Source: Paenibacillus tianjinensis (GTDB lineage Bacteria > Bacillota > Bacilli > Paenibacillales > Paenibacillaceae). Taken from it: a stretch of DNA of 64,000 nt. Of the stretch, positions 1 to 64,000 are shown piece after piece. The number at the start of each line of letters is the position of its first letter. Positions within the stretch are counted from its first letter, which is position 1. The notes beneath the pieces were generated by a model. That model was given only the letters and a program-made list of their open reading frames with translations, made no database searches and was not told the DNA's origin. Where the stretch lies: contig NZ_CP070969.1 of the NCBI RefSeq assembly GCF_017086365.1, forward strand, positions 5,353,501-5,417,500. Reading direction: 5' to 3'. Both the position numbers and the translations under genes were made by a program.

Positions 1-51
1 GGCAGAAAGATAATCTATCGTCGTCTTCATTTCAACTGCTTGTTGAATCAA
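1..51 (-). CDS. Start of a further gene of the aminobenzoate-type locus, cut by the window edge
   Basis: An open frame on the minus strand begins at TTG 51 (overlapping the TGA of the adenylation gene as TTGA) or at ATG 30, and runs without a stop to base 1. It encodes about 17 residues, too few to assign. The 4-bp stop/start overlap is the same coupling seen between the aldolase and GNAT genes, so this is probably the next gene of the same operon. No function can be given. Confidence 0.35.
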   Translation of the reverse strand, partial: MIQQAVEMKTTIDYLSA

Positions 52-1568
52 TGTGCAACCAGCCCCCTAATTTTGTTCAGATCCAGCTTTCCGTTGCTTA
101 ACCGGGGCAACTTACGTTCAATGGCATAGTATCCCGGGATCATATAGGCAGGAAGCCTGGTTGAAACAAATTCTTTGATTTCCAGCAGGACCGCCTCAAA
201 CTTAATATCCGGCTGATCCACCTCGACAGCGGCGACCAGATAGTCCCCTCTCTCATCCATAAAAACATAACAAGCCCCTACCATTTCTATTTGCCTGATC
301 GTATTCTCGACTTCCTGCGGATAGATTCGGTATCCCCTCATTTTGATCATATTGCCGCTGCGTCCGGCAAAGTAGTATACACCGTTCTCCTGATATACTT
401 GATCGTCTGTCTTGTAATAGATTTGGTCGCGCAGCATGACAAATTTATTGGCCGAAGGATCATTAAAATGGCCCCAGTATCCTTTCATCAGCTGTGCACC
501 TCCAACATATAGTTCACCAACCCCCTCACCATCACCAATAATAACTTCTCCGGTTGTTATAAGTAGAAACTCAACGCCTGGAAGCGGTCTGCCAATCGGA
601 ATAACTCCCTTTTCATAATCCCCCCTCTCCAATTCATGGACGCAGCAGGCAACGACCGTTTCCGTCGGTCCGTAGCCGTTCAACAGTTTTACATGCGGTG
701 ATATTCCATGGAATTTCTGCAGATCACTGGCATTGGCAGATTCTCCGCCGAACCAGATCGAACGCAGGAAATCCCAGGAGTAACGCGGATAATTGGAGAA
801 ACGGCTTACCAGCATAGAGATAATATTAGGAGTGCAGGAGAAATCTGTAATACGATGCTTCTGCAGCACTTCTATCAGGGAATCAATAAAGACGAACCTG
901 TCGAAAACTACGGTGGTCCCCCCGACAACCCACGGAACAAGAAGCTCCATCAGCACCGGGTCAAAGTGTAAGGGAAAGAAATTAAGAAACCGGGTATCTG
1001 ACGAATAACCGGCTTTAGCAGCAGCGGCTTCTAAAAAACTGGCCAATGCCGCCCGCTGCACGGCCACTCCCTTAGGTATACCTGTGGAACCCGAAGTATA
1101 GATCAAGTAAGCCAGATCTTCCCCCTCGGGAGCCGCGTTAATCGAAACAGCGTTGCTGATCTCGTGAACAATCGGTTCCATCGGAATATCCCGAATAACA
1201 GTGAGGTCCTTCACACTGGTAAAAGTGGCTCCCCCCACCCGGTCCATAACAACTTGATCCAAAAAAATCGCCATCGCGCCGGAATTGCCAAGTATATAGT
1301 GTATTCGTTCTTTGGGACTGGAATAATCAATGGGTACAAACACAATCCCTTCTTCCAGGCAGGCGAAAATAACCGCGATTACGGAAATGGACTTGGCGGA
1401 AGCGATGATCAAACGGTCTCCCCGTTCAAGCCCTATAGACCGGAATAAATAAACAGCGTTAGTTACCATTTGCAGGAATTCTGTATCTGCACAAGTTCTA
1501 TCCCGGTGAATAAAAGCAGGGCGGTCAGGGGCCAATTGCCGCCGGTGAAGTAGTTGTCGCAGTCTCAT
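48..1568 (-). CDS. Stand-alone adenylation enzyme (AMP-dependent acyl/aminoacyl ligase)
   Basis: This 506-residue protein of the ANL superfamily should activate a carboxylic acid with ATP as acyl-AMP and probably load it on a carrier-protein thiol. The adenylation core motifs occur in order: LIYTSGSTGIPKGV, FFPLHFDP, NGYGPTE, YKTDD, the hinge GRSGNMIKMRGYR and a C-terminal NGKLD with the catalytic Lys. There is no condensation or carrier domain, so it resembles DltA or a free NRPS A-domain. The A4 motif keeps an Asp (HFDP) that in amino-acid-activating enzymes binds the substrate amino group; aryl-acid A-domains such as DhbE usually lack it. ATG 1568 has a GGAGTGA-like site and lies 23 bp after the DHQS-II gene. 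The likely partner is the carrier protein at 4635-4904. The substrate is inferred from the neighbours, an aminobenzoate being plausible. Confidence 0.85.
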   Translation of the reverse strand: MRLRQLLHRRQLAPDRPAFIHRDRTCADTEFLQMVTNAVYLFRSIGLERGDRLIIASAKSISVIAVIFACLEEGIVFVPIDYSSPKERIHYILGNSGAMAIFLDQVVMDRVGGATFTSVKDLTVIRDIPMEPIVHEISNAVSINAAPEGEDLAYLIYTSGSTGIPKGVAVQRAALASFLEAAAAKAGYSSDTRFLNFFPLHFDPVLMELLVPWVVGGTTVVFDRFVFIDSLIEVLQKHRITDFSCTPNIISMLVSRFSNYPRYSWDFLRSIWFGGESANASDLQKFHGISPHVKLLNGYGPTETVVACCVHELERGDYEKGVIPIGRPLPGVEFLLITTGEVIIGDGEGVGELYVGGAQLMKGYWGHFNDPSANKFVMLRDQIYYKTDDQVYQENGVYYFAGRSGNMIKMRGYRIYPQEVENTIRQIEMVGACYVFMDERGDYLVAAVEVDQPDIKFEAVLLEIKEFVSTRLPAYMIPGYYAIERKLPRLSNGKLDLNKIRGLVAH

Positions 1569-1591
1569 TAGGCAATCACTCCAATATTCAA

Positions 1592-2728
1592 TTATACTTC
1601 TCTGATTGTTTCGAGAATTTTCAAGCCTACATGTCTTCCCGGAACATCCAGATGCACCAGCAGCTTATCTCCGATTTTGATCTCGCTTGACGGGCGAATT
1701 TCCCCCTTGCCTCCCATCATGCGGACATGCCAATCATCCTGGATAAACGTATTCAGGATCGTTCCGTCCACTTCGCATTCAATATACAGCAAAGGCCGGG
1801 ATTCAATCTTTAAGCGGCCTACAGTAACCACTCTTGCTTCACCCTTTGAATTGACGATGTACACCTCATCTCCTGCTTTGATATCGGATAAATATACTGC
1901 CCTGTCCCCCGGTACCCAGGCATACAGGTGCAACCCACCAGCGTTTACCCGAAATTGCCTTAAATTCATGTACGGCAGAAAATGAGTTTCACTACAAGTC
2001 AGGATTCCTCCACTTGAGGTGGAGCCTAGAAGCATTCCTTCATCCTGATATAATTCTGAAGTCGTATCGATGCAGACCCGGCTTCCCATGCCCGTATGTC
2101 TGATTTTTTTAACTACGCCTTCCCGCAGCTCGAATTTTTTTATTTTGGAACGGCTTACAGTTTCGCTGAACCTGATGATATCTTGAACCTGATTGGTAGA
2201 AAGTACAATTCCATCACTGCCAACCTCCATCGTCATCAAGCTAACTTCTCCATCTTCTGCCGTTCGTACCTTTTTAAATACTTGACAGGATGTAAGCTGT
2301 GTCGTTGCCAGTATCAATTCCAACGGAATGTTGGTAGGATCTTTGAACTCAATGATGACCAAATCCACAGAATTGACCAATTCGACAGTTTGATCTAACG
2401 TTTCGCGATCCTTCACATTGATGGTTAGAGCGATTTTTATGTTTTGTCCATTTAGTTTCACCTTGGTTTGTTGAAGCAGCTTCAAGTTGTTCGCAACAAT
2501 ATACTTAACTTTCTTAAACAAAGGCTCTTTTACCAAATTCTCGACATCGGCCATCTCGGATACCAGTACCGCTAATTCCATCCGCTGTGGCAATTGGATT
2601 TTCCCTAATAGAGAAAAATGCCGGTAATCAATATAGATGGTGGAGTAGTTAAGCTGACACACCTTATCAATTGTGTCCACCTTAGTATCAGCAGTTGCCT
2701 CAAACCAAATCTCTCTCTCTTTCTCCAT
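1592..2728 (-). CDS. 3-dehydroquinate synthase II family protein (archaeal type, GriH-like)
   Basis: The 378-residue protein matches the archaeal-type 3-dehydroquinate synthase II family. It has an N-terminal (beta/alpha) part (EIWFEA, VIIEF, ELILA) and a C-terminal part with the family signatures VGSDGIVL, GMGSRVCIDT, SSGGILTCSETH and NAGGLHLYAWVPGDRAVYLSD. Archaeal members oxidatively deaminate 2-amino-3,7-dideoxy-heptulosonate to dehydroquinate. The bacterial homologue GriH instead makes 3-amino-4-hydroxybenzoate from the same precursor. A frame opens at GTG 2737, but ATG 2728 is preferred because AGGGGGAG lies 8 nt upstream. The gene overlaps the aldolase gene by 29 bp, so the two are surely co-expressed. 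Family assignment is firm; the choice of product rests on the carrier protein and ligase nearby. Confidence 0.88.
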   Translation of the reverse strand: MEKEREIWFEATADTKVDTIDKVCQLNYSTIYIDYRHFSLLGKIQLPQRMELAVLVSEMADVENLVKEPLFKKVKYIVANNLKLLQQTKVKLNGQNIKIALTINVKDRETLDQTVELVNSVDLVIIEFKDPTNIPLELILATTQLTSCQVFKKVRTAEDGEVSLMTMEVGSDGIVLSTNQVQDIIRFSETVSRSKIKKFELREGVVKKIRHTGMGSRVCIDTTSELYQDEGMLLGSTSSGGILTCSETHFLPYMNLRQFRVNAGGLHLYAWVPGDRAVYLSDIKAGDEVYIVNSKGEARVVTVGRLKIESRPLLYIECEVDGTILNTFIQDDWHVRMMGGKGEIRPSSEIKIGDKLLVHLDVPGRHVGLKILETIREV

Positions 2729-3527
2729 TCGCCACACTCCCCCTATAAATTGTTTGTATCAAATCCTCAGGGTCTGCCCCATGGTTAACCACTAAATCAA
2801 TGCTTTCAATAATCCCCTGCATATGATTGTCCTGAAACACATTCCTTCCAATCGCTACGCCGCTTGCTCCAACATCAATGGCATCTCTTATCGTCTGCAG
2901 CAGTCTTTTTTTGTCATGGTGATTTTCACCACCGGCAATGACGACTGGAATATCCACTGCATTTACAATTTTTTCAAAGGAATACTTATCCGTATAGTTC
3001 ACCTTAACAACGTCGGCACCAATTTCCATGGCGACCCGCGCACTCACCAAAGCGTTTTGCACATTGTACTCGTCAACCATATCCCCCCGCGGATACATCA
3101 TGGCTATAAGGGGTATCCCCCACTGGTTGCACTCTTCCGATATTTTGCCGAAATCCTTGATCATCTGATAATCAAAGTCGTTGCCGATGTTGATATGTAT
3201 TGAAACGGCATCTACACCGGTCTTTGATGCTTCCTCTACAGAAGCTATCAGCACTTTCCTCAATTGGTTGGGACTGAATCCGATGGAAGCACTCAGATGC
3301 ATAATAACAGCCATATCCCTGTTTTCTTTGAAAATATCCTTGCATACGTGTATGTTTCCTTTATGCAATACAACCGCATTTACCTTGGAATGGCACAGCT
3401 TCGCTACTGTATCCCGAATATTCACAATTCCGTCGATGGGTCCCAGTGTAATGCCATGATCAAGAGGAGTTATCAGAATTTTGCCGGTGGAAGGATGAAA
3501 TAATTTTCGCATTCTCAAATCTTTCAT
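2700..3527 (-). CDS. ADTH synthase-like class I aldolase (GriI-like; 2-amino-3,7-dideoxy-threo-hept-6-ulosonate synthase)
   Basis: This 275-residue TIM-barrel aldolase belongs to the DeoC/FbaB-like family. Signatures are ITPLDHGITLGPIDGI near the N-terminus, DAVSIHINIGN, PLIAMMYPRG, ADVVKVNYT (Schiff-base Lys region) and VVIAGGE at the phosphate site. Archaeal members (MJ0400 type) and bacterial GriI build the C7 amino-sugar-like precursor from aspartate semialdehyde and a triose or methylglyoxal-type donor. The open frame extends to 3548, but ATG 3527 is preceded by AGGAGG at 6 nt spacing and overlaps the GNAT stop as ATGA. Pairing with DHQS-II is the hallmark of this route. A generic class I fructose-bisphosphate aldolase is less likely in this context. 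Confidence 0.88.
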   Translation of the reverse strand: MKDLRMRKLFHPSTGKILITPLDHGITLGPIDGIVNIRDTVAKLCHSKVNAVVLHKGNIHVCKDIFKENRDMAVIMHLSASIGFSPNQLRKVLIASVEEASKTGVDAVSIHINIGNDFDYQMIKDFGKISEECNQWGIPLIAMMYPRGDMVDEYNVQNALVSARVAMEIGADVVKVNYTDKYSFEKIVNAVDIPVVIAGGENHHDKKRLLQTIRDAIDVGASGVAIGRNVFQDNHMQGIIESIDLVVNHGADPEDLIQTIYRGSVANGERERDLV

Positions 3528-3973
3528 TTGATCCTCCTCATATAGCACAGCTGAAAGCTACCCACGTTCTTCAATGACTCATCCCAATAGCCCAGCTTGC
3601 CGTAGAGGCGTTTGACATCTTTGCTTCGCTCACCTGTAAAGATCAGAAAGCTGCTGCTTTCCCTAAAAATTTCGTGTACCCTATTCATCAATTGCGTACC
3701 GATACCTTTATTTTGTTCCAAAGGATGCACGATCAATTTCCCTACATGGCAGACGTTATCTACATCCAGGAATGCCCGGACCGAGCCGATAATCCTGCCT
3801 TGCTCCGAGAATTTCAGTATCGTGGATCGCTTAAACTCTCCCTGAATTTCCTCCAGCGATTGTTTGAGCGGCTCAATATCCATGCCGTAGATTTCTTCCG
3901 CTTCTCTCTGGAATGCCAGTTTCTGCAGATTCAAAATTTCCGGGAGATCCTCCATTCTTGCTTCTTCTATCAA
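3524..3973 (-). CDS. GNAT-family N-acetyltransferase
   Basis: The 149-residue protein is a single GNAT domain. IEEARMEDLPEILNLQ forms the first strand and helix, VGKLIVHPLEQNKGIGTQLM is the acetyl-CoA pyrophosphate-binding motif A (Q/N-x-G-x-G), and LYGKLGY is the C-terminal motif. TTG 3973 is chosen as start because GAGGAGG lies 7 nt upstream; a nearby ATG is followed at once by a stop. It is the first gene of the operon leading into the aldolase, DHQS-II and ligase, so it may acylate the amine of the pathway product or protect the host. The substrate is unknown. Confidence 0.8.
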   Translation of the reverse strand: MIEEARMEDLPEILNLQKLAFQREAEEIYGMDIEPLKQSLEEIQGEFKRSTILKFSEQGRIIGSVRAFLDVDNVCHVGKLIVHPLEQNKGIGTQLMNRVHEIFRESSSFLIFTGERSKDVKRLYGKLGYWDESLKNVGSFQLCYMRRIK

Positions 3974-4290
3974 CTCATAGCCTCCTCAATCAAAGGTTAA
4001 CGAATCTCAGAATTGACGCTATGACGCGTCGTCGCACTAAAGTCAAAAGACACTCTTGTATGTCATCTGACTTTTTCGCCGAAGAATTGCCCGTCACTAT
4101 TCTTGACAATACGTGGCGCTAAAAACGCATTCCGGGTACACATTTAATGCAAACGTTTGAATTTTGCAATAAAAATAAAAAACACTATCAATTCCGAGCC
4201 AGGGTATCGATAATTCATGGTGATTTTTGTGAGGTTGGAAAATCTAAAAGCAGTGCAAACGTTTGAATTTGAAACCAAAAAAACCTTCGC
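3974..4290. promoter_or_regulatory. Intergenic control region with twin palindromic sites
   Basis: This 317-bp AT-rich gap separates the carrier-protein/BMC-domain pair from the GNAT-aldolase-DHQS-ligase operon. It contains the 17-bp sequence tgcaaacgtttgaattt twice in the same orientation, at 4148-4164 and 4254-4270. The core CAAACGTTTG is a perfect 10-bp palindrome, as expected for a dimeric repressor or activator. The 106-bp spacing is close to ten helical turns. No regulator gene is visible in this part of the locus. No convincing -35/-10 pair was fixed. Confidence 0.55.
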
Positions 4291-4578
4291 TCAATTCATT
4301 TCAATTCCTTTGTTGTCGAGAGCAACAATATCAAAATCAAAATTAGGAATGACATTCAACTCATAATCAATATTTCTTAGAATACACATCTCCATTACAA
4401 GAGCCTCTGCTTCCCTGACTTGTCCCAGACTGCCTCTAAAAATGATGACAAGCGATCCTCCCATCGTTTCATGAAGTACCTTGACCAGTTCGACATATGT
4501 ATTCTTAACAATTAAATCGAACACACGAATTACATCTGCCAAACCTCTTACCTTTACCGTTGCCAGAGCCCGATTCAT
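4291..4578 (-). CDS. Small single BMC-domain (microcompartment shell-like) protein
   Basis: The 95-residue protein aligns along its length with BMC-H shell proteins, including the genuine one at 42788-43069. Residues 4-13 ALATVKVRGL match the LGLIETKGL strand, 18-30 RVFDLIVKNTYVE match the D-x-x-V-K-x-x-x-V-E helix with the hexamer-edge Lys at 25, 39-49 MGGSLVIIFRG match the pore loop and next strand, and SLGQVREAE follows as [12 protein letters not shown] near residue 77 mirrors the HVIPRPH end. It is divergent: the pore loop is not KIGxG and the last helix is altered. ATG 4578 is preferred over TTG 4596 because AAGGGG precedes it. It lies between the carrier protein and the biosynthetic operon. 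A hexameric tile scaffolding the pathway is plausible; no pentamer or second shell gene is visible. Confidence 0.7.
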   Translation of the reverse strand: MNRALATVKVRGLADVIRVFDLIVKNTYVELVKVLHETMGGSLVIIFRGSLGQVREAEALVMEMCILRNIDYELNVIPNFDFDIVALDNKGIEMN

Positions 4579-4634
4579 ATTGCCCCTTCTCTCCAATAAT
4601 TTATTTGGAGTTCTTCTTCGCTCCCCTCTGCCAG

Positions 4635-4904
4635 TCAGTCCCCGTCTGCATGCAACAACTGGCGCCCGACGTAGGTAATCAGTTCTGAAATTCGTGTGAT
4701 TGTCTCCGTAGACAGCATAGCGGTATCGATTTCAAAATCGAAGGCTGTTTCGATCTCCACAATTAATTGGATAATCTTGATCGAATCGATGCTATAGTCG
4801 GACAATAGATCCGACTCCTCTTGAATCTCCTGAGGGTGGGCGACCAATTTCAGCTCGTAAGCTACGATATCACGAATAACATCCAAGATTTGGACTCTAT
4901 CCAT
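4635..4904 (-). CDS. Acyl/peptidyl carrier protein
   Basis: This 89-residue acidic four-helix protein has the phosphopantetheine attachment motif SIDSIKII with Ser41 in the D-S-x-x-x-I/L context, followed by the second-helix acidic stretch VEIETAFDFEID. It would carry an acyl or aminoacyl thioester and is the obvious partner of the stand-alone adenylation enzyme at 48-1568. ATG 4904 has AGGAGA at 6 nt spacing. It is followed after 56 bp by the BMC-domain gene on the same strand. A primary-metabolism AcpP is unlikely, since fatty-acid genes are absent and the sequence is divergent. Confidence 0.88.
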   Translation of the reverse strand: MDRVQILDVIRDIVAYELKLVAHPQEIQEESDLLSDYSIDSIKIIQLIVEIETAFDFEIDTAMLSTETITRISELITYVGRQLLHADGD

Positions 4905-5074
4905 AGGTTCTCCTTTCGTGAAATAGTTGAATCCAATTGATTAAAACTTAAACAACATAGATTTGATAATTTAACGTTGTAAAATATGTTATTATATATA
5001 AATTTTACCATAACAATATCTTTCCTTCAATATATTTTTTATCAAATCCAAGTTCATCTTATATAGCAAAAAAA
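4905..5074. promoter_or_regulatory. AT-rich upstream region of the carrier-protein gene
   Basis: The stretch is very AT-rich and lies directly upstream of the carrier-protein gene on the minus strand. A TATAAT-like -10 is readable on the minus strand at 4996-4991, with no good -35 at standard spacing. It probably holds the promoter of the ACP/BMC-domain pair. Nothing coding is seen. Confidence 0.35.
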
Positions 5075-5094
5075 AGAACGCATACCTGCGTTCT
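5075..5094 (-). terminator. Rho-independent terminator of the lia genes
   Basis: An 8-bp perfect stem (AGAACGCA / TGCGTTCT) with a 4-nt loop is followed on the minus strand by a run of seven or eight U. It lies 80 bp after the LiaR stop and closes the liaFSR transcript. Confidence 0.8.
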
Positions 5095-5175
5095 ACATAA
5101 AAAATATAAAGACAGCCGCGTATTCGTATGCTCTACAATCCGTTTCCTAGCCCACCAGCCTTTGTTTTGTTAAGG

Positions 5176-5826
5176 TTATTCCGCCAGCCCGTTCTTATAA
5201 GCATAAATGGCTGCCTGGGTCCGGTCTTCCACACCCAGCTTGGCGAGGATGTTCGTGACGTGGAATTTTACAGTCTTAATTCCGATAATCAGCTGATCGG
5301 CAATGTCCTGGTTGGATTTGCCCTGGGCCAGCAGCTTCAGTACTTCCATCTCACGTTCGGTAAGCTCCTTGTAGGCCGGAACCTCGCCTTTGGCATTGTC
5401 GCGGAAGCGGTTCATCATTTTGGAAGCCACCTGGGACTCCAGCACCGACTGGCCCCGGGCCGCAGCGCGGATGGCATCCGCTACTTCACTGGCCCGCGAG
5501 GTTTTGAGCAGATAGCTGAATGCTCCGGCTTCAATAACGGGGTACATTTTCTCATCATCCAGATAACTGGTCAGCACAATGACTTTGCAATCCGGATACA
5601 GCTTGAGCAGCCGTTTGGTCGTCTCAATGCCGTCCATGCCTTCCATGACAAGGTCCATCAGCACGACATCCGGATTATACTCCTGTGCCAGACGGATGCC
5701 TTCTTCGCCGCTTCCGGCTTCGCCGACCACTTCAATTCCGTCTTCGGTACCAAGCACTGCGGCAAGTCCGATCCGCACCATCTCATGATCATCTACCAGC
5801 AAAACTTTAATTTCTTCCGTTTCCAT
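5176..5826 (-). CDS. liaR: LiaR-like response regulator (NarL/LuxR family)
   Basis: This 216-residue regulator has a receiver domain (VLLVDDHEMVRIGL, phospho-acceptor Asp in VVLMDLVM, switch LTSYLDD, Lys in YLLKTSRA). The C-terminal LuxR HTH reads LTEREMEVLKLLAQGKSNQDIADQLIIGIKTVKFHVTNILAKLGV. The Y-LLKT pattern and the linked kinase and LiaF-like protein identify the cell-envelope stress system LiaFSR/VraSR. It is downstream of the kinase gene by 15 bp. Its targets probably include the PspA operon just upstream on the same strand. Confidence 0.9.
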   Translation of the reverse strand: METEEIKVLLVDDHEMVRIGLAAVLGTEDGIEVVGEAGSGEEGIRLAQEYNPDVVLMDLVMEGMDGIETTKRLLKLYPDCKVIVLTSYLDDEKMYPVIEAGAFSYLLKTSRASEVADAIRAAARGQSVLESQVASKMMNRFRDNAKGEVPAYKELTEREMEVLKLLAQGKSNQDIADQLIIGIKTVKFHVTNILAKLGVEDRTQAAIYAYKNGLAE

Positions 5827-5841
5827 GGCTACCCCTGCCTC

Positions 5842-6876
5842 CTATTCATTGACTAACGGTACGGTAATTTCAATACGCATGCCTTTACCTGGCGCCGTAA
5901 TAAATTGGATCGAGCCTCCGGTTTCCGTAATCCGCTCCTGCATATTCGAGAGTCCGTAGGAGGTCTGCTTGCTCTCATCCATCTCGAACCCGATGCCGTC
6001 ATCGCGCAGCGTCAGCCGGACGGTATCGCCCCGGCGGTGCAGCCGAATCTCCATTTTCTCTGCCTTGGCGTGGCGTAAAGTGTTCGAGATTGCTTCCTGT
6101 ACGATGCGGAACAGATGGTTCTCAATGCCTTTCAGCAAATGCACATCCGGGTCCATCTCGAAAATAATCTCCATCGGAACCTTGATCCTCAGCTCTTTGA
6201 TCAGCTCCTGCAGCCCCTGCTCGAGCCCTTTGCCCTCCAGGTACACCGGCCGCAGGTGCAGCAGCAGCGCCCGCATCTCCGACTGGGCTACTGCAGACAT
6301 CTCTTCAATCAGCGCAATTTGCCGCTGTGCCTTATCAAAATCCTTCTCCAGCGTTCTGCCTACAGCCGTCGCCGTCATGGAAATGGCGAACAGCTGCTGG
6401 GACACGGCATCATGCAGCTCCCGCGCAAGCCGCTGCCGCTCCTCCATAATCGCCGTTACCCGCGCCTGCTCGGCCAGCTTGGCGTTATTGGTTGACAGGC
6501 GCTGTAGCGTATTGACCTGATTCTCCCACTTGCCGCTGATCCGGCCGAGCTGCTCACCGAGTCTGCCCAGCTCATCACTGCCGAGCTCCGGCATCGCCGG
6601 GGTAAGATTGCCTTTTTCCCACGCCACCAGTGTCCCCCGCAGCAGCTCCAGCCGGTGCTTGATACGGAAGCTCTGATAGAAGCCGAAACCAAGGCCAAAG
6701 GCCACCGGCAGCAGAGTCAGCGTCACGGCTGTCCTGATCCCGATTTCCCAATTCTCAAAAGGCTGCAAATAACCATATGTATACATAATGTACAGGATAA
6801 CCAGCAGCATGACAAAGGAGAATAAAGCTCCCTCGCCCATGCTGCGCGTCACCATATTACTGTTCTTTTTATCCAC
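5842..6876 (-). CDS. liaS: LiaS-like sensor histidine kinase
   Basis: A membrane kinase of the HPK7 (NarX/LiaS) family. There are two transmembrane helices near the N-terminus (FSFVMLLVILYIMY and TAVTLTLLPVAFGLGFGFY), a short HAMP-like linker (WEKGNLTPAMPELGSDELGRLGEQL), the His box ERQRLARELHDAVSQQLF and an HATPase with LFRIVQEAISN and DDGIGF. The frame opens at TTG 6903, but GTG 6876 follows GGGAGG by about 10 nt, and ATG 6855 is also possible. It has almost no extracellular loop, typical of intramembrane-sensing kinases that read LiaF. It lies between liaF and liaR. Confidence 0.88.
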   Translation of the reverse strand: MDKKNSNMVTRSMGEGALFSFVMLLVILYIMYTYGYLQPFENWEIGIRTAVTLTLLPVAFGLGFGFYQSFRIKHRLELLRGTLVAWEKGNLTPAMPELGSDELGRLGEQLGRISGKWENQVNTLQRLSTNNAKLAEQARVTAIMEERQRLARELHDAVSQQLFAISMTATAVGRTLEKDFDKAQRQIALIEEMSAVAQSEMRALLLHLRPVYLEGKGLEQGLQELIKELRIKVPMEIIFEMDPDVHLLKGIENHLFRIVQEAISNTLRHAKAEKMEIRLHRRGDTVRLTLRDDGIGFEMDESKQTSYGLSNMQERITETGGSIQFITAPGKGMRIEITVPLVNE

Positions 6877-6914
6877 GCTAAGGAGTCCTCCCTCTCTACT
6901 CAAATGTCATGCTG

Positions 6915-7562
6915 TCAGGATATCCGCACATCCAGATCGCCCATCAGATAGGAGATATTGAACTTTACCTTATGCTCACTGGTATCATAGTTGGCCGATC
7001 TCCAGTTCAGCCTGTTCATCATCCCCGTGTCGCGGTGGCTGCCGAATTCAATCGACCCGAACAGCACAAACGCTTCAATCTCCACACCATAATCCTCGGA
7101 CAGATGAAGGTCCATGTCACCGAATACACCCTGAAACAGCATTACTGTCTCCTTATCCTCGGCCATCGCCAGCGAAAGATCAACATCAGCCTCCCCAAGC
7201 ACATGCCACGCGCTCAAACTGCGCATTACCCAAGGTGACAGGTCCCAATCAAACCGGGAAGAGAAGCTCTGCTTCTGCATGAACCCTTTTCCGCGCTGCA
7301 GCCGTTTGGATTTCACAAAAAACATCCCGAGCGAGATCAGGCAGATGCCCAGCACCAGCAGCAAATGATCCAGCAGCAGCAGCACTGCACCGATTCCGAG
7401 CAGCTTATAGCCCTGCTTGACCTTGCCCGACGTCGTCCGGTAGATCCCCAGCAGCAGGAACAGAAGCGCGACAACGGAGAAAAATCCGATCCATTTGCCA
7501 AAAATCATCAAGCAGCCCACACCAATAAGTCCGATGGCAATCAAACGGTTCCGTTTATCCAT
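6915..7562 (-). CDS. liaF: LiaF-like membrane protein, inhibitor of LiaRS signalling
   Basis: The 215-residue protein has four N-terminal hydrophobic segments (LIAIGLIGVGCLMIFG, FFSVVALLFLLLGIY, LLGIGAVLLLLDHLLL, VLGICLISLGMFFV) and a C-terminal beta-rich domain (DVDLSLAMAEDKETVMLFQGVFGDMDLHLSEDYGVEIEAFVLFGSIEF) typical of the LiaF/VraT family. It keeps LiaS off in the absence of envelope stress. The open frame reaches 7637, but ATG 7562 has AGGAGGTG at 6 nt. Its leader carries one copy of the dispersed hairpin repeat described at 7571-7612. Confidence 0.85.
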   Translation of the reverse strand: MDKRNRLIAIGLIGVGCLMIFGKWIGFFSVVALLFLLLGIYRTTSGKVKQGYKLLGIGAVLLLLDHLLLVLGICLISLGMFFVKSKRLQRGKGFMQKQSFSSRFDWDLSPWVMRSLSAWHVLGEADVDLSLAMAEDKETVMLFQGVFGDMDLHLSEDYGVEIEAFVLFGSIEFGSHRDTGMMNRLNWRSANYDTSEHKVKFNISYLMGDLDVRIS

Positions 7563-7570
7563 TTCGCACC

Positions 7571-7612
7571 TCCTAAAAGTTTTGCGGAGCAAAACTACTT
7601 CGTAAGCATAAA
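7571..7612 (-). repeat. Dispersed leader repeat, copy A (upstream of liaF)
   Basis: Read on the minus strand it is TATGCTTACGAAGT followed by AGTTTTGC-TCC-GCAAAACT, a perfect 8-bp stem with a 3-nt loop, then TTTAGGAGG. The hairpin abuts the Shine-Dalgarno of liaF. Related copies lie at 40795-40945, 51774-51890 and 57461-57514. Confidence 0.75.
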
Positions 7613-7717
7613 TCTTATATAAAAAGGGAATCTCCACCTGTTCCGCGGAGAATCAGCTTCATTAGCCTAATTTAATTGTTGCTATAGTATAAAATCTGTT
7701 TACCGCATCCCGCTATA

Positions 7718-7756
7718 AAAGCCATACCGGTATGGAGATCCATACCGTATGGCTTT
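7718..7756 (-). terminator. Long hairpin terminator between the psp operon and liaF
   Basis: AAAGCCATACCGGTATGG pairs with CCATACCGTATGGCTTT, a near-perfect 17-bp stem with one bulged base. On the minus strand it is followed by TTTTATAG. It lies 45 bp after the last gene of the PspA operon and probably separates that transcript from liaFSR. Confidence 0.65.
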
Positions 7757-7801
7757 ACCTTGTTCAGCATATCATATCTGCCTAGTTTTTAGGAACAGGC
7801 A

Positions 7802-8509
7802 TTAGTCTTCTTTTTTGTCTAAAGATGGTGCTCCAGCCGGCGGGTTCAATTTGCTCTTCAGTGCTGCAAGCTGTTCTTCCACTTTCAGCTGTTTTTCGGC
7901 GTCAACCGGTTTGGTGTACACACCAGCCGACGGGCTGTAAGGGGCGCGCATAACATCTGCTTCTGCTTCGAGCTGCATGATTTTTTCTTCCATGCGGTGG
8001 AAGCCGAGGGATGCGCTGCCGCTCTCAATAGAATGAACGCTGCTGATCTGTGACATTTGCTTTTTGGCCTTGGCCATTTGGGCGCGGGATACCAGTTCAT
8101 TACGTTTGTTGCGCAGCTTGTAGAACTCATCCTTCATGTCATGCAGCTGCTGCACCAGTTCTTTAGCCTGCACTTCTGCCTGAGCGTGAAGATCGCCGTA
8201 TTCCACTTGCTTCTGGTCGAAGTAGATCTTTTCTTCCAGCAGCTTGCGGGTAACTTCCTCCTGTCCGTTCTTCAGCGCAAGTTCAGCCTGGGCTGCACGC
8301 TGTCCGGACATTTTGGCTGCTTCCTCAACACGCTGTTTCATGCGGCGCTCGTTAGCCATTTGCTTGGCAACTGTTACCTCAGCTTCGTGAATTTCAGCCT
8401 CCATATCGCGCAGATATTGGTTCAGCATTACGATTGGGTCCTCTACTTTATCCAGCAAGTCGTTTACCGACGCCTTTGTCATATCCTTAATCCGTTGAAA
8501 TACTCCCAT
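7802..8509 (-). CDS. PspA/IM30 (Vipp1) family protein
   Basis: The 235-residue protein is almost wholly helical coiled coil. It starts [29 protein letters not shown], the PspA amphipathic helix that binds membranes, followed by the Q-rich helices of the IM30 fold. It should form ring- or rod-like ESCRT-III-type assemblies that protect damaged cytoplasmic membrane, as LiaH does in Bacillus. It is the last gene of a four-gene unit with a PspC protein, a second PspA homologue and a LiaI-like anchor, and sits next to liaFSR. Its C-terminus ends in a Pro/Ala/Gly tail ([14 protein letters not shown]). Confidence 0.9.
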
Positions 8510-8512
8510 GAT

Positions 8513-8989
8513 TTACACTTCTCCCTTCTCGTATTTAGCAAGTTTTTGTTTCAGTTCTTCTACTTCTTTTTGCAGTGCCTTCTTCTCAATATCCTTCATC
8601 ATGGCATCCAGACCGGAGTCTTGAGCCGAGTAAGCATTGGCTTTATCATACCCTGGGGTATAACCGGGCTGTCCGCCGTGTCCGCCATATCCGCCCTGAC
8701 CTTGCGGGCCTTGCGGTCCGCGTCCATATCCGGGGCCGCCAGTGAACGGTCCGCCGTATGGGCCGCCGGGTGCTCCCGGTCCAGGTCCGAACGGATTGTA
8801 CTGTGTAGGCTCCTTCGGAATAATCAATGCTGCGATGAGATATACCAGAATTGTCGTGCCTCCGGTAAACGGAATGCTGACCAGCAGCAGAATCCGGAAC
8901 AGGGTAGAATCAATACCGAGAGTCTCGGACAATCCTCCAGCCAGCCCTGTCATCACCTTGTCACGGGTTGAACGATACAATCGGGTCAT
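8513..8989 (-). CDS. PspC-domain protein
   Basis: The 158-residue protein begins with a PspC domain (TRLYRSTRDKVMTGLAGGLSETLGID, then a hydrophobic segment IPFTGGTTILVYLIAALIIP). A Gly/Pro-rich linker of roughly 45 residues follows, and then a C-terminal coiled coil (MMKDIEKKALQKEVEELKQKLAKYE). The open frame extends to 9010; ATG 8989 is preferred with AAAGGAG at 7 nt. It is a membrane partner of PspA, placed between the two pspA-like genes. The coiled coil could bind PspA. Confidence 0.88.
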   Translation of the reverse strand: MTRLYRSTRDKVMTGLAGGLSETLGIDSTLFRILLLVSIPFTGGTTILVYLIAALIIPKEPTQYNPFGPGPGAPGGPYGGPFTGGPGYGRGPQGPQGQGGYGGHGGQPGYTPGYDKANAYSAQDSGLDAMMKDIEKKALQKEVEELKQKLAKYEKGEV

Positions 8990-8993
8990 AGAA

Positions 8994-9671
8994 CTACTCC
9001 TTTCCGCCATTGTTAAGCTTCTCCTTCAGCCGGGCCATTTCTCTTTCCAGCACCGTTGCCACCGTTTCACCGGCCTGCACCGCGTACTCCTGTCCCATGC
9101 GGCGCAGGTCGCGGAGACTCTTCGCTTCCAGCTCCCAATCATTCATGCGGTCTTCAAGCCGGCCGAACATTTTGGGAACGTCACTGCCGTTGCCGTAGGC
9201 AGTTGCTCTCTGGTTCATGCGCTGCTGAAGCCTAAGTGACTCCATCCGTGCCGCATAATACTGGCGTTTGTTATACACCGTCTGATATTCGACCTTCAGC
9301 TCATTCAGCTGACTTTCCAGCTCATACAGCGATCCTTGGCTCTGTTCCAGCAGCCCGCTGTACTGCTCCAGCTTTTCCTCGTGAATAATCTTCTCCTGCA
9401 AAGCCATCTTCGCCAGATTATCCTCTCCGGCTTTTAGTGCCAGCAGCGCTTGCTCTTCACGTTTATTTCTCATGGCCGTAGCCTGATTCACCTGCTGCTG
9501 CAATTGCTTCGTATGGGAAGCGTACTGCTGGTACAACCTTTCCGCTTCAGCGATCTCCTCACGGGTTGAATGTAAGAATTGATCGATCAGCTTCACGGGG
9601 TCCTGGCTTTGTTCCAAACGTTCATTTAGATTAGCTACCGTAATATCCCTCATGCGGCGAAAAACACTCAT
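8994..9671 (-). CDS. Second PspA/IM30 family protein
   Basis: This 225-residue protein, MSVFRRMRDITVANLNERLEQSQDPVKLIDQFL, has the same helix plan as the PspA homologue at 7802-8509 but is clearly diverged. The rest is long coiled coil (LYQQYASHTKQLQQQVNQAT and on). Two PspA paralogues flanking a PspC protein suggest mixed assemblies or division of labour. ATG 9671 is preferred over the upstream GTG since AGGA lies at usable spacing only for the ATG. It overlaps the extended frame of the pspC gene, so the genes are tightly packed. Confidence 0.85.
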   Translation of the reverse strand: MSVFRRMRDITVANLNERLEQSQDPVKLIDQFLHSTREEIAEAERLYQQYASHTKQLQQQVNQATAMRNKREEQALLALKAGEDNLAKMALQEKIIHEEKLEQYSGLLEQSQGSLYELESQLNELKVEYQTVYNKRQYYAARMESLRLQQRMNQRATAYGNGSDVPKMFGRLEDRMNDWELEAKSLRDLRRMGQEYAVQAGETVATVLEREMARLKEKLNNGGKE

Positions 9672-9718
9672 GATTTCCTGCACCCTCCCTGCTTCTTAAT
9701 TAAGTAATTCTCTAAAGC

Positions 9719-10021
9719 TTAGTATGTTCTGCCTCTTCTGCCTTTCAGTACCGAGATGCCCCAGACAACCAGTGCAACCCCGAGCAGCGGTCCAATAATC
9801 CAGGACAGCTTCGAGATCAAAGCCATGACACCGATGAACAGCACTACCCAGCCGATAATCTTGCGTCCGCTTTTAATTCCGTAGTACCCGAGAGCCACCA
9901 GCAGGACCGGAAACAGGATTCCGAAGATTCCGTGAATCAGGTGGGGCAGCACTCCCATCAGCATAATCGCGCCAATCACAATCAGGACAACCGCAAGTCC
10001 GTTACCTTTTCTATTTTGCAT
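9719..10021 (-). CDS. LiaI-like small membrane protein
   Basis: The 100-residue protein has four short hydrophobic segments (VVLIVIGAIMLMGVL, IFGILFPVLLVALGYYGI, IIGWVVLFIGVMALI, IIGPLLGVALVVWGI) and charged ends, matching the LiaI/LiaF transmembrane-region family. In Bacillus, LiaI anchors the PspA homologue LiaH at the membrane. Here it is the first gene of the pspA-pspC-pspA unit. ATG 10021 has AGGCGGTGAG upstream. Confidence 0.78.
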   Translation of the reverse strand: MQNRKGNGLAVVLIVIGAIMLMGVLPHLIHGIFGILFPVLLVALGYYGIKSGRKIIGWVVLFIGVMALISKLSWIIGPLLGVALVVWGISVLKGRRGRTY

Positions 10022-10279
10022 TTTTTCTCACCGCCTTTCGTTGACCTTAACCTTATAGCCTTATTCTAGGGTAATCCGCAGACTTTCAAAACAGACCGTG
10101 GACGGTTTTATGAACTGGACCTTAGACGGGGCAGAGTTAGGACTGCAGGCCGCTGAGGGATGAAACAAGCCCCTTTGTCGCCAATCAGCGACTTTAAAGC
10201 TCCAAACTGTGTATAATTGTTGCAGGTATTCCTTAATATAGCTGCTGATTAGATGTGGCAGAGCAAAGGAGCAGTTTCA
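10022..10279. promoter_or_regulatory. Divergent promoter region between the psp operon and the Bce-like system
   Basis: About 260 bp with no credible gene separates two divergent operons. On the plus strand a TATAAT occurs near 10211 (GTGTATAATTG), in position to serve the response-regulator gene; its -35 is poor. The psp promoter must lie on the left side, and no clear LiaR box could be fixed by eye. Confidence 0.4.
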
Positions 10280-10966
10280 TTGAAGACACTATTGATTGTC
10301 GAGGATGACCGGAGCCTGAACAAAGGAATCTCCCTGTCGCTTGCCCAGAACGGCCTGAATATTGAACAAGCTTATACGCTGGCTATGGCTAAGCAAATAT
10401 TCGCCTCGACCCCGGTAGATCTGATTCTGCTGGATATTAATCTCCCTGACGGAAACGGTTTGGATTTCTGTGAGACGATCCGGAGAACCTCACAGGTACC
10501 GGTTATTTTCCTGACTGCCAACGACATGGAGGCGGATATTGTCACGGGGTTTGCCCTGGGGGGAGACGATTATATCACCAAACCGTTCAGCCTGATGATT
10601 CTGCGGGCCCGGGTAATGGCTGTTCTCAAAAGAGCCGCCAAGCATCCGGAGGACAAAGTAATCATCGGCCCCTTGAGCCTAGACTTTGGAAAACTGGAAT
10701 TCTATAAGCACAAGGAGCCATTGACCCTGAGCAAAACTGAGCTTAAGCTGCTGAGCATCCTGGTCTCAAACCCCGGCATCATTTTAAATAGAGAGCAGTT
10801 AATCGATAAAATCTGGTCGCAGGACGCGGAGTTTGTGGATGAAAATGCATTGACGGTAGCAGTCAAACGGCTGCGGACCAAGATTGAGGATGAGCCTGCT
10901 GCGCCAAAATACATAAAAACAGTCTATGGCCTGGGATATATGTGGGCGGAAAGGCCAAACCCATGA
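10280..10966 (+). CDS. BceR-like response regulator (OmpR family)
   Basis: Receiver domain (TLLIVEDDRSLNKGISLSLAQNGL, phospho-Asp in LILLDINLPDG, Lys in GGDDYITKPFS) followed by an OmpR winged helix (LSKTELKLLSILVSNPGIILNREQLIDKIW to TVYGLGYMW). The frame opens at ATG 10253, but TTG 10280 has AAAGGAG 8 nt upstream, giving 228 residues that start in the usual place for the family. The kinase, ATPase and long permease genes follow directly, which is the layout of BceRS-BceAB peptide-antibiotic sensing and detoxification modules. Confidence 0.88.
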   Translation: MKTLLIVEDDRSLNKGISLSLAQNGLNIEQAYTLAMAKQIFASTPVDLILLDINLPDGNGLDFCETIRRTSQVPVIFLTANDMEADIVTGFALGGDDYITKPFSLMILRARVMAVLKRAAKHPEDKVIIGPLSLDFGKLEFYKHKEPLTLSKTELKLLSILVSNPGIILNREQLIDKIWSQDAEFVDENALTVAVKRLRTKIEDEPAAPKYIKTVYGLGYMWAERPNP

Positions 10967-11997
10967 AAAGCGGCAAGGATGCACGCTACTCCATACGCGT
11001 GAGTTTAATATTCTTAACGATCTTTCTGCTGCTGGTATCGGGTTACGCTGGAACAGCCACCTATCTGAACGGAGAAAATCCTGTCTTCCTTAACCTTACC
11101 GCCCTCTTCGTGATTTCTATACTAATTGTAGGTGCTCTATGGACGTGGATGCTGCGGCGGCAGGCTGCCGGCTTTATGAATGCTTTGGATGGAATGGTGG
11201 ACCGGGCGATTCACGGACGGGAGCAACTGACCCATTTTGACGAGACCAGCCTCTCTTCCCTGGAGCATAAATTATTACGCTACATTGAGATCACCAAAGC
11301 GAATAAGCAGCATCTGGAGACTGAAAAGAATACCATCAAAGAACTGATCTCGGATATCTCCCATCAGACCAAAACACCCCTCTCCAATATCCTGCTTTAC
11401 AGCCAGCTGCTTGCCGAAACACCGGACCTGGGCGGGGATACCCGGCTACTGCTGGATCAGATCGAGGCCCAAGCGGACAAGCTGGAATGGCTGATTACCT
11501 CGCTAATCAAATTATCCCGGCTGGAAACGGGCATGATCACCCTGCACAGTGAGGTTAAACCCGTCCTTGCGACGCTTACCAGCGCCTTATCACACATCTA
11601 TACACGCGCGGAAAATAAAGGGATTGGCATTCAACTTGAATGCGATCCAGTTACGGCGGCCCGTCATGATCATAAGTGGACCAGTGAAGCGCTGTTCAAC
11701 CTGCTGGAGAATGCTGTGAAATATACGAATCCTGGCGGCAGCATCCGGATTGTAGCCGAGAGTAATGAAATGTTTACGCGGATTGATATTTCCGATACAG
11801 GCATAGGGATTGGGAAGGATGAGCTTGAGCATATTTTCAAACGTTTTTACCGGGGACACAGCGTAAGGGAAGTTGAAGGTATCGGAATCGGACTGTATCT
11901 GGCGCGGAAGATCATCAGCATCCAGGGAGGTTTTATTACGGCGGCATCTGAGCCCGGCCAGGGAACCAAGCTCTCCATTTTCCTCCCTCAGCTCTAA
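10963..11997 (+). CDS. Sensor histidine kinase of the Bce-like module
   Basis: This 344-residue kinase has two N-terminal transmembrane helices (SLIFLTIFLLLVSGYAG and LTALFVISILIVGALWTWM) with a very short outer loop, so it probably senses through the ABC permease. The His box is ISDISHQTKTPLSNILLYSQLL, the N box LFNLLENAVKY, and the G boxes DTGIGIG and GIGIGLYLARKI. ATG 10963 overlaps the regulator's stop as ATGA and has GGAAAGG upstream. It should phosphorylate the regulator at 10280-10966. Confidence 0.88.
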   Translation: MKSGKDARYSIRVSLIFLTIFLLLVSGYAGTATYLNGENPVFLNLTALFVISILIVGALWTWMLRRQAAGFMNALDGMVDRAIHGREQLTHFDETSLSSLEHKLLRYIEITKANKQHLETEKNTIKELISDISHQTKTPLSNILLYSQLLAETPDLGGDTRLLLDQIEAQADKLEWLITSLIKLSRLETGMITLHSEVKPVLATLTSALSHIYTRAENKGIGIQLECDPVTAARHDHKWTSEALFNLLENAVKYTNPGGSIRIVAESNEMFTRIDISDTGIGIGKDELEHIFKRFYRGHSVREVEGIGIGLYLARKIISIQGGFITAASEPGQGTKLSIFLPQL

Positions 11998-12086
11998 TTG
12001 TGTCAGTTCTGTCAGATTTCAGACACTGCTGGGTTAGATTTGTCTGCTATCTTAAGGAGCAATCAAGGATGATGGAGGGGAATGCA

Positions 12087-12788
12087 ATGCCTATTTTAAG
12101 CATTGAGCATCTGAAGAAATATTATGGAAAAGATCCGCAGACCACGGTAAAGGCGCTGGACGATATCTCACTATCCGTTGAGCAAGGGGAATTCCTGGCG
12201 ATTGTAGGCACCAGCGGCAGCGGAAAAAGCACCCTGCTGCATATGCTTGGCGGTCTGGACCGGGCTACTTCAGGCAAAGTTATCGTGGGCGGAAATGATA
12301 TTTTTGCCATGAGTGATGAGAAGCTGACGATATTCAGACGCCGGTCGGTCGGATTCGTTTTTCAGAGCTACAATCTGGTACCGGTCCTGAATGTGCTCGA
12401 GAATATCCTGCTTCCCATAGAGCTTGACGGCGGCAGAATCGATCAGGAGTATCTGGATGAGGTAATCAGGGCCCTGGGGCTGCAGGAAAAAATCCACAAT
12501 CTGCCTGCGAACCTGTCCGGCGGCCAGCAGCAGCGTGTCGCTATTGCCAGAGCGCTGGCTGCCAAACCTTCAATCATTCTGGCGGACGAGCCTACCGGCA
12601 ATCTCGACAGCAAAACCAGCCAGGAGGTCATGATTCTGCTGAAGCAGATGAGCGAGAAATTTAATCAGACCATTGTTATGATTACCCACAACGAGGCTAT
12701 CGCCCAGACCGCCGACCGTATTATCCGAATTGAAGACGGGCGGATTGTGTCCGGTAACCCAGCCACAAACGGAGCCCACCTATTATGA
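12087..12788 (+). CDS. ABC transporter ATPase, BceA/MacB type
   Basis: The 233-residue ATPase has Walker [11 protein letters not shown]-loop [18 protein letters not shown], signature [15 protein letters not shown], Walker [13 protein letters not shown] and the H-loop MITHN. The N-terminal frame extends to 12000, but ATG 12087 with GGAGGGG at suitable spacing starts the normal [14 protein letters not shown]. It pairs with the 842-residue FtsX-type permease, whose ATG overlaps its stop. The predicted role is antimicrobial-peptide sensing and removal. Confidence 0.92.
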
Positions 12789-15313
12789 TCACCACGAACA
12801 ACCGCAAGATTATTACCCGCCTCTCCTTTAAAATCCTGCGGGCGAATCCGCTGCGCAATCTGGCTGTGATCTGTGCTGTGGTACTGACGACCCTGCTCAT
12901 TACGTCGATCTTCACCATGACTCTGAGCCTCAATAAATCTGTAGAATTGACCCGGATGAAGACCGTCGGCACTGATTTTCACGGCAGTTTCAAACATGTG
13001 ACTCCGGAACAGATAGAAACGTTAAAGAATCATCCCTCGATTCAGGAATACAGCGTTTCCCTAAATGCAGGAAACTTGCGGAATGAGGTCTTCCGGGACA
13101 GCCCGGTGGAGGTTAAACGGATTGATGAGGCCTATGCCAGACATGGTTTTATTTCCTTTATAGAAGGCCGCCTGCCCGCCGCTGAGAACGAGGTTGTGCT
13201 GAACACATGGGTTATGGATAAACTCGGTATCCGCCATGCGCTGGGGCAGCAGGTTCAACTGGACATTGATATGGGGGAGCGTGTGATTCAGCAGGATTTT
13301 ATCGTGTCGGGCTATTATGAGGCGGATAAACATCTGGCGCTCGCAGGACTGGCCTTTGTCTCGGAAGCCTGGGTGCAAGAGAATGTGTCCGGAATCGATC
13401 CGGTAAAGTCCGCAGCCAGCGGTTCCTATGTAAATACCTTAGAGCTGAGCGTAATGTTCAGGAATTCATTTGATATCGAAAAGAAACTGGACAAAGTGCT
13501 CGCGGATACAGGTGTGGAGGTGCCAATCGGGATCAACTGGGGCTATACAGCCTCCTCCTTCTCTGACAACCTCATCGACTTCGTCCCCTATTTGGCTGTC
13601 ATCCTCATTATTATGCTCAGCGGGTATTTGCTGATTTATAACATCTTTTACATATCCGTCGTGCGTGATGTAAAATTTTACGGTCTGCTCAAAGCGATTG
13701 GAACAACGCCGAAACAGCTGAAGCGGATCATTACCGTCCAGTCCCAGCTGCTGTACCTGCTCGGTTTGCCCTTCGGCCTCGCTGCCGGTTACGGAATCGG
13801 ACGGCTGTTAACTCCGCTGCTCAACACGTTCTCAAGCGAACCAATGGAAGCTGCCTATTCGGCCAGCCCGTGGATTTTTATCGGCGCTGCTATTTTCGCC
13901 TATGTAACGGTATGGATCGCTGCCAGCAAGCCGGGACGGATGGCTGCGCGGATTGCCCCCGTAGAAGCGGTCAGGTTCACAGGCGTTAACGCCAAGCGCC
14001 GGAGGAAGAAACGTTCGAAACGCGGAGGTAAGCTTTACAGTATGGCCTTTACTAACCTTTTCCGCAATAAAAAGAAGCTCAGTCTCATGCTGACCTCGCT
14101 CTCCTTAAGCATGATTCTGTTCAGCATTATTTTTACCGTCATCTCATCGCTGGATGTGAATAAATACCTTAGTTCGTATATATCCGGGGACGTGGTGATC
14201 CGCAACAATGCAGTCGTACAGGCAGCCGGCGAGCAGCCTGGTGATCCTTATAAGCTGTCGGAAGCGTTCAGCAGAAAGTTAGCGGGGATCGATGGAGTCA
14301 AGAGCGTGGAGAAGGTCTATTATACCAGCGAGCTTTACAATATGGATGACACCATACGGACTATACTGGAGCCGCTGACAGAAACCTATAAGTCTAACCC
14401 GGCTCTAACAGGCGTTCTGAAAAATGATTTTATTGTCCTTAAACTGTATGGCATTGATGACGGCTGGTATAGCCTGGTGCAGAAAGATGTCATGGAGGGC
14501 CATTTTGATCCGCAAAAATTCGCCTCCGGGAACTATGTGCTGGTGACTCAAGTCATCATGCCGGACGACCATAACGTCTCCTACTACCATCCGGGTGACC
14601 ATATTGAGTATAAGCAGTTCGGCAAAAGCTATGAGGTGATGGCCGTATTGAACTACGACGCCCTGTATGCTGCTACCACGCAAGCTTTCCCGGCGTATGG
14701 CTATAATGCATTTTTCCCTTCCTCTGAATTGACCAGAGGGCTGCCTGAGGGAAGTGCTCCGCCGATGGCGCTGTCGGCAACGCTGCATATTGATCCGGCC
14801 AAGCTGGACAGTGCTTCGCAGACCGCCAAGTCTCTTGCCGCTTCCAGCGATGAGCTGGTATACAAATCAAGGGAGGATTACACGCAGGAGCTCAGCGGGT
14901 TTATCCGTATTTTTCAGATTGTCGGTTACGGCCTCAGCTTCGTCATCGCCCTGATCGGGGTTCTTAATTACATCAATACGGTTGTTACAGGGGTCATTAC
15001 ACGGCGGAATGAGTTCACCCTGCTGGAGAGCATCGGGATGACCAAGCGGCAGCTGAAAAAAATGCTGATCTATGAGGGGCTGTACAATGTGCTTCTCACC
15101 ACAGCCATTACCTCCACCCTGGGCGTCATTCTGACCTATAGCATCTCGAAAAGCATCGCGGACAGTATGGCCTTTACCGTCTTCCGCATGAGCTGGCTGC
15201 CGTTTATCCTGGTCGTTCCGGTTCTTGCTGCTATTGCTTATACAGTAACACTAAGCTCCTACCGGATGCTGAGCAAGGCCAGCATTGTTGAACGGCTGCG
15301 GCAAACGGAATAA
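12785..15313 (+). CDS. FtsX-family ABC permease of the Bce-like module
   Basis: The 842-residue membrane protein has a first helix near residues 17-40, a large extracytoplasmic domain (to about residue 245), three helices around 265-385, a second soluble domain (about 455-675) and a final three-helix FtsX domain ending at SIVERLRQTE. A second FtsX repeat rather than one very long loop makes it nearer to general MacB/FtsX-like permeases than to classical BceB (about 650 residues). The start overlaps the ATPase stop (ATGA). Confidence 0.85.
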   Translation: MITTNNRKIITRLSFKILRANPLRNLAVICAVVLTTLLITSIFTMTLSLNKSVELTRMKTVGTDFHGSFKHVTPEQIETLKNHPSIQEYSVSLNAGNLRNEVFRDSPVEVKRIDEAYARHGFISFIEGRLPAAENEVVLNTWVMDKLGIRHALGQQVQLDIDMGERVIQQDFIVSGYYEADKHLALAGLAFVSEAWVQENVSGIDPVKSAASGSYVNTLELSVMFRNSFDIEKKLDKVLADTGVEVPIGINWGYTASSFSDNLIDFVPYLAVILIIMLSGYLLIYNIFYISVVRDVKFYGLLKAIGTTPKQLKRIITVQSQLLYLLGLPFGLAAGYGIGRLLTPLLNTFSSEPMEAAYSASPWIFIGAAIFAYVTVWIAASKPGRMAARIAPVEAVRFTGVNAKRRRKKRSKRGGKLYSMAFTNLFRNKKKLSLMLTSLSLSMILFSIIFTVISSLDVNKYLSSYISGDVVIRNNAVVQAAGEQPGDPYKLSEAFSRKLAGIDGVKSVEKVYYTSELYNMDDTIRTILEPLTETYKSNPALTGVLKNDFIVLKLYGIDDGWYSLVQKDVMEGHFDPQKFASGNYVLVTQVIMPDDHNVSYYHPGDHIEYKQFGKSYEVMAVLNYDALYAATTQAFPAYGYNAFFPSSELTRGLPEGSAPPMALSATLHIDPAKLDSASQTAKSLAASSDELVYKSREDYTQELSGFIRIFQIVGYGLSFVIALIGVLNYINTVVTGVITRRNEFTLLESIGMTKRQLKKMLIYEGLYNVLLTTAITSTLGVILTYSISKSIADSMAFTVFRMSWLPFILVVPVLAAIAYTVTLSSYRMLSKASIVERLRQTE

Positions 15314-15443
15314 CTTCATTCCTGCCAAATAAACGACATTTCTCCATATTGATTCTGCTTTTCTCCATACGCTTGCGGGGTGAACAGACTTATAATGAGG
15401 CTGAATCTTCACATTCCGCACGCAGCTATAGGAGGTTGTTTCC

Positions 15444-17636
15444 TTGTCTATTCACTATGCTCCAGAGCAGCAGATTTTCCATCTGCAAACCGAAAATACC
15501 AGTTATGTATTCAACATTGTCCGCGGTGCCTACCCGGCGCATCTGTACTGGGGCAAAAAAATCCGCAGCTCCGCTGTCTCCGATCTCTTCGAGCCCCGAG
15601 GCAGAGGATTCAGCAGCAGCGTTTTTCCCGGAGAATGGGCGTTCTCATTGGATACGCTTCCTCAAGAATACCCGGGTTATGGCTCAGGTGATTTCCGGGA
15701 ACCGGCCTATGTAGCCGGGCTGTCAAACGGCACATCCGTAACAGAACTGACGTATGTATCCCATAGTATTGTAAAAGGAAAAGCTCCGCTTGAAGGCCTG
15801 CCGGCGGTTTATGCGGAAAGCGACGAAGAAGCTGAAACGCTGGTGCTGATACTTGAAGACGCCGGTGCGGGGCTGCGGGCAGAATTGTCCTATACCGTAA
15901 TGACAGGGTATGACGCGATCATCCGCTCAGCACGCCTGATCAATACCGGCAAGCAGCCGCTTAAGCTGGAACGCGCCCTATCCGCTTCGCTGGATTTCCC
16001 GCATGCCAATTATGAGCTGCTGCACCTCTCCGGCTCGTGGGCCCGGGAACGGCATGTTGTCCGTGCTCCGCTGCACAACGGCCGGCAGGGCATTGACAGC
16101 AAGCGGGGGGCGAGCAGCCACCAGCAGAATCCATTCCTCGCCCTGCTCTCCCCGCATGCCGGGGAGAACAGCGGTGAAGCCTACGGCTTCAATCTGGTGT
16201 ACAGCGGCAACTTCCTTGCTGAAGCTGAGGTGGACCAGTACGGATCTACCCGTGTCACCATGGGTATCAATCCGTTCGGCTTCCAGTGGCTGCTGGAGCC
16301 AGGGGACAGCTTCCAGACACCGGAAGCGGTGCTCGTCTATTCCGACCAGGGAATCGGCGGCATGTCCCGCACGTACCACCGGCTCTACCGTCAGCGGCTT
16401 GTGCGCGGACTGTTCCGCGACGAACCGCGTCCGGTACTGATTAACAACTGGGAAGCCACGTATTTCGGCTTCGACGCTGATAAAATCGAAGACATCGCCC
16501 GCGCCGGACAGGCCCTAGGCATCGAGTTGTTCGTACTCGACGACGGCTGGTTCGGGCATCGTGACGACGACACCACTTCACTCGGAGACTGGTTCGTCGA
16601 TAAGCGCAAGCTGCCCCTGGGCCTGTCCGATTTGGCTGAACGGGTGAAACGGCTCGGTATGCAGTTCGGGCTCTGGTTCGAGCCGGAAATGGTCTCGCCG
16701 GACAGCGAGCTGTACCGCACCCATCCGGACTGGTGCCTGCATGTACCGGATAAACGGCGCAGCGAGAGCCGCAATCAGCTGATCCTGGATCTGTCCCGCG
16801 TGGATGTCTGCGACTATATCATCGATGCCGTCAGCAGCGTGCTGTCTTCAGCTCCGATAACCTATGTCAAATGGGACATGAACCGTCATATGACCGAGAT
16901 CGGTTCCGCAGCCTTGCCGCCGGAGCGTCAGGGGGAAACCGCCCACCGCTATATGCTGGGACTGTACCGGGTGATGGAAGAAATCACCTCCGCCTTCCCG
17001 CATGTGCTGTTCGAAAGCTGCTCCGGCGGCGGCGGCCGGTTCGATCCGGGCATCCTGCACTACATGCCGCAGACCTGGACCAGCGACAACACCGATGCCG
17101 TCGAACGGCTCAAGATCCAGTACGGCACCAGTATTGTCTATCCGGCCAGCGCCATAGGCGCCCATATCTCCGATGTACCTAACCACCAGGTGCACCGCAG
17201 CACACCGCTGTCGATGCGCGGCGATGTGGCAATGTCCGGCAATTTCGGCTATGAGCTGGACCTGACCAGGTTCACGGCTGAAGAACAGGAAGAGGCGGCA
17301 GCCCAGATCGCCTTCTACAAAGAGATCCGCTCTCTCGTTCAGCAGGGCGAGATGTACCGGCTGCTCTCGCCGTTTGAAGGCAATGACACCGCGTGGATGT
17401 TCGTGTCCGCGGACCGCTCCGAGGCGCTTGCCTGCTACTTCCAGGTACTGGCCGGACCGAACCCGGGACACACACGCCTGCGCCTGCAGGGCCTTGATCC
17501 GGCTAAGGATTATGTGCTCAAGGAGACTGGAGTTGTATACGGCGGCGACCGGCTGATGCATGCCGGCCTGCTGCTGCCTGAGCTGCACGGCGATTTCCAG
17601 AGCAAGCTGCTTCATTTCACCGCTGTCGTTGAATAA
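15444..17636 (+). CDS. Alpha-galactosidase, glycoside hydrolase family 36
   Basis: The 730-residue cytoplasmic enzyme has the GH36 plan: N-terminal beta-sandwich (to about 330), catalytic barrel and C-terminal beta domain. The catalytic nucleophile is Asp478 in YVKWDMNR and the acid/base Asp548 in WTSDNTDAVERL; other signatures are NNWEATYF, VLDDGWFG, GLWFEPEMV and FESCSGGGGRFD. It should release terminal alpha-1,6-galactose from melibiose or raffinose-type sugars. The start is TTG 15444 with AGGAGG 8 nt upstream. No signal peptide is seen. It stands alone, ended by a strong terminator at 17653. It has no adjacent sugar transporter. Confidence 0.95.
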   Translation: MSIHYAPEQQIFHLQTENTSYVFNIVRGAYPAHLYWGKKIRSSAVSDLFEPRGRGFSSSVFPGEWAFSLDTLPQEYPGYGSGDFREPAYVAGLSNGTSVTELTYVSHSIVKGKAPLEGLPAVYAESDEEAETLVLILEDAGAGLRAELSYTVMTGYDAIIRSARLINTGKQPLKLERALSASLDFPHANYELLHLSGSWARERHVVRAPLHNGRQGIDSKRGASSHQQNPFLALLSPHAGENSGEAYGFNLVYSGNFLAEAEVDQYGSTRVTMGINPFGFQWLLEPGDSFQTPEAVLVYSDQGIGGMSRTYHRLYRQRLVRGLFRDEPRPVLINNWEATYFGFDADKIEDIARAGQALGIELFVLDDGWFGHRDDDTTSLGDWFVDKRKLPLGLSDLAERVKRLGMQFGLWFEPEMVSPDSELYRTHPDWCLHVPDKRRSESRNQLILDLSRVDVCDYIIDAVSSVLSSAPITYVKWDMNRHMTEIGSAALPPERQGETAHRYMLGLYRVMEEITSAFPHVLFESCSGGGGRFDPGILHYMPQTWTSDNTDAVERLKIQYGTSIVYPASAIGAHISDVPNHQVHRSTPLSMRGDVAMSGNFGYELDLTRFTAEEQEEAAAQIAFYKEIRSLVQQGEMYRLLSPFEGNDTAWMFVSADRSEALACYFQVLAGPNPGHTRLRLQGLDPAKDYVLKETGVVYGGDRLMHAGLLLPELHGDFQSKLLHFTAVVE

Positions 17637-17652
17637 CAGTTAACGCAAAAAT

Positions 17653-17679
17653 GCAGGCCCGCGATATATGCGGGCCTGC
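17653..17679 (+). terminator. Strong Rho-independent terminator after the alpha-galactosidase gene
   Basis: Perfect 10-bp GC stem GCAGGCCCGC / GCGGGCCTGC with a 7-nt loop, followed by GTTTTTG. It sits 17 bp past the stop codon. Confidence 0.9.
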
Positions 17680-17726
17680 GTTTTTGTGTTCATCCGTATT
17701 ATTCGTCAGCACGGTAACTAATGCTG

Positions 17727-18251
17727 TTATTTAGCAAACATCCGAAGAGCAATTACATCCGCAATATCGCTGTCCAGAAAAGAGGCCAGCGGGACCAGAT
17801 CACTGAGCGTTCCACCTTCCATCGCCTTCTGCGCACATTCACCCAGCACTTCTTCGCTCAGGAACGAGGCCAGCGGCAACAGGTCCCGGAGTGCTTTATC
17901 CTTTACTTGTTCGAAAACCTCCCCAATCTGCTCCATATTCAGAGGCGGCGCGATCCCGGAAAGCTCATCTGCGGACACCTCATGCTGCTGCAGGTATTCT
18001 CCGGTTTTGTTCTCCAGCATACTTGTAATAAGCCGGCTTCCTTTTCCTTCTTCGAGAATCTCCTCAATGCTAACATTAAAAATTCCCGCCAGCTGCGGCA
18101 GCTTCGCAATATCCGGCATACTCGCTCCGCGCTCCCAGTTGCTAACCGCCTGGTAGCTAATGCCCAGCTTGTCCGCCATCCCCATTTGCGTAATTCCCGT
18201 CTGCCCTCTTAACTTGGCAATATTACGGCCTACCTTCAGCATATCAAACAT
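17727..18251 (-). CDS. XRE-family transcriptional regulator
   Basis: The 174-residue protein has an N-terminal lambda-repressor-type HTH (VGRNIAKLRGQTGITQMGMADKLGISYQAVSNWERGASMPDIAKLPQLAGIFNVSIEEIL). A C-terminal half of about 105 residues follows, with two similar LPLASFL segments (LRDLLPLASFLSEEVLG and LSDLVPLASFLDSDIAD), i.e. a short internal repeat. ATG 18251 is chosen with AAAGGG upstream. The target is unknown; it lies convergent to the alpha-galactosidase gene. Confidence 0.8.
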   Translation of the reverse strand: MFDMLKVGRNIAKLRGQTGITQMGMADKLGISYQAVSNWERGASMPDIAKLPQLAGIFNVSIEEILEEGKGSRLITSMLENKTGEYLQQHEVSADELSGIAPPLNMEQIGEVFEQVKDKALRDLLPLASFLSEEVLGECAQKAMEGGTLSDLVPLASFLDSDIADVIALRMFAK

Positions 18252-18309
18252 GGCTTCCACCCTTTGCTTAACATGCCTTTAGTGTAGTGGATCATCCAAA
18301 AAATGCATT

Positions 18310-19293
18310 TCAAGTATTGCTTGGGTCCTTCCGCTTCCCGCCCGGGACGCGGCTGCGGAACACGGTGACAATGGCCACTGCCGCGATTATAATGACGGCG
18401 GCGGCCCAGGTTCCGGCGGTAAGCTGCTCACCGGCCAGCAACCAGCCAAGCAGGACGGCAACAACCGGATTCACAAAAGCATAAGTGGAGACAAGAGACG
18501 GTTCCGCATTTTTGAGCAGCCAGATATAAGCTGTATATGCGACAATCGAGCCGAATAAGACCAGGTAGCCAAAGGCAAGATACGAGCGGGCGGTAATTCC
18601 CGCGACCTCCAGCTCCCCCCAGTCTCCGGTGAAATAGGAGAAAATAATCAGCAGGACGCCGCCGGTCAGCATTTGCGCCGCGGTCGACATCAGCGGGGAA
18701 CCCGGCAGCTTGGCGCTGCGCGAATAAATTGAACCGGCTGCCCAGCTGATCGAAGCCGCAAGCAGGGCAGTGATGCCGATGACATCGAAGCCTTTATCGC
18801 CAGCACTGCCCTGTCCCGGTTGAAGCACCAGCACGGCGATGCCGAGGAAGCCAAGAACAATCCCGGTAATCACTCCTGTGCCGGGGCGCTTTCCGTTTTT
18901 ACCAGACCAGCCGAGCAGCATCATCCAGACCGGAACGGCCGCAATGATTAAGGAAGCTACCGACGAAGACACCCTCTGTTCCGCCCAGGCCACCATACCG
19001 TTGCCGCCAAGCAGCAGCAAGGCACCTACAATCACGGCCGAACGCCATTCCAGGAATCCGGGACGCCGGGCGCCTGTTAATCTGGAGATGATATAGAGCA
19101 CCAGTCCCGCTGAGAAGAAGCGGGCTCCAGCCATCAGAAAGGGCGGCATACTCTCAATCGCTACCTTCATGCCCAGATAGGTGCCTCCCCAGAATAAATA
19201 GACGGCTACCAGCGCCAAGCCTATTATGTAGAGCGAACTGCTTGTTTTGCCGGCGCGTGTTGCTTTGGCCTGGACTTTAGCGGTCTGACTCAT
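18310..19293 (-). CDS. EamA-family (DMT) transporter
   Basis: The 327-residue inner-membrane protein has ten predicted helices in two EamA repeats (YIIGLALVAVYLFWGGTYLGMKVAIESMPPF for the first, DVIGITALLAASISWAAGSIYSRSAK for the second). It is likely a metabolite or amino-acid exporter of the YdcZ/RhtA type. The start ATG 19293 has GGGAGGGG at good spacing. It lies 48 bp downstream of an Lrp-type regulator on the same strand, which is the common layout for amino-acid exporters controlled by their own Lrp protein. The substrate is not predictable. Confidence 0.88.
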   Translation of the reverse strand: MSQTAKVQAKATRAGKTSSSLYIIGLALVAVYLFWGGTYLGMKVAIESMPPFLMAGARFFSAGLVLYIISRLTGARRPGFLEWRSAVIVGALLLLGGNGMVAWAEQRVSSSVASLIIAAVPVWMMLLGWSGKNGKRPGTGVITGIVLGFLGIAVLVLQPGQGSAGDKGFDVIGITALLAASISWAAGSIYSRSAKLPGSPLMSTAAQMLTGGVLLIIFSYFTGDWGELEVAGITARSYLAFGYLVLFGSIVAYTAYIWLLKNAEPSLVSTYAFVNPVVAVLLGWLLAGEQLTAGTWAAAVIIIAAVAIVTVFRSRVPGGKRKDPSNT

Positions 19294-19341
19294 AATTCCC
19301 CTCCCTTTGAATATTAGCTTTCTATATTATTACAAAGCGTG

Positions 19342-19794
19342 CTACATTCCCTTCAAGCCGTCTTCATAGATAGTGGATAACACAAAGGTGGTCGACGTTT
19401 CCTTCACTTCGGGGATTTTGACAATTTCATCAATCAGCAGCGTAATCTGCTCCGGTGAGCCTACCCGCACTTTCAGCATCATGCACCACTCCCCGGCCAT
19501 CCGCAGACATTCCATCAGGGTTACCCCCGGAATCTCCATCTCTACTATTTTGTCCGCAACCTCCTGAAAATGCCGGCTGACCACCTTCACCGAGATGACC
19601 ACCTTGATCTTCTGATCCAGCCGGCTCCAGTCGATAAGCCCTCTATAGCCTTTGATAATTCCGCTTTTTTCAAGCTTAGCAACCCGCTGATGAACGGACG
19701 GCCGCGAGATATGCAGCAGTTTGCCGATCTCCTCATGAGACAGCCTTCCGTTTCGTTCCAGCAGCTTGAGAATATTATGATCCAGTTCATCCAT
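19342..19794 (-). CDS. Lrp/AsnC-family transcriptional regulator
   Basis: The 150-residue protein has an N-terminal HTH (MDELDHNILKLLERNGRLSHEEIGKLLHISRPSVHQRVAKLEKSGIIKGY) and a C-terminal RAM/AsnC ligand-binding domain (IKVVISVKVVSRHFQEVADKIVEMEIPGV). It precedes the EamA exporter gene in the same direction and probably controls it in response to an amino acid. Confidence 0.9.
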   Translation of the reverse strand: MDELDHNILKLLERNGRLSHEEIGKLLHISRPSVHQRVAKLEKSGIIKGYRGLIDWSRLDQKIKVVISVKVVSRHFQEVADKIVEMEIPGVTLMECLRMAGEWCMMLKVRVGSPEQITLLIDEIVKIPEVKETSTTFVLSTIYEDGLKGM

Positions 19795-20214
19795 TGGCCC
19801 ATCCTCCTGGAAAAATTATAGCATGATTTATTTCTTCATAAACGATTCGTACACACGAGCAATCAAACCCAAACGAATCGTATGATACATCCCAGAAATA
19901 TTGCTTTTTCGTCATAACACAAGCACTAATCCGCCCTAAAAAATAACGATCCGTAAGCCAATGTCCCCCTTTTCCCTACGCAAAAAAACCCTTCATGACA
20001 GCAAACAGCGGAAGGACATCCGATCTCTTGGCTGTTTCCTTGAGGGGCTCTTAGGCATCTTTCAATCAAATAGATTTATGGCCTGTTGATCATCTGACTT
20101 ATGGAATCTTAATTATCGTCCGTACTGTGATATCTAAGTGGAATTTCTCCACCAAAATCTCTCTCAAACACACGCAACAAGATTATAGTGGAAAATTTTC
20201 CTGATGATTTCCTC
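19795..20214. other. Intergenic region without a recognised gene
   Basis: About 420 bp upstream of the Lrp gene carry no credible coding frame. One weak hairpin is visible near 20006-20041 (AAACAGC with GCTGTTT, flanked by CCCTTCATG and TTGAGGGGC). The Lrp promoter must lie at its left end. The tandem 51-bp repeats follow directly. Confidence 0.5.
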
Positions 20215-20418
20215 GTTCGGCCTGCCAGCTGCGGAATCAACGGGATTTTTACCGTTGATTTCCACGTTCGGCCCGCCGGCAGCGGAATCAACGGGATTTT
20301 TACCGTTGAATATCCCGTTCGGCCCGCGAGCGGCGGAATCAACGGGATTTTTACCGTTGATTTTCGCGTTCGGCCCGCCGGCGGCGGAATCAACGGGATT
20401 TATACCGTTGATTCCACC
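20215..20418. repeat. Four tandem copies of a 51-bp repeat, each with a hairpin
   Basis: Units begin with gttcgg at 20215, 20266, 20317 and 20368, exactly 51 bp apart. Each contains AATCAACGG-GATTTTTA-CCGTTGATT, a 9-bp stem, except that the third base of one arm or the tail varies between copies. A fifth degenerate unit starts at about 20419. Because 51 is divisible by three, repetitive open frames exist on both strands, but none has a good ribosome binding site and codon use looks random. Units differ at the short tail between hairpins (TTTCCAC, AATATCCC, TTTTCGC). Confidence 0.85.
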
Positions 20419-20482
20419 GCTTGCCCCGTTACCTTAGCTCGCCATCCAGCACTGCTGCACGCTGCGGCCTGATGCACTGAAC

Positions 20483-21043
20483 TTACGTCCTGCCTGCAGG
20501 CCCGCCAAACACTTCCCCTTCCTCCAGCCCGTCCACAAAACGCTGCAGCCAGCTGTAATAATCCATCGCATGCTGCAGCTTGTCCAGGTCTCTGCGGCAG
20601 GACTGGCGCTCTTCCTCCGGAGTATCTTCGGCCTGGATCAACGCTTCCAGCTCCGGCACCGCCGTTCCCATTGCGTCCTGCATCACGTCAATCTCCCGCT
20701 GCAGCTTCAAGGTGAAGAAGTTCCTGAACGCCTGAAAAAAGTCCGTCTCCGCCGCATACAGCTCCTTCCGGTCCCGCTTCTCCTCAAGCTTCGTTACCAT
20801 CCGGGAGGCGATCAGCGAGCGGACGCCATAGCTCATATTGCTCTTGCTCATATTCATAACCTGCTTCATTTCCTCAAGTGTCATCGGCTTATCCTCAAAG
20901 AACATGATCCCGTAGAGCTGTCCGAAGGAATAATTTGCCCCGTATAAATCCATAGTCTGCGCAATCGCATCAATCATGGGACGCAGCACTTGCTCCCGTG
21001 GAGATAACTGCCCGTTGTCCTCGCCAAATGCGGCCTGTTTCAT
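20483..21043 (-). CDS. GbsR/MarR-type transcriptional regulator
   Basis: The 186-residue protein matches the GbsR-like family. A winged HTH lies in the middle (YGIMFFEDKPMTLEEMKQVMNMSKSNMSYGVRSLIASRMVTKLEEKRDRKELYAAE) and is followed by a helical dimerisation tail. ATG 21043 (MKQAAFGEDN) is preferred to the upstream 21121 start. Family members respond to choline or other quaternary amines or control osmolyte genes. It is divergent from the UgpA-like operon at 21240, so it may regulate that operon or itself. Confidence 0.75.
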   Translation of the reverse strand: MKQAAFGEDNGQLSPREQVLRPMIDAIAQTMDLYGANYSFGQLYGIMFFEDKPMTLEEMKQVMNMSKSNMSYGVRSLIASRMVTKLEEKRDRKELYAAETDFFQAFRNFFTLKLQREIDVMQDAMGTAVPELEALIQAEDTPEEERQSCRRDLDKLQHAMDYYSWLQRFVDGLEEGEVFGGPAGRT

Positions 21044-21121
21044 TCGCTGCACCTTCACTCCAATTAGACTTGTTTTCTCTACATTACACAAAACGGAAGC
21101 AACACAGCAGCATTTCTGCAA

Positions 21122-21239
21122 ATTTTACATAATTTCTAAACATGCTTTACTTCCGCTTGACCATAAGGCGTCTGCTTGAGTGTACAATTTTTTTTGAACA
21201 GAGTGTACTTCTTCTGCATTATACCGCAAAACTTAGACG
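21122..21239 (+). promoter_or_regulatory. Divergent promoter region with a GAGTGTAC direct repeat
   Basis: The octamer GAGTGTAC occurs twice in direct orientation, at 21178-21185 and 21201-21208 (23 bp apart), in the space between the GbsR-like gene and the sugar/glycerol-phosphate importer. A TTGACC (21158-21163) could be a -35. The repeat is a candidate operator for the divergent regulator. Confidence 0.45.
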
Positions 21240-22145
21240 ATGGAATGGGGTATCCGAACAAAAATGACACGCTCCAAGGTAATAAACGGCCTAAAACCGG
21301 TGCTGTTCACGCTGCCGGCGATGATCCCATTCATTCTATTCTGGCTTGCCCCGCTGCTGTATGTGCTGTATCTCAGCCTGACGGAATGGGATTTCATGAG
21401 TCCGGACAAAACCTTTGTCGGGCTGCAAAACTATGCCGATCTCTTCAGCAACCCGGCTTTCTACAAAGCGCTGAGGGTCACCGTGCTCTTCTGTGCAGGC
21501 AGCGTACTGCCGGTCATCTCGATCGGACTCGGGCTTGCGCTGCTGATGAACCGGAAGCTGGGAGGCTCCGCACTGTACCAGGCGCTCTTGTTCTCCCCCT
21601 GGGTCACGCCGACCGTTGCCGTCTCCATTGTCTGGTCCTGGATCTACGAGCCTGATGTCGGACTCGCCAATACCGTGCTGAATTTCCTTGGCTTGGAACC
21701 GATCGGCTGGCTGCAGGATCCCAAGTGGGCGCTTACCGGTGTACTGCTCGTAACCATCTGGAAATCGGTAGGCTGGGCGATGATCTTTTATCTGGTGGCG
21801 CTGCGGAATGTCCCTTCCGATCTGCTGGAAGCCGGCGAGCTTGACGGGGCCAGCGCACTGCAGAAGTTCTTCCGTATTACCCTGCCGCTGATCTCGCCGA
21901 CCACCCTTTTCCTGTTCGTGGTGCAGATTATCCAAGCCCTTCAGGCTTACGATCAGATCAATGTCCTGACACAGGGAGGCCCGTCCGGCTCCACCCGCAC
22001 TCTGCTGTATCTGTATTACCAGTCGGCCTTCGAGTCCTTCCAGATCGGTGAGGCTTCAACCGTCGCAGTGGTTCTGGTCTTCATCTGTATGCTGCTGTCG
22101 GTATTCTCGCTCGGCGTCAGTAAACGGACTACTCATTATCAGTGA
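21240..22145 (+). CDS. ABC importer permease, UgpA/MalF-like
   Basis: The 301-residue inner-membrane protein of the MalF/UgpA type has six helices and the EAA loop around EAGELDGASALQKFFRITLPLISPTTLF. Start codon is uncertain: ATG 21240 or ATG 21264 (MTRSKVING), neither with a strong ribosome binding site. It forms the channel with the permease at 22178-23020 and takes substrate from the lipoprotein at 23054-24400. No ATPase is encoded here; a shared MsmX/UgpC-type ATPase is usual for such importers. Confidence 0.9.
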   Translation: MEWGIRTKMTRSKVINGLKPVLFTLPAMIPFILFWLAPLLYVLYLSLTEWDFMSPDKTFVGLQNYADLFSNPAFYKALRVTVLFCAGSVLPVISIGLGLALLMNRKLGGSALYQALLFSPWVTPTVAVSIVWSWIYEPDVGLANTVLNFLGLEPIGWLQDPKWALTGVLLVTIWKSVGWAMIFYLVALRNVPSDLLEAGELDGASALQKFFRITLPLISPTTLFLFVVQIIQALQAYDQINVLTQGGPSGSTRTLLYLYYQSAFESFQIGEASTVAVVLVFICMLLSVFSLGVSKRTTHYQ

Positions 22146-22177
22146 TTTTGCGTCTATCCAAAAGGAGGTCTCCCCGC

Positions 22178-23020
22178 TTGCGTATATTCACCCGGCTGGG
22201 CCAACCGGTCCGCCAACTTTTTTTCGCCGTAATTGCCCTGCTTATGGCCTTTCCGTTCTACTGGATGGTTACCAGCGCACTCAAAACCAATGATGAAATC
22301 TGGCGTTCCCCGCCAACACTCTGGCCTGAGGTGCCGCTCTGGGGCAATTTTGCCGCAGCCTGGAATGAGGCTCCATTCGCACGGTATATGGGCAACAGCA
22401 TCTTCGTCGCCACCGCCATCGTCGTTCTGCAGGTGATCAACTCAGGCATGATGGCCTATGCGCTTACACATATGAAATTCCGCCTGAAGGGTGTTTTTGC
22501 CGGAGTGATCCTGTTCGGTTACATGGTACCTGCTACCGCAGTCTACCTGCCCGGTTATCTGGTGCTGTCCGAGCTGCATCTGCTCAACTCTTACGGCGGC
22601 CTGATTCTCTCCAACTGTGTGAGCGTCTTTGCGATCTTTCTGGTCAGACAAGCATTCCTGCAGGTATCGCATGAGCTGGTCGAAGCCGGTGAGGTGGACG
22701 GGGCATCTCATATGCGGATTCTCTGGACGGTGCTGGTGCCGGTCACAAGGTCTTCCTTCGCGGTACTTGCGCTGATTACTTTCATCGAGCAGTACAACAA
22801 TTATTTCTGGCCGATGCTGATTACCAAGGATCCCGGCCTGCAGCTGGTGTCCGCCGGTCTGCGCAGCTTCTTCGTGGAAGGAGGTGCTTACGGTTTAAAA
22901 TGGCCGCTGATTATGGCCGCGAGCAGCTTCACCATCGCCCCGCTGCTGCTTGTCTTCCTGCTGGCGCAAAAAACGATTATGCAAAGTGTCAATATGACCG
23001 CTGGTTCCAGTAAAGGCTGA
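22178..23020 (+). CDS. ABC importer permease, UgpE/MalG-like
   Basis: Six-helix MalG-type permease with the EAA motif VEAGEVDGASHMRILWTVLVPVTRSSFAVLALITF. The frame is open from GTG 22142, overlapping the previous gene, but TTG 22178 has AAAGGAGGT 8 nt upstream and is the better start (280 residues). It is the second channel subunit of the importer. Confidence 0.9.
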   Translation: MRIFTRLGQPVRQLFFAVIALLMAFPFYWMVTSALKTNDEIWRSPPTLWPEVPLWGNFAAAWNEAPFARYMGNSIFVATAIVVLQVINSGMMAYALTHMKFRLKGVFAGVILFGYMVPATAVYLPGYLVLSELHLLNSYGGLILSNCVSVFAIFLVRQAFLQVSHELVEAGEVDGASHMRILWTVLVPVTRSSFAVLALITFIEQYNNYFWPMLITKDPGLQLVSAGLRSFFVEGGAYGLKWPLIMAASSFTIAPLLLVFLLAQKTIMQSVNMTAGSSKG

Positions 23021-23053
23021 ATCTTACATTTTCAAACAAAGAGGAGAATGATG

Positions 23054-24400
23054 ATGAACGTATTAAAAAGATTGTCAGCGATGTCCATGATTGCCGGATT
23101 CACTGTACTCACTGCTTGTGGCGGAAATACCGCTTCTAATGATGTTACGGAGGCGAGCGGAGCATCGTCTGCTCCTGCTGCTGAAGCTGCTGTGGCCCCA
23201 AGCGGACCGGTAACGATTGAATTCTGGTATGGACTCGGCGGCAAGCTTGGGGAAAATATGGAGACGCTCATTCAGAAATTCAACGCCTCACAGCAGGAGG
23301 TGATCGTCAAAGGCATCGTGCAGGCGGATTATACGGAAACCGAGCAGAAGCTTCAGGCGGCCATCGCCACAGGACAGGTACCTGCTGCTGTGCTCTCTTC
23401 CAATATAGACTGGGCGCGCAAGGGATATTTTGCACCGATGGATGAGCTGATTGCAGAGCAGCCGGATTTCAATAAAGAGGATTTTGTCCAGACTTTCCTG
23501 AACCAAGGCCAGGTCGACGGCAAGCAGTATTTCCTCCCGATGTACGGAACGACACAGATAATGTATTACCGCAAGGATGCTTTTGCGAAAAGCGGGATTG
23601 ATGCCAGCCAGATCAAGACCTGGGAAGACCTAGCTGCGGCAGCTGAGAAAATGGCGGTCAAAGACGGCGGCAAAACGAGCTTCTACGGCTGGGAGCCGAT
23701 GTGGGGCTCCGGCAATATGATCGATGCCGTGCTGAGCAAGGGCGGCAGCATTCTTAGCGAAGACGGCAAGACCGTAACAATTGATTCCCCGGAGTGGATC
23801 GAGACGTGGGACCTCTTCCGCAAATGGATTCATGAAGATAAGATCATGCGCATCCATTCCGGCGGACAAGGCTGGGAGTACTGGTACAAGACCATTGACG
23901 ATGTGATGAAAGGCCAGGCGGCCGGCTACATCGGCTCCAGCGGTGACCAGGGCGATCTCGATTTCAATATCGTCTCCGCGATGGAACAGCCTGGCTGGGC
24001 CGGAATTGGTGAAGGCAAGCCCGTGGCACAGGCGATCATGGCAGGTATTCCCGCCAAGGCTTCAGAAGCCGAGCAGCAGGCAGCCCTGAAATGGCTGGCG
24101 TACTTCACGAACTCTGAGAATACTGCCTTCTGGTCGATCAACACCGGCTATATTGCGGTCCGCCAGTCTGCACTGGAGGATCCGGCATTCGTCTCTTTCA
24201 GCGGGACCAATCCGCAGATCAAAATCCCATTAATGCAGGCATCTCATGCCTCCGCCCCGTTCCAGGATCCAACCGGCGGCAAAATCAACGATGCGCTGAC
24301 TATCGCTGCGGACAAGGTCCAGATTGAGAACATTCCGGCAGCCGAAGCACTCAAGGAAGCGCAGCAGACTGCCCAGGCGGCACTGGATAAGCTGAAATAA
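23054..24400 (+). CDS. Substrate-binding lipoprotein, UgpB-like
   Basis: Family 1 extracellular binding protein of about 448 residues. It has a lipoprotein signal (LSAMSMIAGFTVLTACGG, lipobox T-A-C) and then a Ser/Ala spacer. The mature start TIEFWYGLGGKLGENMETLIQKFN and later YGTTQIMYYRKDAF resemble glycerol-3-phosphate and glycerophosphodiester binding proteins. Three ATG codons lie in a row; the third (23054) has the best spacing from GAGGAG. Two phosphatase-family genes follow on the same strand, which supports a phosphate-ester substrate. Sugar specificity cannot be excluded. Confidence 0.88.
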   Translation: MNVLKRLSAMSMIAGFTVLTACGGNTASNDVTEASGASSAPAAEAAVAPSGPVTIEFWYGLGGKLGENMETLIQKFNASQQEVIVKGIVQADYTETEQKLQAAIATGQVPAAVLSSNIDWARKGYFAPMDELIAEQPDFNKEDFVQTFLNQGQVDGKQYFLPMYGTTQIMYYRKDAFAKSGIDASQIKTWEDLAAAAEKMAVKDGGKTSFYGWEPMWGSGNMIDAVLSKGGSILSEDGKTVTIDSPEWIETWDLFRKWIHEDKIMRIHSGGQGWEYWYKTIDDVMKGQAAGYIGSSGDQGDLDFNIVSAMEQPGWAGIGEGKPVAQAIMAGIPAKASEAEQQAALKWLAYFTNSENTAFWSINTGYIAVRQSALEDPAFVSFSGTNPQIKIPLMQASHASAPFQDPTGGKINDALTIAADKVQIENIPAAEALKEAQQTAQAALDKLK

Positions 24401-24684
24401 TCAGCGGCATAGTTAGAGGGGCACCGACCTGCAAAAGAAGCGGTGGCCTCTCAAGAGAAATTTCTGAAATGGCTCACTCCTAGAGTGATTTCAGTGATTT
24501 TCAGTTGTGGAATGTCTATGCTTTCGAGAATGATTGCACTTTGTGCAATAGAAAGTCCATTTTCCTGCGGAACAATGGCACTCCAAACGAGGATTTGGGA
24601 GAATGGACTTATATTTGTTCCAGTATTCTGGCATACGAATAATTCAATGACATGACATAACAGTTGACTAAAGGGGGCCGCACC
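24401..24684 (+). other. Intergenic region with a hairpin, no gene seen
   Basis: After the binding-protein gene, AGAGGGGCACCG at 24415-24426 can pair with CGGTGGCCTCT at 24441-24451 (one mismatch) but no U-run follows, so this may be an mRNA-stabilising structure instead of a terminator. Further on are ATTGCAC-TTT-GTGCAAT and AGTCCATT with AATGGACT about 55 bp later. No coding sequence is credible. Confidence 0.4.
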
Positions 24685-25503
24685 ATGCCAGAGCTCATCA
24701 CTCCGCAAGGAAATCATGCCATATCCGCGATCCTGTTCGACAAGGACGGCACACTTCTGGAGTTCGTCCCCCTCTGGGGAAGCTGGGCCGAGTGTTTCCT
24801 GGAGCAATTCACCCGGCAACTGGAAGTACGCGGTCTCGAATTCCCTGCACCGTACCTTGCCTCTCTGCTTGGTACCATTCACAATGCCGAGGGCAAAATC
24901 ACTGGCTACGACCGCAATGGCCCGCTGGCCATGGGAACGATGAGCGACCTTTACGCTATTCTCTCCTGGCAGGGCTATCTGCTTGGCCTGTCCTGGGCAG
25001 AATCGATGGAGCTGGTGGACATCTGCCGCCAGGAAGCAGATGAAATGCTGGAGCAGAACCGTCCAGCCCTCCCGCTGCCCGGTTTGCTGCATTTCCTTAA
25101 TGACTGTGCAGCTCAAGGTCTGGCTATGGCCGTAGTAACTGCTGACGAAACCGCGGCGGCGGAGAAGCATCTCAGCTGGCTAGGCATCCGCAGCTACTTC
25201 TCCGCCGTGATCGGCACAGATCAGACAGAACGGGGCAAGCCGTTTCCCGATATGGCCTTGCTGGCCTGTGAGCAGCTCGGGGTGCAGCCGTCTGCAGCCG
25301 CTGTAATCGGCGATACGAACGGCGATATGAAGATGGCCAAAGCGGCAGGTGCAGCAGTGGCTATAGGGATAACCGGAACGGCGCATACACCCGGGAATGC
25401 AGCCGGGGATGATGCTGCCGATCCTGTGACGGCACGTTATTATCTTTTGCCTGATGCCGATTCGGTTGTTCAGTCTTATCAAGAACTAAGCTTCAGCAGC
25501 TAA
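24685..25503 (+). CDS. HAD-superfamily phosphatase
   Basis: The 272-residue protein has HAD motif I ILFDKDGTLLEF (Asp nucleophile and Asp+2), a helical cap, motif II VVTADET, motif III Lys in GKPFPD and motif IV VIGDTNGDMKMAKAAGA. It is a phosphoglycolate-phosphatase-like small-molecule phosphatase. Motif I has D-K-D-G-T, so it is catalytically complete. ATG 24685 is preferred with AAGGGGG upstream. It lies in the importer operon and may dephosphorylate the imported ester. Confidence 0.85.
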   Translation: MPELITPQGNHAISAILFDKDGTLLEFVPLWGSWAECFLEQFTRQLEVRGLEFPAPYLASLLGTIHNAEGKITGYDRNGPLAMGTMSDLYAILSWQGYLLGLSWAESMELVDICRQEADEMLEQNRPALPLPGLLHFLNDCAAQGLAMAVVTADETAAAEKHLSWLGIRSYFSAVIGTDQTERGKPFPDMALLACEQLGVQPSAAAVIGDTNGDMKMAKAAGAAVAIGITGTAHTPGNAAGDDAADPVTARYYLLPDADSVVQSYQELSFSS

Positions 25504-25546
25504 CAGCTTATCCAGTTGATTATCCTTTAACTTAAGGAGGCTACGT

Positions 25547-26437
25547 TTGCGCATGCATACCAACAACCCGGGCGGACAAGCGCCGCTGTTAACCTTTCAG
25601 ATTATTACGGACACTCATGTCACTGCCGATCCCGCGCATGAATATAATCTGAATTTCGAACGGGCACTGCAGGATCTGGCTCTTCATGCTCAGGGGAGCA
25701 GCGGGATTATGCATATCGGGGACATTACAGACCATGGCTTCCCGGATGAATATGAGGAGGTCCAGCGTATTCTGAAGCGGCATCAGGCTGTCCTGCCGGA
25801 AATACGGTTCACCCTGGGCAATCATGATGTTGGCCTCGGCCACTGGGAATCGCGCCTGGCGATGTATACCTCCCGTACTGGTGCGCCTGGACCTTATCAC
25901 GATCATTGGATCGGCGGATATCATTTTATTTTCCTCGGAACCGAAGAAGGCCTGCCGGCGTTCTGCAATCTGTCAAGTGAACAGCTCCAATGGCTGGAGC
26001 GCAAGCTCGGTGAACAGCCGGCGGACGGTCAGGCAGCCTCAGCTCAACCCATCTTCCTGTTCCTGCATCAGCCGCTGAAGAATACCGTAGCCGGCTCACT
26101 GGAATCGCAGGAATGGTACGGAGTTACACAGGATATGGAGCTGCGCTCAATACTGGCCAAGTATCCGCAGACCCTGCTGTTTACCGGCCATACCCACTGG
26201 GAGCTTGAGGCAGACAACACGATATATCCCGGCAACGAGGAGACTGCAACGATGTTCAACTGCGCTTCCGTTGCCTACCTCTGGACCAATGCGGATGAAC
26301 ACAAAGATGGAAGTCAAGGCTACTATGTAGAAGTCTATAGTGACAGAGTGCTGGTGCGGGGACGGGACTTCACTACCGGAAGCTGGATTGAAGCTGCATG
26401 CTATGAGGTTCCTTCTCTGCTGAAAAAGCACGGCTAA
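25547..26437 (+). CDS. Calcineurin-like metallophosphoesterase
   Basis: The 296-residue protein has all dimetal phosphoesterase motifs in order: ITDTHV, GDITDHG, LGNHDVG, FLHQP and TGHTHWE. It resembles cytosolic phosphodiesterases acting on cyclic nucleotides or glycerophosphodiesters. The start is TTG 25547 with AAGGAGG 6 nt upstream. No signal peptide is present, so it acts inside the cell. It is the last gene of the importer operon, ended by the terminator at 26483. Confidence 0.88.
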   Translation: MRMHTNNPGGQAPLLTFQIITDTHVTADPAHEYNLNFERALQDLALHAQGSSGIMHIGDITDHGFPDEYEEVQRILKRHQAVLPEIRFTLGNHDVGLGHWESRLAMYTSRTGAPGPYHDHWIGGYHFIFLGTEEGLPAFCNLSSEQLQWLERKLGEQPADGQAASAQPIFLFLHQPLKNTVAGSLESQEWYGVTQDMELRSILAKYPQTLLFTGHTHWELEADNTIYPGNEETATMFNCASVAYLWTNADEHKDGSQGYYVEVYSDRVLVRGRDFTTGSWIEAACYEVPSLLKKHG

Positions 26438-26482
26438 CACCCGCTGCGGCAATCAGGTCGAACTCAGGAGGTTTCACAAAAA

Positions 26483-26513
26483 AAAGAGGCTCTCCCCATG
26501 GGAAAGCCTCTTT
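26483..26513. terminator. Bidirectional terminator between the phosphoesterase and metQ genes
   Basis: AAAGAGGCT pairs with AGCCTCTTT, with additional CCC/GGG pairs inside. Runs of A on the left and TTTATAT on the right let it work for both convergent transcripts. Confidence 0.85.
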
Positions 26514-26525
26514 ATATATGATCTG

Positions 26526-27359
26526 TTATTCAAAAGCAGGCAGTGCAATCTCCGCGTAGTTCTCTTCCAGGAATTTCTTCACTTCCGGGCCGCTGATGCG
26601 CTTCGCCAGCTTCTGGATGGCATCGGAATCCTGATTGTCTTCACGGGCGACCAGGGTGATGGTGAACTCAGAATCTTCGCCTTCTGTAATCAGCGCATCC
26701 TTCTTCGGTGTCAGGCCGAGCGGGCTGGCATAAGCAGGAGTCATCGCCACCAGATCGCCGTCATCCATCATCCGGGCCAGCATCAGCAGATCGACTTCCT
26801 CGAACTTGAAGTTCTTAGGGTTTTCTGTGATATCGGCCTGTGTCGCTTTGATGCCTACGCCATCCTTCAGTTTGATCAGACCGGCATTTGCGAACATTTG
26901 CAGCGAACGTCCGATGTTCGACGGGTCATTGGCCATGACCAGCTTCGCGCCTTCCGGCAGCTCTTCGATCGTCTTGTACTTTTTGGAATAACCGCCGTAG
27001 ATGGCGTCATATACCGGCTGAACCCCTACCAGCTTGGAGCCTTTGCTTGCATTGAACTGCTCCATATAGGGAAGGTGCTGAAAGAAGTTCGCATCGACTT
27101 CCTTATTCGCCAGCGCTTCATTCGGCTGCACATTGTCGGACAGTACTACAATCCCCATATCGACTCCGTCTTCCAGAAGCAGCGGCTTTACAATATCCAG
27201 AATCTCGGTCATCGGAGGGATCAAAGTCGCTACTTTGATCTTTACAGGTTCTGTTGATGTGGCTGCCGGCGCCTCGGCATTCTCCTTATTGCTGTTGTTT
27301 CCACAACCAGCGACAATCAGTACGAGCACCATAAGCATAGCTATCATTGACTTTTTCAT
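26526..27359 (-). CDS. metQ: Methionine-binding lipoprotein MetQ (NlpA family)
   Basis: The 277-residue lipoprotein has a signal peptide (MIAMLMVLVLIVAGCGN, lipobox V-A-G-C) and an NlpA fold: VKIKVATLIPPMTEILDIVKPLL, NEALANKEVDANFFQHLPYMEQF, and VVALTPAYAS-like (LVAMTPAYASPLGL). ATG 27359 begins the signal peptide; the frame is open to 27413. It lies 72 bp downstream of metI. Binding D/L-methionine is the family role; some members bind other amino acids. Confidence 0.9.
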   Translation of the reverse strand: MKKSMIAMLMVLVLIVAGCGNNSNKENAEAPAATSTEPVKIKVATLIPPMTEILDIVKPLLLEDGVDMGIVVLSDNVQPNEALANKEVDANFFQHLPYMEQFNASKGSKLVGVQPVYDAIYGGYSKKYKTIEELPEGAKLVMANDPSNIGRSLQMFANAGLIKLKDGVGIKATQADITENPKNFKFEEVDLLMLARMMDDGDLVAMTPAYASPLGLTPKKDALITEGEDSEFTITLVAREDNQDSDAIQKLAKRISGPEVKKFLEENYAEIALPAFE

Positions 27360-27431
27360 AATTTGAAGATAACCCCCCGTGTAATGTATATATTCCTCTG
27401 TTATTGCGGTCATACAAAGCTTAAGGTTCTG

Positions 27432-28094
27432 TCAGCGTTTATCCAGCAGTCTGGCTGCTGTGCTTCCGGTGAACTGGATCATCTGAACCAGCACGATCAT
27501 TACAACGATGGCATAGGCCATCACTTCCGTCTCAAACCGCTGGTACCCGTAACGGATAGCGAAATCGCCAACCCCGCCCCCGCCGACAACCCCCATAACT
27601 GTAGAAAAAGAAATGAAGCTGATCGTTGAAGCCGTGAGTCCAAGCACCAGCCCTGAACGGGCTTCTTTATACAGAAACTTGAAAATCAGCTCAAACCTCG
27701 ATGCCCCCATGGAGAGGGCCGCCTCAATCGTGCCTTTGGGCACCTCAAGCAGGGACTGTTCCACAAGCCGCGAGTAGTAAGCTATGGCGACTACAGACAG
27801 CGGAACAGTAGCCGCTACCGTACCGATTGCAGTCCCTACAAGGAAGCGGGTCACAGGAATCAGCGCCACGACAAGCAGCAGGAAAGGGAACGAACGGATG
27901 ATATTGACGATGCTGTTCAGCGTCAGCGACAGGCTCCGGTTCTCATACAGCTGGCCCTTGCGGCAAAAATACAAGAGCGTTCCCAGCGGCAGCCCCAGCA
28001 GCACCGCCGCACCCACAGAAATGCCGACCATCACGAAGGTTTCCCCGATGGACTGCCACATCTGCTCCTGGTATTTCAGCATACTATCCCACAT
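27432..28094 (-). CDS. metI: Methionine ABC permease MetI
   Basis: The 220-residue permease has five helices and the MetI signatures PLGTLLYFCRKGQL, NIIRSFPFLLLVVALIPVTRFLVGTAIGT and IEAALSMGASRFELIFKFLYKEA (EAA loop). ATG 28094 (MWDSMLKYQEQ) has AGGTGA at good spacing; the longer frame to 28166 is not used. It overlaps the end of metN by 11 bp. Confidence 0.92.
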   Translation of the reverse strand: MWDSMLKYQEQMWQSIGETFVMVGISVGAAVLLGLPLGTLLYFCRKGQLYENRSLSLTLNSIVNIIRSFPFLLLVVALIPVTRFLVGTAIGTVAATVPLSVVAIAYYSRLVEQSLLEVPKGTIEAALSMGASRFELIFKFLYKEARSGLVLGLTASTISFISFSTVMGVVGGGGVGDFAIRYGYQRFETEVMAYAIVVMIVLVQMIQFTGSTAARLLDKR

Positions 28095-28848
28095 GGTCTT
28101 CACCTGCCTTGCCGGTAATCTGCTGGCGGTATGAACCGGAGTGACCTGCCGGAGGAAGAAATTCATGCTCCCCCCGTGAGAAGGAATCTACAATTCCCCC
28201 GTCCTTCATCACGGATACCTCAGTGCAAATGCTGCGGACCACATCCAGCTCATGAGTTACGATGACAATGGTTACACCAAGCGCAGCATTGATATTCTTC
28301 AGCACGCCAAGAATATCGGCTGTAGTTCCCGGATCGAGCGCGGAGGTCGGCTCATCGCACAGCAGCAGCTGCGGGCTGTTCGCCAGGGCGCGGGCAATTG
28401 CTACCCGCTGCCGCTGCCCGCCGCTGAGCTGGGCGGGATACTGCTGTGCTTTATCGGCCAGCCCGACGAATTCCAGAACCTCGGCTGTCCGCTTCAGCCG
28501 CTCTCCCCGCTTTACCCCGGCCAGCTCCAGCGGAATCGCAACATTGCGGCTGACGGTGGCATTGCCGACAAGATTGAAATGCTGAAAGATCATGCCGATC
28601 TTCTGCCGCTCCCGGCGCAGTTGTCTCTCCGGCAATGCTGTCAGCTCCTTGCCGCCTACTGTTACAGTGCCCATATCGGGGCGTTCCAGCAGATTAATCA
28701 GGCGCAGCAGCGTGGACTTACCAGCCCCGCTTGGGCCGATGATGCCGTGAATTGAAGCGGCTTTAACCTCAAGCGAAACCTGGCGGACCGCCGGATAGCT
28801 GCCATTTTTCAGTTCGAAGCTCTTGCTTACTCCACTCAGCGTTAGAAT
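28084..28848 (-). CDS. metN: Methionine ABC ATPase MetN with an apparent AUU start
   Basis: The first in-frame ATG (28674) would remove the Walker A motif. Reading further upstream in frame gives SGVSKSF, HGIIGPSGAGKSTLLRLINLLERPD and then the rest: Q-loop MIFQHFNLV, signature [15 protein letters not shown], Walker B LLLCDEPTSALD. The only position matching family length is ATT 28848, giving (M)LTLSGVSKSF with GGGGGAGG 6 nt upstream. No ATG, GTG or TTG exists there. The 254-residue product lacks much of the C-terminal ACT-like NIL domain of long MetN proteins (about 340 residues). AUU starts are rare but real (infC). Confidence 0.85.
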   Translation of the reverse strand: MLTLSGVSKSFELKNGSYPAVRQVSLEVKAASIHGIIGPSGAGKSTLLRLINLLERPDMGTVTVGGKELTALPERQLRRERQKIGMIFQHFNLVGNATVSRNVAIPLELAGVKRGERLKRTAEVLEFVGLADKAQQYPAQLSGGQRQRVAIARALANSPQLLLCDEPTSALDPGTTADILGVLKNINAALGVTIVIVTHELDVVRSICTEVSVMKDGGIVDSFSRGEHEFLPPAGHSGSYRQQITGKAGEDHVG

Positions 28849-29072
28849 AGTAATCCTCCCCCTCTCCGGACTGACTTGATTAGAGCCTGTTGACCCCGCG
28901 GAGTGTATTACAATTATTTAAAATCTGTTTCATCAAAAATCTCTTTAAATAATAAGGTATTTACTACGCTGTGTCATCATTTTTTTGAAAATGATATATC
29001 AGCGGCATGATAGAATTCGCCTATCTCTAAGCATGCGCGTCTGCTGTAATAATTATCCTGCGTTTCTGCAAA
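28849..29072. other. Upstream region of metN
   Basis: This AT-rich gap must hold the metNIQ promoter on the minus strand. It was scanned for an S-box (SAM-I) leader and for a T-box; neither signature was found. No coding sequence is seen. Confidence 0.4.
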
Positions 29073-29110
29073 GAAGCCCCGGCAGCCATTGTACAGGCTG
29101 CCGGGGCTTC
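29073..29110 (-). terminator. Strong terminator after the LplC-like permease gene
   Basis: Perfect 15-bp stem GAAGCCCCGGCAGCC / GGCTGCCGGGGCTTC with an 8-nt loop, 72 bp downstream of the permease stop on the minus strand. The minus-strand tail is TTTGCAG, so the U-tract is short. Confidence 0.75.
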
Positions 29111-29181
29111 TATAATTCTTAATCTAATAATAAAGACATATTCAAGCAGACAACCTTTTCGCAGCCGTAATGAAGGTTATG

Positions 29182-30141
29182 CTATTCCTTAACACTGCCC
29201 ACATTCAGGCCCACCACGAAATATTTCTGCATGAACGGATACACGAGCAGGATCGGAACCGAAGCTACCACGGTAATCGCTGCCCGGATCGACAGCGGGG
29301 TTACCAGCGCTCGGGCTGAATTCTGGTCCATCCCTACCCCGGCGGCAACGTTCGGATTGCTGTTGGAGTTCATCGTCGAGGACAGCAGCTTCATCAGCTC
29401 ATACTGCAGCGTACTCAGGCTTTGTCTGGATGAGGTATAGATAAAGGCGTCGAACCAGGAATTCCATGCGCCTACAGCTACAAACAGGGCAATTGTTGCG
29501 AGTACCGGTTTGCATAACGGGAACACAACCTTCATAAAAATTCTGAAGTCGCCGGCGCCGTCGATTTTCGCTGATTCCAGCAAACTCTCCGGTATCGTGC
29601 CGATATAGGTGCGGATAACAATCATATTGAATGCGCTGATCATGGACGGAAAAATGTATACCCAGAAGCTGTTAATCAGGTTAAGATCTTTGATCAGGAA
29701 GTAACCGGGAATCAAACCGGCGCTAAAATACATTGTCAGGACAAAAATGACAGTGATCGGCTGGCGGAATACATATTCCCTCCGGCTTAAGGTATACGCG
29801 AGCATCGTGGTCAGAAAAATATTAAGGATCGTAGACAGCACGGTCCGGGCCACGGAAATCAGGAAAGCGTCGTAAATGGTGCCGGAGGCAAAAATCGCCT
29901 TGTAATTTTGCAGGGTCCAGGCTCTCGGCCATAAGTAGATGCCGCCGCGGATCGTATCATTCCCCGCGTTAAACGAAACGGCAATCGTATTGAGGAACGG
30001 ATATAAGGTCACAAGCACCAGGCAGATCATAAAAACCGTGTTGAAGGAGCCAAACAGAACCGGTTCCAGTTTGCCCGTGCCCAAGCTTTTTTTCATCGTA
30101 AAACCCGCTGTCTGCCGAGGGCTGATTTGTCGGTTATCCAT
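29182..30141 (-). CDS. LplC/YtcP-type ABC permease
   Basis: The 319-residue CUT1-type permease has six helices with the EAA loop ESAKIDGAGDFRIFMKVVFPLCKPVLATIALF and the family ending MQKYFVVGLNVGSVKE. It forms a channel with the LplB-type permease immediately upstream (2-bp gap). The binding lipoprotein gene is first in the operon. No ATPase is encoded nearby, as usual for this group. Confidence 0.92.
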   Translation of the reverse strand: MDNRQISPRQTAGFTMKKSLGTGKLEPVLFGSFNTVFMICLVLVTLYPFLNTIAVSFNAGNDTIRGGIYLWPRAWTLQNYKAIFASGTIYDAFLISVARTVLSTILNIFLTTMLAYTLSRREYVFRQPITVIFVLTMYFSAGLIPGYFLIKDLNLINSFWVYIFPSMISAFNMIVIRTYIGTIPESLLESAKIDGAGDFRIFMKVVFPLCKPVLATIALFVAVGAWNSWFDAFIYTSSRQSLSTLQYELMKLLSSTMNSNSNPNVAAGVGMDQNSARALVTPLSIRAAITVVASVPILLVYPFMQKYFVVGLNVGSVKE

Positions 30142-30143
30142 AA

Positions 30144-31115
30144 TTATAACAACCTCTCTTCCCCAAGCCGCTTGGAAATTCCGTTAGCCATAAGCAGCAA
30201 TGTTACGCTGACCACGGTTTTAAAAATCCCGCCGGCAGTCGCTAGAGAATAGTTACCTTGTGCAAGCCCGTATTTCAATACAAAAATATCAATCGTTTCT
30301 GCCCAGTCTATAACCAGCCCGTTGCCGAGCAGGTACTGTACTTCAAAGCCCGCCTCCAGCACATGTCCGATGGACATAATCATCAGAATGACGATTGTAG
30401 CTTTAATCCCTGGGAGGGTTACGAATCTCATTTTTTTGTAGCGGCTCGCACCGTCGATTTCTGCGGCTTCATAAAGTGCAGGGTCTATAGAGGCAATAGC
30501 TGCCAGATAAATAATCGTATTCCAGCCGACTTCCTTCCACACATGTGATGCCCCGACAATTCCCCAGAAGTATTTGCCTTCACTGAGCCAGAGAATCGGC
30601 TCCTTAACCAGATGCAGCTTCATTAGGACGATATTGACAATCCCGTCATTGATCGACAGCGAAGTGGCCACAATGCCGGTAACGATAATCCACGATAAGA
30701 AATGCGGCAGATAGGAAATCGTCTGCACCGTTCTTTTCCAGAACATGTTCTTGATTTCATTGAGCAGCAATGCAAGCACGATAGCAGTGACAAAACCGAG
30801 AATCAGGTTGATCAGACCCATCGCTACAGTATTACGCATTACCCTGATGAAGTTATCATCGGTAAACAGGAATTTGAATTGCTTAAATCCTACCCATTCC
30901 TGTTCGCTGAATGACTTGGCCGGCTTATAATTCTGGAAAGCCATGGTCCAGCCCCAGACAGGCACGTAGGCAAAAAGAATAATATACAGCATTAACGGTA
31001 CAGACATCCAAATCAGCTGATTCTGGCGTTTCAACAGGGACCAGGTGATCGGCTGCTTCTTCCTTTTTTTCTTGGGATGCCGGACGACGGTTTCTATTTC
31101 TAGGGTCTCATCCAT
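30144..31115 (-). CDS. LplB-type ABC permease
   Basis: The 323-residue protein has six helices (first: MSVPLMLYIILFAYVPVWGW), the EAA loop YEAAEIDGASRYKKMRFVTLPGIKATIVILM and a basic N-terminus (PKKKRKKQPITW). It is the second channel subunit of the importer at 29.2-32.9 kb, likely for an oligosaccharide. Confidence 0.92.
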   Translation of the reverse strand: MDETLEIETVVRHPKKKRKKQPITWSLLKRQNQLIWMSVPLMLYIILFAYVPVWGWTMAFQNYKPAKSFSEQEWVGFKQFKFLFTDDNFIRVMRNTVAMGLINLILGFVTAIVLALLLNEIKNMFWKRTVQTISYLPHFLSWIIVTGIVATSLSINDGIVNIVLMKLHLVKEPILWLSEGKYFWGIVGASHVWKEVGWNTIIYLAAIASIDPALYEAAEIDGASRYKKMRFVTLPGIKATIVILMIMSIGHVLEAGFEVQYLLGNGLVIDWAETIDIFVLKYGLAQGNYSLATAGGIFKTVVSVTLLLMANGISKRLGEERLL

Positions 31116-31207
31116 ACTAGTTATCTCCCCACTCCATCATTTTAATTTAGGAAGGTGGAAGGCCGGAACCGGCCCCCCACCTTCAGATTCCGGATGCTGA
31201 TGCTCCG

Positions 31208-32905
31208 TTATTTGCTCCAGTTATCAATTCTCCACTTGATCTGTTCATTAATTTTGTCTTCGTAAGCCTTCACGTTGGCCTTTTTGATCTGTCCGACATA
31301 ATCGGTCCATACGGAGTCGAAATCAGCCGGATCGGCCAGGATGGCTTTAGGCAGGAACTTGGTCTGCAGTTCATTCAGTTTCGTACTTGCAATTTTGGCA
31401 TCCGATCCTTCTATCAGGTCAATGGACCATGCAGGATAATAGACCGGGTTGGCAGGCGGTTCGCTGAAGAAATCCACATAAGAGTTAAAGCCATAGGCAT
31501 CAAGAACTTCCTTGTCGAAAGGCTTCAGACCTGCTTTGTACTCTTCAGGCTGTGCAGCTGCATCTGTTGAGTTGCCGTCGCTGAAGCTTCCCTCAGTTTT
31601 TGGCAGGTAGTCAAACATCGCTTTGGCCTTGTTGGCCAGCTGCCAGGTGGCATCGGCTGCATTGTCGCGCTGTTCCTGGGTTCTCATAAATCTGCCGTTC
31701 TCAACGATATAATCTTCGCCTTCAATACCCCAGGAGAAGGTTTTTTGCCAGTCTTCCTGAATCAGGGTATCAAGGAGCTTGATAATCTTCACCGGATCTT
31801 TAGCGTTGATACTGATTCCGAAGCCGTTGTTAAGGTTCAGAACTGCGAGGTCGCGGTAGTAGTCTTTAGTCGACTCGTCATATACCAGCGGAAGACCTAC
31901 ATACGTGCGTTCAATTTTGCCTTGGGTAGTCAGGGAGTCCTCGGCGGCATTGAAGTTCCAGTGCTGGTCGAACATCCCAAGAACCGTACCGCTGGACAGC
32001 TTCGCCATATACTGGTCATAGTTCTGTACAAAGGTCTCTTTATCGATCAGACCTTTTTGGTTCACTTCATTCAGCTTTTGATAGTATTGTTTAGCATAAT
32101 CTTTGTCTGCAAAAATTTCGGCCACGCCGTTATTTACAACAACACCGCCATCATTCGGATGGCCGATCAGATGCTGCGGCGCATTGAACAGACCCCAGTT
32201 TTTCCAGTCATAGTTTAGAATTTCGAATCCGATCGTCGGGCTTCCGTCGATTTGCGGATATTTCGCTTTATATTTCTCAATCAGATCAAAATATTCATCC
32301 AGCGTCTTCACCTTTGGATATCCGAATTCCTTAAGGACGGCTTTTTGAATCCAGAAGGCTGGTCCTGAATACCATGAACTGTTAACCTTACCGTTGTATA
32401 CGCCGTAATTCGGCAGGATATAAATATGCCCGTCATTCGGGTCCTTCATCATGTTCCAGTAATCCGCATAATGCGCTTTCAAATTTGGAGCGTATTGCTC
32501 AATCAGGTCTTCAAGCGGAATATAAGCCCCCGCAGCTGTAAGCTTTGTATTACCGGTCATCAAATCCGGGTAATCCTGGCCCGCAATCATAACCCCAAGC
32601 TTCTGGTTTATGTCGCCTGCCAAGAATTCCATATCGAAGCTGGCACCTGTTTCTTCCTTGATTTTCTTGTAAATTTTGTTGTCCGGTGTCGGCTGCTGTC
32701 CGGCTGCGCCGATGAAGACGCTTACCTTGAACGGTTCAACCTTATCACTTGTGTTGGCTGCTCCCGCAGTTTGTGCCGCACTGGTTTCTTTCGCTGTAGC
32801 ATTATTATTGCTGTTTTTGTTCCCGCCGCAGCCGGCGAGTGTAAAGCTCAGGGTTAATAGCATAATCAGGGAAAACTTAAACGTTTTTTTCGACTTGCCC
32901 CCCAT
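31208..32905 (-). CDS. LplA-type substrate-binding lipoprotein
   Basis: The 565-residue binding protein has a lipoprotein signal (SLIMLLTLSFTLAGCGGN) and a long Asn/Ala/Thr linker, followed by the large family 1 fold typical of Paenibacillus complex-sugar binding proteins (EFLAGDINQKLGVMIAGQDYPDLM, WTDYVGQIKKANVKAYEDKINEQIKW at the end). ATG 32905 has GGAGGTG upstream. The two-component genes directly upstream probably control it. Confidence 0.92.
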   Translation of the reverse strand: MGGKSKKTFKFSLIMLLTLSFTLAGCGGNKNSNNNATAKETSAAQTAGAANTSDKVEPFKVSVFIGAAGQQPTPDNKIYKKIKEETGASFDMEFLAGDINQKLGVMIAGQDYPDLMTGNTKLTAAGAYIPLEDLIEQYAPNLKAHYADYWNMMKDPNDGHIYILPNYGVYNGKVNSSWYSGPAFWIQKAVLKEFGYPKVKTLDEYFDLIEKYKAKYPQIDGSPTIGFEILNYDWKNWGLFNAPQHLIGHPNDGGVVVNNGVAEIFADKDYAKQYYQKLNEVNQKGLIDKETFVQNYDQYMAKLSSGTVLGMFDQHWNFNAAEDSLTTQGKIERTYVGLPLVYDESTKDYYRDLAVLNLNNGFGISINAKDPVKIIKLLDTLIQEDWQKTFSWGIEGEDYIVENGRFMRTQEQRDNAADATWQLANKAKAMFDYLPKTEGSFSDGNSTDAAAQPEEYKAGLKPFDKEVLDAYGFNSYVDFFSEPPANPVYYPAWSIDLIEGSDAKIASTKLNELQTKFLPKAILADPADFDSVWTDYVGQIKKANVKAYEDKINEQIKWRIDNWSK

Positions 32906-33017
32906 AAAGCACCTCCATATTATTGATCACGCTTTTTGTAAGCACTTACATTTATGAATTATAGAGGTGATTTCTTTTGTAAAATACAACAGAATTAAAG
33001 GTATAACCCCAAATTTT

Positions 33018-34547
33018 TTAGGTCTTTGTATTGCGGTATTCGTTCGGAGACATCTTCATTTTTTTCTCAAACTGCTTCAAAAACTGGCCGTAATTGGCAT
33101 ACCCCACATGCTCGGCAACCTCCGACAGCTTGAGTTTATGCTCATGGAGCAGTCTCTCGGCTTCCTCAATCCGCAGATTATGGAGCAGCTCATTGAAGCC
33201 CATACCGTTCTTCTTGATCAGGAGCTGGCCGAGATATACAGGGTGCAGATAAAAGATTTCGGCCAGCTTCTGGATCGTCAGACTTTCACGGTAATGCTCC
33301 TGAATGTATTGGTTGATATCCCGCACGATATCAGGCGACTTCCTGCTCCGCTCCTGTAGAAGGAGCTCGATTCCAGTCTCTCCTGAGGTCAGCAGATAGC
33401 CCATCAGTCCGGTCAACGTAAGCCTGTAATGGTAGATCTCCGGTAGCTGGAACTCGTCTGGCAGCTCCTGCCTCTTGCCGCTCTCTGTCACATTGGTCAT
33501 TTCCCTGATCCGGTATATGAGATGGATAACAAACTTCTTCACTGCCTCTGGAGCCACAAGCTTCTCCTGAAAGCTGTGAGCCGCCGAGTCCACTGCGCTG
33601 CGGAAGCCGGACAGATCCAGCGTGTTTATGAATCCGATTAGTTCATCTGCCATCCGGATATGATCGTATTGCCTGCTGAACGGTGTATCCTTGATTTCGT
33701 GGTACATCAGTAATCCGGCAGAGGAGGACCGGTAAAAAAAGTGCTGCAGTGCTTCCTTAGCCGTCCGGTAGCTCTCCATGATGCCAGTCAATGCAGGTAC
33801 ACTGGTTCCGGCTGCAATAAACACGGGCTGGCCGGGACACTCCTGCCCCAGCGAGGCTGCCATCCGGGTGATTGCATCATTTTCATGGCCAGCCGTAGAA
33901 CTTCCGGATACAATCGCGCAGCATCCTGCCTCCAGATCAACCAGATACATAGCGGCTGCTCCTACGATTAAGGCGGCTGCTTTGCCCCTTACCTCGGCAT
34001 ACTGCTGCGGTGCGGTCTGGACCAGGCAGACATTCCAGCAGCAAAGATCCGCGGGCAGTGCAGCGAGAAACAGCGGATCGGCCGGCTGCTCATATAACAG
34101 CCCTTTGATTGCCGCCGCTGTTTCCTCCGAGGCTGCCATCTGTTGAAACCTCCTGCCGCGCTCCTCCTGCTCCAGTTCCCGGTAGATCTCCCGCAGTTCC
34201 TCTGTTGCTTCTTCCGGAAACACCGGTTTCAGCAAATAATGATTAATACCGTATCTGATAGCCGTCTGGGCATATTCGAATTCGCTGTACCCGCTTAAGA
34301 TTACGAACCTGGTCTCCCTGCCCCCCGCCTGCTGCCAGGCGCCAATCATCTCCAGACCGTTCAATAGCGGCATGTTTACATCCGTGATGACCAGATCTGG
34401 GTCCAGCTCATGGATTAACCGTAAGCCCTCCTGGCCGTTACTGCAGGTCCCGCATATCTCGAAGCCAAGCTCCCGCCAGTCAATCCATAGCAGCAAACCT
34501 TCGAGAGCACTCGGCTCATCATCAATTAACAGCACTTTATAAGTCAT
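33018..34547 (-). CDS. YesN-like response regulator (receiver plus AraC HTH)
   Basis: The 509-residue regulator has a receiver (VLLIDDEPSALEGLLLWIDW, phospho-Asp in LVITDVNMPLLNGLE, Lys in NHYLLKPV), a linker of about 250 residues, and a C-terminal AraC HTH pair (IQKLAEIFYLHPVYLGQLLIKKNGMGFNELLHNLRIEEAERLL and LSEVAEHVGYANYGQFLKQFEKKMKMSPNEYR). It overlaps the kinase stop by 4 bp and lies just upstream of the LplA-type gene, its likely target. Confidence 0.92.
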   Translation of the reverse strand: MTYKVLLIDDEPSALEGLLLWIDWRELGFEICGTCSNGQEGLRLIHELDPDLVITDVNMPLLNGLEMIGAWQQAGGRETRFVILSGYSEFEYAQTAIRYGINHYLLKPVFPEEATEELREIYRELEQEERGRRFQQMAASEETAAAIKGLLYEQPADPLFLAALPADLCCWNVCLVQTAPQQYAEVRGKAAALIVGAAAMYLVDLEAGCCAIVSGSSTAGHENDAITRMAASLGQECPGQPVFIAAGTSVPALTGIMESYRTAKEALQHFFYRSSSAGLLMYHEIKDTPFSRQYDHIRMADELIGFINTLDLSGFRSAVDSAAHSFQEKLVAPEAVKKFVIHLIYRIREMTNVTESGKRQELPDEFQLPEIYHYRLTLTGLMGYLLTSGETGIELLLQERSRKSPDIVRDINQYIQEHYRESLTIQKLAEIFYLHPVYLGQLLIKKNGMGFNELLHNLRIEEAERLLHEHKLKLSEVAEHVGYANYGQFLKQFEKKMKMSPNEYRNTKT

Positions 34548-36364
34548 AGCACTCCCCCGCCTCCCATGGGATGAGTCTTCTCCAGCAGCTTCAGCGGGAT
34601 GCCGAACGAAACTGCAGTTCCCTCACCCGGTACGCTGATAATTTCAAAAGTCACCTGATCGGCATAATACAGCTCCAATCTGCGGTACACATTGCGCATC
34701 CCGATATTCAAGCCGGACGAATCCTCGGTGCGGATATTATGCAGCAAATCCTTGAGCTGCGCAGCTTCGATTCCTTTTCCGTTGTCCGAAACCGTAATTT
34801 GCAGGCGGTCCTCTAGGGCCGCTGCCCTTACCTTGATGATGCCCAGCCCTTCTATCGTCTGCAGGCCATGCTTACAGGAATTCTCCACGAGCGGCTGCAT
34901 GCTGAGCTTCGGAATTTTATACTCCAGTGCCTGCTCCTCGATCTCAAACTGATAGTCGAATTTATCACGGAACCTGAATTTCTCAATCTTCAGATACATC
35001 TCGATAAACTGCATTTCCTCCTGCAGTGACACCAGGTCCTCCTTCCACCGGAGCAGCCTGCGCAGCAGCTTGGAGAGGCTTTTGATAATATCCGTCACAT
35101 CGTCATATTTATTTTTGGTGCAGACCACAAGGATCGCGTTCAGCGTATTGAACAGGAAATGAGGATTCATCTGGCTTTGCAGAAAGTTCAGCTCTGCCCT
35201 GACCCGTTCCATCTCAAGGTTTTTACTCTGAATTTCCAGCTTATACACATCATTAATCAACGAATTGATCCGCGAGGTCATCCTGTTGAAATTATGAATC
35301 AGGCCGCCGATTTCATCGCGTCCCTCGTCAATCCGGATCAGCTCAAACTTCTCGTTGGTTACCTTCTGCATGTGTCTCGAGAGCCGCTTCACCCGGTAAT
35401 TGTAGGATCTCAGCATCACATAAATAAAAGCAGAGGTCAGCAGCGTGACCGTGGTCGCCAGCACAGCTGCATACAGCCGGATATCCAGAATTGCCTGCGT
35501 GATCCGTTCCCCCTGCGTAATTCCGATAATACGCCAGCCCCTGAGATAGTTGGCCGAACCTAGCGGCAGCACATGAAGCTCCTGCTGATTATTTTCCTGC
35601 TGCTTAAACAGAGGATACGGCTCATCTGTCACCAGCTGGTAACCGCTGTCTTCAGACATGACAATCTGATCCTGTTCATTGACCAGATAGAGGCTGAGGT
35701 AATCTTTTTCTCTGATAATGACGTTATAAACCTCGCTAAGATCCAGATCGATCTTCAGCAACTTTCCATATTTGGTAAAGGATCTGTAATTATCCATCCA
35801 TCCGATAACACTAAGTGTAGGGGTCGAAGACGAGGTATTGTCGTTCTCACTTGTCCTGTATGCGGTAACAACAACCCTGTTGCTGGAGGACTCCGCCTGT
35901 TGATACCATTCACTTGTCAATACCTTCTGGTCCATGATATGGTAGTTGCCCCCGGAAACAATGGAGCGGTTATTTGTAAACACGTTGATCCGCTCAATCT
36001 GGTTGTTTACCGGCATATAGCTGTTCAACCGGTCCCGCAGCTGTTCATCAAAAGCACCATAAAAATCAATAAGGTCCTTATAGTTCCGGTCCAGCATTTC
36101 ATACAGGTTCTTATCCGTAGACAATGTGTAGTTGACGGCAACCCCGCCTTCGATAAAATCATGAATATCCTTTCTCGCCCGCTCCAGGGAGATCTCCAGA
36201 TTCTGCTGCTCCCTTGATTTGATAAGATCAGTAATCCGTTCCAGAAACACGAGGTTGATAACCATAATAGGCAGAAGCACACCAACGATATAGATCAGGA
36301 TAAATTTAGAATTCAGCGGAATATCGTTGACAATATTGGTGAAACGGAATCTTTTTTTTTGCAT
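34544..36364 (-). CDS. YesM-like sensor histidine kinase
   Basis: This 606-residue kinase has an N-terminal helix (FILIYIVGVLLPIMVINLVFL), a dCache-like outer domain of about 250 residues, a second helix (AAVLATTVTLLTSAFIYVML) and HAMP. It then has the LytS/YesM His-kinase domain with RAELNFLQSQMNPHFLFNTLNAI (phospho-His in NPHFLFN) and an HATPase (LSMQPLVENSCKHGL, DNGKGI). It senses an extracellular ligand and works with one or both YesN-like regulators beside it. Confidence 0.92.
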   Translation of the reverse strand: MQKKRFRFTNIVNDIPLNSKFILIYIVGVLLPIMVINLVFLERITDLIKSREQQNLEISLERARKDIHDFIEGGVAVNYTLSTDKNLYEMLDRNYKDLIDFYGAFDEQLRDRLNSYMPVNNQIERINVFTNNRSIVSGGNYHIMDQKVLTSEWYQQAESSSNRVVVTAYRTSENDNTSSSTPTLSVIGWMDNYRSFTKYGKLLKIDLDLSEVYNVIIREKDYLSLYLVNEQDQIVMSEDSGYQLVTDEPYPLFKQQENNQQELHVLPLGSANYLRGWRIIGITQGERITQAILDIRLYAAVLATTVTLLTSAFIYVMLRSYNYRVKRLSRHMQKVTNEKFELIRIDEGRDEIGGLIHNFNRMTSRINSLINDVYKLEIQSKNLEMERVRAELNFLQSQMNPHFLFNTLNAILVVCTKNKYDDVTDIIKSLSKLLRRLLRWKEDLVSLQEEMQFIEMYLKIEKFRFRDKFDYQFEIEEQALEYKIPKLSMQPLVENSCKHGLQTIEGLGIIKVRAAALEDRLQITVSDNGKGIEAAQLKDLLHNIRTEDSSGLNIGMRNVYRRLELYYADQVTFEIISVPGEGTAVSFGIPLKLLEKTHPMGGGGVL

Positions 36365-36384
36365 GGCCTGTGCACCTGTCCTTC

Positions 36385-37926
36385 TTAGCGCTGCTTACAG
36401 TTATTCGAATTTTTGTATACCGAAGGCAGGACGCCCACGATCCTCTTGAACTTATCGATAAAATAATCCGTATTGCTGAATCCGACCTGTGCTGCAACAT
36501 CAGAGATTTTCAGCTCCGTACGCTTCAGCAGGCCTTTAGCGGCTTCAATCCGCTTATGGTTCAAATATTCACAGAAGCTGCGGCCGGTCTCTTTGCGGAA
36601 CACCTGCCCCAAATAGGCAGAATTCATATGAAATTGCCGGGCCAGCTCTTGAAGCTGCAATTTATTGCGGAATTCAAGGTCCACGTACTGGATAACATTA
36701 TAGATCGTGTTCCCTTCGTTAGCCTCCTGCAGCTCAGCCAAATAGACAGCCGCCCGTCTGCACAGCCCGCTTACATAACTGCCCAGCCTGAAATAATCGC
36801 CCAGCTCGCCCAGGTTTCCGAACTCCTCGTGATGCTGGTTCATCATTCCGGCGGTTTCGCCATTACGTTCAGTGATCAGCCGGCATAAAGTCATTTCCAG
36901 ATGGGCAATCCCTGCCTGGACAGCTTCCACCGAAAATAAATGCTGCGTGTAGAACATGAAGATATCCCTCACACATGGCTCAATCGCCTGAATATCGCCT
37001 GCCTTTACTTTTTCCAGCAGCTCTGTGAAGGTTTCCTGGTCGATACTCAACTCTTTAGAGGAGTTCCTGAAGTCGCTATTAAAAAAAACACCACCCTTTT
37101 CTCTGCGGTACTTCAGCTTCCACATTTCCAGCGTCTGCAAATAAATATCCTTTAGGGAAAGGGCGCCAGACATTCTTTCGCTGACCATAACGGCTACCGG
37201 CTCCTGTAGCTGCTCTGCCAAATCCTGCTGAAGGCGGTTGACTCCGGCAGTCAGGCTGTCCCGGGAAAGGAAGGCGGATTGCAGAATCAGGCCGAACCGG
37301 TCCGCGCTGTCCTGGAAGCAGCCTGCTAATTCGCAAGGGAAGTAATCCTTCAAATGCTGCTGAAGAAGCGCTGCGGCAGAGGGGGGATCGATAAGAATGC
37401 CCAACAATTCCGCATCTGTGGGTATATTCATCAAATTGGCTGCCATCAGCTGGATATCCTCATCATCCTCCCCCTGAATCAGGCGGTTGATCAGATTGCC
37501 GACAATCATGGCCTGTTTCTTCTGACGCTCCAGATTGGAAGCGATTTCATTATGAATCATCAAACTGATCCTGCTTAGCAGGGCTTCGATCTCCTCATCA
37601 TCGATCGGCTTCAGCAAATATTGATCTACCCGCTGGCGCAGAGCAGTTCTTGCATATTGGAAATCGTCATAACCGCTTAATATTACAAACCTGGGCGGCT
37701 TAACCATGGATTGATTCAGCCTGGTAATTAGCTCAAGACCGTTAAAGACCGGGATATGAATATCCGTTAGCACAAGATCCGGCTTAAGCCTCTCGGCCAT
37801 CCGCAGTGCATCCGGGCCGTTAAGAGCTTCCCCGCACACTTCAAATCCAAATCTTTCCCAGTCCACCATCGTCCGCAGCCCTTCAAGTACCCAGGGCTCA
37901 TCATCAACAATCAGGACTTTCAACAT
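36385..37926 (-). CDS. Second YesN-like response regulator
   Basis: The 513-residue protein has a receiver (LKVLIVDDEPWVLEGLRTMVDW, phospho-Asp in LVLTDIHIPVFNG, Lys in DQYLLKPI), a long middle region and a C-terminal AraC HTH (LQELARQFHMNSAYLGQVFRKETGRSFCEYLNHKRIEAAKGLL, then IVGVLPSVYKNSNNCKQR). ATG 37926 with GGAGGTG upstream is preferred to the frame start at 37995. It is first in a regulator-kinase-regulator unit, so one kinase may feed two regulators. Confidence 0.9.
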   Translation of the reverse strand: MLKVLIVDDEPWVLEGLRTMVDWERFGFEVCGEALNGPDALRMAERLKPDLVLTDIHIPVFNGLELITRLNQSMVKPPRFVILSGYDDFQYARTALRQRVDQYLLKPIDDEEIEALLSRISLMIHNEIASNLERQKKQAMIVGNLINRLIQGEDDEDIQLMAANLMNIPTDAELLGILIDPPSAAALLQQHLKDYFPCELAGCFQDSADRFGLILQSAFLSRDSLTAGVNRLQQDLAEQLQEPVAVMVSERMSGALSLKDIYLQTLEMWKLKYRREKGGVFFNSDFRNSSKELSIDQETFTELLEKVKAGDIQAIEPCVRDIFMFYTQHLFSVEAVQAGIAHLEMTLCRLITERNGETAGMMNQHHEEFGNLGELGDYFRLGSYVSGLCRRAAVYLAELQEANEGNTIYNVIQYVDLEFRNKLQLQELARQFHMNSAYLGQVFRKETGRSFCEYLNHKRIEAAKGLLKRTELKISDVAAQVGFSNTDYFIDKFKRIVGVLPSVYKNSNNCKQR

Positions 37927-38243
37927 GTGCCATGCACCTCCATGTTCAAATTTGCAAAGAGATGTCTGCAAAATAACTATAGACCATGCTAACATAGATT
38001 TGTGAAAACATGGAAGAAGAAGTGTGTAAAAAGAAGAAACCGGTCAGCTGTCCGGATAACTGCACCCCCTCTAAAAATAATTAAATCACTTCCGGTTCAA
38101 AGTCATATAATGTAACATAAGTCATTTACTTTGCAGATTTTTCTTCTATAATGATGTTTAAGTTACGTTAAAAATTACTCTTTTCGCATACACCCAACCT
38201 TTTATGTTATATTTCATTACGCAATTAACCTTGCTACAGGGAA
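37927..38243. promoter_or_regulatory. Divergent AT-rich promoter region
   Basis: The 317 bp between the second YesN-like gene and the DUF2294 gene hold no credible gene. TATAAT-like hexamers occur at 38106-38111 (CATATAATG) and 38150-38155 (CTATAATG) on the plus strand. No clear repeats or operators are visible. Confidence 0.4.
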
Positions 38244-38618
38244 GTGAATTTCTTGACGGTCACCTTGCTTCTCTCATCCAATGAATACAAGAAGAAATTA
38301 TCCCGCTGCTACAATGAGGTTCATAAGGAGCTGTACGGAGTCGGCGTGACCCAGCTAAAGATTGAGGCTGTGAACGAGACAATGATTATGTTCCTGGTGA
38401 AGCATCAGCGGGTCGCAGCCCTTCGCGCACTGGAAGATCATTATCCCGAGCTGAAGCAGTCCGTAGACGCCGCGCTGCATCAGGAATTCAAGCGGAGAAT
38501 CCAGAAGAAGCTTACCGAAGACCTGGAACTGCCAGCCGCAGGCGTGCTCAGGGACTACGATCCCCAGACGGCTTGGGCCTGCACAGTCATTATTTGTGAT
38601 TCCGGTCCAGATCAATGA
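38244..38618 (+). CDS. DUF2294-family protein
   Basis: The protein of about 120 residues matches the DUF2294 family (YNEVHKELYGVGVTQLKIEAVNETMIMFLVKHQRVAALRALEDHYPELKQSVDAAL). The family is soluble and of unknown function. The start is uncertain: GTG 38244 or TTG 38253, since AGGGAA sits closer to the latter at usable spacing. It lies upstream of the BMC operon, from which it is separated by a strong terminator. Confidence 0.75.
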   Translation: MNFLTVTLLLSSNEYKKKLSRCYNEVHKELYGVGVTQLKIEAVNETMIMFLVKHQRVAALRALEDHYPELKQSVDAALHQEFKRRIQKKLTEDLELPAAGVLRDYDPQTAWACTVIICDSGPDQ

Positions 38619-38621
38619 TGC

Positions 38622-38860
38622 GGGATTTATCCCGCGGATTTACAGCAGCCGGTATCCATTGATTGTTATTCCGATAATTCAAAATACCAGGCTTCATCTC
38701 GATTCATCCTGATGAGCCGAAATTCCCTTAAGGTTCGCCCTATATCTGTTTACAGATTGCAGGAAGCCGTTGATTAGAGACCCTCTCTATTTCAGCGGCT
38801 TCTTTTTGTTATATACATCTGACCTCCAAGGCTTCGCAGCAATGCAGCCCTTGGTCAAAG
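38622..38860 (+). promoter_or_regulatory. Structured leader with terminator upstream of the BMC operon
   Basis: A chain of hairpins lies between DUF2294 and ubiX: GCGGGA-TTTA-TCCCGC (38622-38637), a GGCTTCATC/GATGAGCC arm pair (38693-38721), ATCTG-TTTA-CAGAT (38744-38757), a long terminator stem (38763-38802) with T5, and a last hairpin (38821-38856) ending just before the AAAGGAG of ubiX. It could be DUF2294 read-through plus its terminator, or an attenuator for the BMC operon. No known riboswitch class was recognised. Confidence 0.5.
38763..38807 (+). terminator. Strong Rho-independent terminator before ubiX
   Basis: GAAGCCGTTGA pairs with TCAGCGGCTTC (one G-U), and the inner TAGAGA pairs with TCTCTA around a CCC loop. 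TTTTT follows at 38803-38807. It lies 145 bp after DUF2294 and 66 bp before the ubiX start. Confidence 0.85.
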
Positions 38861-38872
38861 GAGATTCCGTAC

Positions 38873-39427
38873 ATGAGAATTGTAGTAGCCATTACAGGAG
38901 CCAGCGGCTCAATTTACGGGTATTCCCTGATCCGCAGCCTGCACCAGCTTGGCATCGAAACCTATATCATCGCTACCGGGGCCGGTGCGAACGTGATGAA
39001 ATATGAATGCGGCATAGAGATGCAGGAGCTTGCGCAGTACGGGACCATCCTGCCAAATTCCGATCTGTTCGCTCCCGTTGCCAGCGGATCCTTCAAAACG
39101 GACGGAATGGTGATTGTCCCCTGCTCAATGAATACACTTGGAGCTATTGCGAACGGCATGGGCGATACCCTCCTCAACCGTGCAGCCAGCGTGATGCTGA
39201 AGGAGCGGCGGCGGCTGGTCATTGTGCCCCGCGAAACACCGCTGCATCTGATTCATCTGGAGAATATGCTCCGTCTTGCCCGGGCAGGTGCCGATATTAT
39301 GCCGGCCTCCCCCGGCTTCTATAACCATCCAACCGAAATATGGGAGCTGGTGAATTTCATGAATGCCCGGGTACTTGATGCATTCGGTATTGAACATCAG
39401 TTAATGAAGAGATGGGGTGAGGGTTAA
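38873..39427 (+). CDS. ubiX: UbiX-family flavin prenyltransferase
   Basis: The 184-residue flavoprotein begins RIVVAITGASGSIYGYSLIRSL, the FMN-binding loop of UbiX, and has VPCSMNTLGAIANGMGDTLLNRAASVMLKERRRLVIVPRETPLHLIHLENMLRLARAGADIMPASPGFY, the full UbiX signature. It makes prenylated FMN from FMNH2 and dimethylallyl phosphate, the cofactor of UbiD decarboxylases. AAAGGAG precedes ATG 38873. Its TAA touches the ubiD ATG. It is the first gene of the BMC operon, so it presumably serves the local UbiD. Confidence 0.93.
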   Translation: MRIVVAITGASGSIYGYSLIRSLHQLGIETYIIATGAGANVMKYECGIEMQELAQYGTILPNSDLFAPVASGSFKTDGMVIVPCSMNTLGAIANGMGDTLLNRAASVMLKERRRLVIVPRETPLHLIHLENMLRLARAGADIMPASPGFYNHPTEIWELVNFMNARVLDAFGIEHQLMKRWGEG

Positions 39428-40771
39428 ATGGCTGCAGTTAATATCAGACAATTGCTGAACCACTGGGAGAGCAGCGGCCAGCTGCTGCACATCCGCAGGG
39501 AGGTTGACCCCCGCTTTGAGCTTGGGGCCGTTGTGAAGGCTGTAAAGGGTAAGCAGCCATTGCTGTTCGAACAGGTAAAAGGTTATCCCGACCCGATGAC
39601 CGTCGGTCTTGGCGGCTCTAAGGAGCTGATCGCAGACAGCATGGACATGACTCCAGCCGAGCTGCTGCCAAGGCTGGTCGCCGCCATCGTCTCGCCTACG
39701 CCAACCCGGCTGGTGGAGCAGGCACCGGTGCACGAGAAGGTTATCACCAGCCGGATCCGCCTGAAGGAGCTGTTTCCGGTATGCACGTACCACGCGGAGG
39801 ACAGCGGCGCTTATTATGTCTCCGGTGTGATGGTCGTCAAAGGCGAAGACGGGCGCAAGCGCTATACCTCCATCCGGCGCATGCAGCTGCTGGAGGGGAA
39901 CCGGACCGGTATTCTGATCTCCTCCCCCGAGCTGTTCCAGCAGTACAAAGAATTCGAAGACCGCGGAGAGCCGATGGAAGCGGCGTTCATGTTCGGGGTT
40001 GTGCCGGCGGTCGTGCTGGCCTCGCAGATCAGCACCCACTTATTCCATACGGATAAGCTGGAGGTGGCTTCTTCCCTGCTCCATCAGCCGCTCGAAGTCG
40101 TCCAGTGCAAAACGGTTGACCTTGAAGTGCTGGCAGAGGCGGAGGTTGTGTTCGAGGGGCGGATACTCCCCGGTGTCCGCGAGCCGGAGGGTCCGTTTGG
40201 AGAACTGGGCGGCTATTACGGCCCGCGCACAGAGCAGCCGGTGGTCGAAATCTCTGCCGTCACCCACCGGAACCAGCCCATATGGCAAACCATCCTTCCG
40301 GCCAGCTACGAGGAGAAGCTGCCGATGGCCATCTCCCGCGAGATTGCCCTGCTCGGCTCCGTCCGCCAGGTTGTTCCTGGAGTGAAGGATGTCCATATTA
40401 CGATGGGCGGGGTCGGCCGCTATCATGCGGTCATCCAGATCCGCAAAGTCCAGGAAGGTGACGGAAAAACGGCGCTGCTGGCTGCTTTTGCCGGTGACAA
40501 AGACCTCAAGCATGCTGTAGTTGTCGATGAGGATGTCAATCTGCTCGACCCGCTGGATGTGGAATGGGCCATTGCCACCCGAGTGCAGGCTGATCTCGAT
40601 CTGTTCATCGTCCCGGGCGCCAAAGGTTCACCGCTGGAACCGTCACATAATTTGCGCGGGGTATCTGCCAAAATGGGCATCGACGCCACCTGCCCGCTCG
40701 CACATAAAGAGCAGTACCGGAGGACACATATTCCGGGACAGGATGAGATCCGGCTGGCCGACTATATATAG
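39428..40771 (+). CDS. ubiD: UbiD-family prFMN-dependent (de)carboxylase
   Basis: The 447-residue enzyme has the UbiD fold. The catalytic Glu pair is in EGPFGE (Glu254 and Glu259) and the partner Arg is in SIRRM (Arg150 or 151), matching the R-E-E set of prFMN enzymes. Late signatures are SREIALLGSVRQVVPGVKDV and the C-terminal DATCPLAHK. It reversibly decarboxylates an unsaturated or (hetero)aromatic acid. It is directly coupled to ubiX and precedes the shell genes. No UbiA, quinone or phenolic genes are nearby, so a ubiquinone role is excluded. The substrate is unknown. Confidence 0.92.
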   Translation: MAAVNIRQLLNHWESSGQLLHIRREVDPRFELGAVVKAVKGKQPLLFEQVKGYPDPMTVGLGGSKELIADSMDMTPAELLPRLVAAIVSPTPTRLVEQAPVHEKVITSRIRLKELFPVCTYHAEDSGAYYVSGVMVVKGEDGRKRYTSIRRMQLLEGNRTGILISSPELFQQYKEFEDRGEPMEAAFMFGVVPAVVLASQISTHLFHTDKLEVASSLLHQPLEVVQCKTVDLEVLAEAEVVFEGRILPGVREPEGPFGELGGYYGPRTEQPVVEISAVTHRNQPIWQTILPASYEEKLPMAISREIALLGSVRQVVPGVKDVHITMGGVGRYHAVIQIRKVQEGDGKTALLAAFAGDKDLKHAVVVDEDVNLLDPLDVEWAIATRVQADLDLFIVPGAKGSPLEPSHNLRGVSAKMGIDATCPLAHKEQYRRTHIPGQDEIRLADYI

Positions 40772-40794
40772 CTTAAACGTCCTTATGAAGGATA

Positions 40795-40945
40795 GGCTCA
40801 CAAAACTTAAGCCTATGCTTCCGATGAGAGTTTTGTACGAGGCGAACTCTGTGAAGATGGCTCACAAAACTTTAGCCTATGCTTCCGAAGTGAGTTTTGT
40901 ACGATGCGAACTCTGTGAAGATGGGCTCACAAAACTTTCAGGAGG
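40795..40945 (+). repeat. Dispersed leader repeat, copy B (two units plus a partial, upstream of the first BMC-H gene)
   Basis: Units start with GGCTCACAAAACTT at 40795, 40859 and 40924, 64 and 65 bp apart. The third is cut after CAAAACTTT and runs straight into CAGGAGG, the ribosome binding site of the BMC-H gene. Each unit holds CAAAACT...GCCTATGCTTCCGA...AGTTTTG, able to form a hairpin. It is the same element as at 7571, 51774 and 57461. Confidence 0.8.
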
Positions 40946-40951
40946 TGCATG

Positions 40952-41218
40952 ATGCAAGCGATCGGCTTAATTGAAACACGCGGCCTGACCCCGGCGCTGG
41001 AAGCGCTGGATGCTATGTGCAAGGCGGCGAATGTCAGGCTGGCCAGCTTCAAACGGGTTGGCTCAGGACTGGTGACAGTGATCGTCGAGGGCGATGTCGC
41101 CTCTGTGGCCGCAGCCGTCGAAGCCGGTGCAGCCGCTTATCAGAAGACCGGCGGGCAGCTGGTGGCATCAAATGTCATCCCGCGTCCGCATCCCGATCTC
41201 GCCAGGATGCTCCTCTAA
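40952..41218 (+). CDS. BMC-H shell protein (hexamer-forming)
   Basis: The 88-residue single BMC-domain protein reads QAIGLIETRGLTPALEALDAMCKAANVRLASFKRVGSGLVTVIVEGDVASVAAAVEAGAAAYQ and ends SNVIPRPHPDLARMLL. The edge Lys is in MCKAANV and the pore loop is RVGSG. It forms hexameric tiles of the microcompartment facet. Of two adjacent ATGs, the second (40952) is better spaced from AGGAGG. It is the first shell gene of the operon, downstream of ubiXD and the repeat. Confidence 0.95.
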   Translation: MQAIGLIETRGLTPALEALDAMCKAANVRLASFKRVGSGLVTVIVEGDVASVAAAVEAGAAAYQKTGGQLVASNVIPRPHPDLARMLL

Positions 41219-41258
41219 GCTTCCTGCCGGAATAAAGTCATCAAGGAGGTGAATGACC

Positions 41259-42290
41259 TTGTCCAGTTTTATGAAGGACGTTGTTTCTGAAGTACTGCAA
41301 AGAAATCGCACCGCCGCTCCGGGGATAGCGGCCCCTGCTCCTTCCTGCACGGTAAGCAGCCGGGAGAACTGCCCGCACACCTGTGCTCAGCCGGGGCATT
41401 GCTCCAAGCCCGAGCTACCGCTTCAGCGCACCAATTACCAGAAAGAGCAGACTGCCAGGAGGCTGGCCGTTCTGGCCGGGCTCCCTTCACCGGCACAGGC
41501 TCCTGCCGGCAGGCAGCCGGATTCCCTTGCAGCTGCCAGGGTAATGCAGCCGGCAAAACAGCCGACAGCGGATGCTGTCCCCGGCCGGGACATGGCCGGA
41601 CAATACCTGTCTCCACTGCTTCTGCGCACTTTGTCTCCGCTGGAGCAGAAGGATAACAGCCCCTTGGGGAACTCCACCCAGCCGCGGATCACCCCGGAGC
41701 CGCAGGACATACTTGCGCCGGTCCGCCTCCCGGCAGCAGGCGGGCTGGAGGTCTGGCTGTTCCCCCGCATCCGCGATGACCTCCGCCCGCTGCTTGGCAG
41801 CTCCAGCCGCAATTACAGCTCTGCCGGGGTTATCAGCGCAGCTGCTTGCCACCCGGGCCAGCTGTTCGCCGCCGAAGAGCTGCTCTCCGGCGAGCCTGAG
41901 CTGGAATCGGACATCTGCTGGAGCAACGACGGTGGCGGGTTTGAGCTTAAGCTGTTCGGCAAGGATCAGCATAAGGTGGCAGCCAAGCTGGAGGAGCTCA
42001 CCGCATATATGCAGGCCGGAGCAGCTTCTCCTGTCCGGATATGGATCAGCCTGCAGCCCGCCCGGCTGCTGCGGCGGTATTTCGGCGGCGGACAGCAGGA
42101 GGCCATTGCAGTAGTAGCCGGTACTTCCCGCTGGAACAGCATCGGCATCGCAGAACAGTGGCTGCAGCGCCATCCTTCGTCCGGGCTGCACCTCCGCACG
42201 GAGCACGGTTACAGCATTATAAGCGGAGCTGCCGAACAGATGGCAGCGGCAGCTCCCGGGTTAGCAAACCTGGCTGAGACATGTAGATGA
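41259..42290 (+). CDS. Probable BMC scaffold/adaptor protein with N-terminal helix and long linker
   Basis: The 343-residue protein matches no enzyme I know. It starts with an amphipathic helix (SSFMKDVVSEVLQRN) like an encapsulation peptide. A Cys cluster follows (C-x6-C-x3-C-x4-C between residues 27 and 45), then about 90 residues rich in Pro, Ala and Gln, likely disordered. The C-terminal half from about 145 is folded. It includes GVISAAACHPGQLFAAEELL and GGGFELKLFGKDQHKVAAKLEEL, which follow the BMC-domain strand-helix-strand pattern weakly. TTG 41259 is preferred to ATG 41253 for its spacing from AAGGAGGT. It may tether enzymes to the shell. Confidence 0.6.
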   Translation: MSSFMKDVVSEVLQRNRTAAPGIAAPAPSCTVSSRENCPHTCAQPGHCSKPELPLQRTNYQKEQTARRLAVLAGLPSPAQAPAGRQPDSLAAARVMQPAKQPTADAVPGRDMAGQYLSPLLLRTLSPLEQKDNSPLGNSTQPRITPEPQDILAPVRLPAAGGLEVWLFPRIRDDLRPLLGSSSRNYSSAGVISAAACHPGQLFAAEELLSGEPELESDICWSNDGGGFELKLFGKDQHKVAAKLEELTAYMQAGAASPVRIWISLQPARLLRRYFGGGQQEAIAVVAGTSRWNSIGIAEQWLQRHPSSGLHLRTEHGYSIISGAAEQMAAAAPGLANLAETCR

Positions 42291-42339
42291 TTACAATTAC
42301 CGCTGAACAACGAATGAATTCATTAAGGAGGCTTCCTTC

Positions 42340-42768
42340 ATGCAAGCACTGGGTTTAATCGAGACGCTGGGCTTTACCACCGCCGTCTCCGCGGCGGATG
42401 CCGCGCTCAAAGCAGCGGATGTGCAGCTGGTTGCCGTCGAGAAGGTCATCGGCGTCGGCGGTTCACTGGGCGTCACCCTGCATTTCAGCGGCGATGTTGC
42501 TGCCGTAACCTCATCCGTTGAGGCCGGCAAGGCAGAAGCGCAGCGGGTCGGCACCGTGGTCTCCGCCCATGTAATCGCCAAGGCGCATAGCGATGTGACC
42601 GGCAAGATACTGGACCATTACCTGTTGCCTGAGAACCGCTCTGAGGCTGGTGCTGATGTCTCCACCCCTCCGCCGCACCAGTCTTATGCAACAACCGCTA
42701 AGCCGCCTAAGTCAGCGGACTTAGCCCAAGCATCAGATTCACCGGATTTACCGGATCAGCCAAACTAA
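42340..42768 (+). CDS. BMC-H shell protein with disordered C-terminal tail
   Basis: The 142-residue protein has one BMC domain ([62 protein letters not shown], ending [10 protein letters not shown]). A tail of about 45 residues rich in Pro, Ser and Asp follows ([25 protein letters not shown]). The pore loop carries an insertion (VIGVGGS instead of KIGxG), so its central pore should differ from the other two shell proteins. AAGGAGG precedes ATG 42340. The tail could face the lumen or the cytosol and recruit a partner. Confidence 0.93.
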
Positions 42769-42787
42769 ACTAATGGAGGTTTTTAAG

Positions 42788-43069
42788 ATGGGAGAATCAT
42801 TGGGATTAATCGAAACAAAAGGTCTGGTAGGCGCAATCGAAGCAGCTGATGCAATGGTAAAGGCTGCGAATGTAGAAATTTGCGGGTATGAAAAAATCGG
42901 CTTCGGTCTCGTAACGGTAATGGTCCGGGGAGATGTGGGTGCGGTAAAAGCAGCGACCGATGCAGGAGCTGCCGCAGCTAAGCGTGTCGGAGAGCTGGTG
43001 TCGGTGCATGTCATTCCGCGGCCGCACAGTGAAGTGGAACGCGCGCTATTGTCCAAGGGAATTGAATAA
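42788..43069 (+). CDS. BMC-H shell protein (PduA/EutM type)
   Basis: The 93-residue protein is a canonical [90 protein letters not shown]. The edge Lys is in VKAANV and the pore loop KIGFG. It is the closest to the consensus of the three shell hexamers and is likely the main facet protein. ATG 42788 is used, with GGAGG 8 nt upstream; the frame opens at 42773. Confidence 0.96.
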
Positions 43070-43077
43070 TATTCACT

Positions 43078-43818
43078 ATGGATAGCCGGCATAGCGCGGT
43101 TGCAGCCAGCGCCCTTCTCGGCCTGGCGTACCGGTCCAGGGAAGAGGAATTGAACAAGGACTTTCCCCGGGTCTTTATTCTGCTGGCCGGTCACTTTATT
43201 GGCATGGAGGAAGGGTATTCCGCAATAAAGCAGCTTGACCGGACCCGGACACGGCTACGGCTGGCGGGGGATGAACAGCTGCTCCGTGATATTACAGTTC
43301 AGGAGCTGGCTGCTGCAACAGGGGTTGACGATATTACTGCAACTGCTGCTCTCCGCTCTTGTTCAACGGAGGATGCCGATATTCTGTTTATTCCGGTCCT
43401 ATCTTTGTCTCTGTTGTCCCGGTTAGCCCAGCTGGATGCCGGTGATCCTTTTGTGGAGCTGATTGTGCGGTTCCTCTGTGCCGGCAAACCCGTGGGGACA
43501 CTGACGCTTGGGGCGAATCCGGGGCATTACCGCTGGGGGGAGCAAGGAATGTTTCAGGCCCCTCCCCGGCTGAAGGACGAACTGCAGCATAAGCTTGCAG
43601 CCATTGAAGATTTCGGCATTACGCTGCTTGAACCGGATCAGGTGAAACACTGGTTCTCTTCCGCCCAGACAAAATCGGGCAAACAGGTACTAACCGCGGG
43701 GGATATTCAGGCCGCACTAAGAATGTGCACCACGTCCATCCGCCTGGCCGCTCCGGCGGTGATCACTCCGCTTGCCGTGGATCTGGCCAGGCAGCATGGC
43801 ATTGAAATTGTATTCTAG
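43078..43818 (+). CDS. BMC-associated flavoprotein-like protein
   Basis: The 246-residue protein has an N-terminal Rossmann-like part (PRVFILLAGHFIGMEEGYSAIKQL; ADILFIPVLSLSLLSRLAQLD), reminiscent of the flavoprotein (HFCD) fold, and a middle PVGTLTLGANPG segment. The ending KQVLTAGDIQAALRMCTTSIRLAAPAVITPLAVDLARQHGIEIVF is a tail type often seen on proteins in BMC operons (an ITPLA-D-A---GIE pattern). It lies 8 bp after a BMC-H gene. It could hold or pass on a flavin, which would fit a prFMN-dependent pathway, but flavin binding is not proven from sequence. Confidence 0.6.
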   Translation: MDSRHSAVAASALLGLAYRSREEELNKDFPRVFILLAGHFIGMEEGYSAIKQLDRTRTRLRLAGDEQLLRDITVQELAAATGVDDITATAALRSCSTEDADILFIPVLSLSLLSRLAQLDAGDPFVELIVRFLCAGKPVGTLTLGANPGHYRWGEQGMFQAPPRLKDELQHKLAAIEDFGITLLEPDQVKHWFSSAQTKSGKQVLTAGDIQAALRMCTTSIRLAAPAVITPLAVDLARQHGIEIVF

Positions 43819-43838
43819 ACCAAAGAGGTGACAATCAC

Positions 43839-44120
43839 ATGAAGCTGGGAATCATTACGGGGCATGTCGTCGCAACGCGCAAAGATGAGAATCTGATCGG
43901 TGCCAAGCTGCTGATCATTCAGCCGATCCTGCCTGATGGGGCACCTGCGGGCCAGCCGGTCGTTGCCGTTGATACAGTAGGCGCGGGCATCGGTGAGACG
44001 ATCATCTACGCGGTGGGCAGCGTGGCTTCAAGAGCAACACAGCATCCGAATGCCCCGGTTGATGCAGCCATTGTCGGGATCGTGGACAGTGTGGATTGCG
44101 CCCGGACAGGAGGTGTGTAG
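43839..44120 (+). CDS. BMC-P vertex protein (EutN/CcmL family)
   Basis: The 93-residue protein reads MKLGIITGHVVATRKDENLIGAKLLIIQPI, then VAVDTVGAGIGETIIYAVGSVASRA and AAIVGIVDSVDC. This is the complete EutN/CcmL signature. It forms pentamers that close the vertices of the polyhedral shell. AGAGGTGAC precedes the ATG. It is the only pentamer gene found here and proves that a closed compartment, not just sheets, is intended. Confidence 0.96.
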   Translation: MKLGIITGHVVATRKDENLIGAKLLIIQPILPDGAPAGQPVVAVDTVGAGIGETIIYAVGSVASRATQHPNAPVDAAIVGIVDSVDCARTGGV

Positions 44121-44123
44121 CAG

Positions 44124-45938
44124 ATGCTGACAACAGAGATAAGAGATGCGATTCAGCGCCGCCGGATGATTGATGTCCTGCTCTCCGGTGATGCTTATGC
44201 CGACCTGGTACTGAAAGGCGGCTATATTATCAACGTAATTACCCGGGAGATTTATCCCGGCGATGTCGCCGTCAAAGGCGAACGGATTCTGCTTGTCGGC
44301 CAGGCGGATAAGCTGATCGGCCCCTCGACCATTGTCGAAGACATGAGCGGCAAATTCATCAGCCCCGGTTTTATTGATTCCCATATGCATTTTGAGAGTG
44401 CGATGCTGACCGTTACGGAATTCTCGAAGCTGTCCATTCCTACAGGAACAACCACGCTGGTGGCTGATCCGCATGAAATCGGCAACGTGCTGGGGGTCCC
44501 CGGCATGAAGGCGATGATTGATGAAGCACGCACGCTGCCAAACCGCGTCCTGTTCACCGTCCCCTGCCTCACCCCCGATGTACCGGGCCTGGAAACTGCC
44601 GGGGCGGATATCGGCTCCAAGGATATGCAGGATCTGCTGAAGGATGACTATGTGCAGGGAATCGGCGAGCTGCAGGGCTTCAGCAATGTCCATCCGGTGT
44701 ACAACAATGCGCCTTATTTAATAGATGATCTGCTTGCTTCCGTCTCTTATGCCAAATCAATCGGCAAAACCATCGAGGGCAACGCCCCCGGTTTGTTTGG
44801 CCGGGAGCTGGCAGCCCATATCATTTGTGGCGGCGGCCATGTCTCCTGCCACGAGACCACCACCAAGGAAGAAATGGTGGAGAAGCTGCGCTATGGGGTC
44901 AGCGTGTTCATACGCGAAGGCTCCTCGCAGCGGAACATGGCGGAATGCATCCGTGCCATTACTGAAGAAGGGATGGATTCCCGGAGGGCGATCCTCGTCT
45001 CCGATGATATGGTCCCGGAGGATCTGCTGAAGCATGGACACATGAACGATATTGTACGCCGCACTATTGCTGTAGGCATCGACCCTGTTGAGGCGATACA
45101 GATGGTTACGATCAATCCGGCTACCCATTTCGGCTTCCAGGATATCGGACTGCTGGCCCCCGGGGCCAAGGCCGATATCGCTGTCATCAGCGATCTGGCA
45201 CAGATGACGGTATCGCAAGTGTATATCAGCGGAGTCAAGGTGGCCCAGGACGGCGAATTGACCCGTGACATCCCATCCTATACTTATCCCGCTTCCGTGA
45301 AGAAATCAGTCAAGCGGAAGCCCGTCAAGCTGGAGGATCTTCACCTCTCCTCAGGCGGGGCACATGGCAGCGTTCAGGTCCGCGCTATTGAGGTCATTCC
45401 CGACCAGAATCTGACCGGAGCGGGGATCTTCACCGCTGCCGTCAAGGACGGCGTCGTGCAGCCTTCGGTAGAGAATGACCTCCTGCCCCTGCTCGTTGTC
45501 GAGCGGCATGGCCGCAGCGGCAAGATCGGCAAAACCTTCGTCCGCGGCATGAAGCTGAAGGCCGGCGCCATCGCCGAAAGTGTGGCCCATGATACCCACA
45601 ACATCATTGTCACCGGCACCAATTATGCCGACATGGTGACAGCGGTCAACCGGGTGATTGCCATGGACGGCGGGATCGCCATGATTGAAGGCGGCAAGGT
45701 GGTTGGTGATCTGCCGCTGCGCATCGGCGGTCTGATGACCGACGAGCTGACCGGCAAAGAGATGAGCGCAAGAATCACCGAGCTGCACCGTCTGGCCCGT
45801 GAGGAACTGGGCTGCACCCTGCATGTGCCGTTTATGCACCTGTCCTTCCTCTCGCTCGTCACCAGCCCGGCCTGGAAAATTACCGACATCGGCCTGATCG
45901 ATGCCGATGCCTTTACCGTACTGCCGGCGCTGGTCTGA
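44124..45938 (+). CDS. Adenine-deaminase-like amidohydrolase
   Basis: The 604-residue enzyme follows the adenine deaminase (Ade) plan: HxH in PGFIDSHMHFES (His87, His89), Glu182 in GIGELQGF (bridging ligand), CHETTTKEEMVEKL (His243), FIREGSSQRN and LVSDDMVPEDLL (Asp294/295). A C-terminal Ade domain is present (GMKLKAGAIAESVAHDTHNI, AMDGGIAMI, EELGCTLHVPFMHLSFLSL). One deviation stands out: where Ade has D-G-H, this protein has EGN (Asn220), replacing a likely metal-binding His. It starts 3 bp after the BMC-P gene. In this operon it may act on another cyclic amidine or purine-like substrate. Confidence 0.82.
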   Translation: MLTTEIRDAIQRRRMIDVLLSGDAYADLVLKGGYIINVITREIYPGDVAVKGERILLVGQADKLIGPSTIVEDMSGKFISPGFIDSHMHFESAMLTVTEFSKLSIPTGTTTLVADPHEIGNVLGVPGMKAMIDEARTLPNRVLFTVPCLTPDVPGLETAGADIGSKDMQDLLKDDYVQGIGELQGFSNVHPVYNNAPYLIDDLLASVSYAKSIGKTIEGNAPGLFGRELAAHIICGGGHVSCHETTTKEEMVEKLRYGVSVFIREGSSQRNMAECIRAITEEGMDSRRAILVSDDMVPEDLLKHGHMNDIVRRTIAVGIDPVEAIQMVTINPATHFGFQDIGLLAPGAKADIAVISDLAQMTVSQVYISGVKVAQDGELTRDIPSYTYPASVKKSVKRKPVKLEDLHLSSGGAHGSVQVRAIEVIPDQNLTGAGIFTAAVKDGVVQPSVENDLLPLLVVERHGRSGKIGKTFVRGMKLKAGAIAESVAHDTHNIIVTGTNYADMVTAVNRVIAMDGGIAMIEGGKVVGDLPLRIGGLMTDELTGKEMSARITELHRLAREELGCTLHVPFMHLSFLSLVTSPAWKITDIGLIDADAFTVLPALV

Positions 45939-45971
45939 TCATCACTATTTTATCAAAGGAGGCTGCTGCAC

Positions 45972-46655
45972 TTGGGTATTCAGGTAGTCGATCTGTCCCA
46001 GGAAATCTATCAGGGGATGCCGGTGTTCCCGCCGCATCAGAAGACGATGATCTTCCCCAATATGAGCCATGAGGAGAGCCGGCAAAAGCTTGGCTTCGAA
46101 TTCGCTACGAATAACCTGCTTATTAACGAGCATGGTCCGACCCATAGCGATGCTATTTATGAATATGACCCGCAAGGGGCGACGATTGACGAGATGCCGC
46201 TGGAGTATTTTTACGGGCCGGCCGTCTGTCTTGACCTCTCTCATATCTCACCCGATGACTATATTACCCGCAGGGATTTGGAGCTGGCCCTGGACAAAGG
46301 GTTTCTTCATCTCGACAAAGGAGACATCGTGCTGCTCTACACCGGTCATTATAACCGTGCTTACGGCACGGACGAATGGCTGACCCGCTACACCGGACTG
46401 GATTACGGAGCAGCTGAATGGCTGGCCCGGCAGGGTGTCGTTAATATCGGCATCGACGCGCCTTCCATCGACAACCCGCTGGATACCACCTTTGCCGGGC
46501 ATCTAATCTGCCGTGAGTACAAGCTGACCAATACCGAGAATCTCTGCAATCTGGACCAAATCGCGCAGAAGCGGTTCCTCTACTTCGGGCTCCCGCTCAA
46601 AATCCGCAAAGGCACCGGCTCTCCCATCCGGGCCGTCGCAGTTTTCATAGAATAA
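45972..46655 (+). CDS. Cyclase/kynurenine-formamidase-like metal hydrolase
   Basis: The 227-residue protein belongs to the cyclase (PF04199) family, with VVDLSQEIYQGMPVFPPH at the start, VCLDLSHI, GDIVLLYTGH, GVVNIGIDAPSIDNP and the end GLPLKIRKGTGSPIRAVAVF. The metal motif H-x-G-T-H-x-D-x-P-x-H appears in altered form as EHGPTHSDAIYEY: G becomes P and the last His is absent. The start is TTG 45972 with AAAGGAGG upstream. Relatives hydrolyse formamides, isatin or other cyclic amides. It is in the BMC operon, 34 bp after the amidohydrolase. Confidence 0.85.
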   Translation: MGIQVVDLSQEIYQGMPVFPPHQKTMIFPNMSHEESRQKLGFEFATNNLLINEHGPTHSDAIYEYDPQGATIDEMPLEYFYGPAVCLDLSHISPDDYITRRDLELALDKGFLHLDKGDIVLLYTGHYNRAYGTDEWLTRYTGLDYGAAEWLARQGVVNIGIDAPSIDNPLDTTFAGHLICREYKLTNTENLCNLDQIAQKRFLYFGLPLKIRKGTGSPIRAVAVFIE

Positions 46656-46676
46656 AATATTAAGCAGGTGAAGGAC

Positions 46677-47282
46677 ATGAGAAACGGAACTCTGATCGAG
46701 GAAATTATCGTACCGGCATACGAAGGCAGAAGCGCTCTGGTGCGCAAAGGCCAGACACTGTATATCATAGACGTGGAGGGCAAGCAGGTCGGCGATTTCG
46801 TCTGCTTTAATGCCGGTAACCCTGACGAGCATGTCTCCCCTGTGCATATGCGGGCTTCACTCAGCAGCATCCGCCTTAAACCCGGCGACGGCCTCTACAG
46901 CAACTACCGGCAGCCGCTGATGCAGCTGACCCATGATACGGTCGGACGGCATGACTTCTTTTTCCCGGCCTGTGATTATTACCGCTACAAGGTTGATTTC
47001 GGACTGGAGCAGCACCCGAACTGCCACGATAATCTGCAGAGGGCATTGCAGAAATACAACCTTGGAGACCAGGAGCTGCCCGATCCGATCAACTGGTTCA
47101 TGAATAATGCACTCGATGATAACCTCGACTATGTCATTGAAGAACCGCTCTCGAAGCCCGGTGATTATGTCGCTCTCCTGGCACTGACGGACGTGATTGT
47201 CGCCCTCTCCTCCTGCTCGCAGGACCTCGCTCCCGTCAACGGGTTCAAGGTCACTCCGCTGCTGATGCAGATTACCGGTTAG
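46677..47282 (+). CDS. DUF1989 protein (urea-carboxylase-associated / carboxyguanidine deiminase-like)
   Basis: The protein of about 201 residues carries the DUF1989 signature: VEGKQVGDFVCFNA, GDGLYSNYRQPLMQ, RHDFFFPACDYYRYKVDFGLEQHPNCHDNLQRAL, PDPINWFMN and LSKPGDYVALLALTDVIVALSSCSQD. Characterised relatives (CgdA/CgdB) deiminate carboxyguanidine next to urea carboxylase. No urea carboxylase or allophanate hydrolase gene is in this window, so the substrate here may differ. ATG 46677 has AGGTGAAGG upstream. It is the last gene of the BMC operon. Confidence 0.9.
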   Translation: MRNGTLIEEIIVPAYEGRSALVRKGQTLYIIDVEGKQVGDFVCFNAGNPDEHVSPVHMRASLSSIRLKPGDGLYSNYRQPLMQLTHDTVGRHDFFFPACDYYRYKVDFGLEQHPNCHDNLQRALQKYNLGDQELPDPINWFMNNALDDNLDYVIEEPLSKPGDYVALLALTDVIVALSSCSQDLAPVNGFKVTPLLMQITG

Positions 47283-47287
47283 GCTGT

Positions 47288-47402
47288 TTTGTACACTGAT
47301 ATCCGATTTGTTCACACCCCCTGAATTCCATTTTGTTCACTGCTGTCAGCTTGCTGCACTGTTCTGTTCACCCCTATGAAGTTTATAATCATACTGTGAA
47401 CA
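47288..47402 (+). promoter_or_regulatory. Array of TGTTCAC boxes and promoter of the AraC-type regulator
   Basis: Boxes TTTGTACAC (47288-47296), TTTGTTCAC (47307-47315 and 47332-47340) and TCTGTTCAC (47363-47371) lie in direct orientation, and an inverted GTGAACA follows at 47396-47402. A TATAAT -10 sits at 47384-47389, 12 bp after the fourth box, with only a poor -35 overlapping that box. This is the layout of an activator-dependent promoter, probably autoregulated by the AraC protein encoded next. Confidence 0.65.
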
Positions 47403-47453
47403 ATACAGAGAGGCCTTGACGCCAGTGCGCATTATGAATTCAGGGGGATGCTA

Positions 47454-49685
47454 ATGAGACTGAACAAGCTTGGCAATCGAAGAGCACTATACAGCAGGAT
47501 ATTGGTCAGTATGACACTTTGTGTATCCTTAACCTTCCTTGTTTCCACCATTATTTATTACAACTACTATATTGGCGTCGAAAAGACACAGGCTTTCCGT
47601 TCCGACCTCAGCGATCTCACACAGACCAGCAAAGAGGTTGTGAACATGAACGAAGCCGCGCAATCGCTTTCATTTCAGATCTACCGCAACAGCACCATCT
47701 CCAAAATCGTCTTCTACGACAAGCCGGATATTTATGACGTCACAGCCGCCATGTCCGAGCTCGGAAATTATTTAAGCTCTATGCCGTATATCGAATCCAT
47801 CTATGTCTATAACCCGAAAAGCGCAAAGCTCTATATCGCCTCTTCCCACGGCCAGAACGGTGTATTTACCGAGCAGGAGCTGGTGGATACGAATATTCTG
47901 GATATTCTGAACCATTACGAGGAATACAAGCCGTTTACGCCGATTCCGCGCGTCTATTCGAACGGTGCCGAGGAGAATGATCAGGTCCGGGCTTATACCT
48001 TTTTATGCTACGACGCCATCGGCTGGGACCGGACGATTAACTCGGCAGTGATTGTTAACATTTCCGCCCCTTGGATCAACAAAGAGATTAACAGTCCTGC
48101 CGATTCCAAAAGCGCAACCTTTATTCTGTCCGGGAACGGTTCCTTCCTGTCCGGCAACAGCCTGGAGCAGCAGGAGCTTTCAGCCGAAGAAGCCCGCATG
48201 GTAGAGCAAAAGATTACAGGAGATTCCGAAGGCTACTTTATCGGCAAGTTTGCAGGCGTCAATTCGCTAATCTCTTTTACTGCGCCGGATGACCTAAGCT
48301 GGCAATATGTGCGCATCACCCCTTATGACATCATCACCAAACAGACCGACAGCATCCGGAACGCCACTCTGCTCATCGCCGCCCTTATTCTGGTTGGGGG
48401 GATTCTTCTGTCCTGGATCACCTCCAAAAGCCTGTATCTGCCGATCAACCGGATTGTCAGTGAGATGAACATTCTCGAGAGTGAGAAAAGGGACAGCATG
48501 TTTATGATCCGGCAAAATACCATGCGCGATCTGGTCCTGGGCCTTAAGCCGCTGCAATCCATTCAGCAGGTGGAGAAACTCAGGCAGCTTGGCATTCACT
48601 TCACCTTCAATGATGATTACCGGCTGATTCTGCTGCGGATTGACAACTATAGAGAATTACGGGATGAACGGTCGTCCTACCTGCTGGCTTACAAATTTGC
48701 AATTATGAACATCGCCTCGGAAATCTGCGGCCAGACCTACCGGGTTGAAACCGTCGATATGAATGATGATGGAATACTTGTGCTCCTGAATATCATTGAT
48801 TCAATAGAATACACCGACACCGGTCTGATTGAGACACTCCTGCGGCAAATTCAGCTGGCCTGCTCCGATTATCTGAAAATAAGCCTAACCCTCACCTACA
48901 GCCATATCGACCGGAATGCCGTGCAGCTGCATAAGCTTTACAAGCAGGTCAGAGAAGCCTCGAATCACAGGCTGTTTTACGGGCATGGGTGCATCATCAG
49001 TGCGCAGTCCATAAGTGCACTCCAGGCCAATACGTACCACTATCCGACCGAAAAAGAAAAACGTCTGACCGATGCGCTAATGTGCGGCAAGATTGAGGAG
49101 GCCAAGGAGCATTTCAGCACCATTATCCGGGAAGCTGAATCGTATCCTTTTCATACCGTGCAATTAGCCGTTTCGAGACTTAGTGTGACGATAAAAGAAA
49201 TCATCAGCACAGTCCAAAAACGTAACCGTTTACAATGTGATGGAGTGCCCGCCTTGCCAACTCTGGAATCCGTAGAAACCGTCGCCGAGCTGGAAGATGC
49301 CTTCTTCGCCCTGTTCAGAGAAATGCGCGGACAGCTGTCTGAGAAAAAAAACGCCAAGCAGCATGATCTGATCCGCCTGATCAATCAAAAGGTAGCCGAG
49401 AACTATATGGAGCCGAATCTTAGCCTGAACCAGATCGCCGATGAGCTCGATATGTCTCCGATCTACATCAGCCGGCTCTATAAGCAGCAGACCCTGACCA
49501 GCATCGTCGATGTCATCCTGGAGGTACGTATGCGCGAGGTGTGCAGCCTGCTGGAGAACACCGATCTGCCGGTAACGACCATTGCCGAGCGCTGCGGCTT
49601 CACCAGCAGCTCCTATCTGCACCGGATGTTCAAGCGCAGCTTCGGCACCACCCCTACCGACTACCGGCGCTCTAAAAATGCCTAG
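47454..49685 (+). CDS. Membrane-anchored AraC-family regulator
   Basis: The 743-residue protein has a first helix (YSRILVSMTLCVSLTFLVSTIIYY) and an outer sensor domain of about 260 residues. A second helix (ATLLIAALILVGGILLSWIT) and a cytoplasmic part follow. The C-terminal AraC HTH pair is NLSLNQIADELDMSPIYISRLYKQQTLTSIVDVILEVRMREVCSLL and VTTIAERCGFTSSSYLHRMFKRSFGTTPTDYRR. It is a one-component transmembrane regulator. ATG 47454 follows AGGGGG. It lies between the BMC operon and the importer at 50-54 kb and is the prime candidate to control both. Confidence 0.92.
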   Translation: MRLNKLGNRRALYSRILVSMTLCVSLTFLVSTIIYYNYYIGVEKTQAFRSDLSDLTQTSKEVVNMNEAAQSLSFQIYRNSTISKIVFYDKPDIYDVTAAMSELGNYLSSMPYIESIYVYNPKSAKLYIASSHGQNGVFTEQELVDTNILDILNHYEEYKPFTPIPRVYSNGAEENDQVRAYTFLCYDAIGWDRTINSAVIVNISAPWINKEINSPADSKSATFILSGNGSFLSGNSLEQQELSAEEARMVEQKITGDSEGYFIGKFAGVNSLISFTAPDDLSWQYVRITPYDIITKQTDSIRNATLLIAALILVGGILLSWITSKSLYLPINRIVSEMNILESEKRDSMFMIRQNTMRDLVLGLKPLQSIQQVEKLRQLGIHFTFNDDYRLILLRIDNYRELRDERSSYLLAYKFAIMNIASEICGQTYRVETVDMNDDGILVLLNIIDSIEYTDTGLIETLLRQIQLACSDYLKISLTLTYSHIDRNAVQLHKLYKQVREASNHRLFYGHGCIISAQSISALQANTYHYPTEKEKRLTDALMCGKIEEAKEHFSTIIREAESYPFHTVQLAVSRLSVTIKEIISTVQKRNRLQCDGVPALPTLESVETVAELEDAFFALFREMRGQLSEKKNAKQHDLIRLINQKVAENYMEPNLSLNQIADELDMSPIYISRLYKQQTLTSIVDVILEVRMREVCSLLENTDLPVTTIAERCGFTSSSYLHRMFKRSFGTTPTDYRRSKNA

Positions 49686-49761
49686 TTCAGGTTGCAGCCA
49701 ATCTTCCCTCTATCTGCGCACTTATTCTTTGCCTTTAGCCTCCATCCCGCTCTTTCCATGA

Positions 49762-49849
49762 GCAGCTTCGGCAAATAAAGGCCGAGGCTGCCTCATGAGG
49801 TTATTTAAAAGCCACCCAAGCCAGCCTCCAAGTACATGGAGGCTGGCTT
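49762..49849 (+). terminator. Tandem terminators after the AraC-type gene
   Basis: Two hairpins follow the stop codon: GCAGCTTCGGC with GCCGAGGCTGC (49762-49791) and a perfect 13-bp stem AAGCCAGCCTCCA / TGGAGGCTGGCTT (49818-49849) followed by TTCTG. The second has the better U-tract. Confidence 0.75.
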
Positions 49850-49916
49850 TTCTGCTGCTCCCTCCCTATGCCCCCGAAGCCGGTGGCTGGAGGGCTTTTT
49901 TTTGAGCAGTTTGGGC

Positions 49917-50088
49917 TGGAGCAGTTACCGCTTAAACAGCGGATAAAACGGAATGATTGTGGAAAAGCGGCAGCGGCCGCCTTTGTGTCCGGATTTTCAC
50001 CGCCAAGGTTAAATCAAAAAATCCGGACACAACAGCGGTTGGAACAACATTCCGTTTTAGGAGCGTCCACTTAAGCACCAACTCCTCC
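49917..50088. repeat. Long imperfect palindrome (MITE-like) between the AraC gene and the importer
   Basis: Nested inverted repeats are seen: TAAAACGGAATG (49944-49955) with CATTCCGTTTTA (50048-50059), and TTGTGTCCGGATTTT (49983-49997) with AAAATCCGGACACAA (50018-50032). Weaker matching extends outward (GGAG-AGTT--GCTTAA on each side). No transposase or coding frame is present. It could be a small non-autonomous element or a large structured RNA. Confidence 0.6.
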
Positions 50089-50113
50089 CGCACAACCCAG
50101 CGGCAAATAAAAC

Positions 50114-50140
50114 GCCCCAAAAGCCATCGGCTTCCGGGGC
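50114..50140 (-). terminator. Terminator of the importer operon (minus strand)
   Basis: GCCCCGGAAGCC pairs with GGCTTTTGGGGC around a 3-nt loop (two G-U pairs), read on the minus strand, and is followed by GTTTTATTT. It lies 10 bp after the stop of the binding-protein gene. Confidence 0.8.
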
Positions 50141-50149
50141 ACACCTCCA

Positions 50150-51766
50150 CTATTTAATGCCTTTCTCCGCAACATAAGCGTTCCATTGCTTCGTCCACTC
50201 GGTCTGGATTTTTTCTAACCCGGCCTGTTTGGCCTTCTGCATGAAAGTTTCCAGCCCTTTATCAATATCCTCTACAAGGCCTGCCTCCAGCGGGAAGAGG
50301 TATTGCTTCTCTACTTGCTCCAGTGCCGCTTTCTCAGCCTGGTAAGAGGAGTAGTCTTCCGCAAAGCCCAGGAACAGGTCAGGCTTCTGGATCTTATCCA
50401 GCTCATCGAAGATCGCCTTCACACCGTCAAAGCCTTTATCGAACAGCATGAACTCAGGATTTCTCCAAGCCCAGCCGTTCATCCCTTCACGGGAGAAGCC
50501 ATTGCTGGCGCTGGTGCCGACAAGCTTGTAATAGCCGTCTTCAACGGTGTAGTTCTTGCCCTCAATACCATACTGCGTCAGCTGATTGTAGCGTTTGTCG
50601 AGGACCAGCTTTTCATAGAACGCGAGAGCTCTTTCCGGGTTCTTACTGCTCTTGGGAATCGCAAACCCGTTGTGAATCGGGTGTACAGGTGTAGCATAAC
50701 CCGTGGTCAGGCCGAATGGAGAATAAGCCAGCTCCCATTCGGGATGGGTCGTGCTGATCTTCATCTTCATGTCGTTATAGCGCGTCGGATTATCTCCGAA
50801 CATGCTGGCCGCTTTGCCGGAAGTCACCGGATCCTGCATCGTATCCTTGATATTCAGCACGTTTTTGGGGATGAAGCCTTTGTCCGCCCAGCGTTTCATC
50901 GTTTTCAACTCTTCTTTTTGTTCATCAGAACCCCAGTAGGAGTAGACAGTAGTAGGCGATTCATACTTCACTCCCATCCCGTAAGGGAGAGCGCCAATCA
51001 TTTTGTTAAGCTCGGTATAAATGTAGTGGAGATTATTGCCGATATCGCTGTTCAAGGACATTGGCATCATATCCGGCTCGTTTTTGACAATGCCATCCAT
51101 ATAAGCCTCATAGCTGGCCAGATCCTTAGGCACCGGCAGATCATATTTCTTGCGCAGATCCTCGCGGTAGACGAAGCCGTTGGTTACGTACTCTTTATAA
51201 GTGGCAGGAACGGTATAGATTTTACCGTCAACCTTTACATCTTCCCACATCGACTCCGGTACGAATTTCTGCAGCTCCGGTGCAGCCTTAGGCAGCAGAT
51301 CGTCAATGGCCAGGAAGGCGCCGCGTTTGGCGTACGATTGATACTGGGTCCAGTCCGCTGTAAAAATCAGATCAATCGCCTGGCCGGAAGACAGCAGCAG
51401 CTTATACTTCTGATCCCAGTCCGTCCAGCTTGTATAGTTGAACTTAACCGTGGCGTTCAGCTCTTCCTGAGCCATCTTGTTGATTTCGTCTTGAATGACC
51501 GGCAGATCCTTAGGGGCATCGCCGAGCATATAGAACTGGAGCTCCACCTTCTTCGAAGTGTCTATTCCGGTCTCTGCCGGAGCTGCCATACTGGTTGTGC
51601 TGTCCGTTGCTGCGGCTGTGTCTTTATTGCCGTCTGTCCCGCTGTTTGCGCCGTTTGCGCTGTTCCCGCTGTTGTTATTGCCGCCACAGCCCGCAAGGAG
51701 CGAGAGCGCCAGCGCAGCCGTTGTAAGCGTAACCAGAGATCTTCGGCCTGTCTTCTTTTTCATCAT
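50150..51766 (-). CDS. LplA-type substrate-binding lipoprotein of the importer beside the BMC locus
   Basis: The 538-residue binding protein has a lipoprotein signal (TLTTAALALSLLAGCGGN), a Ser/Asn/Ala linker and the DUF3502-like large family 1 fold (VELQFYMLGDAPKDLPVIQDEINKMAQEELNATVKFNYTSWTDWDQKYKLLLSSGQAIDLIFTADW). Its C-terminus is EWTKQWNAYVAEKGIK. It has AGGAGGG upstream, preceded by two units of the dispersed leader repeat. It is last in an importer operon whose promoter has a TGTTCAC box, so the transported compound may feed the BMC pathway. That link is inference. Confidence 0.92.
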   Translation of the reverse strand: MMKKKTGRRSLVTLTTAALALSLLAGCGGNNNSGNSANGANSGTDGNKDTAAATDSTTSMAAPAETGIDTSKKVELQFYMLGDAPKDLPVIQDEINKMAQEELNATVKFNYTSWTDWDQKYKLLLSSGQAIDLIFTADWTQYQSYAKRGAFLAIDDLLPKAAPELQKFVPESMWEDVKVDGKIYTVPATYKEYVTNGFVYREDLRKKYDLPVPKDLASYEAYMDGIVKNEPDMMPMSLNSDIGNNLHYIYTELNKMIGALPYGMGVKYESPTTVYSYWGSDEQKEELKTMKRWADKGFIPKNVLNIKDTMQDPVTSGKAASMFGDNPTRYNDMKMKISTTHPEWELAYSPFGLTTGYATPVHPIHNGFAIPKSSKNPERALAFYEKLVLDKRYNQLTQYGIEGKNYTVEDGYYKLVGTSASNGFSREGMNGWAWRNPEFMLFDKGFDGVKAIFDELDKIQKPDLFLGFAEDYSSYQAEKAALEQVEKQYLFPLEAGLVEDIDKGLETFMQKAKQAGLEKIQTEWTKQWNAYVAEKGIK

Positions 51767-51773
51767 GAACCCT

Positions 51774-51890
51774 CCTAAAAGTTTTGTTTAGCATACACAT
51801 CCTTGAGTTACTTCGAACAAAACTTGCCTCGGAAGCATAAACTTAGTTTTGTTTAGTTTAAGCATCCTCGAGTCACTTCGAACAAAACTA
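51774..51890 (-). repeat. Dispersed leader repeat, copy C (two units, upstream of the binding-protein gene)
   Basis: On the minus strand two 44-bp blocks, AGTTTTGTTCGAAGT...CTAAACAAAAC (51889-51846 and 51824-51781), lie 65 bp apart, with TTTATGCTTCCGAGG between them. The second ends CAAAACTTTTAGGAGG at the ribosome binding site. The period and ending equal copy B at 40795. Confidence 0.78.
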
Positions 51891-51941
51891 TGTTAGCCGG
51901 ACAACAGGCACAACCTTCACGGCGTGCTCCACTATACGGTT

Positions 51942-52835
51942 CTAACCTTTTACAGCGCCTATCGTCAAGCCTTTTACAAAATACCGCTGAATGAACGGAT
52001 ACAGAAAAAGAATCGGTCCGGTAACAACAATGGCCATCGCCATCTTGGTCGACTCGGTCGGCAGATCACTGCCCAGGCTGACCCCGGTGCCCGCGCCCAT
52101 GTTGGCGATAAAGGCCGCAGAGTTGATGACGTTGTACAGATGGAACTGCAGCTGATATTTATGCGGATCGTTGATGAACAAGGAAGAGGAGAACCAGTCG
52201 TTCCAATACGCCAGGGCCAGAAACAGGCTTACTGTGGCGATGCCGGGCATCGACAGCTGGAGCACGATCCGCCAGTAGATTTTGAAATCACCGGCCCCGT
52301 CGATCTTAGCGGACTCGAACAGCTCCTCAGGAACAGCCGAGCGGATAAAGTTCTTCATCAGAATGATCAGGAACGGGGTCATCAGCCCCGGAAAAATCAG
52401 CGCGCCGTATGAATCGGTCAGATGCAGATATTTGGTGATCATAATGTACCAGGGCACCAGTCCGCCGCCGAACAGCGTCGTGAAGTAGATATAGAAGGAA
52501 AAGGTGTTGCGGTATTTGAAATCCTTGCGGGCCAGCACATATCCGGCCATCGTCATGAAGAACAGCCCCAGCAGCGTGCCCGTTACCGTCGTGAACAGCG
52601 TAACCCCATACGCCCGCAGAACCTCGTCAGGGAAGGTGAACACCGTCTTGTAGCCCTCCACCGAGAACTGCGCCGGGATCAGATGATAACCGTCCTTGAT
52701 GATCGATTCATTGGCCGTCAGAGAAGCCGAGATAATGAGCAGAAACGGGATCAGGCAGGCCAGCGAGCCGAGAATGATGACCGTGTACGCCAGGCCCTGC
52801 AGCAGCCGCGTATAATGATCGTCTTTGATTTGCAT
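51942..52835 (-). CDS. LplC/YtcP-type ABC permease
   Basis: The 297-residue six-helix permease has the EAA loop FESAKIDGAGDFKIYWRIVLQLSMPGIATVSLFLALAYW and the family ending IQRYFVKGLTIGAVKG. ATG 52835 has AAGGAG upstream. It pairs with the LplB-type permease 15 bp upstream in the operon. Confidence 0.92.
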   Translation of the reverse strand: MQIKDDHYTRLLQGLAYTVIILGSLACLIPFLLIISASLTANESIIKDGYHLIPAQFSVEGYKTVFTFPDEVLRAYGVTLFTTVTGTLLGLFFMTMAGYVLARKDFKYRNTFSFYIYFTTLFGGGLVPWYIMITKYLHLTDSYGALIFPGLMTPFLIILMKNFIRSAVPEELFESAKIDGAGDFKIYWRIVLQLSMPGIATVSLFLALAYWNDWFSSSLFINDPHKYQLQFHLYNVINSAAFIANMGAGTGVSLGSDLPTESTKMAMAIVVTGPILFLYPFIQRYFVKGLTIGAVKG

Positions 52836-52850
52836 ACTCCTTGTCTCCTC

Positions 52851-53873
52851 CTAGAACAACGCGTAATCATCGTTTATTTTGCGGATAATGTAGTTCACCG
52901 TCATGATCAGAATGAAGCCGAACAGCGATTGATACAGGCCTGCCGCTGTCGCCATTCCGATGTCAAAAGTAACCTTGAGCGAACGGAACACATACGTATC
53001 CAGAATATCCGTCGTATTGTACAGCACCCCGTTGTTGCCGATCAGCTGGTAAAAGAGGTCGAATTGCCCCTTCATAATACTTCCGAGCGAGAACAGCAGC
53101 AGCACGACAAAGGTAGATTTCAGCATCGGCACCGTGATGTACCAGATCCGCTGAAAGATATGCGCACCATCGATTTTGGCCGCCTCGTAATACTCATCAC
53201 TGATTCCTGTGATAGCGGCCAGATAAATGACCATGCTGTAGCCGAGATTTTTCCAGAGGTAAAAAAGTATGATCAGGAATACCCACACCACCGGCTTATT
53301 GTAGACATCGACCGGACCTGCGCCGAACCGGGCCAGCAGCGTATTTAAGAAACCGCTATCATAATTGAACACGTTGTAGACGATAACGCTCAGAATTACG
53401 AAGGAGACGAAGTACGGCAGGAACATAATGGACTGCGTAAGCTTTTTGAACCATTTCACCCGCAGCTCACTGAGCAGAATCGCACAAACGATCGCCAGCA
53501 CGTTCCCCAGTACAATAAAAGCCAGATTATAACCGATTGTATTGAGGGTAAGCTTCACCAAAGTGCCGGATTTCCAGAGAAACTCAAAATTTTTGAGCCC
53601 GACGAACGGTGCACTGAACAATCCAGAATTGAAGTCAAACTGTGTAAAAGCATAATACACACCCACCATTGGAAAATACGAATTCACCAGGAAGAACAAC
53701 AGTGCCGGAAGCAGCATCAGAAAAAGAACCCGGTTATGGATCAGCTCATGGAGGAATCCCTTCCTCTTCTTTTTTACCGTGCCTGACCCTAGTGGTGATG
53801 CTGCCGGGCCGCCTCCTTTTAAGGGAAGCTCTATCGCGAGCGGTGTTCCGGTCTTGCGTTTGCGCTGTCTCAA
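52851..53873 (-). CDS. LplB-type ABC permease
   Basis: The 340-residue permease has six helices (first: VLFLMLLPALLFFLVNSYFPMVGVYYAF) and the EAA loop YEAAKIDGAHIFQRIWYITVPMLKSTFVVLLLFSLG. The N-terminus is basic and Gly/Pro-rich. The frame opens at GTG 53882, but TTG 53873 is better spaced from AGGAGA. It is the first gene of the importer operon, with a TGTTCAC box about 100 bp upstream. Confidence 0.9.
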   Translation of the reverse strand: MRQRKRKTGTPLAIELPLKGGGPAASPLGSGTVKKKRKGFLHELIHNRVLFLMLLPALLFFLVNSYFPMVGVYYAFTQFDFNSGLFSAPFVGLKNFEFLWKSGTLVKLTLNTIGYNLAFIVLGNVLAIVCAILLSELRVKWFKKLTQSIMFLPYFVSFVILSVIVYNVFNYDSGFLNTLLARFGAGPVDVYNKPVVWVFLIILFYLWKNLGYSMVIYLAAITGISDEYYEAAKIDGAHIFQRIWYITVPMLKSTFVVLLLFSLGSIMKGQFDLFYQLIGNNGVLYNTTDILDTYVFRSLKVTFDIGMATAAGLYQSLFGFILIMTVNYIIRKINDDYALF

Positions 53874-53909
53874 AGCCCTCACTCTCCTATGCCTGTATAT
53901 GAACCAAGT

Positions 53910-53990
53910 ATAGAAAAGCCGCGTCCGGCCGAACAGTGGACCTTCAGGGTATTCCTGTATTATGTTGAGCAGCGGGGAGTGAACATTTTC
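53910..53990 (-). promoter_or_regulatory. Promoter region of the importer with TGTTCAC box
   Basis: Read on the minus strand, AATGTTCAC (box at 53985-53979) is followed after 14 bp by CATAAT (around 53964-53959), and CTGTTCGG occurs further downstream (about 53935). The box-to--10 spacing resembles the 12 bp seen upstream of the AraC-type gene at 47363-47389, so both may be driven by that regulator. Confidence 0.5.
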
Positions 53991-54042
53991 AACTTTTGTG
54001 AAGGAACGCAGGATAATGGTCTATTACTGCACGTCAAATAGC

Positions 54043-54077
54043 CCCGGCATCTCTTCCGCAGAAGAAAACACCGGGGT
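54043..54077 (-). terminator. Possible terminator near the end of the MATE gene
   Basis: CCCCGG and CCGGGG, with CTCTTC/GAAGAA inside, can form a hairpin 20 bp past the MATE stop on the minus strand. The U-tract is poor, so the call is weak. Confidence 0.4.
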
Positions 54078-54097
54078 GAATTTTCGGTTTTACTTAT

Positions 54098-55495
54098 TCA
54101 AAAAGAAGCCTCTGCCGCCTTGCACTGGACAGCCTGCTGGCCTCCATCCTGCGACTCTGCTGCATACAGCACCTTCCGCCCGCGCCAGCGCCGCAGCACC
54201 AGTAGCCCTCTCGCCGCTTCATCGGCGATCATGCAGCAGTAAATACCGACTAGCCCCCAGCCCCAGCTGATGCCGAGCAGGTAAGAGCCTCCGATCCCGA
54301 TCAGCGTCATGCTGATCAGCGAGATCGTCATCGTATAGCGGGTATCCCCGATAGCGTTAAGCGCATTTCCCATGGCCATGTTGAGCATTTTACAGGGCTG
54401 CAGCAGCAGGTTCAGTGCCAGCAGGGCCACGCCGATGGAGACAATTTCCCCGTCGACCGTAAACATGCCCAGCAGCGTCTTGCCAAAAGCGAACAGCAGC
54501 ACAACATTCGCACTGACAATAGCCAGCCCGATATACAGCGTCCGGTAGGCACTGCGGTAGACCTCTGACAGCTGGCGTGCACCGAACAAAGTCGCTATCC
54601 GGATCTGGCCTGCCATTGCTACCGCATAGCCCAGGGTGAAGCAGAAGGATTCCAGCGTATTCAGATACGTGCGTGCCGCCAGCTCTTTGGCCCCGAGCAT
54701 AGCCAGAAAGGAGTAAATCGCCAGCTGTGATACGACCCAAGCCGAGGAATTCAGCCCCAGCGGCCAGCTGATCTTCACAATCTCCCCGAACAGCTTCCGC
54801 TTGAAGGTAGCGAAGTCCCGCAGCCGGATTCTGCGTTCAAAGGCACCGCAGAACATCATCAGCAGTACTATCGCGCCAAGCCCTCTGCTGATTACATTGG
54901 AGATGGCGATTCCGCCAAGTCCCATCTGCGGCAGTCCGAACATGCCAAAGATAAAAATATAATTCAGAACAATGTGGATCACATTGACTGCAACCCCTGT
55001 ATACATCGGCCCCCGGGTATTGCCCGTGTTGCGGATAGCCGAGCCCAGGGAAGCAGTCAGTCCTATCAGAAACAATCCGCCGCCGACATAAGTCAGATAG
55101 ACATGGGCAAGCGGGATCAGTTCTCCGGAAATATTCAGCGCTCCGCCGACCGGATCGGCGAACAGGAACATAATGATGCTGACGAGAAGTCCCAGCACCG
55201 TACTTGCTGTAACTCCCATTATTGCTATTATGCGCGCATCCTCCTGCCGTCCTGATCCGAGCCGCTGGGCAATCAGAATGCCCGCCCCGCCGGCAAAGGT
55301 GGTGAACAATGTTGTCAGCGCCCCGAACAGCTGGTTCGATATCCCGACGACCGCCACTGCATCGTCCGAAATGCGGCTGACCATAATGGTATCCACGGTT
55401 CCCAGCAGCGTCTGCAGAAAAATTTCAATAAAGATCGGCCAGGCCAGCACCCAGAGCCCGACGTTTCCTGTCTTTAGTTTCACGTTGGGTTTCAC
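54098..55495 (-). CDS. MATE-family efflux transporter
   Basis: The 465-residue protein has twelve helices in two halves. Typical segments are WPIFIEIFLQTLLGTVDTIMVSRISDDAVAVVGISNQ, SLGSAIRNTGNTRGPM and SWPLGLNSSAWVVSQLAIYSFLAMLG. It exports cationic or drug-like compounds with a Na+ or H+ gradient. The start is GTG 55495 with GGGGGAG 8 nt upstream. It is divergent from the cupin-AraC regulator at 55659, which may control it. Confidence 0.92.
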   Translation of the reverse strand: MKPNVKLKTGNVGLWVLAWPIFIEIFLQTLLGTVDTIMVSRISDDAVAVVGISNQLFGALTTLFTTFAGGAGILIAQRLGSGRQEDARIIAIMGVTASTVLGLLVSIIMFLFADPVGGALNISGELIPLAHVYLTYVGGGLFLIGLTASLGSAIRNTGNTRGPMYTGVAVNVIHIVLNYIFIFGMFGLPQMGLGGIAISNVISRGLGAIVLLMMFCGAFERRIRLRDFATFKRKLFGEIVKISWPLGLNSSAWVVSQLAIYSFLAMLGAKELAARTYLNTLESFCFTLGYAVAMAGQIRIATLFGARQLSEVYRSAYRTLYIGLAIVSANVVLLFAFGKTLLGMFTVDGEIVSIGVALLALNLLLQPCKMLNMAMGNALNAIGDTRYTMTISLISMTLIGIGGSYLLGISWGWGLVGIYCCMIADEAARGLLVLRRWRGRKVLYAAESQDGGQQAVQCKAAEASF

Positions 55496-55658
55496 TAATC
55501 GAACTCCCCCTCATCCTGCTACACTCTTGGATAGTACCCTTGTAACCTGCCTGCAGATTACCTTGCTAGGAGTAAATTATAGGTGATATACTCGAGGAAA
55601 TGTAGCAAATTCCCAACCTAAACTTTCAATTTCTAAACCTGATCTACAGGAGGACACC

Positions 55659-56540
55659 ATGAGTCTGCTTCAATTTTCCAGCCCTCCGCTGCCCCATTAC
55701 ATTATTAGCGGAATTATGAATTATTCGCAGGGCTTCCGCCATGTGAACCGCCATAATATTAAGGTGTTCGACCTGCTGGTCGTCCGGGAGGGCTGCCTCT
55801 ATGTTGGCGAAGAGGACCGAACCTATGAAGTCAGAGCAGGAGAAGCGCTGATTCTCCGCCCGGACTGCCACCATTACGGCACCGCAGATTGCCGGGAGGA
55901 CGGCTCCCACTACTGGCTTCACTTTCAGACCCCGGGTCCGTGGTGTTCTGCAAGCTGTCATGCTGAAGCTCCCCGTGAACTGGATACCACGGAGGAGTCT
56001 GCCCATTACAACTTGTATAATGCCCGCACCTTCAGCTTCCGGCTGTCGCAGTATATGACGCTGCTGCAGCCGGCCAGGATGGAGGAGCTGCTCGCCCAGC
56101 TCGAGCTCCTCAAGGTTAACGCCCACCTGGATGGAATCCGCTTCAAGCAGCAGATGCTGTTCCAGGAGGTGCTGCTGCAGCTCTCCGCCTCCGTACACCG
56201 CGAACGGCCCGCGTCCCAATCGACCGCCTGTGCGGAGCAGGCGGCCTCCTTCCTCCGCGCCCATTACCGCGAGGAGATTACAACCGGCATGCTGGGCGAC
56301 TGCCTCAACTTCCATCCGGTCTACATCGCCCGCTGCATGAACCGGGAGTACGGCTGCTCACCGATGGAATACCTGCTCCGCTACCGGATCGAGCAGAGCA
56401 AGCTGCTGCTGATGCAGACCAGCTTCCCGATCGCCCGGATCGCCGAGGAGGTTGGCTTCAATCAGGCGCCGTATTTCAGCTCCAGCTTCATGAAGCTGGA
56501 AGGTATCTCTCCCCGGCAGTACCGTCAGCGCTTCTCTTGA
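55659..56540 (+). CDS. Cupin-AraC family transcriptional regulator
   Basis: The 293-residue protein has an N-terminal cupin-like sensor (VFDLLVVREGCLYVGEEDRTYEVRAGEALILRPDCHHYGTADCREDGSHYWLHF) and a C-terminal AraC HTH (TTGMLGDCLNFHPVYIARCMNREYGCSPMEYLLRYRIEQSKLLL; FPIARIAEEVGFNQAPYFSSSFMKLEGISPRQYRQRF). AGGAGG precedes ATG 55659. It is divergent from the MATE gene. Confidence 0.9.
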   Translation: MSLLQFSSPPLPHYIISGIMNYSQGFRHVNRHNIKVFDLLVVREGCLYVGEEDRTYEVRAGEALILRPDCHHYGTADCREDGSHYWLHFQTPGPWCSASCHAEAPRELDTTEESAHYNLYNARTFSFRLSQYMTLLQPARMEELLAQLELLKVNAHLDGIRFKQQMLFQEVLLQLSASVHRERPASQSTACAEQAASFLRAHYREEITTGMLGDCLNFHPVYIARCMNREYGCSPMEYLLRYRIEQSKLLLMQTSFPIARIAEEVGFNQAPYFSSSFMKLEGISPRQYRQRFS

Positions 56541-56574
56541 AGCACAGCTCTGCTCATCGGCCTGCCGCAGAGCA

Positions 56575-56621
56575 ACAGCCCCTGCATAACCGGGAGAGCT
56601 TCCCGGCTATACAGGGGCTGT
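56575..56621 (+). terminator. Terminator after the cupin-AraC gene
   Basis: Outer stem ACAGCCCCTG / CAGGGGCTGT and inner stem CCGGGA / TCCCGG, 35 bp past the stop. The tail is GTATTGT, weak in U, but the hairpin is strong. Confidence 0.7.
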
Positions 56622-56740
56622 GTATTGTGTACTCATAGGTGTTGTCTTGTTCGGCAGCATAGCTGCCCTGCTAACTGTGTTCCCCGGCAGCAGCGGGTGA
56701 TGAACACTCCTCCGCAGCAGGCAAGTACCTGCTCCCCGGC

Positions 56741-57301
56741 TCAGCCTTTTACAACGGCGTTCTTCTCTTTATACTGCTCCAGGGTTATAACTTCACCAAA
56801 AATCCCGATATCACGCAGTCCGGACAAATGCATCTCCTCATCCTTGGATGCGCAGCAGTCGCTGATGCAGACTACCTTATACGTGTGGTACATCGCATCG
56901 GATGCCGTAGACCGGACACAGACATTGGTCCACACACCGGTGACCGCAACCGTATCGATCCCTTCTTCGCGGAGGAACAGGTCCATATCCGTATAGCTGA
57001 ACGCGCTGTGGCGTCTCTTTTGCACCACGTAATCGCCTTTTGACTCATCGGGCCTAAGCTTGTCGATGAAATCCGAACCCCAGCTGCCTTTGATCGCATG
57101 GACCGGCCGGACCCGGAAGTCGGCATCGTTCTTCCGGTGCGCTTCCTGTACGAAGATAACCTGAATCTCATTCTCATGGCTGAATTCAATCAACTCCTGC
57201 AGCGCCGGCACGATTCCCGCACCGTTTGGACAGGTCAGCGCCCCATCCGGATGAATAAAGTCATTCAACATATCTATAATTACTACAGCCTGTTTGCCCA
57301 T
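56741..57301 (-). CDS. Isochorismatase-family cysteine hydrolase
   Basis: The 186-residue amidohydrolase has the family catalytic set: Asp10 in VVIIDMLNDF, a Lys in the DYVVQKRRHSAF region, and the nucleophile Cys in TGVWTNVCVRSTA. Relatives include nicotinamidase, N-carbamoylsarcosine hydrolase, biuret hydrolase and ureidoacrylate hydrolase RutB. Placement about 290 bp downstream of the allantoinase-type gene on the same strand suggests it hydrolyses the ureido (carbamoyl) product of ring opening. ATG 57301 has AGGGAAG upstream and is preferred to GTG 57310. Confidence 0.87.
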   Translation of the reverse strand: MGKQAVVIIDMLNDFIHPDGALTCPNGAGIVPALQELIEFSHENEIQVIFVQEAHRKNDADFRVRPVHAIKGSWGSDFIDKLRPDESKGDYVVQKRRHSAFSYTDMDLFLREEGIDTVAVTGVWTNVCVRSTASDAMYHTYKVVCISDCCASKDEEMHLSGLRDIGIFGEVITLEQYKEKNAVVKG

Positions 57302-57460
57302 GCCTTTCACTTCCCTCTCGGTATGTTGTTATATATAAGTGAACTTTAGATTTACCAGACCGGCTCAGAACGCGGGCTGCGGGGAATGTTTGGACTTCCG
57401 GCCGCTGTTAGGTTTGAATTTCCTGAATTTGACCGCTATTTGCGGTAGAAAATCAATCCT

Positions 57461-57514
57461 TGCCTATGCTTTCGAAGTGAGCTTTCCTGCGGAAAGCTTT
57501 TAGGCGGACGCTAA
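57461..57514 (+). repeat. Dispersed leader repeat, copy D (no gene attached)
   Basis: Reads GCCTATGCTTTCGAAGTG, then AGCTTTCC-TGC-GGAAAGCT, then TTTAGGCGG. Compared with copy A (AGTTTTGC-TCC-GCAAAACT) both arms differ but still pair, i.e. compensatory changes. TTTAGGCGG replaces TTTAGGAGG and no coding sequence follows on the plus strand. Confidence 0.7.
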
Positions 57515-57590
57515 CGCTCCTACAGTTCCAAACTTCCCCTCCGTCGCTCCTTACCTTTTTTCTCAAATTTCAAGTTCAATCTATATATTT

Positions 57591-59006
57591 TTAATATTTC
57601 AGCAGGCGCGGAAGCTCGCTGATCGTCTGGCGTTTTACATATTCGCCGTAGCCTGGTTTGCCGACCACACCCAACGCATCATCGTACACTAGAGTGCCGC
57701 GGACAATGGTTTTATCAACCTTGCCTTTAAGCTTCATACCGTGGAACGGAGTGTACTTCGGTTTGCAATGCATCTGGTCTTTGTCGATCGTCCATTCCTT
57801 CTCCAGGTCCACAATCGTGAAGTCGGCATCGGTACCAATCTCCAGCGCGCCTTTCTTCGGATACAGCCCGTAATGGATAGCCGGATTGGTGCACAGCAGC
57901 TCTACCAGCCGGGAGAGGCTCAGTCTGCCTTTGTTATAGCCTTCGCTGATCATAATCGGCACTAGCGTTTCTACACCCGGGATCCCCGGAAAAGAAGTCC
58001 AGACATCCATACCCGGCGCATCCTTCTCTGTTGCAATTTCATAGGGCGCATGGTCGGTAGCCATGAAGTCAATTGTTCCGTCTGCCAGCCCCTGCCAAAG
58101 TGCTTCATTATCTTTTGCAGTACGCAGCGGCGGCGCAATCTTGGCGAACGTACCGAACTCGGTCATCGCATCTACCGCATTCAGCGTCAGGTAATGCGGA
58201 CAGGATTCTGCGGTCACCTTGGTTCCTTTCAGCTTTGCTTCACGGATTAGCTCGTTGCCTGCCCCCGTGCTCATATGCACGATATGCAGCCGGGCACCCG
58301 TCTCTTCGGCGAAGCTAATCCCGAGCTGGATAGCTGCCTTTTCTGCGAGCGCCATACGCGCCTCTGCCCAGGCTGGATAATCAAGGCGGCCCTCACTTTT
58401 CAGCTTACTCGTAAAGTAATCGCAGATAGCATAGTTTTCAGCGTGAATTCCAATTGGCAGCCCCGTAGGGGATACGGCGGCAAACGCCTCCAGCATTTCC
58501 GGATCGGTTACCCGCGGATAAGATGGCACAGATGGAGTCATGTACACTTTAAAGGCCACTACGCCGTTAGCCACCTGCTCACTGATAATCTCCGGCAGCA
58601 CGTTGTTGCGTACATCTTCGCCGGTAATGCCGCCCCACATCGCGTAATCGACAATCCCTTTGCCTTCTAATGCATTCAGCTTGTTGAACAGATTATCGGC
58701 AGAACGGACCGACGGCACGCTGCAGCATGGCATGTCGACAATCATCGTTACCCCGCCGGCTGCGGCGCTGCCTGTTCCGGTTACGAAATCCTCGCGGTGT
58801 GTAAACCCCGGATCATTAAAATGGGTATGCGAATCAATTACGCCCGGCAGCACCAGCTTGCCCTCAGCATCAATGATCTCATCGACTTCAGCCTCAATAT
58901 CCTTCGCGAACCCGACAATCACACCTTTGTTAACCAGAATGTCAGTCAGCACCTGTCTGTCGCCTTGCGGAATGTTGGCATTTTTAATGATCAGTTCATA
59001 ACTCAT
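57591..59006 (-). CDS. Allantoinase/dihydropyrimidinase-type cyclic amidohydrolase
   Basis: The 471-residue enzyme has all the metal ligands of the allantoinase/hydantoinase/dihydroorotase group: HxH in VIDSHTHFNDPGF (His60, His62), carboxylated Lys153 in VAFKVYM, His188 in GIHAEN, His244 in HIVHMS and Asp318 in FMATDHAPY. FNDPG with HREDF and the length favour allantoinase. It hydrolyses a cyclic ureide ring. ATG 59006 has GAGGTG 7 nt upstream. Its leader carries a purine-type aptamer and terminator (59053-59214), so it is switched on by a purine-like ligand. It lies 10 kb from the BMC operon and shares its hydrolase theme. Confidence 0.9.
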   Translation of the reverse strand: MSYELIIKNANIPQGDRQVLTDILVNKGVIVGFAKDIEAEVDEIIDAEGKLVLPGVIDSHTHFNDPGFTHREDFVTGTGSAAAGGVTMIVDMPCCSVPSVRSADNLFNKLNALEGKGIVDYAMWGGITGEDVRNNVLPEIISEQVANGVVAFKVYMTPSVPSYPRVTDPEMLEAFAAVSPTGLPIGIHAENYAICDYFTSKLKSEGRLDYPAWAEARMALAEKAAIQLGISFAEETGARLHIVHMSTGAGNELIREAKLKGTKVTAESCPHYLTLNAVDAMTEFGTFAKIAPPLRTAKDNEALWQGLADGTIDFMATDHAPYEIATEKDAPGMDVWTSFPGIPGVETLVPIMISEGYNKGRLSLSRLVELLCTNPAIHYGLYPKKGALEIGTDADFTIVDLEKEWTIDKDQMHCKPKYTPFHGMKLKGKVDKTIVRGTLVYDDALGVVGKPGYGEYVKRQTISELPRLLKY

Positions 59007-59052
59007 GAATACACACCTCTTCTTTAGGTTTTGGGGTTAGTTGGCGCACAAC

Positions 59053-59214
59053 AAAAAAGCCCCGGCTCACAAAAGGTACAAGCAGAACGTATTCCTCACC
59101 CGGTATATACCGCGCGAAGAACAACAATTCTTAGCCTATACCTCTTGTAGCCTGGGGCAATTTACGGTCGCCTGGTCGAAACGCTCAAACCGGATTATTG
59201 AGCTTATACAAGAG
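59053..59214 (-). promoter_or_regulatory. Variant purine riboswitch with terminator expression platform
   Basis: Aptamer on the minus strand, 59214-59142: P1 CUCUUGUA/UACAAGAG (perfect 8 bp), P2 GCUCAA/UUGAGC with loop UAAUCCGGU, J2/3 GUUUCGACCA, P3 GGCGA/UUGCC with loop CCGUAAA, J3/1 CCAGGC. This is the purine-riboswitch three-way junction; loop 2 GG can pair with loop 3 CC. Two pocket regions differ from the guanine/adenine consensus: CUACC is CGACC, and the J3/1 segment normally reading GACU is longer and changed. The aptamer's 3' side (59158-59140) pairs with 59077-59059 before U6 at 59058-59053, so ligand binding should block termination (ON switch). Confidence 0.82.
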
Positions 59215-59654
59215 CATATTCTGTTAATCCATCCTACAAGGAAGTTTTTCAATTCATTGTTACGTTTAGTAACATGGATAATTCAAAATCCTTCCTCAAT
59301 TACCTATATCATACCATTGGCAACTCTTTCGTCAAGATAACAAACCCGTTTGTCATTGAATCGGCAAAATATATGTTATGTTTATTAACACAATAAAGAA
59401 CTGGATGATACCCCATAACCACGATTCCATTCCTGTTTGCCCGTTATTCTTCCTATTACCTCTCCCTGCAAAGCTCACACAATCCCAGACACAGCAAAGG
59501 ATTTCATCCCCCCGCTCTTTCGCTGCTATTAATCCGTTCATAAATCCGGACTGATCCGTTACATTTAACTGCAGGAATTTCAGCAAACCCTTTTTATGGA
59601 TATCAACGACATTCCTCACAGCTGAAATTACGAGCGACACTTTCATGCCAGAAT
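59215..59654. other. Region upstream of the riboswitch, no firm gene
   Basis: This AT-rich stretch must hold the promoter for the riboswitch-controlled gene on the minus strand. A 97-codon minus-strand frame (59646-59353) follows the MerR gene but has no clear ribosome binding site and resembles no family I know, so it is not called. Confidence 0.4.
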
Positions 59655-60035
59655 TTATTTGCTCTCCGCTTTAGCCTGTTCTTCAAGGGAAGAGAAATAA
59701 GCGATTTTATGCTCCACTTTTTGCGCAAAGGTCTGAAAAAATTTAATCTTCTCATCAATATGCAACTTATGCTCCTCCAATAATCTGCGCTGCTCGGGAA
59801 GTGAACTGTACCCTTCCTTGGATAGCGAGATAAACTGCTTGATATCAGCGATCGGCATTCCGGTGTCCTTCAGGCAGCAGATTAACGAAATCAGCTCCAG
59901 ATCCTCATCGTGGAAACAGCGGTTTCCATTCTCATCCCTGGCCACAACGGGCAGCACACCCTCTTTTTCATAATAACGCAGCGTATATTGGCTCAATCCG
60001 CTTTTTTGTGATATGGTTTTGATGCTGTATCCCAT
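59655..60035 (-). CDS. MerR-family transcriptional regulator
   Basis: The 126-residue protein has the MerR HTH (GYSIKTISQKSGLSQYTLRYYEKEGVLPVVARDENGNRCFHDEDLELISLICCLKDTGMPIADIKQFI) and a short dimerisation coiled coil (LLEEHKLHIDEKIKFFQTFAQKVEHKIAYF). There is no C-terminal metal-binding Cys motif, so it belongs to the AdhR/YraB-like group that senses aldehydes or redox stress. It is divergent from an aldo/keto reductase gene whose promoter has the 19-bp MerR spacer. Confidence 0.92.
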   Translation of the reverse strand: MGYSIKTISQKSGLSQYTLRYYEKEGVLPVVARDENGNRCFHDEDLELISLICCLKDTGMPIADIKQFISLSKEGYSSLPEQRRLLEEHKLHIDEKIKFFQTFAQKVEHKIAYFSSLEEQAKAESK

Positions 60036-60122
60036 GATATTAGCTCCCTTCTGCCGTAAGGCTACGGCTCCATCTCTACGTTAACACCATTTCGAGTCTA
60101 TTAAAAGCGCTTTAGAAATCTA

Positions 60123-60153
60123 TTGACTTACAGTTAACTCTAAGGTCTACACT
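60123..60153 (+). promoter_or_regulatory. MerR-type promoter of the aldo/keto reductase gene
   Basis: TTGACT (-35, 60123-60128) and TACACT (-10, 60148-60153) are separated by 19 bp, the over-long spacer typical of MerR activation. The spacer holds the near-perfect palindrome CTTACAGTT-AACTCTAAG (one mismatch). Confidence 0.85.
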
Positions 60154-60188
60154 TTACTAGGAACACTACATTAAGGAGTGAATGCAGA

Positions 60189-61109
60189 GTGGTAAAAAAA
60201 ATTAAAGCAGGCAGCGGCCAGCTTGAGGTTGCTCAGATTTCTTTAGGATGTATGCGTATTGCCGATCTTTCTCCGCAGGAAGCGGATGTGCATATTCACA
60301 GTGCCCTAGAGGCGGGAATAGACTTTTTTGATCATGCGGACATTTATGCTGGCGGTAAAGCTGAAGAGGTATTCGGCGAGGTAGTGGCTGCCAGCCCAGG
60401 CATGCGTGAGCAGCTGATGATTCAGACCAAATGCGGAATCCGCAACGGCTTCTTCGACTTTTCCAAGGAGCATATTGTGAACTCGGTCGAGAATAGCCTG
60501 AAGCGCCTGAAGACCGATTATGTGGATGTCCTGCTGCTGCACCGTCCCGACACCCTGATGGAGCCTGAGGAAGTGGCTGAAGCCTTTGATTATCTGGAGC
60601 AAAAAGGCATGGTCAAGCATTTCGGGGTCAGTAACCTGAACCCGCTGCAGATCGAGCTGCTCAAAAAAAACGTCAAACAGCCCCTGCTCTTCAACCAGCT
60701 GCAGCTTAGCATTATGGTCTCTGGCATGATTGATGCCGGCTTCAATGTGAACATGACCAACTCCGCTTCGGTCGTACATGATGGAGGCATTCTGGAATAC
60801 AGCCGACTGCATGATATGACGATTCAGCCTTGGTCCCCGTTCCAATACGGCTTCTTTGAAGGCGTATTCCTGGGCAATGAGAAGTTCCCTGAGCTTAATG
60901 AAGTTATCGGCAAACTGGCCGCTGAAAAAGAAGTCGCCGACACCACTATCGCCATCGCCTGGCTGCTCAGACATCCGGCGAACATGCAGCCGATCGTGGG
61001 CACAACTAATACCAAGCGTCTGCTCGACATCGCCAAGGCTTCAGATATTACGCTGACCCGCCAGGAATGGTATGAAATTTACCGTGCAGCTGGCAACAAA
61101 CTCCCTTAA
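60189..61109 (+). CDS. Aldo/keto reductase
   Basis: The 306-residue NADPH-dependent oxidoreductase of the YdhF type reads QISLGCMRIADL, ALEAGIDFFDHADIYAGGKAEEVFGE (catalytic Asp and Tyr), IQTKCGI (Lys), VDVLLLHRPD (His) and PIVGTTNTKRL. It reduces aldehydes or ketones. The start is GTG 60189 with AAGGAGTG upstream. It is driven by the MerR-type promoter at 60123. Confidence 0.92.
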   Translation: MVKKIKAGSGQLEVAQISLGCMRIADLSPQEADVHIHSALEAGIDFFDHADIYAGGKAEEVFGEVVAASPGMREQLMIQTKCGIRNGFFDFSKEHIVNSVENSLKRLKTDYVDVLLLHRPDTLMEPEEVAEAFDYLEQKGMVKHFGVSNLNPLQIELLKKNVKQPLLFNQLQLSIMVSGMIDAGFNVNMTNSASVVHDGGILEYSRLHDMTIQPWSPFQYGFFEGVFLGNEKFPELNEVIGKLAAEKEVADTTIAIAWLLRHPANMQPIVGTTNTKRLLDIAKASDITLTRQEWYEIYRAAGNKLP

Positions 61110-61158
61110 GCAGCCACAGCCGTACTAGACGAGGACAGTCAAACGTATAGTTAATATT

Positions 61159-61197
61159 AGAGTACTCTATAAGCCATTACGGCCTAAGGAGTACTCT
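61159..61197 (+). terminator. Hairpin terminator after the aldo/keto reductase gene
   Basis: AGAGTACTC pairs with GAGTACTCT, with TAAGCC/GGCCTA inside. TTTG follows; the U-tract is short. Confidence 0.6.
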
Positions 61198-61330
61198 TTG
61201 CTGTGGGCTTTTATTCATCCTTAAACTTACTTCCGGATCAATGATTCCTAGTGTGATTTAATCGTTTGACACTATCCATTTTATAGAATAATTTATATCT
61301 AAAAGATACATTTAGATTGGATGATTGGAT

Positions 61331-61912
61331 ATGAGCAGTAAGAAGAGCAAAACATCTTATGTAATACTTGGTCTTTTAAACGAAGAAAGCTTATCCGGCT
61401 ATGACATCAAAAAGATTGTAGATGACCGGCTGTCTTTTTTTTGGAACGAGAGCTTTGGCCAGATTTATCCGGAGTTGAAACGGCTTACTTCTGAAGGGCT
61501 GATTGCAGTTTGTACCGATGCACTTCCTATGCATAGTAAGCAAAGCATCAAGTACGAGATTACAGGGCCGGGAAGACTGGAATTACAGGAGTGGCTCAAA
61601 TCACCGGTTGAAAAGGAACTTATCCGTTTTGAAATTTTGCTGAAACTGTATTTTTCGAATACAAACTCTTCTGCCAAGATGCTGGAGCATGTAAAAGAGT
61701 TTCAAACCAGCCACTTCAGACAGCAGCAGTTGTTTCAACAATTTGAAGCACAGCTTAAACAGAATATGGATGTACACAGCAATCACAGACAAATCTTAAT
61801 GGTATTATCTTTTGGCCAAAAGATGTGGGAGGCTTATGCTGCCTGGTCTGAAGAAACGATCCGCTTACTGGAGCAGGATATTACCGCACAGGAGGATGAC
61901 ACGGATGAATAA
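61331..61912 (+). CDS. PadR-family transcriptional regulator
   Basis: The 193-residue protein has the PadR winged HTH (SYVILGLLNEESLSGYDIKKIVDDRLSFFWNESFGQIYPELKRLTSEGLIAV to YEITGPGRLELQEWL) and the C-terminal helical dimerisation domain (Vir_act_alpha_C type). ATG 61331 is used; TTG 61325 is also open. It overlaps the EFR1-type gene by 8 bp and likely controls it. Confidence 0.92.
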   Translation: MSSKKSKTSYVILGLLNEESLSGYDIKKIVDDRLSFFWNESFGQIYPELKRLTSEGLIAVCTDALPMHSKQSIKYEITGPGRLELQEWLKSPVEKELIRFEILLKLYFSNTNSSAKMLEHVKEFQTSHFRQQQLFQQFEAQLKQNMDVHSNHRQILMVLSFGQKMWEAYAAWSEETIRLLEQDITAQEDDTDE

Positions 61913-62687
61913 AAGAATCGATTTCTATTACTTTTCCGGCACTGGCAATACACAGCTTATTGTGGACCACGCAGTGGACGCACTTACAATGAATGGCTGC
62001 AGCGTCTCTGTTAAGCATATCGAAAAAGGATACACCCTCTCAGAAAATGAGCCGGCTGAACAATTGTGGTTTGCCTTCCCGGTCAACTCCCAGGCAGTCT
62101 CCCCTTTCATCTGGAGGTTTTTTCGATCATTGCCGCAGAGCTCCGGAACCAAGGTGTATGTAATTGCTACTCTTAATAATTCTGCCTATATCCTAAATCC
62201 ACTCTTTACCTTACTTAAGAACAAAGGATATACTCCGGCTTCAGCCTGCGAGATCAGTATGCCTAACAATATGGGCCATACACAACAGAGCAAGGAGAAC
62301 GACCTTCACCAATTAATCGCAGCGTGTGATAAGGTTAATCAATTTGTCAGCGATTCCGTAACAGGCAAGGTTAAGTGGGATTTAGAGTATAAAGGATCTT
62401 CATTTGTATCCTTTTTGTCGAGGAGAACCGTGCTGCCCTGGATGTCTATGCGCCTCTTGCTTAAGTTGCGGACCGAACCCTCTCAATGCACAGGCTGCGG
62501 GCTATGCGTAAGACAATGTCCCGTTCAAAATATTTCAATTACGGGTCATGTTTCTGTTCACGGGAACAAATGTGAGTTCTGCATGAAATGTGCCGCCTCT
62601 TGTCCTAAGAAGGCTATCTATATATCAGGCAAACCAAAAATCAAAATCCGCAGTACAAAGATGCCACATTCCACTATTCAACGTTAG
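61905..62687 (+). CDS. EFR1-type protein (flavodoxin-like domain plus 2x[4Fe-4S] ferredoxin)
   Basis: The 260-residue protein has an N-terminal flavodoxin-like domain (RIDFYYFSGTGNTQLIVDHAVDAL, FMN phosphate loop) and two C-terminal Cys motifs CTGCGLCVRQCPV and CEFCMKCAASCPK, i.e. two 4Fe-4S clusters. It is a soluble electron-transfer protein. ATG 61905 has GGAGG 9 nt upstream and overlaps the PadR stop; the frame opens earlier at 61812 but that part lies inside padR. Confidence 0.9.
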   Translation: MNKRIDFYYFSGTGNTQLIVDHAVDALTMNGCSVSVKHIEKGYTLSENEPAEQLWFAFPVNSQAVSPFIWRFFRSLPQSSGTKVYVIATLNNSAYILNPLFTLLKNKGYTPASACEISMPNNMGHTQQSKENDLHQLIAACDKVNQFVSDSVTGKVKWDLEYKGSSFVSFLSRRTVLPWMSMRLLLKLRTEPSQCTGCGLCVRQCPVQNISITGHVSVHGNKCEFCMKCAASCPKKAIYISGKPKIKIRSTKMPHSTIQR

Positions 62688-62700
62688 AATGGAGCTTAGT

Positions 62701-63156
62701 ATGGGTTTACATCTCAAAGGCTTTATCTGGCCGTTATTGGTTTTACTGCCGAACCTGTTTTTAATATTCTTCGCGCCGCATAACATTCCAAAAACCGTTT
62801 CCCCGCCTTTAATTTTCACTGTATTCGAGCGTATAGGCCAAGTTACCTGTTTTACACTGCCTATCGTGTTCGGCACCAAGATTGCCGCACAGCCTATCAA
62901 CTTGTTAACAGGGTTAATGTTAATTTGTTTACTTATTTACTACCTTTGCTGGGTACGCTTTTTTAGGAGCGGCAGAGAATTCTCCATGCTCTTCAAACCG
63001 TTAGGCTTCATCCCTATCCCAATGGCCCTATTTCCGATTCTGTATTTTATCCTGCTTGCAGTTTGGCTCAACTCCTATTTGTTTGCAATCCCTGCGGTTC
63101 TGTTTGCCATTGGGCATTTTGTAACCAGCTGGAGCACCTTCAGCCAAATTCAATAA
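62701..63156 (+). CDS. Small membrane protein, unknown function
   Basis: The 151-residue protein has four hydrophobic segments (GFIWPLLVLLPNLFLIFFA, LLTGLMLICLLIYYLCWVRFF, MALFPILYFILLAVWLNSYLFAIPAVLFAIGHF and a weaker one around residues 36-52). No family is recognised. ATG 62701 follows TGGAGC and lies 13 bp after the EFR1-type gene, so it belongs to the PadR-EFR1 operon. Confidence 0.7.
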   Translation: MGLHLKGFIWPLLVLLPNLFLIFFAPHNIPKTVSPPLIFTVFERIGQVTCFTLPIVFGTKIAAQPINLLTGLMLICLLIYYLCWVRFFRSGREFSMLFKPLGFIPIPMALFPILYFILLAVWLNSYLFAIPAVLFAIGHFVTSWSTFSQIQ

Positions 63157-63193
63157 GATTCCCCGGCAGCTAAAAAAGTGTCCATACAGAAAA

Positions 63194-63230
63194 ACAGGTT
63201 GATAATCGTGTTACACGATTATCAACCTGT
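63194..63230. terminator. Bidirectional terminator between the EFR1 operon and the tRNA cluster
   Basis: Perfect 17-bp stem ACAGGTTGATAATCGTG / CACGATTATCAACCTGT with a TTA loop. AAAA on the left and TTTTTG on the right allow use by both the membrane-protein operon and the tRNA transcript. Confidence 0.92.
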
Positions 63231-63238
63231 TTTTGTTA

Positions 63239-63317
63239 TACCGGCGAGAGGACTCGAACCTCCACGGTTTCCCACTCGATTTTGAGTCGAGCGCGTCTGC
63301 CATTCCGCCACGCCGGC
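63239..63317 (-). tRNA. tRNA-Leu (anticodon CAA)
   Basis: Acceptor GCCGGCG/CGCCGGU, anticodon stem CUCGA/UCGAG around CUCAAAA (anticodon CAA), variable region of 11 nt, T arm with GUUCGAGUC. CCA is not encoded. It is the last tRNA of the cluster. Confidence 0.93.
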
Positions 63318-63352
63318 GTATTCATGATTCTCAATAATAAGTTCCAAAATAA

Positions 63353-63426
63353 TGGAGGCGCCACCCAGACTCGAACTGGGGATAAAGCTTTTGCAGAGCT
63401 TTGCCTTACCACTTGGCTATGGCGCC
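63353..63426 (-). tRNA. tRNA-Cys (anticodon GCA)
   Basis: Acceptor GGCGCCA/UGGCGCC, anticodon arm AAGCU-CUGCAAA-AGCUU, encoded CCA at 63355-63353. Confidence 0.96.
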
Positions 63427-63433
63427 ATAAAAA

Positions 63434-63508
63434 TGGAGCGGACGACGGGAATCGAACCCGCGACCCTCGCCTTGGCAAGGCGATGCTCTACCGCTGAGCC
63501 ACGTCCGC
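63434..63508 (-). tRNA. tRNA-Gly (anticodon GCC)
   Basis: Acceptor GCGGACG/CGUCCGC, anticodon arm UCGCC-UUGCCAA-GGCGA, encoded CCA at 63436-63434. Confidence 0.96.
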
Positions 63509-63513
63509 ATAAA

Positions 63514-63588
63514 TGGCTGGGGATATAGGAATCGAACCTATGAATGACGGAGTCAAAGTCCGTTGCCTTACCGCTTGGCTAATCCCCA
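63514..63588 (-). tRNA. tRNA-Gln (anticodon UUG)
   Basis: Acceptor UGGGGAU/AUCCCCA, anticodon arm ACGGA-CUUUGAC-UCCGU, encoded CCA at 63516-63514. Confidence 0.96.
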
Positions 63589-63608
63589 ATATTAATTTCA
63601 GAAAAAAA

Positions 63609-63685
63609 TGGGGCGACTGATGGGTCTCGAACCCACGAATGCCGGAACCACAATCCGGTGCGTTAACCCCTTCGCCACAGTCGCC
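63609..63685 (-). tRNA. tRNA-His (anticodon GUG), copy 1
   Basis: G-1 plus GCGACUG/CAGUCGC acceptor and C73, anticodon arm CCGGA-UUGUGGU-UCCGG, encoded CCA. It differs from copy 2 essentially only in the acceptor stem. Confidence 0.96.
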
Positions 63686-63732
63686 ATATTAAGCTGTTTC
63701 TAAACATTTCGCCAACCAGTCTTTTAAAGAAA

Positions 63733-63809
63733 TGGGGCGGCCGATGGGTCTCGAACCCACGAATGCCGGAACCACAATCCGGTGCGTTAACCCCTTCGCC
63801 ACGGCCGCC
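63733..63809 (-). tRNA. tRNA-His (anticodon GUG), copy 2
   Basis: G-1 plus GCGGCCG/CGGCCGC acceptor and C73, same anticodon arm and body as copy 1, encoded CCA at 63735-63733. The acceptor stem carries paired changes that keep base pairing. Confidence 0.96.
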
Positions 63810-63832
63810 ATATTAAGCTTTAAAGTTTTCAT

Positions 63833-63906
63833 TGGCAGGGGCAGCAGGAATTGAACCCACACCAACGGTTTTGGAGACCGTTGTTCTACCTTTAAACTAT
63901 GCCCCT
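63833..63906 (-). tRNA. tRNA-Trp (anticodon CCA)
   Basis: Acceptor AGGGGCA/UGCCCCU, anticodon arm ACGGU-CUCCAAA-ACCGU, encoded CCA at 63835-63833. Confidence 0.96.
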
Positions 63907-63911
63907 AAAGA

Positions 63912-63997
63912 TGGTGGAGGCTGATGGATTCGAACCACCGAACACGTACGTGAGCAGATTTACAGTCTGATGCGTTTGGCCACTTCGCTAAGCCTCC
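63912..63997 (-). tRNA. tRNA-Tyr (anticodon GUA)
   Basis: Acceptor GGAGGCU/AGCCUCC, anticodon loop CUGUAAA, long variable arm typical of Tyr, encoded CCA at 63914-63912. The gene is complete; the cluster probably continues beyond the right edge. Confidence 0.95.
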
Positions 63998-64000
63998 ACA

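Follow-up and report, generated by a model that had tools for sequence, protein, structure and literature searches.

An allantoinase leader of Paenibacillus that very probably carries a xanthine-II riboswitch, below a conserved pair of putative GlnR-type boxes

INTRODUCTION

Which ligand is recognized by a purine-type riboswitch whose pocket is changed at position 51, and does such an RNA ahead of an allantoinase gene represent a new class? These questions are raised by a leader within the 64-kb stretch of Paenibacillus DNA analyzed here, which we call the window. A sequence-only reading of this locus had described a three-stem purine aptamer with an altered pocket, had implied that it was new, and had proposed a search with the Rfam purine model and a collection of homologues with their genes as checks.

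With high confidence, we assign the element to the xanthine-II riboswitches, which are guanine-type scaffolds with the U51G change, and read it as an ON switch that controls allantoinase at the level of transcription. The riboswitch was a good observation, but its class is already published and it is not new. What is worth keeping as an addition is a conserved pair of putative GlnR-type boxes above it. We infer that the window copy binds its ligand and switches, and that GlnR binds the boxes.

RESULTS

A purine aptamer with an altered pocket precedes an allantoinase gene

A scan of the 64-kb window matched the Rfam purine family (RF00167) at 59231-59128 on the minus strand with 63.3 bits (E 1.1e-8), well above the gathering score of 37, so that the purine-model search proposed as a check came out in favor of the aptamer. 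The predicted fold agrees with this match in the three stems, the perfect 8-bp P1 and the CCGUAAA loop that had been described. The aptamer is composed as follows.

59142..59214, minus strand: aptamer core, assigned below to xanthine-II (RF00167, 63.3 bits; fold; one mismatch in 73 nt against the allB leader L036 of Paenibacillus sp. DMB5)
59214-59207 with 59149-59142, minus strand: P1, eight perfect pairs
59203-59197 with 59189-59183, minus strand: P2, six pairs in the fold
59172-59168 with 59160-59156, minus strand: P3, five pairs in the fold
59177, minus strand: G, corresponding to U51 of the guanine riboswitch (U51G), the hallmark of the class (RF00167 alignment; PMC9295807)
59150..59155, minus strand: J3-1, CCAGGC, 4 nt longer than the AC of the guanine-I-type aptamer L001 in the same genome

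The loops read CCGUAAA in L3 and GG at the L2 end. J2-3 is GUUUCGACCA, as against GUUUCUAC in L001 with the stems as read here, and the pocket strand within the aptamer is CGACC; the altered pocket claimed earlier, with its change at the U51 position, is borne out by the G at 59177. Two details had to be redrawn: J3-1 is indeed lengthened, but the final U of the CCAGGCU given for it is a P1 base, so that the joining strand is CCAGGC, and the extra bulge placed in P3 corresponds to an A/CCA internal loop, which arises when CC-GG is counted as the outer end of that stem. The 168-nt leader has a minimum free energy of -75.7 kcal/mol, compared with -46.4 +/- 3.9 kcal/mol for 200 shuffles.

The allantoinase-type gene that had been read downstream was recovered above the model cut-off, together with a likely ribosome-binding site and a second gene on the same strand.

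59014..59023, minus strand: likely ribosome-binding site, AGAAGAGGUG, proposed from the sequence
57591..59006, minus strand: allantoinase (AllB/PucH type), 471 aa (TIGR03178, AllB, 378.7 bits against a cut-off of 357.85; Amidohydro_1)
56741..57310, minus strand: isochorismatase-family hydrolase, 189 aa, the next same-strand gene after the allantoinase (PF00857)

No NCBIfam model exceeded its cut-off for the isochorismatase-family hydrolase. The gap that follows the allantoinase gene (57440-57590) contains inverted-repeat-like sequence which, judged by eye, might be an intergenic repeat element, and a cluster of eight tRNA genes lies at 63239-63997 on the minus strand.

Agreement with the xanthine-II class

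Xanthine-II riboswitches were described by Hamal Dhakal et al. 2022 (PMC9295807), and a crystal structure, 9IWF, is cited in PMC12776560. According to the former paper, they are characterized by U51G and by insertions in both J2-3 (two nucleotides) and J3-1, they accompany dioxygenase, allantoinase or xanthine dehydrogenase genes, Paenibacillus is among the hosts of the variant riboswitches, and in some examples the terminator overlaps the aptamer, with ON logic (PMC9295807). The window element resembles this description throughout: it has the three-way junction on a kissing-loop-type three-stem scaffold (RF00167), G at 59177, both joining insertions, a Paenibacillus host, an allantoinase partner gene and a terminator that overlaps the aptamer in structure and would act in the ON direction. 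The 2'-dG-III class, in contrast, goes by a downstream purine nucleoside hydrolase gene, and the gene here is an allantoinase.

One member of the class, the 92 allB RNA from Paenibacillus sp. DMB5, is reported to bind xanthine with a KD of ~36.5 uM and, at 100 uM, to be unresponsive to guanine and similar purines (PMC9295807). We take L036 as the source of this RNA because the paper names the DMB5 allB and L036 is the only allantoinase leader among three DMB5 loci. The aptamers of L036 and the window differ at 1 of 73 nt, a P2 base (A-U here, U-U in DMB5), their joining regions are the same, and the L036 allantoinase has 96% protein identity to the window enzyme. From this near identity, the window copy would be expected to bind xanthine selectively. 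The sequence-only reading had suggested a changed ligand with xanthine among the candidates, which agrees with the class and with the single-base difference from the DMB5 allB aptamer; its other candidates, urate and purines with an opened ring or an N-substituent, are less probable, the tested RNA being reported as specific for xanthine (PMC9295807). It had also stated beforehand that an exact match to a described class would refute its proposal, and xanthine-II is such a match, so that the implied novelty falls away. The window adds one more genome to a published variant class, with one of the published gene associations.

Base 51 and gene type across relatives

Nine Rfam purine aptamers were found in the genome of the window. 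Two have the xanthine-II form, namely the window copy and L007, which precedes a Rieske oxygenase gene; L008, ahead of a PRT gene, has the guanine-II form; the remaining six are L001-L005 and L009. Relatives were collected by one degenerate-pattern scan of named genomes, with L3, J3-1, part of J2-3 and three P1 bases fixed and base 51 free, a pattern that leaves variation in L3 and J3-1 unsampled; it returned 56 loci, three of them from DMB5. Except for two XdhA genes, gene assignments come from tblastn comparison with the window allantoinase and with reference proteins of the same genome; Rieske, Pribosyltran and Xan_ur_permease are among the families of the latter.

By pattern match and gene assignment, base 51 tracks the type of gene across these 56 loci. 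G51 is present at 25, all with the longer J2-3 (the 7-nt form): 12 precede allantoinase, 10 Rieske oxygenase and 1 XdhA (Desulfosporosinus, L027), and 2 have too little downstream sequence (L013 and L017). The guanine-II form (U51 with the shorter J2-3) accounts for 19 loci, with PRT genes at 16 (the call for L030 being a 35-residue match only), Rieske and XdhA genes at 1 each, and 1 that is too short (L043). Another 11 loci are other U51 aptamers, 5 preceding relatives of the L004 amidohydrolase (Domibacillus) and 6 preceding relatives of the L005 Xan_ur_permease (four in Listeria, two in P. pasadenensis). The sole C51 locus, L018, lacks aptamer flanks; it fits the pattern by chance and was kept out of the structure and box counts.

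Both single cases of the guanine-II form are of interest in their own right: in P. sinensis (L020:4260-5521), the U51 aptamer precedes a Rieske oxygenase, the usual partner of G51, and in a Christensenellaceae bin (L037:2966-5455), it precedes XdhA, with a guanine-deaminase-like gene further along on the same strand.

The scaffold would be that of the window element in an ordinary riboswitch of guanine-I or guanine-II type in which the substitution had no effect, guanine-II would even have the same CCAGGCUAC J3-1, and the guanine-II form does occur in this very genome before a PRT gene. However, guanine-II riboswitches retain U51, carry a one-nucleotide J2-3 insertion and stand mostly before PRT genes (PMC9295807), whereas the window element has G51, a two-nucleotide insertion that makes its J2-3 one nucleotide longer, and a catabolic gene. 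Guanine-I riboswitches (RF00167 consensus) share the architecture, P1 to P3 and the kissing loops, but have a pocket of U22, U51 and C74 with short J2-3 and J3-1, unlike the G51 and 6-nt J3-1 found here; in Paenibacillus they are predicted to follow OFF logic (PMC9295807). In our loci, PRT genes follow 0 of 23 gene-assigned G51 aptamers as compared with 16 of 18 gene-assigned guanine-II-form aptamers, and the G51 form is reported to reject guanine (PMC9295807). With both base 51 and the gene wrong for it, we rejected an ordinary guanine switch, which we regard as barely conceivable.

A ligand peculiar to the window copy, such as urate, allantoin or 8-oxoguanine, might be suspected from the fact that the controlled enzyme acts on allantoin. 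Allantoin lies downstream of xanthine in the purine-degradation pathway. Against this idea, the joining regions match those of the DMB5 allB leader, with the sole change in P2, and the same G51 signature (J2-3 GUYUCGACCA, J3-1 CCAGGC) is also found before Rieske and XdhA genes. We consider a peculiar ligand very unlikely, and a new ligand class was rejected on the identity of the joining regions.

The xanthine-II form itself could be compared in 27 G51 aptamers, namely the 25 scan loci, the window and L007. P2 pairs 1 to 5 are standard in 27/27; pair 3 is U-A in 18, C-G in 8 and U-G in 1, at pair 5 there are 26 aptamers with A-U and 1 with G-C, and pairs 6 and 7 are weaker (22/27 and 16/27). 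In this alignment, P2 pairing is kept through two-sided changes, few of them independent events since the sequences are related. The L2 end is GG in all 27, and L3 is CCGUAAA throughout, L3 being part of the search pattern. A chance resemblance to the purine aptamer was rejected on the Rfam score and the P2 covariation. The full window core recurs unchanged in P. auburnensis (L038) and in an uncultured Paenibacillus (L056), and in P. ihuae (L017) the core runs off the retrieved stretch.

A predicted terminator made from the aptamer's 3' strand

Downstream of the junction, the leader can form a long hairpin that competes for part of the aptamer.

59134..59158, minus strand: terminator 5' arm in the folds, overlapping J3-1 and the 3' strands of P3 and P1
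59053..59083, minus strand: terminator 3' arm in the folds, then U6 (59058-59053)

The fold reproduces the terminator that had been proposed, pairing 59158-59140 with 59077-59059 before the six U residues; it has 18 pairs with one single-base bulge per side. In a constrained fold, forcing P1 costs ~16 kcal/mol, and the lower terminator stem beside the U-tract is lost. Because the folding program favors the terminator over the aptamer by this amount, switching must be cotranscriptional, and because the aptamer is transcribed before the terminator arm, a ligand-stabilized P1 would block the terminator. In the absence of ligand, the 3' half of the aptamer, from P3 through P1, would pair with the downstream arm to form the long terminator, and transcription would halt at U6. 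Once xanthine is bound, the shared strand would be held in P1 and the three-way junction, the lower terminator stem would be blocked, and allantoinase would be produced. The predicted ON direction, put forward earlier as ligand turning on a catabolic hydrolase, is in line with the overlap seen in the fold and with the published xanthine-II ON architecture (PMC9295807).

The same arrangement was seen in 13 folded allB leaders (the window and 12 relatives), in all of which the 5' arm of the long hairpin is the aptamer's 3' strand, from the 3' side of P3 through P1. In 7 of the 13, including the window, the hairpin is followed by at least six U residues in a row; in the other 6, DMB5 among them, an A interrupts the tail. 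A consensus terminator scan of the window region, with a loop limit of 8 nt, found no terminator, and a match to MIR6297 at 59151-59065 (26.9 bits, gathering 114) is merely the terminator hairpin.

Putative GlnR-type boxes at the allantoinase promoter

Upstream of the aptamer, the region contains a candidate promoter and two exact copies of TGTNA-N7-TNACA, the GlnR/TnrA consensus (PMC3412718).

59374..59390, minus strand: GlnR/TnrA-type box I, upstream of the promoter, exact
59308..59335, minus strand: promoter TTGACG-16-TATGAT (2 promoter-like sites in the region against 1.2 expected by chance)
59258..59274, minus strand: GlnR/TnrA-type box II, between the inferred start site and the aptamer, exact

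TATGAT and TTGAC are invariant in ten aligned allB leaders, TTGACG being changed to TTGACT once. Exact sites number 3 in the 64 kb against 0.52 expected, a count reached in 1 of 100 shuffles, and two of them lie on either side of the allB promoter, at positions that are conserved in relatives. This arrangement is reminiscent of the nif promoter of P. polymyxa WLY78, where the promoter lies between two GlnR sites separated by 118 bp: an activating site I, 58 bp upstream of the -35 element, and a repressing site II, 24 bp beyond the start (PMC6191146). In the window, 116 nt separate the starts of the two boxes, with box I 38 nt upstream of the -35 element and box II ~27 nt downstream of the inferred start; unlike nif, a riboswitch follows, and GlnR binding is putative. 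The two boxes bracketing the promoter would add nitrogen control above the RNA layer, and initiation at allB is probably governed by nitrogen supply through them.

Conservation of the box pair

The survey covered 220 nt upstream of each aptamer and included L007 and L008 from the same genome, the window itself being left out. Exact boxes are present in 11/12 allB, 10/11 Rieske and 10/17 PRT leaders (0.06, 0.06 and 0.13 expected), and boxes with up to one mismatch in 12/12, 11/11 and 17/17 (1.66, 1.78 and 3.15 expected). In the remaining groups, exact boxes occur in 2 of 3 other G51 leaders (none at L027), 2 of 3 other U51 leaders (none at L037) and 1 of 11 leaders of other U51 scaffolds. Two separate sites, each with at most one mismatch, were found in 24 of 26 G51 leaders (12/12 allB, 10/11 Rieske, 2/3 other) and in 17/17 PRT leaders. 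As a control, 21 other purine aptamers from four genomes gave an exact box in 2 (L004 and L074) and a box with up to one mismatch in 7.

Spacing was counted for pairs with at most one mismatch in total. It is 115-117 nt in 13 of 14 rows of the allB group, 62 nt in 7 of 13 rows of the Rieske group (61, 83 and 116 once each) and 74 nt in 8 of 18 rows of the PRT group (62, 63 and 157 once each); further spacings, mostly involving weak extra sites, are 22, 35, 36, 112, 121 and 151 once each and 47 and 152 twice each. The main spacings of 62, 74, 83, 116 and 157 lie, as judged by eye, near multiples of 10.5, one turn of DNA. Since the sequences are related and single GlnR-type sites are hardly overrepresented in the whole genome (99 versus 86 with a reversed-pattern control), weight rests on the pairing, spacing and position of the boxes.

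These patterns lead us to think it reasonably likely, on sequence grounds, that xanthine-II and guanine-II leaders of Paenibacillus carry, as a rule, two GlnR boxes whole DNA turns apart (nif-like in the allB group), forming a double gate in which GlnR would report nitrogen at initiation and the RNA would report purine at termination, for purine catabolism and for guanine-II PRT genes, and that base 51 may be swapped between the classes before the same enzyme type (Rieske in P. sinensis, XdhA in the Christensenellaceae bin). At the G51 leaders, this suggests a gate that would open on nitrogen scarcity and xanthine together. GlnR has been associated with pucH in some Bacillaceae (PMC3412718), and for P. 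polymyxa a prediction places pucR among the targets of GlnR (PMC9948412); the available part of the latter paper makes no mention of riboswitch, xanthine or allantoin. In PMC12452182, a riboswitch paper, GlnR is named only in the reference list, and in the open-access literature, by titles and the beginnings of abstracts, we found no report that connects xanthine-II or guanine-II riboswitches to GlnR sites. Should the GlnR layer prove genuine, these leaders would offer a worked case of a nitrogen regulator and a purine riboswitch combined in one leader, and it might explain, speculatively, why a weak sensor (36.5 uM) suffices for a gene that would be open only under nitrogen scarcity.

Other purine aptamers of the genome

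Three further aptamers of the same genome, L003, L004 and L005 (near 1501-1600), have GGCUAC in place of the guanine-I GACUAC, and the amidohydrolase after L004 passes the 5'-deoxyadenosine deaminase model; these three might belong to the 8-oxoguanine variant class. L009:1501-1612, a purine aptamer with a weak score of 37.6 bits, has an enlarged P2 arm and lies ahead of an EamA-type transporter gene.
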